The notes under the pieces: model-generated
What the model was told of the DNA's origin: nothing
The model's database searches: none
The model's input: the letters and a program-made list of their open reading frames with translations, nothing else
Assembly: GCA_034717495.1 (NCBI GenBank)
Contig: JAYELL010000028.1
Location: 1 to 46,689, forward strand
From: Chloroflexota bacterium
Lineage (GTDB): Bacteria; Chloroflexota; Anaerolineae; JAAEKA01
DNA length: 46,689 bases
Direction: 5' to 3'
Translations under genes and position numbers: made by a program
Shown: positions 1-46,689 of the stretch, piece after piece
How the letters are laid out: every line of letters begins with the position of its first letter
Position numbering within the stretch: position 1 is the first letter of the stretch

Positions 1-345
1 CATGAGGAGAACGTGGCCCAACTATCATTGGCTGAAAGACAACCTCTGGTTGAGTCACTGACCGAACGAGAACTGGACGTCCTGAGATTGCTGAAAACGA
101 GTCTTTCAGCCACGGAAATCGCCGGTGTTGGCTTTGCAGATGTGATATCAATCGGAGCCCTCAGTATCGCAGTGTTGCTGATCCTTGCAATTAGAGAGGT
201 TGCCAGCCCAATGACCGCCATTATCGTGATTGCTATCGTATGCGGGATTGGGTTGGCTACCGGCGCACTACAGGCTGAAGCTGCGACAATTCAAAGCAGG
301 CGAGAGGGGAAATCCCCCACCGATTGCAGAGGGACTCGCGCATGA
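1..345 (+). pseudogene. LuxR-type HTH stub run into a two-helix membrane segment (5' end outside window)
   Basis: The frame is open from the first base, so the gene probably starts upstream; an internal GTG lies at 13. The first part carries the opening of a LuxR/GerE helix-turn-helix (LTERELDVLRLLKTSLSATE), as at the C-terminus of ATP-dependent LuxR/MalT regulators. The motif breaks off after about 25 residues, before the recognition helix, and runs into a hydrophobic stretch with two likely membrane helices and a basic tail. An in-frame GTG at 142 could start a separate small membrane protein. The stop TGA overlaps the ATG of the next gene at 342 (ATGA). I read this as a deletion fusion of a regulator C-terminus with a small membrane-protein gene. 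The fragment cannot bind DNA as a normal LuxR domain. Confidence 0.5.
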
Positions 346-614
346 GCAGCATCCGAGCATCCGACGCTCCTTGTTTTTACGAGATTCGGGTCAATGGTTG
401 CCTGGATCCGAAATGGTCGGACTGGTTCGATGGCTTTATCATCAGTTCTTGCAGCGACGGCGAGAGCCTGCTGGTTGGCCCGGTTCCCGATCAGGCTGCT
501 TTACACGGCCTGCTGGCAAAGATCCGTGACGTGGGATTGGCCTTGCTGCTGGTTAAACGAGTGGAGAGCGACGACCCGTCATGGACATCGCACAATTTTG
601 GAGAATATCGATGA
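342..614 (+). CDS. Conserved hypothetical protein, 90 aa
   Basis: This is a soluble protein of 90 residues. The ATG at 342 follows a GAGGG-like ribosome site and overlaps the upstream stop. The body contains YEIRVNGCLDPKWSDWFDG near the N-terminus and GPVPDQAALHGLLAKIRD in the middle. From memory this resembles a family of about 90-residue proteins seen in Chloroflexota genomes that has no known function; I have no database result to support that. No signal peptide, metal motif or enzyme motif is visible. Its stop overlaps the next ATG at 611 (ATGA), so it is probably translated together with the small membrane protein that follows. Confidence 0.65.
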   Translation: MSSIRASDAPCFYEIRVNGCLDPKWSDWFDGFIISSCSDGESLLVGPVPDQAALHGLLAKIRDVGLALLLVKRVESDDPSWTSHNFGEYR

Positions 615-790
615 AAAAATACACTGGATGGATCGCCTTTGCTTTGCTCGTTGTCGGCACGCTGGGTCTCCTGGCGAATGAGATGATTTTCGACTGGGGC
701 AGCCCTGCCACACTGATGTTCGCTGTTTTCAATGTAGTAGGATTGGCTTTGCTGGCTTTTGTGCATTGGGGTATGAAACAAGGCAACTGA
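611..790 (+). CDS. Small two-helix membrane protein, 59 aa
   Basis: The start is the ATG at 611, which overlaps the previous stop and follows GGAG at about 600. An in-frame upstream ATG at 581 would lie inside the previous gene and is less likely. The protein begins MKKYTGW and has two hydrophobic stretches (roughly residues 5-23 and 34-52), so it should be an integral membrane protein. No family is recognised. Tight coupling to the 90-aa gene suggests the two act together. Confidence 0.55.
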   Translation: MKKYTGWIAFALLVVGTLGLLANEMIFDWGSPATLMFAVFNVVGLALLAFVHWGMKQGN

Positions 791-809
791 GAACGGAAGA
801 GACCAGGAT

Positions 810-1316
810 ATGAAATCAGAAGACATCCTGATGAACATCATCATCGAACAAACACAAGAAGAAGACATTCCCGCACTCACGAAAGCCATGACCCACGCCT
901 TTGATCATGACGCTCAGGTCCATCTGGGCGTCGAAAAGGGAGGGCCCGAGGGCTACGACGACGGCGGATTCTTTCGTAAGTGGCTTTTCTCCTATGATGA
1001 GAGCGATGGCTACAAAATCCTGCTCGATGATGAAGTCATTGGCGGCATCATCGTCTGGGTGTTCGAGCACCACAAAAACAGGGTGGGGGTAATCTTTGTC
1101 GACCCCGATTATCAAGACCATGGCATCGGCGCTACTGCCTGGCGGTTCATCGAGCAGGCCTACCTGGAGACCGAGAGTTGGACGCTGGGAACCCCCAGTT
1201 GGGCCGTGAAGAACCACTATTTCTACGAGAGGAAGTGTGGATTCACGAAAATCGGGGAGGAAGAGCCGCCAGACCGCTCCGGCGTTTCATTCATCTATCA
1301 GAAGGTGATGAAATGA
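810..1316 (+). CDS. GNAT-family N-acetyltransferase
   Basis: This 168-residue protein has the GNAT fold signature. A beta strand (VGVIFVDPDYQ) runs into the acetyl-CoA pyrophosphate loop QDHGIGATAW, which matches the Q/R-x-x-G-x-G/A pattern, around residues 93-112. The C-terminal segment with FYERKCGFTKIGEE is the usual last beta hairpin. The substrate cannot be told. ATG 810 is preceded by AGGAT at very short spacing; ATG 831 (MNIIIEQ) is an alternative start and matches the usual GNAT N-terminus better. It lies 19 bp after the small membrane gene in the same direction, so it may share its transcript. Confidence 0.8.
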   Translation: MKSEDILMNIIIEQTQEEDIPALTKAMTHAFDHDAQVHLGVEKGGPEGYDDGGFFRKWLFSYDESDGYKILLDDEVIGGIIVWVFEHHKNRVGVIFVDPDYQDHGIGATAWRFIEQAYLETESWTLGTPSWAVKNHYFYERKCGFTKIGEEEPPDRSGVSFIYQKVMK

Positions 1317-1433
1317 GAACATTTCTGACGGATTAGCCACATGACCAATGCCCGAATTCCCCTCCTGCCCGATGCAACGACGGTCGATTTGCCGTAAACT
1401 GAGGGCTAGAATTGGGTTTCTCCTCCTTGATTC

Positions 1434-1467
1434 GGGTGGAGGGGTGAGTTGCGACACCTCTCCACCC
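1434..1467. repeat. Strong 12-bp hairpin in the 1317-1534 spacer
   Basis: GGGTGGAGGGGT (1434-1445) pairs with ACCTCTCCACCC (1456-1467) with one G-T wobble across a 10-base loop. No T-run follows on the + strand, so it is not a plain intrinsic terminator in that direction. It lies in the 218-bp spacer ahead of the 75-aa gene at 1535 and could be a leader RNA structure or a dispersed repeat. Nothing else is recognised in this spacer. Confidence 0.55.
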
Positions 1468-1534
1468 ACAAAATGGGCATCCACCCTGGCCCCACTTCAC
1501 AATGGGCTGAATCTTTGGAGGGTTAGATTTCGGT

Positions 1535-1762
1535 ATGGTTATCATTCACTTGCATGGAGATTCTAACTGCGCAAGGCCCGGCTGCCCTTCCTCTACCATC
1601 TACATCCGGGTGGAAGGCATCAAAGCCAAGGCCCGGTTGGCGGAAGAGGCGGGCGGACTGGTCGTGATCCCACCGGAAGAAGTGGTTCCGGTGGGATCAA
1701 AAATCTGTTTGTTCAACGAGCCATCTGGCGTAACCCTGGCAATGTTGGAGCACATAAAATGA
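1535..1762 (+). CDS. Hypothetical protein, 75 aa, coupled to the beta-lactamase-like gene
   Basis: This small soluble protein has a Cys pair (CARPGC) near residues 12-17 and a segment IPPEEVVPVGSK in the middle. GGAGGG at 1517-1522 is a little far from the ATG. The stop TGA overlaps the ATG of the following lipoprotein gene at 1759, which supports real translation. Part of its coding sequence is a perfect 13-bp inverted repeat (1666-1698). I do not recognise the family and assign no function. Confidence 0.45.
   Translation: MVIIHLHGDSNCARPGCPSSTIYIRVEGIKAKARLAEEAGGLVVIPPEEVVPVGSKICLFNEPSGVTLAMLEHIK
1666..1698. repeat. Perfect 13-bp inverted repeat inside a coding sequence
   Basis: GATCCCACCGGAA at 1666-1678 is matched exactly by its reverse complement at 1686-1698 across a 7-base loop, followed by AAAA. 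The hairpin sits about 60 bases upstream of the next start codon at 1759, where it could affect translational coupling or transcript stability. The regulatory role is inference. Confidence 0.7.
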
Positions 1763-3237
1763 AACGAAAATGCTTTGTTCTGTATTTTATAATGGCAGTG
1801 TCATTCCTCCTGACAGCCTGCCTTTCCCCACTAGATCTAGAATCTATCCCGACTGTTGAAGTTCAGCTATCAGCTTCGGTCATTGAGCAGACCCCAATCT
1901 CCACGCCAGAACCGACACCAATCTATCCCGGCGCAGAATGGCAATGGGTTGAGTCAGCCGAGGCGCTGGGCTGGGATACTGAAAAGCTGGCCCGCGCCAA
2001 AGCCTACGCTGAAAAAATCGGGTCAGCAGCCGTGATGATCATTGACAATGGCATCGTGGTTGATGGCTGGGGCGATCTCACTCGTGAATTCAAATGCCAC
2101 TCCATGCGCAAGAGCTTGCTGAGCGCACTTTATGGCATTTACGTGGCCGACGGCAAGATCGATATCACCATGACCCTGGCGGAGCTAGGCATCGATGATA
2201 AGACGCCGCTGACTGAAGTTGAGAAGCAAGCTACGGTCGCCGATCTGCTCAAAGCACGATCAGGTATTTATATCCCAGCGGCAGGTGAGGCGGCTTCAAT
2301 GAGAGCAGATCGTCCCGAACGAGGCAGCCACCCACCTGGCACATTCTGGTACTACAACAACTGGGATTTCAACGCCCTGGGCAGCATTTTCGACCAGCTC
2401 TCAGGCGAAAAGGACATCTACGACGCTTTCGATGAGCGCATTGCACAGCCCATCGGCATGCAACAGTTACGCGCGACGCACAACCGCTACGATTACGTCT
2501 CCTACTCTCAGCACCCCTACTACGGTTTTCGTATGAGTACAGAAGACCTGGCCCGCTTTGGTTTGCTGTTTCTGCGTGACGGACGCTGGAACGACGAGCA
2601 AATCGTCCCCGCCGAGTGGCTGGCTGAGAGTACGACCAGCTACTCAGAAATCGGGCCTAACAGCGGCTACGGCTACATGTGGTGGACAGGTGAAGGCACG
2701 GGTCTATTCCCCACCGTCGATGTGGGGGGACACAGCTATCGGGCCTCGGGCTACAGCGGCCAGGAATTGATCATCCTGCCCGAACACGATCTGGTGGTCG
2801 CCCATCGCGTCGACACCTACGCCGGAGATAGGGTCGGCGAGCAACATATCGGCGTGCTGTTGTGGATGATCCTGGATGCCGCGGGCAAGCAGGCGGGGCC
2901 AAAACCCCCCGTTGTCGATCTGGCCACAGGAGAGCGCCTGGCGGGCAAAAAACTTGAAAACGCCCTAATTGATGGTAAGCTGTGGGTGACTGCTGATGAT
3001 AACACCATTGACATCATAATCAGCCCAGAGGGAGATATTACCCTTAAATCGAGTGGCCAGATTGTCGACAGCGGGCATTGGCGCGTCGATGGCGGAAATT
3101 TCTGCCTGATCTTGGAGTCTTTTCAGGGGGTGGAACAGTGTGGCGTCGTGATCCACGATGGCGAGCTAATGAAGTTCTACGGCTCTGATGGATTTTTATC
3201 GCTTGAAGCTTTCTACGATAATCCGGTTACCCGATGA
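1759..3237 (+). CDS. Serine hydrolase lipoprotein, class C beta-lactamase/esterase fold
   Basis: This 492-residue protein is of the PF00144 type. The N-terminus is a lipoprotein signal peptide with lipobox LTAC (Cys about residue 21), followed by a Thr/Pro-rich linker, so the enzyme should be anchored outside the cytoplasmic membrane. The nucleophile motif is S-M-R-K (SxxK) near residue 115, the tyrosine motif is Y-N-N (YxN) in WYYNNWDFNALG near residue 200, and GGHSYRASGYSGQ near residue 325 is at the HxG-like position. About 130 C-terminal residues form an extra beta-rich region. The family includes beta-lactamases, esterases and peptidases, and the substrate cannot be told here. ATGA overlaps link it to the genes on both sides. 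Confidence 0.85.
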   Translation: MKRKCFVLYFIMAVSFLLTACLSPLDLESIPTVEVQLSASVIEQTPISTPEPTPIYPGAEWQWVESAEALGWDTEKLARAKAYAEKIGSAAVMIIDNGIVVDGWGDLTREFKCHSMRKSLLSALYGIYVADGKIDITMTLAELGIDDKTPLTEVEKQATVADLLKARSGIYIPAAGEAASMRADRPERGSHPPGTFWYYNNWDFNALGSIFDQLSGEKDIYDAFDERIAQPIGMQQLRATHNRYDYVSYSQHPYYGFRMSTEDLARFGLLFLRDGRWNDEQIVPAEWLAESTTSYSEIGPNSGYGYMWWTGEGTGLFPTVDVGGHSYRASGYSGQELIILPEHDLVVAHRVDTYAGDRVGEQHIGVLLWMILDAAGKQAGPKPPVVDLATGERLAGKKLENALIDGKLWVTADDNTIDIIISPEGDITLKSSGQIVDSGHWRVDGGNFCLILESFQGVEQCGVVIHDGELMKFYGSDGFLSLEAFYDNPVTR

Positions 3238-3767
3238 GCACCAAATCGACTTGGAGTACATCAAAAACGAATCGCCTCCTGAATTTTGCGACTGTCCACC
3301 CCTTCCTGTTCGTGCTGCTGGCCATCGCCGGTTGGATCCTGCTGGGTTCACTTGGCACGGTGGTGGCCATGTTTGTGCTGGATGCCCCCTTCACCGATGT
3401 GGTCGTGCAGTCGACCGGATCGCTGGTGGCGACAGCCTGCGTTTTGGCGTTGGCCTGGCGCTGGGGTTGGCTAAAATCGGCAGGAATCACCCGATTGGGC
3501 GGGCTAAGATTGTGGTTGATTACATTGGCCGCCGCAGTCTACGTCATCATCGCCTACCAATTGGCCTTTTTTGGTGAGATCGCCTTGAATCTGGATCAAC
3601 TCAACGGCGCTGAAGCCCATCAAATCCTCATGCACCAGGCAGTGGTCGGCTTTGCGGAAGAGACCATGTTCAGGGGCATCCTGCTCTTTGCCCTGGTGCG
3701 GGTGTGGGGCGATTCCCGGAACTTTCTGATCAAGAGTCTGCAAGTTCGGGTGGCTCGGCAAAGCTAA
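3234..3767 (+). pseudogene. CPBP intramembrane protease, C-terminally truncated
   Basis: This 177-residue membrane protein has four or so hydrophobic helices and the first catalytic motif of CPBP (CAAX/Abi) proteases, EETMFRG (EExxxR), near residue 143. The family also needs later helices with an FxxxH motif and a final His/Asn motif; these are missing. The frame leaves family-like sequence at about 3715 (after RVWGDSR) and ends inside the 3' end of the oppositely oriented DUF2344 gene. The likely reading is a rearrangement joint that removed the 3' half. Its ATG overlaps the upstream stop. Proteolytic activity is unlikely without the second motif. Confidence 0.65.
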
Positions 3768-4443
3768 GGCGCATACGGTCAAGGCGATGGGACGATTCTT
3801 CCAGACCCAGCGAACGAAGGACGGAATCGGGCCGTCCCGTGGCACCAGGCTCGCTGCGTAAGATCATGGACAGCCGGTGCCAATCTGATTCGGGTGCCCC
3901 GTCATAGCTCAGCGCCAGGATCAATGGGCGAAGATCATAATGCACTGTCTTGCCTTTTCGGCGACGGGTACTGGGCAGTTCCGTTGCCTGCAAAACCCGA
4001 TCGATGGCGTCACGGATTTCCTCCTCAGACAGGTCGGTCCGGAGGTCGACCTGCCATTCCGTCGAGCGTAGCAGGTTCTGCAGAGCTTTCGTCTTGAGAG
4101 GCGCTTCGGATACCTCGATCAGGGTCAGGCCAGCGGGCAGCTGTGGCGCGACCTTTGTAACAAAATCCTCCGGCGCCATGGACTCGTTCAAGATGATATC
4201 CAACAGCTCGTGACGGCCGGTTGCACCAATGGGAAGGGCCGAGGCAAACTGCAGTTTCGCCTGGGGATTGAATCCCTGTGAATAGGCCAGTGGTAGATCA
4301 GCCCGCCGCAATGCGCGCTCCCAGGTGCGCGCGAAATCGAGGTGCCCCACGTATTTCAAGCAGTCATCCTTTTTGTAGGTGATACGCAACCGCTGTTGGG
4401 TGGGCATGTCGCCAGTCTCTGTTTTTGAAGCTTCTTGGCTCAT
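3730..4443 (-). CDS. DUF2344 / radical SAM-linked protein (TIGR03936-type)
   Basis: This 237-residue protein contains the family's opening YVGHLDFARTWERALRRA and SQGFNPQAKLQFASALPIG. In many bacteria this protein is encoded directly next to, or fused with, the B12-binding-type radical SAM protein of the kind found here at 7396-9459. Its function is unproven; a tRNA or ribosome-related modification is often suspected. I chose ATG 4443 (MSQEASK), preceded by GGTGAAAG; upstream in-frame ATGs at 4455 and 4476 exist. Here treS and a cation exchanger separate it from its radical SAM partner, which is unusual. Confidence 0.8.
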   Translation of the reverse strand: MSQEASKTETGDMPTQQRLRITYKKDDCLKYVGHLDFARTWERALRRADLPLAYSQGFNPQAKLQFASALPIGATGRHELLDIILNESMAPEDFVTKVAPQLPAGLTLIEVSEAPLKTKALQNLLRSTEWQVDLRTDLSEEEIRDAIDRVLQATELPSTRRRKGKTVHYDLRPLILALSYDGAPESDWHRLSMILRSEPGATGRPDSVLRSLGLEESSHRLDRMRLSFAEPPELADS

Positions 4444-4455
4444 TTCTTTCACCAT

Positions 4456-4483
4456 GTTATACTTGCTAATGGTCAATTATCAA
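4456..4483 (-). promoter_or_regulatory. Candidate sigma-A promoter for the DUF2344 gene
   Basis: On the minus strand TTGATA (4483-4478) and TATAAC (4461-4456) are separated by 16 bases. The predicted start point near 4449 would leave only a few bases before ATG 4443, so the message would be nearly leaderless. Confidence 0.35.
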
Positions 4484-4535
4484 TTGTCATTGCTCAATTC
4501 GCTATTTGCCATTGACGATTATTGGGAGGTGCGCT

Positions 4536-6170
4536 GTGGCCATCACCGACGATACACTGTGGTATAAGGATGCCATTTTCTACGAACTGCACCCGCGTGC
4601 GTTCTTCGATAGCGACGGCGATGGCAAGGGTGATCTGGTGGGACTTGCCAGTCGCATGGATTACCTGCAGGAGCTGGGGGTCGACTGCATCTGGCTTTTG
4701 CCCGTCTTTTCCTCTCCGCTCAACGATGATGGTTACGACATCGCCGACTACTACGATATCCATCCCGACTACGGCAGCCTGGACGATTGGATAGCGCTGG
4801 TTCAGGAGGCCCACAATCGTGGCATAAGGGTCATCGCCGACCTGGTCCTCAATCACACCTCCGACCAGCATCCCTGGTTCATGGAATCACGTTCCTCCAC
4901 GGGAAATCCCAAACGGGATTGGTATGTCTGGAGTGATACGGATCAGATGTATCCCGATGCTCGTATCATCTTCCTGGATGTTGAGCCTTCCAACTGGACA
5001 TTCGATGAAACCACCGGGCAGTACTATTGGCATCGTTTTTATGCGTCGCAGCCTGACTTGAACTTCGATAATCCAGCCGTCCGGGAAGAGATGTTAAATG
5101 TGCTGCGCTTCTGGATGGATACCGGTATCGACGGCTTTCGGGCCGATGCGGTCCCCTACCTGATCGAACGTGAGGGGACCAATTGCGAAAACCTGCCCGA
5201 AACCCATGCCATCCTGAAGGATTTGAGGGGGGTGATGGATGCCGAATACCCGGGGCGCATCCTGCTCTGCGAGGCCAACCAGTGGCCTGATGACGTTCGT
5301 CCCTATTTTGGTGATGGCGACGAATTCCACATGAGCTTTCACTTTCCCGTGATGCCCAGGCTCTACATGGCCCTGCGCCGCGCCGACCGCACCGCTATCG
5401 TCGATATCATGTGCCGGACACCCGCCATTCCGGATACCTGTCAATGGTGCACCTTCCTGCGCAACCATGACGAGTTGACCCTGGAGATGGTGACAGAGCA
5501 GGAACGTCACTACATGTGGCATGAATATGCTCCCGAACCCCGCATGCGTCAGAATCTGGGTATCCGGCGCCGGCTGGCTCCGCTGATGGATAATGATCGA
5601 CGCAAGATCGAACTGATGAATTCGATGTTGTTCACGCTGCCCGGCTCACCCATCATCTACTACGGCGACGAGATTGGCATGGGCGACAACATCTGGCTCG
5701 ATGATCGCAACGGGGTTCGTACACCCATGCAGTGGGACGACAGTCCCAATGCGGGCTTTTCCAGCGCGCCAGCGGACCAGCTCTACGAACCGGTCATCGA
5801 CGACGCGAGCTTCGGATATCAGCGGGTCAACGTGGCTGCCCAGCGAGTAGATCCGGACTCTCTATTCCACGCCATCCGCCGCTTCATCGCGGTTCGCAAA
5901 CAGCACAAGGTCTTTGGTCGGGGCGACCTGGTCTTTCTTGAACCAGCTGATCTTGCCGTCCTGGCTTATCTCCGTGCCTTCGAGGGCGAGGTCGTTCTTG
6001 CTGTTCACAATCTGACAGACTCGCACCGAACTGTCACCCTGCCTTCGGTCGATTTCGAAGGCGCACAGCCAGTTGATCTCCTGCGGGATGAACCCTGGCC
6101 GGCTGCTTCGGCAACATCCTACGAAATCACGTTGCCGCCCTACGGATATCTCTGGTTAAGACTGCGATAG
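4536..6170 (+). CDS. treS: Trehalose synthase (maltose alpha-D-glucosyltransferase)
   Basis: TreS interconverts maltose and trehalose in the cytoplasm. The 544-residue protein is a GH13 barrel with DLVLNHTS near residue 110, the nucleophile in [17 protein letters not shown] near residue 202, the acid/base Glu in LLCEANQWP near 245 and the third Asp in [10 protein letters not shown] near 311. The [13 protein letters not shown] stretch and the segment [18 protein letters not shown] are typical of TreS rather than other GH13 enzymes. Length fits a stand-alone TreS without the fused maltokinase. The start is GTG 4536, six bases after GGGAGG at 4524-4529. Genes on both sides point the other way, so it is transcribed alone. 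Confidence 0.93.
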
Positions 6171-6255
6171 GTGTTTATCCGTTGTTCGACCCAATTTGAA
6201 GCGACCTTGCTTCAGATGGTAGGACGAAATTGCATTTTGTCCAGGCAAGGTGCCG

Positions 6256-6274
6256 GGCAAGATACAATCTTGCC
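6256..6274. terminator. Hairpin between convergent treS and cax
   Basis: GGCAAGAT (6256-6263) and ATCTTGCC (6267-6274) form a perfect 8-bp stem with a 3-base loop in the 122-bp gap between two converging genes. No T-run follows on either side, so termination is inferred from position only. Confidence 0.4.
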
Positions 6275-6292
6275 GTACAATGCGGCCTTGCG

Positions 6293-7366
6293 CTAGAACA
6301 CTGAATTGGGCAGGAAGAAGAAGCCTATTGCCAGAATCAGGTAGACCGCTAACAACATGGAGCCCTCCAACCAATTTGATCTGCCGTCCAGGGCAATGAC
6401 TGCGGCGATCATGGAGGAGGCTATCAGGGCGATCACCTCAAAGTTGTTGAATTCCAGGGCCATCGGATTGCCCATGAGCAGCGAGATAAAGACGAGAACC
6501 GGCGCCACGAAAAGGGCGATCTGCAGGCTGGAACCGTTGGCGATACTCAGGCTGAGATCCATATCGTCCCTGATGGCCACCTGAACTGCCACTGTGTGCT
6601 CGGCCACGTTGCCGATGAGGGGAATGATAATGATCCCCACGAAGAAGGGACTCAATCCCAGCGCATGGGTGACCGGTTCGATCGATCCCAGTAAAAACTC
6701 GCTCATGGCCGCGATTCCAACCACCGAGGCCGTGAGGATTGCCACGGCAATGCCGGTGCTCCATTTTGGCGCCGTGTGGGAGGGTTGCACAGATGGACCT
6801 GCATAATGTTCCTCCGGGGTTCGACTGCGCAGCAAATAGATGATTGACAGCGCATAGATACCGATCATCACCACAGCGGTCGCGAGGCTCAATTTCTCCG
6901 CTCCCCAGAAGTCGGGCTCGATAGCGTGGTTGAAGATGGAGGGCACCGACAGGGCGATAGCTGCCAGGATCAGCATGGTCGCGTCGAGGCCGGCCGCGCG
7001 GCGGTCGAATGATTGCACCCCGTTCTTCAGACCCCCTGCCAGGATCGCCAGCCCCAGCACCAACAGAATGTTGCCCATGATCGAGCCGATCAATGACGCT
7101 TTTACCAGGGCCAGTTGTCCGGCCCGGATGGCGATGATCGTGATGATCAACTCTGCCATGTTGCCGAAGGTGGCGTTCAGCAGGCCACCCAGTCGCGGAC
7201 CCACCTTCTCGGCCAGAACCTCCGTAGCTTCACCCATGAATCCAGCCAGGGGGATGACCGCCGCGGCCGACGCGAAAAACACCACTGTCGGCGACCAGTG
7301 CAGTAGTTCGGCTGCAATGGCGATCGGAACAAAGATCAACATGACCCCAAGGATTTTCTCTCGCAT
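6293..7366 (-). CDS. cax: Ca2+/H+ antiporter, CaCA superfamily (Cax-type)
   Basis: This 357-residue integral membrane protein has about 11 hydrophobic helices. The two alpha-repeat signatures of cation/proton exchangers are present: GNMAELIITIIAIRAG near residue 68 and GNVAEHTVAVQVAIRDD near residue 250. A short hydrophilic loop around residues 180-200 separates the halves. It would export Ca2+ or related cations in exchange for protons. The start ATG 7366 has a strong AAGGAGGA site. It begins 29 bases after the radical SAM gene ends, so the two are probably co-transcribed, although no functional link is known. Confidence 0.9.
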   Translation of the reverse strand: MREKILGVMLIFVPIAIAAELLHWSPTVVFFASAAAVIPLAGFMGEATEVLAEKVGPRLGGLLNATFGNMAELIITIIAIRAGQLALVKASLIGSIMGNILLVLGLAILAGGLKNGVQSFDRRAAGLDATMLILAAIALSVPSIFNHAIEPDFWGAEKLSLATAVVMIGIYALSIIYLLRSRTPEEHYAGPSVQPSHTAPKWSTGIAVAILTASVVGIAAMSEFLLGSIEPVTHALGLSPFFVGIIIIPLIGNVAEHTVAVQVAIRDDMDLSLSIANGSSLQIALFVAPVLVFISLLMGNPMALEFNNFEVIALIASSMIAAVIALDGRSNWLEGSMLLAVYLILAIGFFFLPNSVF

Positions 7367-7395
7367 ACTTCCTCCTTATGGACAGATGCTGTTCT

Positions 7396-9459
7396 TTACT
7401 GGTCACCCCGGCGCGGCGGGGATTCATGGTGCAGACCTGCTCGCTGCGGCACCCGCGGCCCATGGTGGTTTGCCAGCTCGGGCGACATCTCCTCGTTGAA
7501 GTAAAGCGGTACCGGCTGAATATCCACCGGTTGGCGCTCCTTGTCGCGACCCAGAGCCGGGCATCCCCAGGCGTCGTCCGGGACGTTGCGACGCATGGTT
7601 TTGAAGAGGCCCAGGATACCGCAGGAGAAACAATGCTCCCGGCAGTCGTCCACCACCCCTCCCTTGAGGGAGTTCAGGTACTCCTGGGTCAAAAACTCCT
7701 TGCTGACGCCAGTGCTGATGTGTTCCCACGGCAGGTACTCGTCGATGGAGCGTTCGCGACGCGCGTACCAGTCGGGATCGATATCCAGCTCCTCGAGGGC
7801 CGTTTTCCACGCGTCAAAGCTGCCCTGGTCGTGCCAGCCATCGAACTTCGCGCCCGATTGCCAGGCTCTTTCGACGACATCTGCCAGTTTTCGATCGCCG
7901 CGCGTCAGCATGGCTTCCAGCATGGTTTCCTCGGGACTGTTCCAACTGAACTCGAAGCCCCTGCCGCGAATGCGCTGCTGCAATCGTCTGATCTGTTGGT
8001 TCAGTGTTTCTTCATCTTCGACAGGCACCCACTGGAAGGGGGTATGGGGTTTGGGCACCAGGGTGCTGACTCCCACCCGCACCTTGGCCCGCCCGCCAAT
8101 GTGTCTGCGCCCGATCTTCATCACCTGGTGGGCCAGATCGGCAATTGCGTCCACATCTTCCATGGTTTGGGTTGGATGACCGATCATGAAGTAGAGTTTA
8201 ATGGTCGTCCAACCCCGGCTAAAGACTTCGTCGGCTGTGCGCAGCAGGTCTTCGGTGGCGATCGGTTTGTTGATGACGTCGCGTAGCCGGTCGGTGGCAG
8301 CTTCAGGTGCAAAGGTAAAGCCACTGCGACGGCGTCCCTTCTGTAGCGTTTCCATCAGGTCGACCGAAAAGCTCTCAATACGAAGGCTGGGCAGGCCAAC
8401 GCTCAGTTTTTTGTCGCCATGACGAGTCATGATCTCTTCCACCAGTTCGGCCACCTGGCTGTAGTCGCTGGAACTGAGGCTCAACAGGCCGATTTCCTCG
8501 AACCCGGTGGACTCGATAATCTGGTCCACCGCTGTCAGCACTTCCGCCATGGGACGTTCCCGTACCGGACGGAAGATCATACCGGCCTGGCAAAAGCGGC
8601 AACCCCGGGTGCACCCTCGTTGGATCTCGATGGCTGCCCGATTATGAACTACATCGGCGAAGGGCACGATGAAATCAGTTACCGGCGGTGGCATGACCGG
8701 CATGATACGTTTTATGATTTGCAGCGCGGCCGAGTCGTCCACCGCTTCGAAGCCAGCGATCGTGCCATCGTCCGCGTAGCATACCTGATACAGGTGAGGG
8801 ACGTAGACTCCCCGGATCCGGGCCAATGATCGCCACAAGTCCGCGCGATCCCTGCCCCGGGTTTTCCAGGCAGCATAGGCCTCTATGACCTCGAAGATAA
8901 CCTCTTCCCCTTCACCGATGACGAAGGCATCGAAAAAGGCATGCATCGGTTCCGGATTATAGCAACCACTGCCACCGGCGATGATCAGTGGATGGGCGGC
9001 TGTGCGATCAGTGGCGCGCAAAGGCAGGCCTGCCAGGTCCAACATGTTGAGCACGTTGGTGTAGAGCTGCTCGTAGGGCAGGCTGAAGCCGATAATATCG
9101 AAATCGCGGAGGGGGTGGCGGGTCTCGAGGCTGAACAAGGGTGCGCCGGCGTTCCGCATTTCTTGCTCCATGTCGATCCACGGCGCATACACCCTTTCCG
9201 CCAGCATGTCTGGACGCTTGTTGACCAGATCATAGAGGATTGCCATTCCCAGGTTGGACATGCCGAGATCATAGATGTCGGGGAATGCCAGGGCAATTCG
9301 CTGGGTTGTGGTGTCCCAATCCTTGACGACCGAATTCCATTCACCGCCCGTATACCGGGCAGGCTTCTGCACTGTGAGCAGAGTCTTGTCGAGGAAATCG
9401 CTGATAGCCGCAGGGGTCCAGCCAACTTCCCGCGTGCCGCGCGGCAGGTGCACGCTCAT
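7396..9459 (-). CDS. B12-binding-type radical SAM protein (TIGR03960-like)
   Basis: This 687-residue protein has an N-terminal region typical of the family (PDIYDLGMSNLGMAILYDLV, residues 60-79), then the 4Fe-4S/SAM motif RGCTRGCRFCQAG with cysteines at about 283, 287 and 290 (CxxxCxxC). The radical SAM barrel continues with FAPEAATDRLRDVINK, and a Cys-rich stretch (DDCREHCFSCGILG) lies near the C-terminus. Members are often encoded with the DUF2344 partner, which here lies 3 kb away. The reaction is not established. ATG 9459 follows GGAGAG. Confidence 0.85.
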   Translation of the reverse strand: MSVHLPRGTREVGWTPAAISDFLDKTLLTVQKPARYTGGEWNSVVKDWDTTTQRIALAFPDIYDLGMSNLGMAILYDLVNKRPDMLAERVYAPWIDMEQEMRNAGAPLFSLETRHPLRDFDIIGFSLPYEQLYTNVLNMLDLAGLPLRATDRTAAHPLIIAGGSGCYNPEPMHAFFDAFVIGEGEEVIFEVIEAYAAWKTRGRDRADLWRSLARIRGVYVPHLYQVCYADDGTIAGFEAVDDSAALQIIKRIMPVMPPPVTDFIVPFADVVHNRAAIEIQRGCTRGCRFCQAGMIFRPVRERPMAEVLTAVDQIIESTGFEEIGLLSLSSSDYSQVAELVEEIMTRHGDKKLSVGLPSLRIESFSVDLMETLQKGRRRSGFTFAPEAATDRLRDVINKPIATEDLLRTADEVFSRGWTTIKLYFMIGHPTQTMEDVDAIADLAHQVMKIGRRHIGGRAKVRVGVSTLVPKPHTPFQWVPVEDEETLNQQIRRLQQRIRGRGFEFSWNSPEETMLEAMLTRGDRKLADVVERAWQSGAKFDGWHDQGSFDAWKTALEELDIDPDWYARRERSIDEYLPWEHISTGVSKEFLTQEYLNSLKGGVVDDCREHCFSCGILGLFKTMRRNVPDDAWGCPALGRDKERQPVDIQPVPLYFNEEMSPELANHHGPRVPQRAGLHHESPPRRGDQ

Positions 9460-9502
9460 CGTATCTCTCCTACTCGTTCTACCCGGATGCGTTCAGAAAA
9501 CA

Positions 9503-9556
9503 CAACCGGGGCGGGATTCGTACCCGCAAGGTTAAAGTTGATGAAACCCCCGGTTG
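9503..9556. repeat. Nested inverted repeats upstream of the radical SAM gene
   Basis: CAACCGGGG (9503-9511) pairs with CCCCGGTTG (9548-9556), and inside it GCGGG (9511-9515) pairs with CCCGC (9523-9527) around a 7-base loop. The element would lie in the leader of the minus-strand radical SAM gene. It could be a structured leader or a repeat; it does not fold as a tRNA. Confidence 0.45.
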
Positions 9557-9644
9557 ACAGCAGTTCTCAATACGGAGGGGAGTCGAGGCTTTACGAAGTC
9601 CCCGTTTTTCGGGTCAGCCGGGTTGATCTTTCTTGGATTGATCT

Positions 9645-9932
9645 GCGTCCACCCTTCGACTACGCTCAGGACAGGTCTGCGGTTGTGTTTTTTCTGATTT
9701 CACCGCTGATTTACGCAGACCTCTGGCGCAGATCATCGCTGATCTCTTCTGATGTCTGATCTGCGTCTGTCAGTGTTCATCGTGCTGCGGTACATCTTGA
9801 CGCCTGCACCGGGTGCCAAGGGACTGCCCAGGCGACAACATCCGGTATTATACATGAATGGTTGGGGAAGGCAACGTGGGGAAAGAATTGATTTAGCCGG
9901 TGGGTAGCCACATGATCGGTGGAGGGGAAGAA
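9645..9932. other. Gene-free spacer with low-quality repeat-like sequence
   Basis: Together with 9460-9644 this is a 473-bp gap. It holds a CCTTCGACTACGCTCAGGAC-type segment near 9652, similar to a degenerate stretch near 20135-20195, and imperfect repeats of a GATCTGCGTC/CGCAGATC kind near 9631-9770. No open frame with a credible start or family match is seen. I read it as decayed intergenic repeats. Confidence 0.35.
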
Positions 9933-10532
9933 CTATTGCACGAGGATGGTATCGAGAAGGCCCATCTCGTCGAGGGCCTCATAGGCATAGGATTGCACCA
10001 GGTGATTAGGGTCGTTGAGGGCAGGAAAGAGCCAGGGCGCTGAGCGCTCACTATGGATCCGGTAGAGGGCGTAGGCCGCACGCACGCGGACGCCATCACG
10101 TTCGTCGTGCAACGCGGTGCCGAGCGCCGGTACAGCAGGCTCGCCGATCATTGCCAGAGCGTCGGCGGCCGCACCGCGAACCCATCCACTCTGGTCGCTG
10201 AGCAGCACGGTCATGGCTGGGATGGCACAGATTGCCCGCATTTGTCCGAGCGCCAACGGGGCCACACAGCGGATAGCGTCGTCTGGATCGCCGAGGGAGA
10301 GAAGCAGTGCAGGCATGGTGGCCTCTCGGCAGTCGGGACTCTGTTCGGCTACTGCAGCCAGGCCGCGCACCGCCCACCAGCGGTAGTCTGCATTGTCGGA
10401 AGTGTGGAGATCCAAAAGCAGGGCAAGGGCATCGCACTCGTGATCGGCAAGTTCGATGATGGCGGCCTCGGCCGCTTCGTCGTCGTCAGCCCCGATGGCC
10501 TGGAGCAATTGATCAAGTGAGACATCGGTCAT
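9933..10532 (-). CDS. HEAT-repeat protein
   Basis: This 199-residue protein is made almost wholly of HEAT/PBS-lyase-like helical repeats of about 30 residues, for example YRWWAVRGLAAVAEQSP, AIRCVAPLALGQM, WVRGAAADALAMIGEPAV and GVRVRAAYALYRIHSE. Such proteins are helical scaffolds for protein binding; no catalytic residues are visible. Its ATG overlaps the stop of the DUF123 gene (ATGA at 10532-10529), so translation is coupled to that gene. The partner is unknown. Confidence 0.8.
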   Translation of the reverse strand: MTDVSLDQLLQAIGADDDEAAEAAIIELADHECDALALLLDLHTSDNADYRWWAVRGLAAVAEQSPDCREATMPALLLSLGDPDDAIRCVAPLALGQMRAICAIPAMTVLLSDQSGWVRGAAADALAMIGEPAVPALGTALHDERDGVRVRAAYALYRIHSERSAPWLFPALNDPNHLVQSYAYEALDEMGLLDTILVQ

Positions 10533-10972
10533 GTCAGATAGTCCTCAATGGTTTGTAGGGTCCAGCCAGATGGCAGTGACAGAAAGTGCGCCGGGCAACC
10601 CGATCGGCAATCACTGCTACCGAAACCGGGCTGGGGCCAGACGGCCCCGGCCCGGCACAGTGCCCCAATCCAGGCACACTCCAGGCGCTGCAAACCGACC
10701 CTGTAGCGAAAAAAGACTGGCCGTTGCTGCGACGTAAGGTAATCGATGTGCCAGTGTAAACGTCTCTCAGCCGTTTGGGAACTCATATGCCGTCCAAGGC
10801 GGCTGCGCAGGCCGCCTGATCCCAACGCACTGCCCACGTAGATGTAGGATCCTGGATTCAGCCTGACCGGACCGAGTCCACCGGCTGTGATATCGAGTGC
10901 GCTCTCAAGATCGAACCAGAGCAGGTAGGTGCCTGGGCCTGATGGCAGCTTCTCCTCAAACAGCCTCCACAT
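10529..10972 (-). CDS. DUF123 / GIY-YIG-like protein
   Basis: This 147-residue protein of the DUF123 family (PF01986) is related to the GIY-YIG nuclease fold and is often found as a C-terminal extension of endonuclease III in archaea. Family marks include PGTYLLWF, GSYIYVGSALGSGGLRSRLGRH, LHWHIDYL, ECAW and GFGSSDC. The true start is most likely ATG 10972 (MWRLFEEK), because the -10 element of a good promoter lies just upstream; a longer in-frame start at 10999 would lie upstream of the transcription start. Its biochemical role is unproven; nucleic-acid binding is a reasonable inference. Confidence 0.8.
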   Translation of the reverse strand: MWRLFEEKLPSGPGTYLLWFDLESALDITAGGLGPVRLNPGSYIYVGSALGSGGLRSRLGRHMSSQTAERRLHWHIDYLTSQQRPVFFRYRVGLQRLECAWIGALCRAGAVWPQPGFGSSDCRSGCPAHFLSLPSGWTLQTIEDYLT

Positions 10973-10978
10973 GATTTC

Positions 10979-11006
10979 ATCATAACAGAGATGGGGCAAA
11001 AGTCAA
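10979..11006 (-). promoter_or_regulatory. Sigma-A promoter for the DUF123-HEAT pair, probably leaderless
   Basis: On the minus strand TTGACT (11006-11001) and TATGAT (10984-10979) are spaced by 16 bases. Transcription would start about seven bases later, at or next to ATG 10972, which suggests a leaderless message. Confidence 0.55.
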
Positions 11007-11056
11007 GGGCTTTTTGGAACCTCTTTTGAAACCGGCTTGTCTTACCCACCCCCCGG

Positions 11057-11079
11057 CCTCCTCCCAGATTGGGAGGGGG
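11057..11079. repeat. GC-rich hairpin of a dispersed repeat, in the 11007-11327 spacer
   Basis: CCTCCTCCC (11057-11065) pairs with GGGAGGGGG (11071-11079) around AGATT. A similar CCTCCCC hairpin with the same flanking style occurs at 23044-23066. Further along, 11130-11185 is rich in overlapping CTTCCGC/GCGGAAG and TTCGCT/AGCGAA palindromes. The 320-bp spacer has no credible gene; its right end holds the promoter listed next. Confidence 0.45.
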
Positions 11080-11242
11080 AGAGCATGAGGCCTGTTGAGA
11101 AACGTCACTCCGACTCCCCTGCACGGTTCGGTGAGCTCTTCGCTGTCGCTTCCGCAGGACTCCGGAGCGAAGCGGAAGGAGCTGCGCACGGGCTGGAGGG
11201 GCACAAGGGGACTTTCGATACACAACCGTGGGGCAGAGCAGT

Positions 11243-11271
11243 TTGCCAGCAGTGTTTGATTGCAGTAGAAT
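11243..11271 (+). promoter_or_regulatory. Candidate sigma-A promoter before the methyltransferase remnant
   Basis: TTGCCA (11243-11248) and TAGAAT (11266-11271) are 17 bases apart. Transcription from here would reach the methyltransferase remnant at 11328 and could also run into hisZ, which has no other visible promoter. Confidence 0.4.
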
Positions 11272-11327
11272 AATGTGGAGGTTTGCCGCGATAGCACAGA
11301 CTGGTTTTTGGTGGAATGGTGTTTCCA

Positions 11328-11912
11328 ATGAGCGTTCGTCAACCCGAATTGAAGACTCGTGACGTTATCGAGAGTGAGCGAACATATCTTGAGAAGTTGG
11401 CTGCTCTTCTTGCGCAGGACCTGGATTTCCACGGCCAGGACAGCGGGTATGCATCACACCGCTTTCATTCCTTCCCTGCGAAATTCCCCCCGCAGCTACC
11501 GCGTAAATTCATCGATGGATTGACCCGACCGGGCGATGTGGTCCTTGACCCGATAATGGGATCTGGGACCACAATTGTCGAGGCTTATCTGGCTGGCCGG
11601 CGTGCCGCGGGTTTCGACATCGACCCATTGGCGTTACTGGTCACGCGGGCAAAGGTCACACCGCTGTCAGCCGAACGAGTGGTTCATGAGAGCAACAGGG
11701 TATTGTGTCGGGCGCAATCTGTCGAGGAGTACGTGATCGGCTTTCTCAAACCGTACTTCGATCGAGATGGAGAAGGCATTTTCGCGTTGCCTGAGCTTCA
11801 GGATTCGATCCGGGACATCCATAATGAAGATCAGCTGGATCTGCTCACCACGTTGATTCAGGGTCGGCGCTTGCGAGACATAAGTGATTTGCCTTTTGAT
11901 TTAGTCGTATAG
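11328..11912 (+). pseudogene. Site-specific DNA methyltransferase, cut before its catalytic motif
   Basis: This 194-residue remnant (from ATG 11328; ATG 11316 is also in frame) has the amino-methyltransferase opening HRFHSFPAKFPPQLPRKF and the SAM-binding motif I LDPIMGSGTTIVEAYLAGR, followed by GFDIDPLALLVTRAK. In this family the target-binding catalytic motif (S/D-P-P-Y) comes later, typically as FDLVVTSPPY. Here the protein ends PFDLVV-stop, exactly where that motif should begin, and hisZ starts 17 bases on. It cannot be an active methyltransferase. No restriction endonuclease gene is nearby. The most likely cause is a deletion joint at about 11910. Confidence 0.75.
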
Positions 11913-11929
11913 ATCGATCAACTTTTCCT

Positions 11930-13213
11930 ATGATGTCAAACTTGCCTTTCTCCCCGATCCAATATCAGAACTGGCCGCTGCCCCAAGGGGTTGTCGATCT
12001 CTTTTTCGACGACGCGGCCGCAAAAAGGGATCTGGAACAGGAACTGCGCCAGTTATTCCGAACCTGGGGCTATGGCGAACTGATCCCGCCCACCTTCGAA
12101 TATGCCGACACGCTGGCATCGGAAGGAGGTACGCAGCTTGCCGAGGATATGTACCGCTTCGTCGACCGGGATGGCCGTACCCTGGCCCTCAGGCCCGACC
12201 TGACGATACCCGCTGCCCGGGTTGTAGGTACCCGCCTGTTTGACCAGCCAATGCCCCTGCGCCTGTGTTACACCGGTTCGGTATTCCGATATGAAGCCCC
12301 GCAGGCGGGCCGGCAAAGGGAGTTCACACAGGCCGGCTTCGAATTGTTCGGCGCTGCATCACCGGAAGCCGATGCCGAGGTGCTTGCCCTGACCGCTGGG
12401 GCCCTCAGACTGTCTCAGGTCGAGGGTTTTCGGATAGTGATCGGTCAACTTGACTTTGTCCGAGGCCTGTTGGGAGAAACGGACGCCTCCCCCGAATACC
12501 TTGTCGAGCTGACAAATGCCATCGACCGCAAAAACCTGGCCGACCTGGAGGTTCTTGTGGACTCGCTGGGGGCTGCCGGGGCACTTCGAAACGCGCTGTT
12601 GGCGCTTCCCCGGCTCCAGGGTGGGGCTTCCGTGCTGGACGAGGCTGCGGATTTCTGCCTTAACGAAGCTATGACCGCAGCGCTGGGTCGCCTGCAGGAT
12701 ATCCACTTGCTTCTGGACGGCTACGGGCTGGATTCAGTGGTCGATTACGATCTGGGCGAGACGCGCGGCATGGAATACTACACTGGCATCAGTTTCAAGG
12801 CTTATGCACCGGGCCTCGGCTTTGCCATTTCCTCAGGTGGTCGCTACGATGATCTGGTCGGGCACTTCGGGCCATCACAACCGGCAGTGGGTTGCGCACT
12901 GTGGCTGGATCGCATTCTGCTGGTTCGCCAGCGCCAGGGCAGAATCGGACCAGGCACCCGACCTGATCTGGTGATCGCTGCTGCTGATAACCAGGACTGC
13001 CTGGGTCTCATGGCTGATCTGAGGCGCGGGGGTTTCCAGATCGAGCTGGAATTGTCAGGGCGGCAAGGGAACGAGCTGCGCCAATATGCCGCCGAGCGGG
13101 GAATCCCGCGTAGCGCCGTTTGCGCGGGCGACGGACAGGTGACCCTTTACATCGGTGAAACGGAAAAGAACCTTGGGATCGACGAGGTCTTGCGGGAGAC
13201 CGAAGCATGGTAG
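11930..13213 (+). CDS. hisZ: ATP phosphoribosyltransferase regulatory subunit
   Basis: HisZ is a catalytically silent histidyl-tRNA synthetase paralogue that binds short HisG and is needed for its activity and histidine feedback. The 427-residue protein has class II synthetase motif 2-like sequence (LALRPDLTIPAARVV, about residue 85), then CYTGSVFRYEAPQAGRQREFTQAG, and motif 3-like SSGGRYDDLVGHFG near 303. A further C-terminal domain of about 90 residues resembles an anticodon-binding fold. Overlap by 7 bases with hisG fits the known partnership. ATG 11930 and 11933 are both possible starts; no clear ribosome site is seen. Confidence 0.92.
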   Translation: MMSNLPFSPIQYQNWPLPQGVVDLFFDDAAAKRDLEQELRQLFRTWGYGELIPPTFEYADTLASEGGTQLAEDMYRFVDRDGRTLALRPDLTIPAARVVGTRLFDQPMPLRLCYTGSVFRYEAPQAGRQREFTQAGFELFGAASPEADAEVLALTAGALRLSQVEGFRIVIGQLDFVRGLLGETDASPEYLVELTNAIDRKNLADLEVLVDSLGAAGALRNALLALPRLQGGASVLDEAADFCLNEAMTAALGRLQDIHLLLDGYGLDSVVDYDLGETRGMEYYTGISFKAYAPGLGFAISSGGRYDDLVGHFGPSQPAVGCALWLDRILLVRQRQGRIGPGTRPDLVIAAADNQDCLGLMADLRRGGFQIELELSGRQGNELRQYAAERGIPRSAVCAGDGQVTLYIGETEKNLGIDEVLRETEAW

Positions 13214-13935
13214 ATTCGCCGGCCGGTTCTCCAATGGAAGGAAAGCCGGAGGTCGGTCGATCGGCCGCGCGGTTGGTGGTTGCTCTGCCGAAAGGACGAC
13301 TGCTCGACGAGGCGCTCGACAGCCTCACCCGGGCCGGCTATGGTCTGAATGCCGGGGAAAACGGACGTCGACTGGTCGTACCATCCTCAGATGCCCGTGT
13401 CAGTTACATATTGGCAAAACCTGCCGATGTCCCGGTGTATGTGGAGAATGGCGCGGCCGATCTGGGCATCGTTGGATTGGATGTTCTTCGTGAGAGCCAA
13501 CGGGATGTTCTGGAGCCCCTGCAACTTCCCTTCGGGCATTGCCGGCTGGTGGTGGCAGGCCCGGCGCTTCGCTCGGAACGCCCCCTGCGTCTGGAGCCAA
13601 ACCCGCGGGTGGCCACGAAATTCCCCGTGCTCACGGAGGCATTTTTCCGTCAGCGGGGCATCAGTGCCGAGATCATCCAGCTTTCGGGCTCTGTGGAGCT
13701 TGCTCCATTGGTGGATCTGGCAGATTTGATTGTGGATCTGGTCCAGACGGGTCGTACTCTGCGGGACAATGGGCTGGTGGAGTTGCGGATCATCCTGGAG
13801 AGCCAGGCCATGTTGATCGCCAATCGCGCTGCCTGGCGATTGAAGGCCACCGGGATGGCCGCCTTCGTTTCAGCGCTTCGGGATTCGGTCAACCCTTTGC
13901 AGGCAATCCAGGAATCGTCCGGTATGGGCCGTTGA
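13207..13935 (+). CDS. hisG: ATP phosphoribosyltransferase, short form catalytic subunit
   Basis: HisG joins ATP and PRPP in the first step of histidine synthesis. The 242-residue protein belongs to the short form, which lacks the C-terminal regulatory domain and needs HisZ. Marks are LPKGRL near residue 28, PRVATKFPVLTEAFF near 134, LSGSVELAPLVDLADLIVDL near 157 and the PRPP-binding VQTGRTLRDNGL near 178. The N-terminus is about 20 residues longer than usual; ATG 13234 (MEGKPE) could be the real start. It overlaps hisZ by 7 bases. Confidence 0.93.
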   Translation: MVDSPAGSPMEGKPEVGRSAARLVVALPKGRLLDEALDSLTRAGYGLNAGENGRRLVVPSSDARVSYILAKPADVPVYVENGAADLGIVGLDVLRESQRDVLEPLQLPFGHCRLVVAGPALRSERPLRLEPNPRVATKFPVLTEAFFRQRGISAEIIQLSGSVELAPLVDLADLIVDLVQTGRTLRDNGLVELRIILESQAMLIANRAAWRLKATGMAAFVSALRDSVNPLQAIQESSGMGR

Positions 13936-13957
13936 CCAGGTAGGTGGAAGACACATC

Positions 13958-14893
13958 ATGTCAGAATTGATCGTGCGGGATGTCTCCAAATCGGAGATCA
14001 AACAGATCGCCGGCTGGTTTATCGAGGATCACGCTGACAATCCCATGTATGCCCGCATGTTTGGCGGAACCCTGCGGCGCCTGCTTTATCACAAGTGGGT
14101 CCTGCCCCGCTATCTGCAGAATGCGGCTTCGATCTGGCTGATCGAAGAGGGAGATGATGCAGTGGGTTATGTGGTGGTTGAAAGATCCGGTGCAGCGATT
14201 CACCTGGCAGATCTGGTTCTCTACGACGACGACCTTCGAGCAGAGGCAGTGGGCAAGATCGTGGCGCGAGCCAGGGACGTGGCCCAGGATAAGGGGTATC
14301 GCTATATTGGAACCGCACCCGGGAAGACTGACGAGGATCTTCTGCAAACTTATCGCGACAGCGGCTTTGAGTTTCTCGATTATTATCTTTGGGCCTTCAG
14401 CGGACAGGTGATGGATATCGATGCGCCCGAGGGCGTGGACCTTCCCTCGCTCGGTTTGAAGTCTTCTCTGGAACAGCGACTTCATTACCTTGGTATTGAG
14501 CTGGACGCCTCCGAGGTTGCGGCCCGGGATTTGATCGAAAGCAATTATCTGCCGAAGAAACCTGCCAAAAACCACGCCTTTGAGATTGAACTCACCCGGG
14601 CTGATGGCGGGACGCAGGGGATCGGCTATCTCTCGCCGCGACCTGATGAGCGCAAGGATGGTGTGCTGTCCCTGGTGCTCTCCACCGATCCCGCGTACTG
14701 GGGAACACCGCTTGAGGCACAGATCGTTGGCGCGTTTGCCAACGCCACTTCTGAAGATGAAACCGTGCCCGTGCGGGTCATGGTCAGTACAACGGCCCAC
14801 GCCGAGCAATCGCAGGACGCATTTGCCGATATTGGCCTGGTGCGCGGCCTGGATGCCCGACCTGTGATGTACATTGATATCGAGGAAAGATGA
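13958..14893 (+). CDS. Uncharacterised GNAT-like protein within the his operon
   Basis: This 311-residue soluble protein sits between hisG and hisA. Its first half looks GNAT-like: an N-terminal [14 protein letters not shown], a strand [15 protein letters not shown], and a typical final hairpin [15 protein letters not shown] near residue 131. The acetyl-CoA loop is not well conserved, so activity is uncertain. The second half (about 160-311) may be a second diverged domain of similar fold. It starts 22 bases after hisG, and its stop overlaps the hisA start (ATGA at 14890), so it is surely an operon member. No histidine-pathway step is known to need it; its function is unknown. Confidence 0.75.
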
Positions 14894-15708
14894 TCGTATT
14901 TCCCGCCATCGATCTCCGGCAAGGCCGGTGCGTTCGGCTCAAACAGGGCGATCCGGATGCCGAAACGCTGTTTTCCAATGATCCCGTGGCTATCGCCCGG
15001 CAGTGGGCCGCGGCGGGAGCCCAATGGCTGCACGTGGTCAACCTGGATGGCGCAATTGGCGATCAGAAGCATGATGCACCGAATCTGGTGCGGCTCCAGG
15101 AGATTGGGCGGGCAGTCAGTCTTCCGATTCAGTTTGGCGGTGGCTTGCGCACGCTGGATGATGTGAACCATGCGTTGGCCCTGGGAGCTGCAAGGGTAGT
15201 TCTGGGTACCGCCGCGGTCCAGAACCCGGAATTGCTTTCTGCTGCCATTGAACGATTTGGGCCGCAGGCAGTGGTAGTCGGTTTGGATGCCAGGAACGGG
15301 GTAGTTGCGACCCATGGCTGGCAGCAGAGCAGCGGCCGGGATGTCGTTGACCTGGCGCGGCTGATGGCAGATCGGGGCGTGGAGCGGGTCGTCTATACCG
15401 ATATTGCCAGGGACGGCATGTTGAGCGGCGTGGACAGCAAAGGCACAGCTCGCCTGGCTGATGAGTGTGGACTCAAGGTGATTGCCAGTGGTGGGGTGCG
15501 CGATATGGAGGACATCCGTCGTCTGCAGGCGTTGGAAGCGCGTGGCATCGAGGGCGTCATCGTGGGGCAGGCCCTGTATACCGGCGCCCTGGCTCTGCCT
15601 GATGCGCTGCGGGTGGCGGACGGCTTCCAGAAGACCGCGGCCAGCGACACGGCGACGCTGCGACTAAGGAGCAATTGTGCTGGCAAAACGGATCATTCCG
15701 TGCCTTGA
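14890..15708 (+). CDS. hisA: ProFAR isomerase (HisA)
   Basis: HisA isomerises N'-ProFAR to PRFAR, the fourth step of histidine synthesis. The beta/alpha barrel carries the catalytic Asp8 in [17 protein letters not shown], the phosphate-binding [11 protein letters not shown] near residue 78, the second catalytic Asp in VVGLDARNG near 130, and [11 protein letters not shown] near 200. At 272 residues it is about 25 longer than usual; the extra tail overlaps the first 32 bases of hisF and has no family match, so the extension is probably a drift of the stop codon. Confidence 0.93.
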
Positions 15709-16441
15709 CATAAAAGACGGTCGCGTTGTCAAAGGGATCAGTTTCGTCAACCTGCGGGATGCTGGCGATCCCGTGGAGCAGGCCAAGATCTATGACGCCG
15801 AGGGTGCGGACGAACTGGTTTTTCTCGATATCACGGCCAGTCATGAGCATAGAGACATCGTTCTGGACATGGTACGGACTGTGGCGGACCAGGTGTTCAT
15901 CCCATTCACCGTCGGAGGTGGGGTGCGAACTGTTGAAGATATGCGGGCCATCTTGTTGGCCGGTGCCGACAAGGTAAGTATCAACTCGGCGGCGGTCCGC
16001 AATCCCCAGGTGGTCGCGGCTGGCGCGCGCGAGTTCGGTAGCCAGTGTGTAGTGGTTGCTATCGACGCCAAACACCGCTGGGCGGGGAGGTGGGAGGTGT
16101 ATGTGAATGGCGGCCGGATTCCTGTTGGCCTTGATGCGGTCGATTGGGCCCGCCAGGTTGCCGAATTGGGGGCGGGTGAGATTTTGCTGACGAGCATGGA
16201 TGCCGATGGCACCCAGGCCGGCTATGATGTCGAACTGACCAGGACTGTGGCGGAAACGGTGCCCATTCCCGTCATCGCTTCCGGTGGGGCCGGTTCGACC
16301 GAACATTTCCGGGCTGCCCTGGCCGAGGGGCGCGCCGATGCCGCGCTGGCCGCCACCCTGTTTCATTATCGCCAGCTGAGCATCGGAGAGGTAAAGGACT
16401 ATCTGGCAATGCATGATGTCCCGGTCCGGCGGGTAATTTGA
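15677..16441 (+). CDS. hisF: Imidazole glycerol phosphate synthase, cyclase subunit
   Basis: HisF uses ammonia from HisH to turn PRFAR into IGP and AICAR. The 254-residue barrel has [14 protein letters not shown] with catalytic Asp11, [13 protein letters not shown] near residue 80, the second Asp in VVVAIDAKH near 130, the ammonia-channel region [13 protein letters not shown] near 175 and [12 protein letters not shown] near 200. The start is GTG 15677, five bases after AAGGAG, inside the 3' end of hisA. The partner hisH is not in the window. AICAR made here feeds PurH, encoded downstream. Confidence 0.95.
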
Positions 16442-16491
16442 TCCAATGATCAACTCAGTATTTGCCCGGAATATGCAGGAAGAGGCCTGGC

Positions 16492-16908
16492 ATGAATGGC
16501 TTTGAAGATCTGCGCTGGGATAGCAACGGTCTGATTCCAGCTTTGGTACAGGACGCCAACAACCTGCAGGTATTGATGGTAGCCTACATGAACAGGGAAG
16601 CCCTGACGTTGACGCTGCAGACGGGCAATGTTCACTTCTGGAGCCGTAGCCGTCAGGAGCTATGGCGCAAGGGGGCTACCTCAGGCAACGTCATGGTTCT
16701 CTCTGAACTGTGGTACGATTGTGATGGCGACGCGATACTCGTGCAGGTCTGGCCTCAGGGTCCAGCCTGCCATACCGGCGAAGTCAGCTGTTTCTTCCGT
16801 CAATTGTCCCTTCGTGATTTTGAAGATGGGCCGGTTGGCGGCCGAGGCGTTGGTGAACCGGTATGGGAAATCGGGTGGCCTGCCCAGGCCGCCGAAGGGG
16901 ACGCGTAG
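16492..16908 (+). CDS. hisI: Phosphoribosyl-AMP cyclohydrolase
   Basis: This enzyme opens the adenine ring of PR-AMP in the third step of histidine synthesis. The 138-residue protein has [34 protein letters not shown], the metal site [13 protein letters not shown] and the second Cys pair [11 protein letters not shown]. The start ATG 16492 follows AGGAAGAGG; a longer frame from 16462 is less likely. It is a separate gene from hisE, not the fused form. Confidence 0.93.
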
Positions 16909-16953
16909 AGCGATGATGTTCCCGACCTGTGTTATCCTGGAAAGGACTGTCCT

Positions 16954-17235
16954 GTGAGTGATGTCTTGCTTGAGTTGTCGTCTGTGCTTGAGAAGCGTAA
17001 GCGCGAACTGCCCGAAGGCTCCTATACAGCCTACTTGATGACTGCCGGTGAAAACGAGATCCTGAAAAAGCTGGGCGAGGAAGCGGTCGAAGTGATTCTG
17101 GCTGCCAAGGATGAGGGTGATGAGCGGGTTATCTACGAGATGGCCGATCTGATATATCATGCACTGGTTCTGCTCGTGGACCGGGAGCTCTCCTGGCAGG
17201 ATGTCGAGATCGAATTGCAGCGTCGTTATTCGTAA
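16954..17235 (+). CDS. hisE: Phosphoribosyl-ATP pyrophosphatase
   Basis: HisE removes pyrophosphate from PR-ATP, the second step of histidine synthesis. The 93-residue all-helical protein has the MazG-like metal motif: EILKKLGEEAVEVILAAK, then YEMADLIYHALVLL. The start is GTG 16954. It ends the visible his operon; purA begins 42 bases later in the same direction, so the purine genes may share the transcript. Confidence 0.93.
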   Translation: MSDVLLELSSVLEKRKRELPEGSYTAYLMTAGENEILKKLGEEAVEVILAAKDEGDERVIYEMADLIYHALVLLVDRELSWQDVEIELQRRYS

Positions 17236-17277
17236 GGGTATGCGGGTGCCCCGGCATCCCTACCTGGAGGTGTGATC

Positions 17278-18543
17278 ATGGCTGTAACCGCAGTAGTTGG
17301 CGCTCAGTGGGGTGATGAGGGAAAAGGACGGATTATTGACTACCTGGCCCAGGACGCGGACATGGTGATCCGCTTTCAAGGGGGAGACAACGCCGGGCAT
17401 ACGGTCATGAATTCCTACGGAACGTTCAAGTTGCACCTGATACCATCGGGTATTTTTAACCCGAAAACCCAATGCATTGTGGGAACGGCGACGGTGGTGA
17501 ACCTGGCCACGCTTTTGGAGGAGATGGCGGATTTAGAAAATGCCGGCATAAACCTTGACAACCTCTGGCTCTCAGACAGGGCGCAGATGTTGATGCCCTA
17601 TCATCGCCTCCTTGACGGGCTACAGGAAAGGGCCAGAGGTAGGTCGGCCATTGGTACCACCGGCCGCGGCATAGGACCGGCCTACAGTGATAAATCGGCC
17701 CGCTGGGGTCTCCGTCTGGGCGACCTGCATCATCCCGAATGGTTGCGAGACCGACTGGAACAGGTGGTTGAGCGAAAGAATCTGACCCTCGAACATTACG
17801 GCGCTTCCACGGTCGACGTGGACGACCTGTACGCCCTGTGTATGGCATGGCGTGAGGAGCTGGGCGATCGCATTGTGGATATCTATCCCATGGTGCGCCA
17901 GGCGGTCGAGGGTGATCAATCGGTCTTGCTGGAAGGCCAGCTGGGAGTGATGCGGGATATCGACTGGGGCATCTATCCCTATGTGACCTCGTCCAATCCG
18001 ACGGCAGCCTTTGCCGCAGCAGGCGCCGGGCTGCCGGCCAGCAAGATCAGCCGGGCAGTTGGTGTGGTCAAGGCCTATTCGACGTGCGTGGGCGCGGGCC
18101 CCTTCCCTGTGGAACTGTTCGACGAGACCGGAGCCAGGATCCGGGAGATCGGTACGGAGTATGGCGCGACCACCGGGCGACCCCGTCGAGTCGGCTGGTT
18201 TGATGGCGTCGCCATCGATTATGCGGCCTGGCTAAACGGTTTCACCGATCTGGCGGTTACCAAGCTCGATGTTCTGGACGCATTGCCAGAACTGAAAATC
18301 TGTATTGGATACAAGCTGGGCGATGAAATCCTTCGGCACGTTCCGGATACCGCAACCCTTGAGATGGTGACACCGATCTACGAGACGTGGACAGGATGGC
18401 AGGAACCGACAACCGGTTGCCGCTCCTGGGATGATCTTCCCGAAAAGGCGCGAAGCTATCTGCGTCGTATCGAGGAGCTGGCCGGGGTGTCCATTAGCTG
18501 GGTTTCCGTCGGACCGGAGCGCGAGGAGATGTTTTCTGTCTAA
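17278..18543 (+). CDS. purA: Adenylosuccinate synthase
   Basis: PurA condenses IMP and aspartate using GTP in the first step to AMP. The 421-residue protein starts [17 protein letters not shown], with the P-loop and catalytic Asp at residue 13 and the His in GGDNAGHTV near 41. It also has [14 protein letters not shown] near 126 and the C-terminal base-recognition region ending in [11 protein letters not shown]. Two spots depart from the E. coli pattern: GKGR in place of GKGK, and [13 protein letters not shown] in place of EGAQGTLLDIDHG. ATG 17278 follows GGAGGT; an upstream in-frame GTG at 17272 is too close to that site. Confidence 0.94.
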
Positions 18544-18571
18544 TGACATGTTGGAATATTGACATAATGAC

Positions 18572-19978
18572 ATGACTTCTTTCGACCACTCCACCTATCT
18601 CTCCCCCTTGACCTGGCGCTATGGCTCGGACGCCATGCGTGCTATCTGGTCTGAACGAAATAAGCGTCTCTTGTTACGCCGTTTTTGGGTAGCACTGGCG
18701 ACTGCTCAGCATGAGGCTGGTTTGGTGAGCGCCGGGCAACTGGCAGATCTGCAAGCGCACCAGGATCAGGTTGACCTCGATCGAGCAGCAGCTATCGAAG
18801 CCGAGATCAAACATGACTTGATGGCGGAGATCCGTACCTACGCAGAGCAGTGCGCCACAGGGGGAGGGATAATTCACCTTGGCGCTACCAGTGCTGATGC
18901 GTTGGACAACGTGGAGGCTCTACGACTGCGAGAGTCCACCGATCTCTTGTTGGAACGCCTCGGTGGCTTGCTGACGGCGCTGGTTCAACAGGTAGAGCGT
19001 TTCGCGGGGACTCCTGCCATCGGGTTTACCCATCTCCAGCCGGCCGAGCCCACGACCGTTGGCTACCGCCTGGCTCAGTACGGCTACGACCTGTTGCTCG
19101 ATTGGCGGGAACTCCAGCGGGTGGGGGCAGGGATCAGGGGAAAGGGCCTGCGCGGAGCGGTCGGGACATCGGCTTCGTATAGCCAATTAATGTTGGGGAG
19201 CAGCTGGACGCCCGGGAAACTGGAGCAGCGGGTACTGGAATTGCTTGAACTTGAGGCTCATTCAGTTGGTACGCAGGTATACCCGCGCAAGCAGGACTGG
19301 TTGATCGTCAACGCGCTGGCAGGGTTGGGGCAATCGATCTACCGGATGGCTTTTGACCTGCGCCTGTTGCAGGCGCCGACTCTGGGGGAGTGGAGCGAGC
19401 CCTTCGGTGCCCAGCAGGTTGGCAGCAGTGCTATGCCCTTCAAGCGTAACCCCATCAACAGCGAGAATATGGACAGTCTGGCGCGCCAATTGGCGGCTCT
19501 TCCCAGAATCACCTGGGACAATGCAGCGCACAGCCTGTTGGAGCGTACCCTGGACGACTCGGCCAACCGCCGCATGGTGTTGCCCGAGGCGTTTTTACTC
19601 GCCGACGAGCTGGTGCAGAGAGCCACTCAGGTGGCATCTGGACTGGTCGTTCGGCAAGATGTTGTGGCACGGAATCTGGAAAGCTACGGGGTCTTCGCAG
19701 CGACGGAACGCCTGTTGATGGAGGCAGTCCGGGCTGGAGGCGACCGCCAGGAGCTTCATGAGGTGATCCGCAAGCACAGCCTGTCTGCCTGGGAGGCGTT
19801 GAGGCGGGGAGAACCCAATCCCCTTGAGGAATCGTTGGCTGAGGATCCTGATTTCAGGGCCTTGCTATCCCGCGAACTCATTCGGTCCTTTCTTCGCGTC
19901 GATGATTATGTGGGCGACGCGCCCGAGCGGGCATTGGCCCTTGCGGCCGCGGTTAGACAGGCCCTCAATCTGGTGTAG
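18572..19978 (+). CDS. purB: Adenylosuccinate lyase
   Basis: PurB removes fumarate from adenylosuccinate and from SAICAR. The 468-residue protein belongs to the fumarase/aspartase superfamily with the signature GSSAMPFKRNPINSENM near residue 287, GATSADALDNVEALRL near 109 and GFTHLQPAEPTTVGYR near 149. It follows purA by 28 bases. No good ribosome site is visible; the spacer holds repeated AATGACATG words. Confidence 0.95.
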   Translation: MTSFDHSTYLSPLTWRYGSDAMRAIWSERNKRLLLRRFWVALATAQHEAGLVSAGQLADLQAHQDQVDLDRAAAIEAEIKHDLMAEIRTYAEQCATGGGIIHLGATSADALDNVEALRLRESTDLLLERLGGLLTALVQQVERFAGTPAIGFTHLQPAEPTTVGYRLAQYGYDLLLDWRELQRVGAGIRGKGLRGAVGTSASYSQLMLGSSWTPGKLEQRVLELLELEAHSVGTQVYPRKQDWLIVNALAGLGQSIYRMAFDLRLLQAPTLGEWSEPFGAQQVGSSAMPFKRNPINSENMDSLARQLAALPRITWDNAAHSLLERTLDDSANRRMVLPEAFLLADELVQRATQVASGLVVRQDVVARNLESYGVFAATERLLMEAVRAGGDRQELHEVIRKHSLSAWEALRRGEPNPLEESLAEDPDFRALLSRELIRSFLRVDDYVGDAPERALALAAAVRQALNLV

Positions 19979-20483
19979 GAGGGTTTGGACCACGAAGGCG
20001 CGAAGGTCCGCTAAGAGACACGAAGCGCGAAGGGCGCGAAGGGCGCGAAGGACACGGGGACAACGGCGGTGCGAACACGTCACTCCCGCGGCCGCTAGTA
20101 CAGCCCGGCGTAAATAGCTCCAGAGTTGTCACTCCTTCGACTTCGCCGCGTTCGGGAGGGATCGGACGGCTCGGGGCACCGCTCAGGACAGGTCTGAGCG
20201 GGTCGATCATACTTCCATCACGATAAGACAACGCCAGCGAAGAGTCTCGCGGCACATGTATCGCGAGATGCTTCGGCTGGTATTGGCCACTCGAACGGGC
20301 ATCGGATTGCCAGCAACGGTTCCTCTCCTGGTCGGGTTTCGTGCCAGACCCGCTCAGCATGACGATGGACTCAACCATTGGTTTACTTACGCTTATGTGT
20401 ACTAGCAAGCGTGCCGTGGCGTGCTGGCGTAGCCTGCGCGGGCGCCTTTCCTTTCGGGCCTGCGGAAGCGCCAGAGAACCGGA
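19979..20483. other. Gene-free spacer with decayed repeats
   Basis: This spacer of about 500 bp after purB holds short tandem repeats of GCGCGAAGG-like units (20024-20052), a CCTTCGACTTCGCC...GCTCAGGACAGG stretch at 20132-20192 like that near 9652, and GC-rich palindromic sequence at 20420-20475. No open frame with a start site or family match is seen. It separates the his/pur operon from the next promoter. Confidence 0.4.
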
Positions 20484-20513
20484 TTGACAATCGTTTACCC
20501 ACTGTGGTAGAGT
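20484..20513 (+). promoter_or_regulatory. Candidate sigma-A promoter for the HAD-like gene and purH
   Basis: A consensus TTGACA at 20484-20489 is followed after 18 bases by TAGAGT (20508-20513). The predicted start near 20520 leaves a leader of about 57 bases before ATG 20577. Confidence 0.5.
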
Positions 20514-20576
20514 CGACCTACCGGTGAGCCGATCCTTTCGATCGATAATCACTCGCCGTGTATCGAGGTGACATCC

Positions 20577-21416
20577 ATGACTTCCCGGTCGGAAACGACA
20601 TCCGCCGAAGCAACGCCGGTGCGCTACAGGCTTGTGGCGCTTGATCTGGATAGTACGCTCCAGCCTGACGGCACCCTTCATCCAGCCGACATAATCGCCA
20701 TCAGAACGGCCCATTCTCTGGGGGCCAAGGTCTCCCTGGTTTCGGCAAGACCACCCAGGGTGGCCCATCGTTACTGGGCCCAGCTCGGTCTGGGCAGCCC
20801 GATTATCGCATTCAACGGCGCCCTGGTATACGACTTCCCGACTCAAAAACCTGTCGCAGGCCAGGCAATTGAGCCAGAAGACCTGGTCGAGATTCTACGG
20901 ATCGTGGCGGACTTTGATTCGGGACTTGGAATCGGTTTCGAAAGCGCCACTTCCTGGGCGACCAATCGTTTTGGCCCTGTGGCAGAGTGGCGAGCCAAAG
21001 AAATCGGGCAGTGGCCAGCTGAGATTGGCGATCTGGACGCATTCCTGCAGAAGCCCGTGTTCCAGGTTTGGATTGATGTCGACGATGACAGCATGGTGCA
21101 ATTGGAGCCTAAATTGAGCGCGATTGGTTTGACGTTGATGCGATATACCCATCCCGACCGGCTCTTGCTGCGCTCCAGAGCGGCATCGCGCGGTTGGGCT
21201 CTCTCCACGCTCGCCCACGACCTGGGCGTTGAAAGCTTCGAGGTCATGGTGGTTGGCGGTGGCGGGTTGGAGCGTTCCCTGGTCCAGGCGGCGGCGTTTT
21301 CCGTTGTTACCTCCGCGGTCAGCGATCTGGACAACTCGATCGCTGTTTCGGAGAATATCGCCTATTCCAGCGGCGTCGCCGAGGCGTTCAAACGGTTTCT
21401 GGTTGAAGATAGTTGA
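20577..21416 (+). CDS. Cof-like HAD-superfamily protein with degenerate active site
   Basis: This 279-residue protein follows the Cof (HAD-IIB) layout: motif I LVALDLDSTLQPDG near residue 22 with both Asp residues, motif II SLVSARPP near 58, then a cap domain. The lysine motif is altered (SRGWAL where KGxAL is usual), and motif IV, normally GDGxND, reads VVGGGGLERS near residue 225, so both acidic Mg-binding residues are gone. Phosphatase activity is therefore doubtful, and a binding or regulatory role is possible. ATG 20577 follows GAGGTG at six bases. It lies between the purB and purH genes. Confidence 0.8.
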   Translation: MTSRSETTSAEATPVRYRLVALDLDSTLQPDGTLHPADIIAIRTAHSLGAKVSLVSARPPRVAHRYWAQLGLGSPIIAFNGALVYDFPTQKPVAGQAIEPEDLVEILRIVADFDSGLGIGFESATSWATNRFGPVAEWRAKEIGQWPAEIGDLDAFLQKPVFQVWIDVDDDSMVQLEPKLSAIGLTLMRYTHPDRLLLRSRAASRGWALSTLAHDLGVESFEVMVVGGGGLERSLVQAAAFSVVTSAVSDLDNSIAVSENIAYSSGVAEAFKRFLVEDS

Positions 21417-21448
21417 TCGCCGACAAGCACCGGTGATTTCCTTTCGCG

Positions 21449-21479
21449 GTAGGACAACTGACAGGGTTGTCCTACTTTT
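21449..21479 (+). terminator. Intrinsic terminator-like hairpin between the HAD gene and purH
   Basis: GTAGGACAAC (21449-21458) pairs perfectly with GTTGTCCTAC (21466-21475) and is followed by TTTT. It ends 12 bases before the purH start, so it may be a partial terminator or an attenuator that lowers purH expression. Confidence 0.65.
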
Positions 21480-21491
21480 CTTGGAGGCAAG

Positions 21492-23012
21492 ATGATGCTA
21501 ACGCGGGCGCTGCTGAGCGTGGCGGACAAACAGGGGTTGATTCCGCTCGCAGAAAGACTTCAGGCGATGAAGGTAACGCTGATCGCCAGTGGCGGCACTG
21601 CCCGCGCCCTTCGCAAGGCTGGCTTGCCCGTCACCGACGTCAGCCAGGTTACCCGGTTCCCTGAGATCCTCGACGGCCGGGTGAAGACGCTGCATCCGGC
21701 GATTCACGCCGCTATCCTTGCCCGGGACACCGAGGAACATCTGTCCCAACTGGCTGGGCTTGACCTGAGCCCGGTGGACCTGGTCGTATGCAACCTTTAC
21801 CCGTTTGCTGACACCGTGGCAGAACCTGGTGTCACGCTGACAGAGTCGGTGGAGCAGATCGATATCGGTGGCGTTGCATTGCTGCGGGCAGCGGCAAAAA
21901 ACTTTGAACGGGTAACTGTTGTCTGCGATCCCCGGGATTACCACCGGGTTAGCCAGGCTTTGGAGCAGAAGCAGGTGGACGAGGGGTTGCGGCGGGAGCT
22001 TGCCCTGAAGGCCTTCCGCCACACCGCAGCCTACGATGCCGCCATCGCAGATTATCTGGCGGGGGAATTCGCTCCCGACAATCCGTTGCCCGAGACCCTG
22101 AATCTTTCCTTCCAGCAGGCCCAGTCCCTGCGCTACGGCGAGAATCCCCACCAGGAGGCCGCGCTCTACACGCCGACGGGCCAGGCCCTGCCATTCGAGC
22201 AACTGGGGGGCCAGGCCATGAGCTACAACAACTGGCTCGATATGGACGCGGCCTGGGGCCTGGTCCAGGAGTTCGAACGGCCCACCGTTTGCATCATCAA
22301 ACACACCAACGCCTGTGGGGCGGCCAGCGCTGCCACCCTGGCCGAGGCCTACCCCCTCGCCCTGGCATCCGACCCGGTGTCCGCCTTCGGCAGCATTGTC
22401 GCGGTGAATCGAACAGCCGAAGTGGATCTGGCCGAAGCCATGGCAGACCTGTTCGTAGAGGTGGTGATTGCTCCCGACTATACGGAGCCGGCCCTGAAGC
22501 GATTCAGGCGCAAGAAAAACCTGCGAATTCTGAGATCGAGTGGCGGGCCTGCACAGGATCTCGCATTGCGTACGATCCAGGGAGGAATGCTGGCACAGAC
22601 ACCGGACGGGCAGCTGGAAATAGCTGTTGACTGGCAGGTTGTCACCGAGCGCACGCCGACGCCAGATGAGCTGCTGGACCTGGAATTTGCCTGGCGGGTC
22701 GCAAAGCATACCAAATCCAACGCGATCGTCTTTGCCAAGGGGCAGGCGACGGTGGGTGTTGGCGCCGGTCAGATGAGCCGGGTCGACTCGGTCTATCTGG
22801 CGGCGCGGCGGGCCGGTGACCGGGCCCAGGGCGCCGTGATGGCGTCTGATGCCTTTTTCCCCTTTCCAGATGGTATTGAGGCGGCGGCTGAAGCGGGTGT
22901 GATTGCGGTCGTGCAACCTGGTGGTTCAAAAAGGGATGACCAGGTCATTGCTGCCTGCAATCGTCTGGGAATCGCCACGTGCTTTACCGGCGCCCGGCAC
23001 TTCCTGCATTGA
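21492..23012 (+). CDS. purH: Bifunctional AICAR transformylase/IMP cyclohydrolase
   Basis: PurH carries out the last two steps of IMP synthesis. The 506-residue protein has the N-terminal cyclohydrolase domain ([20 protein letters not shown] near residue 31, [16 protein letters not shown] near 62, NLYPF near 98) and the C-terminal transformylase domain ([14 protein letters not shown] near 214, [12 protein letters not shown] with the catalytic Lys-His near 265, [14 protein letters not shown] near 296). The end is the usual [11 protein letters not shown] 21492 follows GGAGG; ATG 21495 is also possible. It also uses AICAR released by the HisF reaction. Confidence 0.96.
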
Positions 23013-23043
23013 CAATTGATCGGTCTCCTGACCCCTTCCCCAG

Positions 23044-23066
23044 CCCCTCCCCGGTTCGGGGAGGGG
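23044..23066. repeat. Perfect 9-bp GC-rich hairpin after purH
   Basis: CCCCTCCCC (23044-23052) pairs with GGGGAGGGG (23058-23066) across GGTTC. It resembles the hairpin at 11057-11079, so it is probably a dispersed intergenic repeat that may also end purH transcripts. No T-run follows. Confidence 0.5.
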
Positions 23067-23149
23067 AGACGGGATGGCACTACCCCGGGAGAAAGGTCAT
23101 TCTCCAACCTTAAAAATCCAGGCGATGCAGGGAATCGATGCGATACGGG

Positions 23150-23178
23150 TTGACAAGGAGAGATACACCTGTTATACT
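23150..23178 (+). promoter_or_regulatory. Consensus sigma-A promoter of the ilv-leu operon
   Basis: TTGACA (23150-23155) and TATACT (23173-23178) are separated by exactly 17 bases. Transcription should start near 23185, 36 bases before the leader peptide ATG. Confidence 0.85.
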
Positions 23179-23220
23179 TGCCGCAAGTTAGTTCTTGCAC
23201 ATTCGCGAGGTTCAATACAG

Positions 23221-23316
23221 ATGATTTTCAGCCTGGTTCTTATTAGCCTTCTCATTATTGAGCTCCTGGTCATTATTCGGGAGCCGGTACTGGCTGGGAG
23301 GCCGATAGGGCGCTAG
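23221..23316 (+). CDS. ilvL: Ile/Leu/Val-rich leader peptide of the ilv-leu operon (31 aa)
   Basis: This short frame lies between a consensus promoter and an intrinsic terminator upstream of ilvB. It starts at ATG 23221 after GAGG (23207-23210). Seventeen of its 31 residues are Ile, Leu or Val, and residues 5-19 ([15 protein letters not shown]) contain thirteen of them. That is the hallmark of attenuation leaders such as enterobacterial ilvL. The symbol is given by analogy of role, not by sequence homology. Ribosomes stalling at these codons when charged Ile, Leu or Val tRNA is scarce would leave the 3' part of the frame (23293-23301) free to pair with the terminator's left arm. Confidence 0.88.
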
Positions 23317-23353
23317 GCGAACAAGCCCAAGGAAGCGATAAACCCCTCCCAGC
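23293..23353 (+). promoter_or_regulatory. Antiterminator pairing of the ilv attenuator
   Basis: GCTGGGAGG (23293-23301, within codons 25-27 of the leader peptide) is perfectly complementary to CCTCCCAGC (23345-23353), which overlaps the left arm of the terminator. The two structures are mutually exclusive. A ribosome stalled in the Ile/Leu/Val run leaves 23293-23301 free, and one that reaches the stop codon at 23314 covers it. AGCC (23282-23285) can also pair with GGCT (23292-23295) as a third, competing structure. Confidence 0.78.
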
Positions 23354-23368
23354 ATCGGAGGGTTTTTT
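23344..23368 (+). terminator. Intrinsic terminator of the ilv attenuator
   Basis: CCCTCC (23344-23349) pairs with GGAGGG (23357-23362) around a 7-base loop, followed directly by TTTTTT and then ATTTTTT. It lies 27 bases after the leader-peptide stop and about 200 bases before ilvB. Confidence 0.85.
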
Positions 23369-23567
23369 ATTTTTTGGGTCATGTAAGATAACTGAATGAT
23401 GGCGAGATAGCTACCGTCATCCTCGGCAATCGGCAACGGATTGCCGACCGTGAAGCGACGACGCCTCAGTAGACTGCACTCTTTGAGAGACCAAGGTTGG
23501 TCCGGTGAGTGTCTGCTGGGGTATTTTATTTGCCAAAGAATTGACTGGCAACGAAAGGTGCAAACCT
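23369..23567 (+). other. Structured leader between attenuator and ilvB
   Basis: TCGGCAATC (23423-23431) pairs perfectly with GATTGCCGA (23439-23447), and GACCA/TGGTC form a smaller hairpin near 23491-23504. No second promoter or T-box motif is recognised. These hairpins may protect the message or tune ilvB translation; that is inference. Confidence 0.45.
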
Positions 23568-25286
23568 ATGGAACGAACCGGTGCTCAAATTGTCTGGGAA
23601 AGTATGCTGCTTGAGGGAATCGATGTGATTTTCGGCCATCCTGGCGGCGCTATTCTTCCCACGTACGATGCCCTTCCTCAATATCCCATTCGACACATTC
23701 TTGTCCGGCATGAACAGTGTGCTGCTCATATGGCCGACGGCTATGCCCGGGCAACCGGCAAGGTCGGGGCGTGCATTGCCACCAGTGGACCTGGCGCTAC
23801 CAACCTGATTACCGGCCTGGCAACCGCCATGATGGATTCTGTGCCCATTGTCGCGGTCACCGGGCAGGTGCCGACCAGCATGCTGGGCAACGATGCCTTC
23901 CAGGAGACCGATGTCACCGGCGTTAGCATGCCCGTCACTAAACACAACTACCTGGTGACCGATGTCAAGGACCTGGCCGAGGTGATGGCAGAGGCCTTCT
24001 ACGTGGCACGAACCGGCCGGCCCGGTCCGGTGCTGGTCGATATCTGCAAGGATGTCCAGAACGACTCGACTGAGTTCCAGTATCCGGAGAAGCTCTCGCG
24101 GCCTGGCCTGCACAAAATGCCCGAATTCAATCCGGCAGACGTTTCCGCGGCAGCAGATCTCATGAATGCTGCAAACAAACCGCTGTTCATGGTCGGTCAT
24201 GGGGTGCAGATGGGCGGGGCCGAACAGGAATTACTGGCCCTGGTGGAAAAGGCTGACATTCCGGTGGTGACCACCCTGTTGGGACTGGGCGCCATTCCTG
24301 AAACCCATCCTCTGGTTCTGGGCATGAGCGGTATGCATGGCGAAGCGGCCACGAACCATGCTGTACAGGAATGTGATGTTTTGATAGCGGTCGGCATGCG
24401 CTTTGACGATCGGGTCACCGGCCGGCTCGACGAGTTCGCACCTCGGGCTAAGATCGTGCACTTTGAGATGGACCCATCGGAGATTGGCAAAAACGTTTCT
24501 CCCGATCTGGCTGTCCTGGGCGACTGTAAGCAGACCCTGGGTGCCCTCGTGCCGCAGGTCGAGAACATTCGTCATCCAGAATGGCGGGGAATCATCCAGG
24601 GGTGGCAGGAGGAAACCTACCGGCTGGATATCGCCGATCAAGAGGTGGATGAGTTGATCCCACCCTTTGTGATGCGCCAGCTGTGGCATGTCACAGGAGG
24701 CGATAGCCTGATCGTGACCGATGTTGGCCAACATCAGATGTGGGAGGCACAGTATTTCACCCACGAGCGGCCCCGTCAGTTGCTCACCTCTGGTGGCCTG
24801 GGCACCATGGGTTACGGCATGCCAGCCGCCATGGGCGCCAAGGTCGGTATGCCCGACGAACTGGTCTGGGCGGTGGTAGGCGACGGTGGTTTTCAGATGA
24901 CCTTGCAGGAGCTGGGAACCATTGCCCAGGAGCAAATCGCCGTGAAAATCGGCATCATGAACAACGGTTTTCTGGGCATGGTAAGGCAGTGGCAGCAGCT
25001 TTTCTACGACAAACGTTATGCCGGCACACCGATTCTCAGTCCAGACTACGTCAAACTGGCGGACGCCTACGGAATCCCGGCATTAAGGGTAACATCTAAT
25101 GACGAGGTTGCCGGCGCGATCAAACAGGCGAACGAGTACGACGGTCCCTTCCTGGTGGAGTTCCGGATCAAGGAAGAGGTCAACGTATACCCCATGGTAC
25201 CGGCAGGTGCCAACGTGGGTCAGATGATTCGGCGACCGGAGCCTGCCATTGTGCAGGGTTATTCGGGCGTCAAACCCAGCTGGTGA
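23568..25286 (+). CDS. ilvB: Acetolactate synthase, large (catalytic) subunit
   Basis: The enzyme condenses two pyruvates, or pyruvate and 2-oxobutyrate, with thiamine diphosphate, FAD and Mg2+. The 572-residue protein has the catalytic Glu in [20 protein letters not shown] near residue 48, [10 protein letters not shown] near 74, the FAD domain, and the ThDP/Mg motif [15 protein letters not shown] ending in NN near residue 440. I chose ATG 23568 (MERTGAQ), preceded by AAAGGTG, over an upstream in-frame start at 23505 that adds 21 non-family residues. It is the first structural gene after the attenuator and precedes its small subunit. Confidence 0.95.
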
Positions 25287-25288
25287 AG

Positions 25289-25342
25289 CGCAGCCAGAAG
25301 ACGGCGGACAACAGACCGCCGACCGCAGCCAGACGACGGCGG
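25289..25342. repeat. Direct repeat in the ilvB-ilvN spacer
   Basis: A 19-base unit beginning CGCAGCCAGA at 25289-25307 recurs at 25324-25342 with one mismatch. CGGCGG (25302-25307) and CCGCCG (25316-25321) also form a small hairpin between the copies. No coding role is seen. Confidence 0.6.
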
Positions 25343-25409
25343 TCGCTGGTGCATCACCTCAACTGCGTAACATCAGTTGATAAGGTACAAGATTAAGGAG
25401 TGAGGACCC

Positions 25410-25922
25410 GTGAAACATACTGTGGTTGCCTGGATGGAGGATAGGCCCGGGGTACTGACCCGAGTCGCCAGCCTGTTCCGCCGACGCAACTTCAACATCG
25501 AGAGTCTTGCCGTCGGCCATACGGAGACGCCTGGCATTAGCCGGATGACGTTTGTGGTGGACGGTGACCAACGCATGGTAGACCAGACCGTGAAGCAGCT
25601 TGAAAAACTGGTGGACGTCACCGAGGTACATGATGTCACCGAGAAACCAGTTGTCATGCGTGAGTTGGCGCTGATCCGCGTCAAAACAACACCTGAAACG
25701 CGGCCGGAAGTCATGCAGATCGTCAATATCTACCGCGCCCAGATCGTCGACGTGGCCCTCGATTCCCTGGTAATTCAAGCCGTCGGACGGGATGACCGGG
25801 TCGACAGCCTGGTGGAGTTGTTGAGCCACTTCGGGATCATGGAATTGACCCGAACCGGGCGCGTTGCTATAACCCGGGGGCGCACAACTACCAACGGCAA
25901 CGGTCGCAAGATGGGAATCTAG
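25410..25922 (+). CDS. ilvN: Acetolactate synthase, small (regulatory) subunit
   Basis: This 170-residue regulatory subunit binds valine and activates IlvB. The N-terminal ACT domain shows [20 protein letters not shown] and [13 protein letters not shown], and the second half is the usual ALS_ss C-terminal domain ([18 protein letters not shown] and later [20 protein letters not shown]). The start is GTG 25410, preceded by GGAGTGAGG. The last 15 residues are a basic tail ([15 protein letters not shown]). The symbol ilvH is equally used for this gene. Confidence 0.94.
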
Positions 25923-26008
25923 ATCGACATAACCGTGACGGATTGCGCGTCGATCCTTTCCCTTTCTTCTGTCCGTTCCACACTCTATTACACATTTTAA
26001 GGAGAAAT

Positions 26009-27013
26009 ATGGCAACCCTCTATTACGAAAAGGATGCAGACCTGGGCCGGCTGGGTGGCCGCAAGATCGCCGTGATTGGCTATGGCAGCCAGGGGCATGC
26101 CCATGCACAAAATCTGAGCGATAGTGGCATGGATGTACGCGTCGGTCTGTACGAAGGTTCCGACAGCTGGGACAAGGTGATAGCCGATGGATTGACGGTC
26201 AAGACTGTAGCTGAGGCTGCTGCTGAGGCCGACATTATCATGATTGTCATTCCAGACACCAGGCAATCCCAGGTGTACAAGGATAGCATTGAACCCCATC
26301 TCGAACCAGGCAACACGTTGATGTTCGCTCATGGTTTCAACATCCGATACGGGCAGGTCGTTCCTCCGGATTTCGTGGATGTGAGCATGATCGCACCCAA
26401 GGCGCCCGGACACAGACTGCGCGAGGTGTACACCGAAGGCCAGGGAACCCCTGCACTGTTGGCCGTCTATCAGGACTCCAGCGGCAATGCCAGGGCCGAT
26501 GCTATCGCCTATGGGGCCGCCATCGGATGCGCCAGGGCCGGACTGCTGGAGACAAGCTTTGCAGAAGAGACCGAGACCGATCTCTTCGGTGAGCAGGCCA
26601 TCCTTTGTGGTGGCGTCAGCGAACTGGTAAAGGCCGGCTTCGAAACGCTGGTCGAAGCCGGTTATCAGCCCGAGGTAGCTTATTTTGAATGCATGCATGA
26701 ACTCAAGTTGATCGTGGACCTCTTCTATCGGGGTGGCCTCAGCTACATGCGCTATTCGGTGAGTGATACCGCTGAACATGGCGACTACTACAGCGGTGAA
26801 AAGGTAATCACTGACGACACTCGTCATGCGATGAAGGGCATTCTTGCGGACATACAATCGGGTGCCTACGCCGAGGAGTGGATCGAGGAGAGCGCTAAGG
26901 GGCGCCCCTGGTTCAACGAGAAACGCCAGCAGGAACGCAACCACCAGATCGAGGAGGTGGGCAAACAACTGCGCGAGATGATGCCCTGGCTGGATCCGGT
27001 TGTCGTCGAGTAA
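26009..27013 (+). CDS. ilvC: Ketol-acid reductoisomerase, class I (NADPH)
   Basis: IlvC isomerises and reduces acetolactate and acetohydroxybutyrate. The 334-residue length fits the short class I form. The Rossmann motif is [19 protein letters not shown] near residue 20; the cofactor loop [10 protein letters not shown] fits NADPH use. Metal-binding residues are in [10 protein letters not shown] near 190 and [16 protein letters not shown] near 225. ATG 26009 follows AAGGAG at a good distance; an upstream in-frame start at 25943 adds non-family residues. Confidence 0.96.
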
Positions 27014-27041
27014 GCATTTCAATTTTGAGGAGATCACACCC

Positions 27042-28703
27042 ATGGAAACCAACGGCCCCGTAGGGACTGCACCTGATCAAGACGTTGTAGTATTCTTCGA
27101 CACCACCTTGAGGGATGGCGAGCAATCGCCTGGTGCAACCTTGAATACCCAGGAGAAGCTTGAGATCGCGCGCCAGCTATCCCGCCTGGGAGTAGATATC
27201 ATGGAAGCGGGTTTTCCCGCTGCATCCCAGGGCGACCTGGACGCCGTTCGTACTATTGCTGAGACGGTCGGACGGGAACCCCGGATCGACAAGTCGGGCA
27301 AGGCCGCGCCACCGCCCGTCATATGCGGGTTGGCGCGGGCCAACAAGAGCGATATCGACAAGGCGTGGCAGGCTGTCAAGGCCGCCGACCGTCCTCGCAT
27401 TCATACGTTCCTGGCAACCTCACCGGTTCACATGGAGTTCAAGCTTCGCATGAGTCCCGATGAGGTGGTCGAACGGACGCGCGAGATGGTGGCCTACGCC
27501 AAAAACCTGTGCGACGACGTGGAATTCTCTCCTGAAGATGCCGGACGGAGCGATCCCCGGTTTCTCTACCTGGTTCTGGCAGCTGCCATCGAGGCCGGGG
27601 CCACAACCCTCAATATCCCCGATACAGTGGGCTACACTGTGCCCGAGGAATTCCAGAAGCTGATCCATGACATCCGGGAAAACACACCCGGGGCCAAGGA
27701 TGTGGTGATCTCCGTTCATTGCCACGACGACCTTGGCCTGGCGACTGCCAACACCCTGGCGGGCGTCGAGGCTGGCGCCCGTCAGGTGGAGGTTACTGTT
27801 AACGGTATCGGCGAGCGGGCCGGCAATACGAGCCTGGAAGAGGTGGCCATGGCGCTCTTCACCCGCCATCAGGTGTACGAGCTTGATAGCAATATTATCA
27901 CCCAGGAGATCCACCGAAGCAGCGATATGGTGAGTCGTTTCACGGGCATGGTGGTGCAGCCGAACAAGGCAATTGTTGGTGCCAACGCTTTTGCCCACGA
28001 AGCGGGCATTCATCAGGATGGCATGCTCAAGCACAAGCGCACCTATGAGATCATGGATTCCACTACCATCGGATTGACTCAGAGCAAGTTGGTGATGGGA
28101 AAACACTCAGGACGCCATGCATTTCGGGTGAAACTGGAAGAGATGGGCTACCGCCTGGAATCCGGGGACTTGAACGAGGTCTTCAAACGATTCAAGGATC
28201 TGGCGGACAAAAAGAAGGTTGTAACCGATGGCGACCTGGAGGCTTTGGTCGGCGATGAGCTGTATCAGCCGCCGGAGACCTGGCAGATCGAGGATATTCA
28301 GGTGCAGTGCGGTACCAGCGCAATACCGACAGCCGTGGTCCGGCTTCGCAACCTGGAGACGGGAGAGGTCGTGACCGATGCTGGTTTTGGAGCCGGTCCT
28401 GTGGACGCTGTTTATCAGGGCATCAACCGCATCGTCGGCGTGCCCAACCGGCTCGTAGAGTTCGTCATCCAGGCCATCGACGAGGGGTTGGATGCGGTCG
28501 GTGATGTTACGATCCGAATCGAGTCGGAAGAGCCTGTAGGTATGGCAGAACGGGTTCATGGTGGCCGCGGACGGCGGATCTTCTCCGGCCGCGGCGTGGA
28601 CACCGATATCGTGGTTGCCAGTGCCAAAGCAAATATGCAGGCGCTCAATAAGCTACTGGCTGCCAAAGAGGAAAGCGAGTCGGTTGTGGCCGTCGGAGTC
28701 TAG
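27042..28703 (+). CDS. leuA: 2-isopropylmalate synthase
   Basis: LeuA condenses acetyl-CoA with 2-ketoisovalerate, committing carbon to leucine. The 553-residue protein has the DRE-TIM barrel opening [16 protein letters not shown] near residue 16, the HxH metal motif in [16 protein letters not shown] near 225, and [19 protein letters not shown] near 258. The C-terminal LeuA dimer/allosteric domain ([13 protein letters not shown] onward) is complete, so leucine feedback is expected. ATG 27042 follows GAGGAG. It lies 28 bases after ilvC. Confidence 0.95.
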
Positions 28704-28796
28704 CGGAGAACCTGTAGTTGGAAGCGCGAGCGGCTCACTGGTCCGCAAGCGCGCCGGCAAGGTTGCTTTGGTTTTGAGCGGTCGAAGTGTGCGAAC

Positions 28797-28913
28797 GGGT
28801 CAAATGCCGCCCTTCGAAGTCCTCCCGGACCGCCGACCTCACGGTCCGCCTGCTGGCGTAGCTCACGCACCGCCTGCTGGCGTGCTAGCGAGGCTCAGGA
28901 TGTCATTTGACCC
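28797..28913. repeat. Inverted repeat and direct repeats in the leuA-leuC spacer
   Basis: GGGTCAAATG (28797-28806) is matched by CATTTGACCC (28904-28913), enclosing 97 bases. Inside, CCGCCTGCTGGCGT occurs near 28847 and again near 28870. The arrangement looks like a decayed dispersed repeat or small non-autonomous element inserted between leuA and the leuC genes. Confidence 0.5.
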
Positions 28914-28961
28914 TTGTTTTTACCAGGTGAGTAACTCCAGTTACCCATTCAGGAGGATATT

Positions 28962-29126
28962 ATGATGAGCGAGAAAAGCTCCGAACACCAGAGGCGAAGA
29001 TCGCCGCGGTGTAAGGCGCTGGAAGAGACGTTGGCACGGCGTTATGACCGCGACGATCAAGCCCATGAAGGGCCCTGGGCTTCGGCCTGGGATCATGAGG
29101 GTCTTTCGATCGTTTCGAAGTCATGA
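28962..29126 (+). CDS. Unannotated 54-aa protein coupled to leuC
   Basis: The frame starts at ATG ATG (28962/28965) five to eight bases after a perfect AGGAGG (28951-28956), and its TGA overlaps the leuC start codon (ATGA at 29123). Both signals argue that it is translated. The product is small and charged, with a basic stretch ([10 protein letters not shown]) and then [15 protein letters not shown] near residues 18-32, and an acidic and aromatic C-terminal part. It is not rich in Leu, Ile or Val, so it is not an attenuation leader. I do not recognise a family. It may help LeuC-LeuD, or serve only to feed ribosomes to leuC. Confidence 0.6.
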
Positions 29127-30541
29127 CAGCCAATCAACCAAGGACATTGTTAGAAAAGGTGTGGCAGCCCCATGTCGTCGTGCAAGACGCGGGCGCGCCA
29201 GCTGTATTATACATCGACACCCATTTGATCCATGAGGTAACCTCGCCCCAGGCTTTCGCCATGTTGCGGGAGCGAGGCCTGCCAGTCCGGCGTCCCGACC
29301 GTACCTTTGCCACCATGGATCACGCGATTCCCACCAGAGAACCGGTGACCGACATGACCTTATGGCCAGACGTATTGGCCAATCAGGTGCAGACTTTGCG
29401 GGAGAATTGTCGCGAGTTCGGAATCACACTTTGGGACATCGAAGGGGATGTGCAGGGTATTGTGCACGTGGTAGGGCCGGAAATGGGTGTTACTCAACCG
29501 GGGATGACCATTGTCTGTGGTGACAGCCACACCAGCACCCATGGGGCGTTCGGCGCCCTGGCATTCGGTATCGGTACCAGCGAGGTGGGCCACGTGTTGG
29601 CGACCCAGTGTCTGTTGCAAGGCAAAGCGAAGACCTTTGCGATCACCGTGAATGGTACTCTGGGTCCAGGTGTCACGGCGAAGGACATCATCCTCGCCGT
29701 GATTGCCGAGAACGGTGTCGATGGCGGGCGGGGCTACGTGTTCGAGTACCGGGGCAGTGCCATCGAGCAGCTCAGCATGGCGAATCGCATGACCATCTGC
29801 AACATGAGCATCGAGGGTGGGGCCCGGGCAGGCATGATTGGCCCCGATGATACGACTTTTGAGTACCTGCAGGGACGACCCTATGTGCCCGATGGGCCTG
29901 ATTGGCAAGAGGCTGTGGCTGGCTGGCGCCTGCTGTGCACAGATGAAGGCGCCAAATTCGATCGGGAACTGGTGCTGGACGCTTCTCAGCTTCAACCGAT
30001 GGTTACCTACGGCACCAACCCCGGCCAGGGGGTCGCCGTTACCGGCCATGTGCCCCGCGCCGGCGAGGTGGACGACCCGGCCCGGCGACGCAGTCTTCTC
30101 AGTGCTCTGGCGTATATGGGACTCCAGCAAGGCCAGGCCATGGAAGGGCAGCATGTCGATGTCGTGTTCATCGGTTCATGTACCAACGGCCGTATCGAGG
30201 ACCTGCGTGAGGCTGCCGCATTGATCAAGGGCCGGCGCGTCGCGGATCACGTGCGGGCGTTGGTTGTGCCTGGGTCCAAGGCGGTCAAGGCCCAGGCCGA
30301 GAAAGAAGGGCTCGACCGGATCTTCAGTGAGGCAGGCTTTGAATGGCGCGCCGCCGGTTGCAGCATGTGTCTTGCCATGAACGAGGATAAGGCGGGGCCG
30401 GGGAAATATGTGGCAAGTACCAGTAATCGTAACTTTCAAGGTCGCCAGGGGCCAGGATCCCGTTCGCTGTTGATGAGTCCCATTATGGCGGCCGCCGCCG
30501 CGGTCAACGGACAGGTCGTGGATGTGAGGGAGTTGCTGTAA
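29123..30541 (+). CDS. leuC: 3-isopropylmalate dehydratase, large subunit
   Basis: LeuC with LeuD isomerises 2- to 3-isopropylmalate with a 4Fe-4S cluster. The 472-residue protein has [19 protein letters not shown] near residue 130, the cluster cysteines in [14 protein letters not shown] near 350 and [14 protein letters not shown] near 412, and [19 protein letters not shown] near 433. All three ligand cysteines are present. The ATG overlaps the stop of the upstream 54-aa frame, and no independent ribosome site is obvious, so translation probably depends on that frame. Confidence 0.95.
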
Positions 30542-30597
30542 GCAGTGTTGTACATTCAGATGTCAGATTTCCCAAACAGTTTCCAGAAAGGTTTTCA

Positions 30598-31191
30598 ATG
30601 GAACCATTTGTCAGGCTAAGTGCAACGGCCGTGCCTCTACGAGCCGAAAACGTCGATACCGATCAGATCATCCCGGCCCGTTATCTGACGGCGGTGACCA
30701 GGGATGGCATGAGCGATGGGCTTTTCGCTGCCTGGCGCTTCCGGGCCGATGGTTCTGCCAATCCCGACTTTGTCTTGAACCATGCTGAGTACAGCGGTGC
30801 ACAGGTGCTGGTTGCCGGTCGGAACTTCGGCAGTGGCTCGAGCCGCGAGCACGCCGTATGGGCACTGACCGAATACGGTTTCCGTGTGGTTATCACGCCC
30901 GGATTCGCCGATATTTTCTATAACAACGCGCTCAAGAATGGCCTTCTGCCGGTGGTCCTGCCTGAGGGCACCGTCAATATGCTGCTGGATTTGCTGGAGG
31001 AAGCTCCCGATACGGTCGTGCAGGTCGATCTGGTCGACCAGTTCGTCAGGCTTGCCGATGGACAGCAGATCGGGTTCCAACTCGATCCTTACTGCAGACA
31101 GTGTCTCATGCAGGGACTCGACGATCTTGGCTACCTGCTGTCGAAGGGCGCGGCGATTGGCGAGTACGAAGAAAGTGAGAAGTCCTTTTGA
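30598..31191 (+). CDS. leuD: 3-isopropylmalate dehydratase, small subunit
   Basis: This 197-residue partner of LeuC supplies the swivel domain. Marks are [14 protein letters not shown] near residue 19, [17 protein letters not shown] near 78 and [19 protein letters not shown] near 102. Its length fits the bacterial proteobacterial-like type. It starts 56 bases after leuC, after AGAAAGG, and its stop overlaps the TTG start of leuB. Confidence 0.95.
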
Positions 31192-32300
31192 AGGCAAGAA
31201 TCACTGTGCTGCCCGGTGACGGGGTCGGACCGGAGGTGACAGCCGAGGCGGTCAATATACTGGAAGCCGTCGGTCAGATCTATGGGCATAAGTTCCAGTT
31301 CGACCAGGCCTTATTGGGAGGCTGTGCCATCGACCAGACGGGCCAGCCGTTGCCGCTCGAGACCTTGGGTTTATGCCAGGCGGGCGACGCGGTCCTGCTT
31401 GGCGCGGTCGGAGGGCCAAGGTGGAGCGACCCAACAGCGGCAGTGCGGCCTGAACAGGGTTTGCTTGGGCTGCGAAAACAACTTGGCCTGTTCGCCAATT
31501 TACGCCCGGTTAAGCTGACGCCCTCCTTGCTGCATTGCTCGACGATCAAACCTGAGGTGCTTGCGGGAGTCGATCTCCTGGTCGTTCGGGAGTTGACAGG
31601 AGGAATCTATTTCGGGCCCCGCCTGGAATCTGAGGCTGTCACCGGGCGCGGGGAGGCCTTCGACACCATGCTCTATCACCGGCAGGAGATCGAGCGAGTG
31701 GCGCGGGTGGCGGCCGAGGCGGCCCAGGCCCGGCGAAGGTCTCTGGCTTCGGTAGATAAGGCAAACGTTCTGGCCAGCTCTCGCCTCTGGCGGCAGGTCG
31801 TCACCGGCGTGATCGAGTCGGAATACCCCGAACTATCCCTGGAGCATGTATTGGTCGATGCCATGGCGATGCACTTGATCCGGCGGCCTGCTGCATTTGA
31901 TGTCGTGCTGGCAGGCAACCTTTTCGGAGACATTATCACCGATGAGGCCAGTATGTTGGCCGGAAGTTTGGGCCTGCTGCCCAGCGCCAGCGTTGGAAAA
32001 GATCTCAATCGGTTAGATCTTCCGCGGGGATTGTATGAACCTATCCACGGATCGGCGCCCGATATCGCCGGGCAGGGCATTGCCAATCCGCTGGCAGCCA
32101 TCCTCAGTGCCGCCATGTTGCTGCGCCATTCCCTGGGATTGGATGCAGAGGCCGGGGCGGTCGAGGCTGCCGTGGCGGCGGTGTTGGACCAGGGTCTCAG
32201 GACCATCGACATCGGCGAGCTAAATGCTTCTGTGGTAGGCAGCGCTGCCATGGGTGAGGCGGTGTGCAACGCTGTGACTGAAGGGAGAAGAGGACATTGA
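31188..32300 (+). CDS. leuB: 3-isopropylmalate dehydrogenase
   Basis: LeuB oxidises and decarboxylates 3-isopropylmalate with NAD+. The 370-residue protein has [15 protein letters not shown] near residue 7, the substrate Arg residues around [10 protein letters not shown] and [12 protein letters not shown], metal-binding DAMAMHLI and GDIITDEAS, and the NAD motif [17 protein letters not shown] near 285. It starts at TTG 31188 overlapping the leuD stop and ends overlapping the TTG start of cimA. Confidence 0.95.
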
Positions 32301-33985
32301 CTGACTTTCGACCACCGATTCAACTTTATGATACGACCTTGCGGGATGGTACCCAGGGTGAAGGGATCAATTTTAGCTGCGACGATAAGCTGCGCATCAG
32401 CAGGCGCCTCGACGCGCTGGGCATCCATTACATCGAAGGCGGCTGGCCCGGTTCAAACCCGAAGGACATCGAGTTCTTTCAGCGGGCCAGACAGGAGCTG
32501 AACCTGAAGAATGCACGGGTTGCCGCTTTTGGAAGTACCTGCCGGGCAGGCAAGGATCCAGCTGACGATCCCCAGATTCGCCTTCTGGTAGATGCCGCAA
32601 TGCCCGTGATTACGATTTTCGGCAAGACCTGGGATCTCCATGTGCACAAGGTGATAAGAACAACGCTGGATGAGAACTTGCGCATGGTGGGCGCCAGCAC
32701 GGCCTATTTGAAGGATTTTTGTGAGGAGTTCATCTATGACGCCGAGCATTTTTTCGATGGCTACAAGGCCAACCCCGACTATGCGCTGGCGACACTGAAG
32801 GCTGCCGCCGATAACGGCGCCGACTCACTGGTCCTCTGTGACACCAATGGTGGCACACTCTATTGGGAAGTTGGCGAGATTGTGGAGGTCGTCCGTGGTT
32901 ACCTCGGGAAGATCGGTTACTCCGGAGTCCTGGGTATCCATACCCACAACGATAGCGACGTTGGCGTGGCCGCCGCCCTGGAGGGCATCCGGCGAGGCTG
33001 CACCCACGTCCAGGGGACGATCAATGGCTACGGGGAACGCTGTGGCAACAGCAATCTGACCAGTATCATTGCCAATCTGAAGCTAAAAATAGGCATCGAT
33101 TGTGTTAGCGACGAGCAGCTCACCAGTTTAAGCGAGGCGGCTCATTTTGTGGCGGAAATGGCCAACCTGCAGCCGCCGGCCCATACAGCTTTTGTCGGAC
33201 GCTCGGCCTTTGCCCACAAGGGTGGCACCCACGTTAATGCAGTCGTCAAGGTGGAACGCAGTTACCAGCACATTGACCCGGCACTGGTCGGCAACCAGAA
33301 ACGCGTCGTCGTGAGTGAGTTGAGCGGCAAGGATAATATCGCTGTCAAAAGAGCCGAGTTTGGCCTCGATGGGCTCGGACTCGATCAGGAGCGGCGAGTT
33401 CTCATGCGCATCAAGGAACTGGAGAATCAAGGATATGCTTTCGAGGGCGCGGATGGTTCGGTTGCCCTTCTGCTCCGGCGGCTACAGGATGGTTACGAGC
33501 CTCCGTTTGACCTGCTGCGTTATCGGGTAAGTGTCGATCACCAAAATGGCCAGGGGTTGACCGATGCAACCGGTGGCGAGGTCGATCTCTTTGCCATTTT
33601 TGCTCAGGCCACGGTCAAGGTGCGGGTTGCCGGTCGGGTGATCCATACTGTCGCTGAGGGCAATGGTCCGGTCAATGCACTGGATGCGGCTTTGCGCAAG
33701 GCTTTGCTGGAGTTCTATCCTGAGCTGGCAGAGGTGCATCTTGTCGACTACAAGGTACGTATTCTGGACAGCCACGCCGCTACAGGTGCAGTTGTTCGGG
33801 TGCTGATTGGCTCCACCGATGGACAACATCGCTGGAGCACCGTCGGCGCCAATACCAATATCATTGAAGCCAGTTGGCAGGCGCTGGTCGACAGTGTTGA
33901 GTATGCGTTGCTGGGCCTGAATCGAGCAGAATCGAAAACCGATCAGGTTTCCAGGGTTTCGGTGGTGGAAGCCCTTCCCGCCTGA
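32297..33985 (+). CDS. cimA: Citramalate synthase
   Basis: CimA condenses pyruvate and acetyl-CoA to (R)-citramalate, which LeuCD and LeuB convert to 2-oxobutyrate, giving isoleucine without threonine. The 562-residue DRE-TIM protein opens with [18 protein letters not shown] near residue 9, typical of the CimA branch rather than LeuA, then [27 protein letters not shown] near 218 and [15 protein letters not shown] near 245. The C-terminal LeuA-type dimer domain is present. The start is TTG 32297, overlapping leuB. Its position right after leuCDB fits shared use of those enzymes. Confidence 0.93.
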
Positions 33986-34032
33986 ATCAAGCGGGCTCAC
34001 TTCTCCTTCTCAAACCCAGAAATCGAGGCACC

Positions 34033-35742
34033 ATGACCCGATCAAATCGTTCTTCCAATGGCAACAGCAGGCCCATGCGGTCTGATCAGATCAAGCGTGG
34101 CATCGAACGGGCACCCCATCGATCGCTGTTGAAGGCAACGGGCGTTTCTGACGCCGATATGGAAAAACCCTTCATTGCGATCGCCAATTCCTACGTTGAT
34201 ATCGTGCCGGGGCACGTGCATCTTCAGGCCTTTGGTGAGATTGTCAGGGAGGCGATCCGCGAGGCAGGTGGTGTACCATTCATGTTCAATACCATCGGCG
34301 TGGACGACGGTATTGCGATGGGCCACCTTGGCATGAAATACAGTCTGCCCAGCCGGGAGTTGATCGCCGACTCGGTGGAAACCATGGTGGCTGCCCACTG
34401 CTTTGATGGCATGATCTGTATTCCAAATTGCGACAAGATCACGCCCGGAATGTTGATGGGAGCGATGCGGGTTGATGTGCCCACTATCTTCGTCAGCGGC
34501 GGGCCGATGAAGGCCGGTGTGACATCAACGGGAAAGGTGGTTGACCTGATTTCAGTCTTCGAAGGGGTGGGTGCCGTGCAGAGTGGCACTATGACGCCGG
34601 CGGAGTTAAAAGAAATCGAAGATGTTGCCTGTCCCACCTGCGGATCCTGTTCAGGGCTTTTTACAGCCAATTCGATGAATTGCCTCTGTGAGGCATTGGG
34701 CATTGCCTTGCCCGGAAATGGCACTATTCTGGCCGTGGATCCTCGTCGCGAAGAGCTTGCCAGGGCCGCAGCCCATCAGCTCATGAAGTTGATTGAGTGG
34801 GATCTGACGCCGCGCAAGATTGTAACGGCGGATGCCATTGACAATGCGATGGCTCTGGATGTGGCTATGGGTGGTAGTACGAATACGGTGTTGCATGTGC
34901 TTGCCATCGCCCGGGAAGCGGGGGTCAACTACCCGCTGGAACGCATGAATGAGGTCAGCGCACGCACGCCCACTTTGTGCAAGGTCAGTCCCTCGAGTAC
35001 CTATCACGTTGAGGATGTGGAACGAGCCGGAGGGATCAGCGCGATTCTGGCAGAGCTTGCCGAGAAGCCAGGCACTCTACATCTGGAGGCTTTGACCGTC
35101 ACGGGCAAGACCCTGGGCGAAACCATATCCGGCAGCCGATCGACCGATACTGACTGCATTCGCGGCCTGGATAATCCGTACAGCCTGAATGGTGGCCTGG
35201 CTATACTCTTTGGCAACCTGGCGCCCGAGGGCGGCGTGGTGAAAACGGCTGGCGTGCTGCCAGAGATGATGAACCATACTGGTCCTGCCGTGATCTTCGA
35301 GAGTCAGGAAGAAGCGGTGGCTGGCATCCGGGCGGAAGAAGTCAACGCGGGTGACGTGGTCGTGATTCGCTACGAGGGCCCCAAGGGAGGACCCGGCATG
35401 CAGGAGATGCTGGCGCCTACCTCTTTTCTGATGGGGCAAGGTTTGGGCAGCGCTGTGGCTTTGGTGACCGATGGGCGTTTTAGCGGCGGCACACGGGGCG
35501 CCTGTGTGGGACACGTGTCACCGGAGGCGGCAGCTGGTGGTCCTCTTGCTCTGGTTCAGCCTGGGGACCTGATTACCGTTGACATCAGGAACCGCCGTTT
35601 GTCGTTGCATGTGTCTGATGAAGAGTTGGAAAAACGCCGGGCCAGGTGGAAGCCCTTCGAGCGGGAGGGCATTCCCAGCTATCTGCGGAAATATGCAAAA
35701 CTGGTGACCGGCGGCAGCCAGGGCGCTGTCCTGACCTGGTAG
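34033..35742 (+). CDS. ilvD: Dihydroxy-acid dehydratase
   Basis: IlvD makes the 2-oxo acids of valine and isoleucine with an Fe-S cluster. The 569-residue protein has [15 protein letters not shown] near residue 51, cluster cysteines in [12 protein letters not shown] near 130 and [17 protein letters not shown] near 200, and the C-terminal [20 protein letters not shown] near 479. The N-terminus has about 15 extra Ser/Asn/Arg-rich residues; ATG 34075 or similar may be the functional start. Confidence 0.96.
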
Positions 35743-35761
35743 GGGCCCTCGGGGTTGATCC

Positions 35762-36421
35762 GTGACCATCGCCGCTTTTTTCGATATGGACAGGACCCTG
35801 CTGACCGATAGTTCATCACTGCTCTGGATGCGCTACATGCGTCAGCGCGGGGAGTTACCGCTCTCTGCTGTGTTACGCTTCTCGGGTTTGATGGCCCGCT
35901 ACAAGATGGGATGTCTGAACATGGTGAAGACGTCCCGGGCTTTAGCCAAAGAACTTGAGGGGGAGCGGGAAGTGGATCGCGTGACTGCCACGGGGCAATG
36001 GTTTCGTGATCAGGTGGTCGACTACGTTGCCGCGGAAGGGCGTCGCTGGCTTGATGCCCATCGTCGTTTAGGCCATCGGGTGGTGATCATTACCGGCTCA
36101 CCTGTTTATACCGCCAATGAACTGGCCGGCCATCTGGGCATTGCCGGAGAAGATGTGCTGGGGACCCGTTTTCGCGTAGTCAATGGCTATTTCACTGGGC
36201 ATATGGTGGATCCAATGTGCTACGGCGAGGGAAAACGGGTGATTGCTGAAGCCTATGCCGGCAAGCATGGCGTTGATTTGGAGTCCAGCTACTTCTATAC
36301 CGACAGTGTTTCCGATCTTCCCTTGCTGGAACGGGTAGGTTTCCCGGTGGCGGTCAATCCAGATCCTGCATTGCGGCGCCAGGCAGAGGGCAAGGGATGG
36401 TCGATTCAGCGATTTTACTGA
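35762..36421 (+). CDS. HAD-IB family phosphatase (SerB-like)
   Basis: This 219-residue protein has all HAD motifs: FFDMDRTLLT (Asp8 nucleophile and Asp10), IITGSP near residue 115, a Lys in GEGKR near 158 and YTDSVSDLPLLE near 178. The layout is of the phosphoserine phosphatase-like HAD-IB group (TIGR01490-type). The substrate is unknown; in this family it may be a phosphoserine or a phospholipid-related phosphate. The start is GTG 35762, 19 bases after ilvD, so it is the last gene of the ilv-leu transcript. Confidence 0.85.
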   Translation: MTIAAFFDMDRTLLTDSSSLLWMRYMRQRGELPLSAVLRFSGLMARYKMGCLNMVKTSRALAKELEGEREVDRVTATGQWFRDQVVDYVAAEGRRWLDAHRRLGHRVVIITGSPVYTANELAGHLGIAGEDVLGTRFRVVNGYFTGHMVDPMCYGEGKRVIAEAYAGKHGVDLESSYFYTDSVSDLPLLERVGFPVAVNPDPALRRQAEGKGWSIQRFY

Positions 36422-36456
36422 GTTCCTGGTAATTTTGGGGTAATGTGGATAGAAAG

Positions 36457-36480
36457 AGGCCGGTGAATTCTCACCGGCCT
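36457..36480. terminator. Bidirectional terminator between ilv-leu and sigma operons
   Basis: AGGCCGGTGA (36457-36466) pairs perfectly with TCACCGGCCT (36471-36480) around ATTC. It lies between converging genes. The pyrimidine run CTCTTTCT follows on the minus strand, and TTC on the plus strand. Confidence 0.7.
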
Positions 36481-36504
36481 TCGCACTCTCTGGTGGAAGT
36501 CCGA

Positions 36505-36786
36505 TCAGGTAGATTTAATGATCGTGTAGGTATAGCTGAATACATTGGGATTGCGCGGCGGCGGTTTTACCGCTCGCGGGGCTCGACTGGTGCGAGGAAC
36601 ATTCAAGTTGGCTGTACTGGAAGAGCGATGTTCACCTCTCTTGCTTCGGGAGGACTGGCTGGCATCGCGCGTGTTGCCAGATCGAGTTTTGTTTCCACTA
36701 CGTCTTCGCCGCCTGCGGGTGTATTTTGTGGCTGGCTTCGAGGAGGACGGGCTGTTACGTTTTCCGGAGGATTTGCGACGCGACAT
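36505..36786 (-). CDS. Small very basic, low-complexity protein (93 aa)
   Basis: The protein is dominated by Arg, Lys and Ser (SRRKSSGKRNSPSSSK and YTRRRRRRSGNKTRSGN), with a distinct non-basic C-terminal end FSYTYTIIKST. It starts 9 bases after the sigma-factor stop, with an AGGAAG site that overlaps that stop at good spacing, and ends just before a terminator. These features support a real, co-transcribed gene. The charge suggests nucleic-acid or ribosome binding. I recognise no family; low complexity makes a chance frame possible. Confidence 0.5.
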   Translation of the reverse strand: MSRRKSSGKRNSPSSSKPATKYTRRRRRRSGNKTRSGNTRDASQSSRSKRGEHRSSSTANLNVPRTSRAPRAVKPPPRNPNVFSYTYTIIKST

Positions 36787-36795
36787 GCGATCTTC

Positions 36796-37977
36796 CTATA
36801 GATAATCTCGCAACTGCCGGCTTCGGCTGGGGTGCCGTAGCCGGGCGAGGGCTTCCTGTTCAATCTGCCGAATTCGTTCCCGAGTCAATCCGAACATCTC
36901 GCCGACTTCCTGTAGGGTATAGGTATGACCATCCAGCAGTCCGTAGCGCAGGCGCAGAATACGCTCCTCGCGCGGCTGCAGGGTATCGAGCAGGTCGTTA
37001 AGTCTTTCTCGCAGAAGGGCCTGTTCGGCGCGCTCCGACGGCTCCGGGCTATCATCGTCCTCGATGAATTGCCCCAGAGTACTCTCCTCTTCCTCTCCGA
37101 CAGGTTGCTCCAGAGAAAGGGGGCGTACAGCAGTTCGGAGGTAGCGATGTACCCGTTCCGCCGGCAGTTCAAGGGCCAAAGCGAGTTCTTCAGGCGTAGG
37201 CTCACGCCCCAGGGACTGCTCCATTTCCTGGCTCGTGCGTCGTAATTTGAGCAACTTCTCGCTCATGTGAACGGGCAATCGAATGGTTCGTCCCTGGTCT
37301 GATACAGCTCGACTGACCGCCTGGCGGATCCACCATGTGGCGTAGGTGCTGAACTTGTAGCCCCGCTCCGGATCGAATTTGTCAACGGCTCGCATCAAGC
37401 CCAGGTTGCCTTCCTGGATCAAGTCGAGAAAGGGAACACCATGGCCGATATATCTTTTGGCAACACTGATGACAAGCCGGCTGTTGGATTCGATCATGCG
37501 TCGACGAGCTTGCTGTCCCAGAACCACAGCTGCCCTCATCTCCGACTCTTCGCTCGATGTGAAGTCTGGATCGGCGTCGAGGCGGATTCCTGCCTCCTTG
37601 CCAGAAACAACACGGGTTGCCAGTAACTTCTCTTCGTCGGCCGTTAGCAGTGGATGTGCGCCCATCTGACGGAAATAGAGATCCACAGCATCTCGCGCCA
37701 GTGTGAGATCATCTTCACCTTTGGCTGATGTTGGTCTGGTAGGAGGTGATTTAGCCTCCTCTTCGCTATCTCCAGACTGATCTTGAACAGGAATGTCCAG
37801 CTCTCGCAACCGAGCAAACAGATCTTCCAGGACATCAAGCCGCTCTTCGATTTCGGGCAGCGCTTCTAAGATCTCATCATAGGTGATGAAGCCTTGAGCA
37901 GATGCATTCTCAAGGAGTTCGTTGAGCGCATCATTTTGTTCGGTATGTTCGATTTCTTGCGTTTTTTCTTCGGCCAT
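36796..37977 (-). CDS. sigA: RNA polymerase primary-type sigma-70 factor
   Basis: This 393-residue sigma factor has an acidic N-terminal region, region 1.2 (DAVDLYFRQMGAHPLLTADE near residue 96), region 2 with RLVISVAKRYIGHGVPFLDL and GYKFSTYATWWIRQAVSRA near 205, region 3, and region 4 with the helix-turn-helix TLQEVGEMFGLTRERIRQIE near 363. The full region 2.4 and 4.2 sequences fit recognition of TTGACA/TATAAT promoters like those seen in this window. I chose ATG 37977 (MAEEKTQ), 34 bases after the DksA-like gene; a longer frame from 38076 would overlap that gene. Several primary-like sigma factors are common in this phylum, so whether this is the main one is open. Confidence 0.9.
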   Translation of the reverse strand: MAEEKTQEIEHTEQNDALNELLENASAQGFITYDEILEALPEIEERLDVLEDLFARLRELDIPVQDQSGDSEEEAKSPPTRPTSAKGEDDLTLARDAVDLYFRQMGAHPLLTADEEKLLATRVVSGKEAGIRLDADPDFTSSEESEMRAAVVLGQQARRRMIESNSRLVISVAKRYIGHGVPFLDLIQEGNLGLMRAVDKFDPERGYKFSTYATWWIRQAVSRAVSDQGRTIRLPVHMSEKLLKLRRTSQEMEQSLGREPTPEELALALELPAERVHRYLRTAVRPLSLEQPVGEEEESTLGQFIEDDDSPEPSERAEQALLRERLNDLLDTLQPREERILRLRYGLLDGHTYTLQEVGEMFGLTRERIRQIEQEALARLRHPSRSRQLRDYL

Positions 37978-38011
37978 AGACCCGGTTAGTGCGCGAGACG
38001 TTTCGGCGGAC

Positions 38012-38368
38012 TCAAACTGCCTCTTTACGAGGCCTTGAAAACCATGTGCCTTGCGGTATGTTTGCGCAGCGGACACAGCGTTTGGTATGTGGCAGGATCT
38101 TCAACCGTTCAGGATCGATGCCCTTTCCACAGGCTTCACATATGCCGTACTGGCCACTGTCACTTCGCGCGAGTGCCTCCTCGATTTCAGTGATTCTCTT
38201 GCGCAACGCGGCGCGCCGTGACAGATTCATTTCCCAAGTGGCAATTTCGGGACTACCTACACCGAGACCGAAATCCGGTCGGTGCCGGAGTTGTCTGTCG
38301 AGCGTCACCAGTTGCTCTCTTGTTTCCTTCAATTCCTTCTGAAGTTGCTCTTGTGGGTCATTGCGCAC
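38012..38368 (-). CDS. DksA/TraR-type zinc-finger protein
   Basis: This 118-residue protein has a coiled-coil N-terminal half (QLQKELKETREQLVTLDRQL) and a C-terminal four-Cys zinc finger, YGICEACGKGIDPERL followed by TKRCVRCA. The tip of the coiled coil and finger match the DksA/TraR family, members of which bind the RNA polymerase secondary channel. The start is GTG 38368 (VRNDPQ), six bases after AAGGAG on the minus strand; the frame is open further upstream but has no family match there. It is followed by the sigma-factor gene, so two RNA polymerase-binding proteins share one transcript. Confidence 0.88.
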   Translation of the reverse strand: MRNDPQEQLQKELKETREQLVTLDRQLRHRPDFGLGVGSPEIATWEMNLSRRAALRKRITEIEEALARSDSGQYGICEACGKGIDPERLKILPHTKRCVRCANIPQGTWFSRPRKEAV

Positions 38369-38650
38369 GGCACGCTCCTTTTCGCCACGACATACAGCGT
38401 GCCCGAAAGGGCTTTTTGCCCGGAGTTCTTCTCGTCTCACCCCTGATGTACTTACTTTTCGGGCACTCCCCAAACACTTGGCTCCGATGCCAAGCACAAC
38501 GCAGCCCATCCGCAGGTGGACGTGGCTGCGTGAAGCTGCTACTTTGCAGTTGAAATGGACAAAATCGTCCTCATGCCTCAGACCCTGTGAGTTGCCAGGT
38601 GGTCGATAAGTGAATAACGGATGATCAAGTGACCGCATTCCCAGCCTGCT
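38369..38650 (-). other. Long structured 5' leader of the dksA-like/sigma transcript
   Basis: The promoter at 38658-38686 implies a leader of about 280 bases. Within it GTGCCCGAAA (38399-38408) and TTTCGGGCAC (38457-38466) are a perfect 10-bp inverted repeat, and GCCCGAAAGGGC (38401-38412) can fold on its own instead. The two folds exclude each other. Leader control is inference. Confidence 0.45.
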
Positions 38651-38657
38651 CCTGCCC

Positions 38658-38686
38658 AGTATAACATGGAATAAGTACCGTGTCAA
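38658..38686 (-). promoter_or_regulatory. Consensus sigma-A promoter for the dksA-like/sigma operon
   Basis: On the minus strand TTGACA (38686-38681) and TATACT (38663-38658) are 17 bases apart. It is the same -35/-10 pair and spacing as the ilv-leu promoter. Confidence 0.8.
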
Positions 38687-38783
38687 CAAGTTATGGTAAA
38701 GTAATTGGCGACTTGTGAACTTTTTTCCAGTTCTTTGTGCATACTTGTTTCGTGGCAGGCCGAATACCTGCGGAATCCGCATT

Positions 38784-38813
38784 TTGACATGTTTCATGAA
38801 ACTAGGGTATAAT
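38784..38813 (+). promoter_or_regulatory. Consensus sigma-A promoter for the S1-domain gene
   Basis: TTGACA (38784-38789) and TATAAT (38808-38813) match consensus in both boxes with 18-base spacing. Transcription should start near 38820, about 120 bases before the GTG start at 38943. Confidence 0.8.
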
Positions 38814-38942
38814 ACTCGCCAGAACATAATCTGGGATCAGCCCGTGGAGAAACCTTCTTCTCACGAATGCCGCGTCGGTCAGCGTGCTGCCATGCGGCAT
38901 ATATTTTGGGCATGTCACAGGTCCCTGTAGGAGGTTGAGCAC

Positions 38943-39791
38943 GTGACAGATGTTGAAAGCGCTGTGACCCAGGAGACCCTGGAGCAGCAAGAACAAGAGC
39001 AGCCGGTAGCAGCGTCATCTTCCAGAAAGAAAAAGAAGAAAGTTCGAACCTTGCCCCGCAAGCGCGTTGTACGCGTCTTAAGTGTTGGCATGGAGGTGAA
39101 CGGGAAAGTTAAGCGCATCTCCGATTTCGGTGCCTTCGTGGGCATTGGTGTCGGCCGCGATGGGCTCCTGCATATCTCTCAATTGTCCACTGGTCGGGTA
39201 CACAAAGTCAGTGACGTCGTGAAGGAGGGCGATGAGGTGACGGTTTGGATCAAGGATCTGGACCGTGAGAAAAACCGCATCAGTCTCACCATGATCCCGC
39301 CGGGCACCAAGACGATAAGCGATTTGGCAGCCGGTGAATTGGTAAACGGAACGGTCACCAGACTCACCAACTATGGCGCTTTCATAGACATCGGCCTTGA
39401 TCGCGACGCGTTGTTGCACGTCAAGGAGATGTCAGAGGGATACGTTGCCAAACCCGAGGATGTTGTCAAGGTTGGAGAAGAGGTTGAAGTCCGGATAATC
39501 GGTGTCGACCAGCGCCGCGGGCGTGTTGACCTGAGTCTCAAAGGACTGCGGCCTGCCGCCGAGGGTTCCGGATCCACTGATTACGAGTTAGTGCCGGCTT
39601 CCGTCGATGATATCGACGAAGACATTCCATCCCTGATGGAATTGGCGTTCCGCCAGGCCGTCGACGGCGGTGAGATCCTGGATGATTACGTTCAGTTAGA
39701 TAATAATCGCAAGCGAGGCCGGAAGAGTCGTCGTTCTGCTCAAAGTGACATTATCGATCGCACTCTGCGCTACCATGAGGAACGCGGCTAA
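38943..39791 (+). CDS. Two-S1-domain RNA-binding protein
   Basis: This 282-residue protein has a very basic N-terminal patch (SSSRKKKKKVRTLPRKR, about residues 25-41) and two S1/OB-fold domains: GMEVNGKVKRISDFGAFVGI near 49 and GELVNGTVTRLTNYGAFIDI near 130, each ending in an R/I-SLT or VDLSLK strand. An acidic C-terminal tail follows. It resembles shortened ribosomal protein S1-like proteins and probably binds RNA or the ribosome. The start is GTG 38943, seven bases after AGGAGG. Its own promoter and terminator make it a single-gene unit. Confidence 0.85.
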   Translation: MTDVESAVTQETLEQQEQEQPVAASSSRKKKKKVRTLPRKRVVRVLSVGMEVNGKVKRISDFGAFVGIGVGRDGLLHISQLSTGRVHKVSDVVKEGDEVTVWIKDLDREKNRISLTMIPPGTKTISDLAAGELVNGTVTRLTNYGAFIDIGLDRDALLHVKEMSEGYVAKPEDVVKVGEEVEVRIIGVDQRRGRVDLSLKGLRPAAEGSGSTDYELVPASVDDIDEDIPSLMELAFRQAVDGGEILDDYVQLDNNRKRGRKSRRSAQSDIIDRTLRYHEERG

Positions 39792-39822
39792 CAACGTGCG
39801 GGTTGTGTGAGCAGATAGAGAC

Positions 39823-39853
39823 GAGCTCCGGCAGAATGGCTGGGGCTCTTTTT
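39823..39853 (+). terminator. Intrinsic terminator of the S1-domain gene
   Basis: A 10-bp stem (39823-39832 with 39839-39848, two wobble pairs) around AGAATG is followed by TTTTT. It lies 31 bases after the stop codon. Confidence 0.85.
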
Positions 39854-40004
39854 GCATTTTACCGGCGATCGCAAACAAATCAGGTAATAGAAGCCCGGCA
39901 AAGAGGGCAAGACTTGAATGCCTGCTTTGTCCGGCCCGCGGCGAGTTGTCGTCCCGGTAGTCAGAACGCAGCAGTTGCCAACATACAGATAAGGTGGGAT
40001 TACG

Positions 40005-41192
40005 ATGCAGCGACTACGAATCCTTTTCTTGGCAGCCTTTGTTTTGGCGCTGGTGGCCGGCGTGGTGGTTGGCAGTCGTTGGCTGCCGACAACGACGCAA
40101 ACGACCGCATCAGCGCTATCGGCGGAGGAGGGAGGCCCTACTCAGGTACCTTCGGTTTCCCTTGAGGGCGTGCTTCATGTTGTCGGGGAGATTCCAGGCT
40201 TCTGGCTGGTCGACAGCTTTCCCTTCGAGGTTATTCCCGAAACGACCATCGTTACCAATGGGGTTCCTTTAGAGCCTGACGTATGGGCGCGCGTCGAGGC
40301 GATCAAACTACCTTCCGGTTTTCAGGCGACATCGATCGAATTGTCCCTCAGTCCAGTCAGCGATATCTTTGATCGCATCCTTGCGATGGATGGTAATCTA
40401 CTCTGGGATGTGGGCAATTCCCGTGTTATCATTGTTTCGCCTGACGACATCTCCGGTGATCCCGAGATCGGAAAACTGGCTGCTGTCCATGGCCGGATTT
40501 CCCCCGAAGGTTTGGTAGCAGATCACGTTATCGTATTGGATTCTGACACAGAAGTGGCGATAGACGGCTCGATCGTCGAACTTAACGCCACTGAATGGGT
40601 CGTCGACGATCTCACGGTTGAGATCGATAGCAATACGGTGATTCACGGCACACCTGCCATCGGTGCACGTGTCCAGATCCGGGCTGAAGAATTGGATAAC
40701 GGCAACGTCCTCGCCCTGGAGGTTTGGGTTGTCGGCAGCCTGCCAGGTGTGCAAAACCTGGTTGGATGGCTGCAACGTATCCAGACGGAGGACAATCCCA
40801 GCATTTGGCGAGTCAACCTGCTTGATGGCCCTGACCTTAGCCCGGTGTTCATGGGAATCTACGACGATACGGTTGTGGACGAGTCCGGGGGCGCCGCCGT
40901 GCCTGATGCCTGGCTGGAAATGGAAGCAACTCACATGGGCGATGGCTACTACTATGGCCATCACATAAAAGTACTTCCCAGGGCGCCCAAGCGTCAACTG
41001 GTTGGCCTGGTAGAATCGTTGCCTGATTATGGCTATGAGGGACCTTGGGAGGTTGGCGGTTATCCGGTGATCGTGAATGATCAAACCGCGATCGTTGGGG
41101 TGCCAGAGGTTGGGGCCCTTGTCTGGATGACAGGCGTTCCCGATTTTGCCAATATCTTGCACGTGCAATTGATTGAGGTCCTGGGCGAGTAA
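40005..41192 (+). CDS. Membrane-anchored extracytoplasmic protein with DUF5666-like repeats
   Basis: This 395-residue protein has an N-terminal hydrophobic helix (ILFLAAFVLALVAGVVVGS) and then a series of beta-rich units of the pattern W-x-V/D, T-x-V/I-x-G-x-P, G-x-x-V-x-V/I/M. Examples are EVIPETTIVTNGVPLEPDVW, VEIDSNTVIHGTPAIGARVQ and VIVNDQTAIVGVPEVGALVW. This resembles DUF5666-type repeats of secreted bacterial proteins. No catalytic motif is visible. AAGGTGG precedes ATG 40005. The preceding 39854-40004 spacer shows no other feature. The gene has its own downstream terminator. Confidence 0.65.
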   Translation: MQRLRILFLAAFVLALVAGVVVGSRWLPTTTQTTASALSAEEGGPTQVPSVSLEGVLHVVGEIPGFWLVDSFPFEVIPETTIVTNGVPLEPDVWARVEAIKLPSGFQATSIELSLSPVSDIFDRILAMDGNLLWDVGNSRVIIVSPDDISGDPEIGKLAAVHGRISPEGLVADHVIVLDSDTEVAIDGSIVELNATEWVVDDLTVEIDSNTVIHGTPAIGARVQIRAEELDNGNVLALEVWVVGSLPGVQNLVGWLQRIQTEDNPSIWRVNLLDGPDLSPVFMGIYDDTVVDESGGAAVPDAWLEMEATHMGDGYYYGHHIKVLPRAPKRQLVGLVESLPDYGYEGPWEVGGYPVIVNDQTAIVGVPEVGALVWMTGVPDFANILHVQLIEVLGE

Positions 41193-41230
41193 TCGGCCCC
41201 TTTCATCAGGGCGGACCCATTGAAAGCAGA

Positions 41231-41259
41231 AGCCGAGCGGTTGGCACGACCGCTCGGCT
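41231..41259. terminator. Bidirectional terminator-like hairpin
   Basis: AGCCGAGCGGT (41231-41241) and ACCGCTCGGCT (41249-41259) form a perfect 11-bp stem with a 7-base loop between the converging DUF5666-like and elp3 genes. T-runs are weak on both sides. Confidence 0.7.
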
Positions 41260-41288
41260 TGCTAATTCATGATGAAGCATCGCTCGTA

Positions 41289-42917
41289 TCAAAGGTCTGC
41301 ATGCATGTAGAGGTCTTCGAGCTCAAAACCTCGTTGGCGATAATAATCCCGCGTCCCGATAGCGGCGATAACTGACAGGCGGCGGAATCCAGCTTCCTGT
41401 GAAAGCTGGCGAGCCTTTTCGATCAATCGAGTTCCCAGACCAAGATGTTGCGCCTCTCCGCTGCTGGAATCACCGATGTGCAGAGCGCGTCCATAGACAT
41501 GGACCTCCCGGATCAGCGCGTTGGCCTTGATTTCGCAGGGTGTTTCAACCGAACTGTCCGGCCAGGGCAACAACAGACGCAGAAAACCTGCCAGCTTTCC
41601 TTCCTGGGTTTCGAAGGAGAGGAAGTGCTCCAGCCCGGCGCCAGTTTCATAGCGCTGTACGTCAAGGCGGAGGGTATCCGGATCTGCGTCACGGTCGCGT
41701 ACCTCCCGGCAACGCATGCACTGGCATTGTCTGCCGCTGTCGGCCAGGGCCTTTTGGGCCATCTCCCGGAGATTGTTGAACCGATTGCCCTCGGCCACGT
41801 AATTGGCCGGAATGTCGCGGACCACGCGGCTCAGGCGGCAATAGCGGGGTGTCCTGGCTTTGCAGTCAGCTATCAGGGCAAGCAATGCACCTTCATCATA
41901 CGGTTGATAGCCCCCCTGCTGCCAGATCTCGTAGAGTTCGGTGCCCGCAATCAACGAGCATGGATACACTTTCAGTTCATCGGGTCGCATGTCAGGATCA
42001 TTCCAAAGGCGGGCGTAGTCTGCCAGATCGCTCTCCGGTGTGGCTCCCAGCAGGTTTGGCATCCAGTGGAGATGGAGCTTGAAACCGCTGGCTCGCAGCA
42101 TCCTGACCGCCCGGCGGGCAGTTTCCACATCGTGCCCGCGCCGGTTCAAGCGCAGGATTTCGTCGTCAAGACTCTGAATGCCGAGTTGGACACGGGTAAC
42201 GCCCAGGCGTCTCAGCCGCTGAATCTCTTCGAGGGTAACCCAATCGGGCCGGGTTTCAATAGTCAAGCCCACGCAGCGGGAGGTCGCCCGTTCGTTGAGA
42301 TGTTGGGCTTGCGCCAACGATGTTGAATCTGATCCATTCAGGGCATCCAGGCAGCGCCGGACGAACCATTCGGTGTACTGGGGCGAGTAAGCGGACCAGG
42401 TGCCGCCGAGGATCAACAACTCAACCTTCTGAATTGGATGTCCCACGGCATCAAAGGCCTCAAGCCTGCCTCGGGTCTGGCGAAAGGGATCGAATTCGTA
42501 GCGAAGCGCCCGCTGTGCGCCCGGTTCCAACGACAGATAGCTTTTGGGCATATCGGGATCGTTCGGACAGAAGATGCAGTGGCCAGGACAACCGGCCGGC
42601 TTGGTCAGCACTGCAACAGGCGCGATACCTGACTGGGTTCGCACCGGTTTCATCTGAAGGCGGTAGAGCGTTTCCTTTTCAAAGGGCAGATCACCTGCTG
42701 CGACGAAATCGCGGTAAGCAGTCACCAGGTGGCTCTTGCTGAAGAACCCGGAGCCATCCCGCGGGTGTTTGCGCAGGGTTCGGTGATAGAAGCGATCGTC
42801 GAAGTTGGGAGCGGACCTGATCGCCTCGATAATGGCGAGCAGCTCTGACCGGTAGCGGTCGGTATCGATCTGCTTATATTTTCTTGCAGTTGCGTCGACT
42901 TTTTTTCGTTCAGCCAC
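41289..42917 (-). CDS. elp3: Elp3-type radical SAM/GNAT tRNA-uridine modification enzyme
   Basis: This 542-residue protein has the full Elp3 architecture. The N-terminal lead includes PVRTQSGIAPVAVLTKP, which is typical of the family. The radical SAM site is GCPGHCIFCPND with Cys110, Cys114 and Cys117, then LILGGTWSAYSPQY and RPDWVTLEEIQRLRRLGVTR. The C-terminal GNAT domain has LGLGTRLIEKARQL near residue 497 and GTRDYYRQRGFELEDLYM at the end. Elp3 is the catalytic subunit of Elongator, which places a carboxymethyl group on U34 of tRNA. Bacterial stand-alone Elp3 is known from Dehalococcoides, also in this phylum. The start is GTG 42917, only 18 bp from the divergent Trm9-like gene. Confidence 0.93.
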   Translation of the reverse strand: MAERKKVDATARKYKQIDTDRYRSELLAIIEAIRSAPNFDDRFYHRTLRKHPRDGSGFFSKSHLVTAYRDFVAAGDLPFEKETLYRLQMKPVRTQSGIAPVAVLTKPAGCPGHCIFCPNDPDMPKSYLSLEPGAQRALRYEFDPFRQTRGRLEAFDAVGHPIQKVELLILGGTWSAYSPQYTEWFVRRCLDALNGSDSTSLAQAQHLNERATSRCVGLTIETRPDWVTLEEIQRLRRLGVTRVQLGIQSLDDEILRLNRRGHDVETARRAVRMLRASGFKLHLHWMPNLLGATPESDLADYARLWNDPDMRPDELKVYPCSLIAGTELYEIWQQGGYQPYDEGALLALIADCKARTPRYCRLSRVVRDIPANYVAEGNRFNNLREMAQKALADSGRQCQCMRCREVRDRDADPDTLRLDVQRYETGAGLEHFLSFETQEGKLAGFLRLLLPWPDSSVETPCEIKANALIREVHVYGRALHIGDSSSGEAQHLGLGTRLIEKARQLSQEAGFRRLSVIAAIGTRDYYRQRGFELEDLYMHADL

Positions 42918-42935
42918 GTATCAGACCAGTTTCCA

Positions 42936-43670
42936 ATGGATCAGCCAGTAATAGAACGCCTGGTTACCATCAATCGAGAATTTTACCATAGGTTTGCCGA
43001 TCAGTTCGCCAACACCCGCGGACCACAGCAGCCCGGTCTGCTGCTGCTCCCGGATTTCCTGCCGCGATCAGGCCGCCTTCTTGATATCGGCTGCGGAAAC
43101 GGGCGCTTTGCCCTGGTGCTGGAACAGCGAGAGCTATTGATCGACTACCTCGGCATCGACGCCAGCCGCCCTCTGCTTGAAATTGCCCGGGAAACCACCA
43201 ACGACCTGCGTTATGTGCGCACCGCGTTCCAGCAAGTCGATGTGATGGCTGAAAACTGGGCACACGAGTTGCAGGAGGGCAGCTTCGACGCCATCGCTCT
43301 TCTGGCAGTGCTGCACCACATCCCCGGCCGTCAACGACGTCGCTCGCTGTTGGCGGGCCTGCGCGAACACCTTGCACCATCTGGTGTGTTGGCGATCTCT
43401 ACCTGGCAATTCCTGAACAGTGAACGGTTGAAGCGAAAAATCGTTCCGTGGCAGCAGATCGACATTGACAGCGATTCGGTTGAGCCCGGTGATTATCTAT
43501 TGGACTGGCAGCGAGGAGGAAGTGGTTTACGCTATTGTCATCTTATCGACGAGCGCCAACTTCGAGAGTTGGCAGCCGCGGCCGGGCTTGAGGTTCGGGA
43601 GATATTCCTGGCGGATGGCAAGGAGGGCAACCTGAATCTCTTTGCCATTCTTGCCCGAAATGGCCCTTGA
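42936..43670 (+). CDS. Trm9-like SAM-dependent methyltransferase (candidate tRNA U34 methylase)
   Basis: This 244-residue class I methyltransferase has motif I LLDIGCGNGRFALVLEQ near residue 48, an acidic end of strand 2 (LGIDASRPLLEIARE) and AVLHHIPGRQRRRSLLAGL near 130. Several stretches run parallel to Trm9/ALKBH8 methyltransferases in order: FYHRFADQFANTR at the start, GCGNGR, the AVLHH helix, a W after the fourth strand (ISTWQFLN), VPWQQ near 170, and a final RYCHLIDERQLRELAAAAGL. Trm9 methylates the carboxymethyl group that Elongator adds. The match is from my reading, not a search. The gene is divergent from elp3, so the two share one short control region. A small-molecule methyltransferase is the alternative. 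Confidence 0.7.
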   Translation: MDQPVIERLVTINREFYHRFADQFANTRGPQQPGLLLLPDFLPRSGRLLDIGCGNGRFALVLEQRELLIDYLGIDASRPLLEIARETTNDLRYVRTAFQQVDVMAENWAHELQEGSFDAIALLAVLHHIPGRQRRRSLLAGLREHLAPSGVLAISTWQFLNSERLKRKIVPWQQIDIDSDSVEPGDYLLDWQRGGSGLRYCHLIDERQLRELAAAAGLEVREIFLADGKEGNLNLFAILARNGP

Positions 43671-43684
43671 AACTGGCAGACCTG

Positions 43685-44254
43685 TCAACGGGAGGCCAAC
43701 AACAAGGGCAGATAGAGAGGTCGTGTCTCTACCGGATTTGCTACAAGGACGGCGCTCGGAACAATCTCGTACGATAAGATATTGCCATCCACGTCGGTGA
43801 TCTGCACCGCGCCAAGATCGAGTTGACTCACCCCGGGCGCCTCGGCCGTCACCACAATCGATGCCAGATTTCCTGCCCCTGTTGGTCCCAACGGCGAACC
43901 ATAGCTATAAGCACCGAACATTGGCCCGGGGTTGCCGCCCGCTGCCGATGATAGCCGCAAGACGCCTGTTTGGCGTCCCGTGCTGCCCAGGAAATCACTC
44001 AACTGAATATTCCAAACGGAGGTGTTGACAACCGATGGATCGAAGAGAAATTGGAATTCAAACGCACCAAGGTTAGTGAGCCCTTCACCGGTGATTTGGA
44101 CCGGGAACGATTCTCCCACCTGGATGGCATTGGTGGGAGCAATAACCCGAAGCGTGGCAGTGCCCTCAGACTTCGCGATTCCTGCCGCGGTCGATAGTGC
44201 CAGTATCAGAACCAGGACCAGAGCACCGATCCCGGCGTAGCGAGCTTTCCTCAT
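43685..44254 (-). CDS. Secreted cohesin-like protein with C-terminal YLPLLLASR end
   Basis: This 189-residue protein has a signal peptide or anchor (IGALVLVLILALSTAAGIA) and then a beta-sandwich resembling cohesin domains: VGESFPVQITGEGLTNLGAF, EFQFLFDPSVVN and GNLASIVVTAEAPG. It ends NPVETRPLYLPLLLASR. Ends of the form YLPL plus a few hydrophobic and basic residues are, as I recall, common in exported proteins of this phylum, which would suggest a sorting or anchoring signal. No dockerin partner is seen nearby. ATG 44254 follows GGAAGAGG. Confidence 0.65.
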   Translation of the reverse strand: MRKARYAGIGALVLVLILALSTAAGIAKSEGTATLRVIAPTNAIQVGESFPVQITGEGLTNLGAFEFQFLFDPSVVNTSVWNIQLSDFLGSTGRQTGVLRLSSAAGGNPGPMFGAYSYGSPLGPTGAGNLASIVVTAEAPGVSQLDLGAVQITDVDGNILSYEIVPSAVLVANPVETRPLYLPLLLASR

Positions 44255-44309
44255 TCAAGACCTCTTCCCAATACCTTCCTCTGCCAATCAAAAATAACAA
44301 TGCAATCGT

Positions 44310-44338
44310 AGCATAACACAGCCGGGATGTTTTGCCAA
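44310..44338 (-). promoter_or_regulatory. Sigma-A promoter for the cohesin-like gene
   Basis: On the minus strand TTGGCA (44338-44333) and TATGCT (44315-44310) are 17 bases apart, giving a leader of about 50 bases before ATG 44254. Confidence 0.55.
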
Positions 44339-44359
44339 TCTTCGGGCTGTTTGGCCAGC

Positions 44360-44493
44360 AATTCCAAATATGCAATGGAGTCTAGGCTTCAGCCGGGCTA
44401 GTCTTTCACAAACACAGCTGACAAGCCGCCTTACCCTAAAGGGGACTACGCACAGGCTAGACTCCAGCGCCGTGTTGCGTCATATTTGGAATT
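44360..44493. repeat. 134-bp element bounded by two-part inverted repeats
   Basis: AATTCCAAATATG (44360-44372) is the exact reverse complement of 44481-44493, and TGGAGTCTAG (44376-44385) of 44457-44466. The two halves are separated by 3 bases on the left and 14 on the right. The interior has no coding frame. It looks like a MITE-type element or a long RNA hairpin. The rest of the 44255-44734 gap shows no gene. Confidence 0.6.
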
Positions 44494-44734
44494 TCTGCTG
44501 TTTGGCAGTTGTTTGCCATTTTCCGATAAGTCCTCTGCGTCAATGAAAACAGCTCGGACGACGAATAGCCCGGAATAGTAGGGGGATCGTCAAGCAACTA
44601 AGGTTCAAATGTGGTACAATGCGGTTGCTGTCGAGGCCGAGCTTCTCGTGGGCGGCGGTTTCGGACCCGTTTCCAGTCGCCCGTGACGCAAAAGCGCTTC
44701 TCGAATCGTTGATCAATTATAGAGGCAGCAGTGC

Positions 44735-44836
44735 ATGAAGCGAAAAGGATTTGGAGCACGAATGCACGAAGGTTCCAAAAATGCAGTGTGTTTTATTGAG
44801 TCAAGAGATGATTGGGCTGAGGATCAATGGAGATGA
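44735..44836 (+). CDS. Possible 33-aa upstream frame coupled to the BTAD regulator
   Basis: ATG 44735 follows AGAGG and the frame of 33 codons ends at TGA 44834-44836, five bases before the likely regulator start and overlapping an alternative start at 44833 (ATGA). The product is small, basic at first and acidic later (GFGARMHEGSKNAV, then ESRDDWAEDQW). It may be a regulatory upstream frame; a chance frame is quite possible. Confidence 0.3.
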   Translation: MKRKGFGARMHEGSKNAVCFIESRDDWAEDQWR

Positions 44837-44841
44837 CTGCA

Positions 44842-45759
44842 ATGAACGGTTTCAGGGTGCACCTGTTCGGCAGGTTTGAAGTTGCGTGGGACGGTAAGGT
44901 TGTCGAGGGGTTGGAGGCGCGCAAGGTTCGGGAGCTTTTTTGCTACTTGCTTTTGTTCCGGTCGCGCACCCATGCACGAGATGTGCTGGCTGATCTGGGG
45001 TGGCAGGATCGCTCGACCAGCCAGGCCAAGAAGTACCTTCGCCAGGCGCTATGGCAACTCCAGACTGCCCTGACGGTGCCATCGGCTGACGAGGCACTGC
45101 TGCTGGTCGAACAGGAATGGGTTCAGATCAATCCCAGGGCATCGCTGTGGCTCGATGTGACAATGATCGAAATGGGCTACCTGCAGGTCAAGGGTATCCG
45201 GGGCAGGGATCTGCAGAACGAGCAGGCGGCTCTGATTGGCGCTGCCTTGCATCATTATCGGGGTGATCTCCTGGAGGGCTGTTACAGGGATTGGTGTATC
45301 TTTGAACGGGAGCGTTTTCAGGGGATCTATCTGGCAATGCTGGATAAACTGGTGAACTACTGTGAAGCGCACGGCCGGTACGAAGAGGGTCTGGAACATG
45401 GAGCAAAGATCCTGCGTTGCGACCGGGCGCGGGAGCGGACCCATCGCCGTTTGATGCGTCTCTACTATCTGGCCGGCAACCGGACTGGTGCACTTCGCCA
45501 GTACCGGGCGTGCGTAGATGCCCTGGCCCAGGAGCTTCAGGTCGAGCCGGCCGGCAGCACGAGGGCCTTGTACGAGGAGATTCGCTCGGACCAGTTGGGA
45601 AGTGTCGAGGCGGCTCGCCCACCTGCGCCTATGCCGGTATCCGGGACCGGTGTTACCCTTCCTGAAGTATTGGAACGGCTGGACGATCTTGAAACTGTGT
45701 TGGCAAGTATTCGCGAGCAACTGCTGCAAAATGCGATCGCCACGCATCCCTATCGATAA
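44842..45759 (+). CDS. BTAD-domain transcriptional activator (SARP-like)
   Basis: This regulator of 305 residues has an N-terminal winged-helix domain (FRVHLFGRFEVAWDG, then ARKVRELFCYLLLF and KKYLRQALWQL) and a bacterial transcriptional activator domain of TPR-like helices (HHYRGDLLEGCYRDWCIFERER and RTHRRLMRLYYLAGNRTGALRQY). The tail has a Pro-rich linker and a short coiled coil (LERLDDLETVLASIREQLLQN). No ATPase domain is attached, so it is the short form. I prefer ATG 44842 (MNGFRVHLF), nine bases after GGAG; ATG 44827 and 44833 are in frame upstream. Its targets are unknown. Confidence 0.85.
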   Translation: MNGFRVHLFGRFEVAWDGKVVEGLEARKVRELFCYLLLFRSRTHARDVLADLGWQDRSTSQAKKYLRQALWQLQTALTVPSADEALLLVEQEWVQINPRASLWLDVTMIEMGYLQVKGIRGRDLQNEQAALIGAALHHYRGDLLEGCYRDWCIFERERFQGIYLAMLDKLVNYCEAHGRYEEGLEHGAKILRCDRARERTHRRLMRLYYLAGNRTGALRQYRACVDALAQELQVEPAGSTRALYEEIRSDQLGSVEAARPPAPMPVSGTGVTLPEVLERLDDLETVLASIREQLLQNAIATHPYR

Positions 45760-45772
45760 GGAATAGGGAGAT

Positions 45773-45892
45773 AAGGAGACAAGGAAACAAGGAGACAAGG
45801 AAACAAGGAGACAAGGAGACAAGGAAACAAGGAAACAAGGAGATAAGGAGACAAGGAGACAAGGAGATAAGGAAACAAGGAGACAAGGAGAC
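45773..45892. repeat. Tandem repeat, 15 copies of an 8-bp unit
   Basis: Fifteen exact-length units of AAGGARAY follow one another, mostly AAGGAGAC and AAGGAAAC with two AAGGAGAT. It starts 14 bases after the BTAD regulator. The minus strand could encode a monotonous Leu/Ser/Pro/Cys repeat, but no start or family supports this. Copy number is likely variable. Confidence 0.95.
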
Positions 45893-45957
45893 AAGTACAA
45901 CACTATGTTTGCACTTTGGCATATCTTGAATAGACGGGCACGGCCCAAATCGGGATA

Positions 45958-46371
45958 ATGGTGTTACGACAACGCCAAATCTCGAGGATGAGCCAAGCCC
46001 AAGCCACGGTATGCCTATCGGCCGAATCAGGCCAGTACCTGGAAGCCTTTCGGGATTGCTTCAGCAAGCGCCAGTGGGGGTACTTCGTGATCGTACTGCT
46101 GGGCTTGATCGAATGCGAAGAGCGGCGAACCATGACAGGTTTTCGGCGAGTGGTAGGTGAACAGGTCAGTCTGTCTGGGCTATCCCGCTTTCTCAACAAG
46201 TGGCCCTGGTCAGTGGCCGAGGTGACCGAGACGTGGCAGGAGTGGTTATGGCAGCGGATGGTGCCGTTGGTAGTGACTGAGCACGTTCGTCTGAAAGCAT
46301 TGCGGTCGAAGCGCGCCGGGCGTCCCAAGGCAACTGTAGTGACGGCTAATAGAAGATTGTGGGGAGGGTAG
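45958..46371 (+). pseudogene. DDE transposase fragment (N-terminal part)
   Basis: The 137-residue frame has the N-terminal pattern of DDE-superfamily transposases of the IS4/IS701 kind: FVIVLLGLIECEERRTMTG, then SLSGLSRFLNKWPWS near residue 72 and [11 protein letters not shown] near 120. Full proteins run to about 400 residues with three catalytic acidic residues; here the frame ends at 46371, before any of them. No matching end repeats are seen. It is an inactive remnant next to a recombinase gene. ATG 45988 is an alternative start. Confidence 0.7.
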
Positions 46372-46387
46372 AAAGTGGACCATGGAA

Positions 46388-46689
46388 TTACTGATCCAGG
46401 GGGCTGCGGACGGCCAGCCCGCCACGGTTGAGGACGTGGGTATAGATCATGGTGGTCTTGACATCTTTGTGGCCCAGGAGTTCCTGAACGGTGCGAATAT
46501 CGTAGCCGTTTTCCAGCAGGTGGGTGGCGAAGGAGTGGCGGAAGGTATGGGGGGTGACGCGTTTGTCGATGCCGGCTAGTTGGGTGGCTTTTTTGACAGC
46601 TTTTTGCAGGTTGTTCTCGTGGATGTGGTGGCGGCGCTTGACGCCGCTGCGCGGGTCGATGGAGAGGCGAGAGGAGGGAAAGACATATT
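46388..46689 (-). CDS. Integron-type tyrosine recombinase, C-terminal part (5' end outside window)
   Basis: The minus strand is open from the window edge to a TAA at 46390-46388, giving the last 99 residues of a tyrosine recombinase. Catalytic residues are visible in [12 protein letters not shown] (His-x-x-Arg), LLGHKD (His) and [10 protein letters not shown] (nucleophile Tyr). The segment [15 protein letters not shown] followed by KRRHH matches the region near the integron-integrase-specific insertion in IntI proteins, and the end [11 protein letters not shown] also matches IntI better than XerC/XerD. If it is an IntI, its attI site and any gene cassettes should lie to the right of 46689. 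Confidence 0.82.

Follow-up and report, generated by a model that had tools for sequence, protein, structure and literature searches.

Background

The usual enzymes of the bacterial tRNA wobble uridine are MnmE and MnmG, which act on C5 of U34 (cmnm5U34). MnmL/MnmM (YtqA/YtqB) combine an Elp3-like radical-SAM protein and a methyltransferase for U34, a make-up similar to that of the gene pair described here. In eukaryotes, the methyltransferase Trm9 requires the zinc protein Trm112. The other Elongator subunits are, to our knowledge, not expected in bacteria.

In the eukaryotic mcm5U34 pathway, Elongator is followed by Trm9-Trm112 or ALKBH8-TRMT112 (PMC5372719). Mutation of R29, H115, R241, Y243 or N271 of yeast Trm9 impairs tRNA binding and turnover, effects being described for R29A and H115A, and the active-site lid of the enzyme consists of two beta strands bearing the VPW and RYY motifs (PMC5372719). 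Archaeal Elp3 forms cm5U in vitro, and Trm9 converts cm5U into mcm5U (PMC7663514, PMC5372719). Among archaea, mcm5U is documented in H. volcanii, and a cluster of elp3 with trm9 is reported for Sulfolobus solfataricus (PMC5372719, PMC7663514); the published Trm9 candidates were limited to Sulfolobales and Halobacteriales. As for bacteria, one review found no detectable relatives of the Trm112-partner methyltransferases (PMC5372719), another places bacterial Elp3 in a single clade, Dehalococcoides, without direct product evidence (PMC7663514), and bacterial Elp3 is called rare in PMC6367351. No paper on a bacterial Trm9 or on an exclusion between Elp3 and MnmG was found by a full-text search that included few subscription journals, so that an earlier description is possible.

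The window analyzed here, i.e. the whole stretch of 46,689 nucleotides from a Chloroflexota genome (G000), carries elp3 next to a methyltransferase gene. As in eukaryotes, a homologous Elp3 and a Trm9-like enzyme with counterparts of R29, H115 and R241 would act in the same order (PMC5372719), whereas here the two genes form a divergent pair, Trm112 is inconsistently present and the Y243 position is occupied by a cysteine (C201). The stand-alone Elp3 is shared with the archaeal elp3-trm9 systems of Haloferax and Sulfolobus, from which the present pair differs in being bacterial, one Aenigmatarchaeota locus (L143) also carrying it. Compared with MnmE/MnmG/MnmC (cmnm5U/mnm5U34), the wobble position and the expected role are the same, but proteins and chemistry are unrelated.

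Results and discussion

The divergent gene pair

The elp3 gene (radical SAM/GNAT tRNA-U34 enzyme; 41289-42917, minus strand) starts with GTG and codes for 542 aa. The gene of the Trm9-like class I SAM methyltransferase (42936-43670, plus strand) starts with ATG and codes for a 244-aa protein, hereafter P0001. Both reading frames and the head-to-head spacing of 18 bp between their start codons (42918-42935) were as originally predicted. Two ordinary promoters would not fit into 18 bp and must therefore sit within the opposite coding sequences; a single, weak sigma-70-like match at 42805-42833 does not amount to evidence of function. The divergent arrangement suggests co-expression of the two genes.

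Elsewhere in the window, genes for the biosynthesis of amino acids and nucleotides (his, pur, ilv, leu; recognized by eye) formed an extended series over 11930-36000, which was followed by a sigma-70 gene (36796-38076). Near the window end, a DDE-type transposase fragment (PF13546; 45958-46371) lay downstream of a BTAD-domain regulator (44827-45759), and a low-complexity reading, (LLVSLSPC)n, between these two on the minus strand (about 45650-45950) is probably a simple-sequence repeat.

The Elp3 protein is intact, as had been claimed from its CxxxCxxC motif and GNAT domain. It scored 501 bits against the NCBIfam model TIGR01211 (residues 85-539), 150 bits over the cut-off of 350, and matched solved Elp3 structures with an E-value of 1e-119 (phmmer, PDB). 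The radical-SAM cluster motif was found at C110-C117 (C110PGHCIFC) and a zinc-type CxCxxC motif at residues 398-403. The acetyl-CoA-pocket residues named for Dehalococcoides mccartyi Elp3 are K77, K193, E386 and Y441 (PMC6367351), and all four were present (K164, K280, E471 and Y525). The D. mccartyi enzyme, whose structure is solved, belongs to the same Elp3 family as that of the window but is devoid of the N-terminal extension of about 88 aa found here, which was also absent from the Dehalococcoides-type Elp3 of locus L014. A divergent Trm9-like neighbour was found at three loci encoding this 459-aa type as well (L014, L017 and L018); no mention of such a gene beside D. mccartyi elp3 was encountered in PMC6367351 or PMC7663514. 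Identity with MnmL/MnmM was ruled out by the scores of the radical-SAM partner, namely 501 bits for ELP3 against 51 bits for TIGR01212 (cut-off 180).

Similarity of the methyltransferase to Trm9

Pfam and NCBIfam searches with P0001 returned generic methyltransferase domains only, and every equivalog remained below its cut-off. The scores of the named methyltransferases were 35 bits for UbiG (cut-off 103), 25 for UbiE (216), 27.5 for BioC (185) and 30 for CmoA (193), i.e. so far under the cut-offs that a UbiE/UbiG-type identity was rejected. A single-sequence phmmer search of the PDB listed Trm9 among many methyltransferases and did not discriminate between them; profiles did. The relatives on which the profiles were built had been gathered by their position next to elp3 and not by likeness to Trm9. 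The profile built from 25 methyltransferases encoded beside elp3, run against 177,635 PDB sequences, had Yarrowia lipolytica Trm9 (5cm2_Z) as its top match (E-value 7e-28; 100.5 bits vs 85.7 for the next), with an alignment extending through the C-terminal lid and RYYHL region. The same chain came first with Dehalococcoidia-type relatives alone and with a wider profile of 53 relatives from several phyla, while the lead of Trm9 over generic methyltransferases was marginal for the P0001 sub-family alone (1.9e-11 vs 2.6e-11). In the reverse search, with the Trm9 chain as query, the elp3-linked gene ranked first in nine of nine genomes; in the source genome, the gene of P0001 had an E-value of 3.5e-7 and the runner-up 0.005. 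At 19 of 21 non-gap alignment positions with a conservation of 80% or more in the family, the residue was that of Trm9; the TR arginine, the histidine pair and the lid arginine are among them. The profile search put forward as a check of the original prediction thus pointed to Trm9 and not to UbiE/Coq5, and the Trm9-like reading of P0001 is supported by profiles, reverse search and conserved columns.

Most motifs on which this reading had been based were located in P0001 and held on alignment with Trm9. They include TR (T27-R28; 43014-43019), whose arginine aligns with that of the Trm9 TR motif and is invariant among 53 relatives, the SAM-binding motif I GCGNG (52-56; 43089-43103), AVLHH (124-128), whose histidines (127-128; 43314-43319) align with VIHH of Trm9, and RYCHL (199-203). 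The 'VPW' at residues 170-172 did not correspond to that of Trm9, the aligned tryptophan being W191 in 'DYLLDW'. Counterparts of yeast R29, H115 and R241 (R28, H127/H128 and R199, respectively) were kept in 98-100% of 53 relatives. The Y243 position was replaced by C201 in P0001, where the adjoining Y200 is conserved; a tyrosine was kept at this position in at least 90% of Dehalococcoidia-type relatives. For N271, a candidate is one of the asparagines within 'GNLNLF' of P0001, and Dehalococcoidia-type proteins display an invariant asparagine (N212 of L014) in the corresponding last-strand region, the alignment of this strand being uncertain.

The AF2 model of P0001 (pLDDT 96.4) contained a predicted hairpin (186-191 and 197-202; 43491-43541, plus strand) which carries W191, R199 and Y200 and matches the two-stranded active-site lid of Trm9. 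Among Foldseek matches of this model, Trm9 came sixth (third distinct protein), so that structure does not discriminate; Trm9 had the highest sequence identity among the 50 matches listed. A phylogenetic tree had long branches, resolved neither the deep forks nor the joining point of Trm9, and was not used as support. There is good support for the P0001 family working like Trm9; that P0001 may be Trm9 itself is a weaker claim on sequence grounds, one residue tested in yeast (Y243) not being matched.

Distribution and linkage of the pair

The distribution of both genes was analyzed in 201 genomes across the phylum Chloroflexota, with the model cut-off for Elp3 and a profile threshold of E<=1e-25 for the methyltransferase. 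Elp3 was found in 38 genomes. The methyltransferase was present in 37 of these, 12 of which were outside the training alignment, and in no genome without Elp3. The pairs were divergent and within 2.5 kb of each other in 34 of the 37 genomes, and unlinked or on other contigs in the remaining three; in a set of 30 loci examined, 27 had the two genes divergent and near. The exception among Elp3 genomes (G192, locus L026) is a 100%-complete genome with no recognizable methyltransferase, which might be a natural case of cm5U as the end product.

The methyltransferase profile was also run against GTDB genomes. Of the 80 loci obtained in this way, by methyltransferase similarity alone, 61 had elp3 in the examined flank, divergent in all cases. 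According to the record titles, which could be wrong in single cases for metagenome bins, these 61 belonged to Chloroflexota, Patescibacteria, Myxococcota, Acidobacteriota, Verrucomicrobia, Deltaproteobacteria, Phycisphaera and an Aenigmatarchaeote. Starting from elp3, an upstream and divergent methyltransferase gene was seen at 15 of 16 loci of the Myxococcota sample, the sixteenth stopping at a contig edge, and at 18 of 30 loci of Patescibacteria. Adjacency was therefore conserved in the gene-neighbourhood survey that had been suggested, always divergent where the genes were linked, and across several phyla. It is far beyond chance. A lineage accident was ruled out, since the methyltransferases of two deep Chloroflexota groups are only 21-27% identical and yet occupy the same divergent position, which was also seen in other phyla.

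Additional genes were found between elp3 and the methyltransferase gene at some loci. In many Anaerolineales, the gap of about 900 bp is explained by an intervening PAPS-reductase gene (cysH-like, PF01507), co-directional with elp3 (L038:3199-3948; also L070, L077, L084 and L093). In family f5 (G168 and G200), a gene resembling M50-type membrane proteases (by eye) separates the still divergent pair (L027:3211-4371 and L028:73-1224).

Distribution of the eukaryotic partner protein was less regular. Among the 37 genomes with the pair, 24 encoded short stand-alone Trm112-like proteins (PF03966); none was found in the other 13, including all genomes of the Dehalococcoides/Dehalogenimonas-like family f16. 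The Trm112-like protein of the source genome was encoded beside htrA- and cinA-like genes (C76), unlinked to elp3. Either the bacterial methyltransferase works alone, or some Trm112 partners are too divergent for the PF03966 model.

Mutual exclusion with MnmE and MnmG

Neither mnmE nor mnmG was found in the source genome, which is 95.6% complete. Among the 201 Chloroflexota, MnmG was present in none of the 38 Elp3 genomes vs 83 of the 163 others (Fisher, 9e-11) and MnmE in none vs 84 of 163; counted by family, MnmG was present in 0 of 15 Elp3 families vs 27 of 54 others (p 2e-4), and in 113 Myxococcota genomes, Elp3 was found in 16 and MnmG in 62 without overlap (0/16 vs 62/97, p 6e-7), these p-values being inflated by kinship, as genomes are not independent samples, but both of the well-powered phyla show the same exclusion. 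The Patescibacteria did not show any overlap either, but represent a poor test of exclusion, MnmG being rare in this sample (5/172; p 0.16). MnmG was also absent from 30 further genomes of mixed phyla carrying the pair. Over the 486 genomes of the three phylum samples, Elp3 never occurred together with MnmE/MnmG. This exclusion is new here and was not part of the original prediction. As MnmE/MnmG act on C5 of U34 and are excluded by Elp3, the distribution provides strong indirect evidence that the Elp3/methyltransferase pair serves tRNA U34, and it identifies the pathway being replaced.

At the thresholds used, some 80 of the 201 Chloroflexota genomes, many of them well complete, had neither Elp3 nor MnmG, with examples in families f14, f17, f24, f27, f29, f49 and f52. 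Such genomes may have no xm5U34, a third route or divergent enzymes.

Proposed pathway and alternatives

According to the model that we favour, Elp3 would use SAM radical chemistry and acetyl-CoA to carboxymethylate U34 at C5 (cm5U), and the Trm9-like enzyme would then esterify the carboxylate of cm5U with SAM to yield mcm5U34. Together, the two steps would take the place of MnmE/MnmG, on which most bacteria rely and which yield cmnm5U34. It is quite probable that the gene pair forms such a self-contained wobble-uridine pathway, from cm5U to mcm5U34, in replacement of MnmE/MnmG. The minimal cm5U/mcm5U pathway put forward for the two genes in the original prediction is supported by the similarity to Trm9, the conserved adjacency and the exclusion of MnmE/MnmG, while the chemistry, with tRNA U34 as substrate and mcm5U as product, is inferred.

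Another possible explanation is that the methyltransferase acts at U34 after Elp3 but with a product other than the mcm5 ester, for instance by methylation of an amide or amino group, as MnmC and MnmM do in the MnmEG pathway. Linkage and MnmEG exclusion place the methyltransferase in the same pathway and go no further, the P0001 sub-family has a lid sequence of its own (DYLLDWxxGG), and eukaryotes derive ncm5U from the Elp3 product too (PMC6367351). This alternative is nevertheless unlikely, since the residues positioning cm5U34 in yeast Trm9 (TR, HH and the arginine of RYY) are retained (PMC5372719). Less likely still, the methyltransferase could target another component of translation, such as a different tRNA position, a release factor or rRNA, its link with Elp3 reflecting a shared theme only. 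Further Trm112-type methyltransferases do modify the tRNA body, eRF1 and rRNA (PMC5372719), and the literature search gave no biochemistry for the bacterial family; on the other hand, the one-to-one association with Elp3 (37 of 38 Elp3 genomes and no other genome at E<=1e-25) and the first rank of Trm9 among solved proteins make this reading quite improbable. A generic small-molecule methyltransferase of the UbiE/UbiG/Coq5 type, next to elp3 by chance, would agree with the generic domains, the sub-threshold equivalogs and the undiscriminating phmmer ranking, but is contradicted by the low scores of the UbiG, UbiE, BioC and CmoA models, the divergent linkage in many phyla, the reverse search and the co-occurrence counts, and is hardly credible.

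The mcm5U34 pathway remains the preferred reading. The pair recurs in distant bacteria, all devoid of MnmE/MnmG, and therefore probably represents an alternative, eukaryote-like finishing of the tRNA wobble base. We regard it as a bacterial variant of the known Elp3/Trm9 pathway. We would give roughly even chances to the wider proposal of a complete bacterial Elp3-Trm9 mcm5U34 pathway, present in several phyla as a compact divergent pair and replacing MnmE/MnmG wherever the pair is found, without the Elongator scaffold and often without Trm112.

Conclusion

The Trm9-like gene beside elp3 indicates to which end product bacterial Elp3 probably leads, and yields a directly testable prediction, the presence of mcm5U in bacteria. 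In humans, the same reaction depends on Elongator and has been connected with disease; a stand-alone version made of two proteins would be a simple system for its study. If the wider proposal is true, the 'eukaryotic' wobble-uridine route would be an old prokaryotic module of two enzymes.
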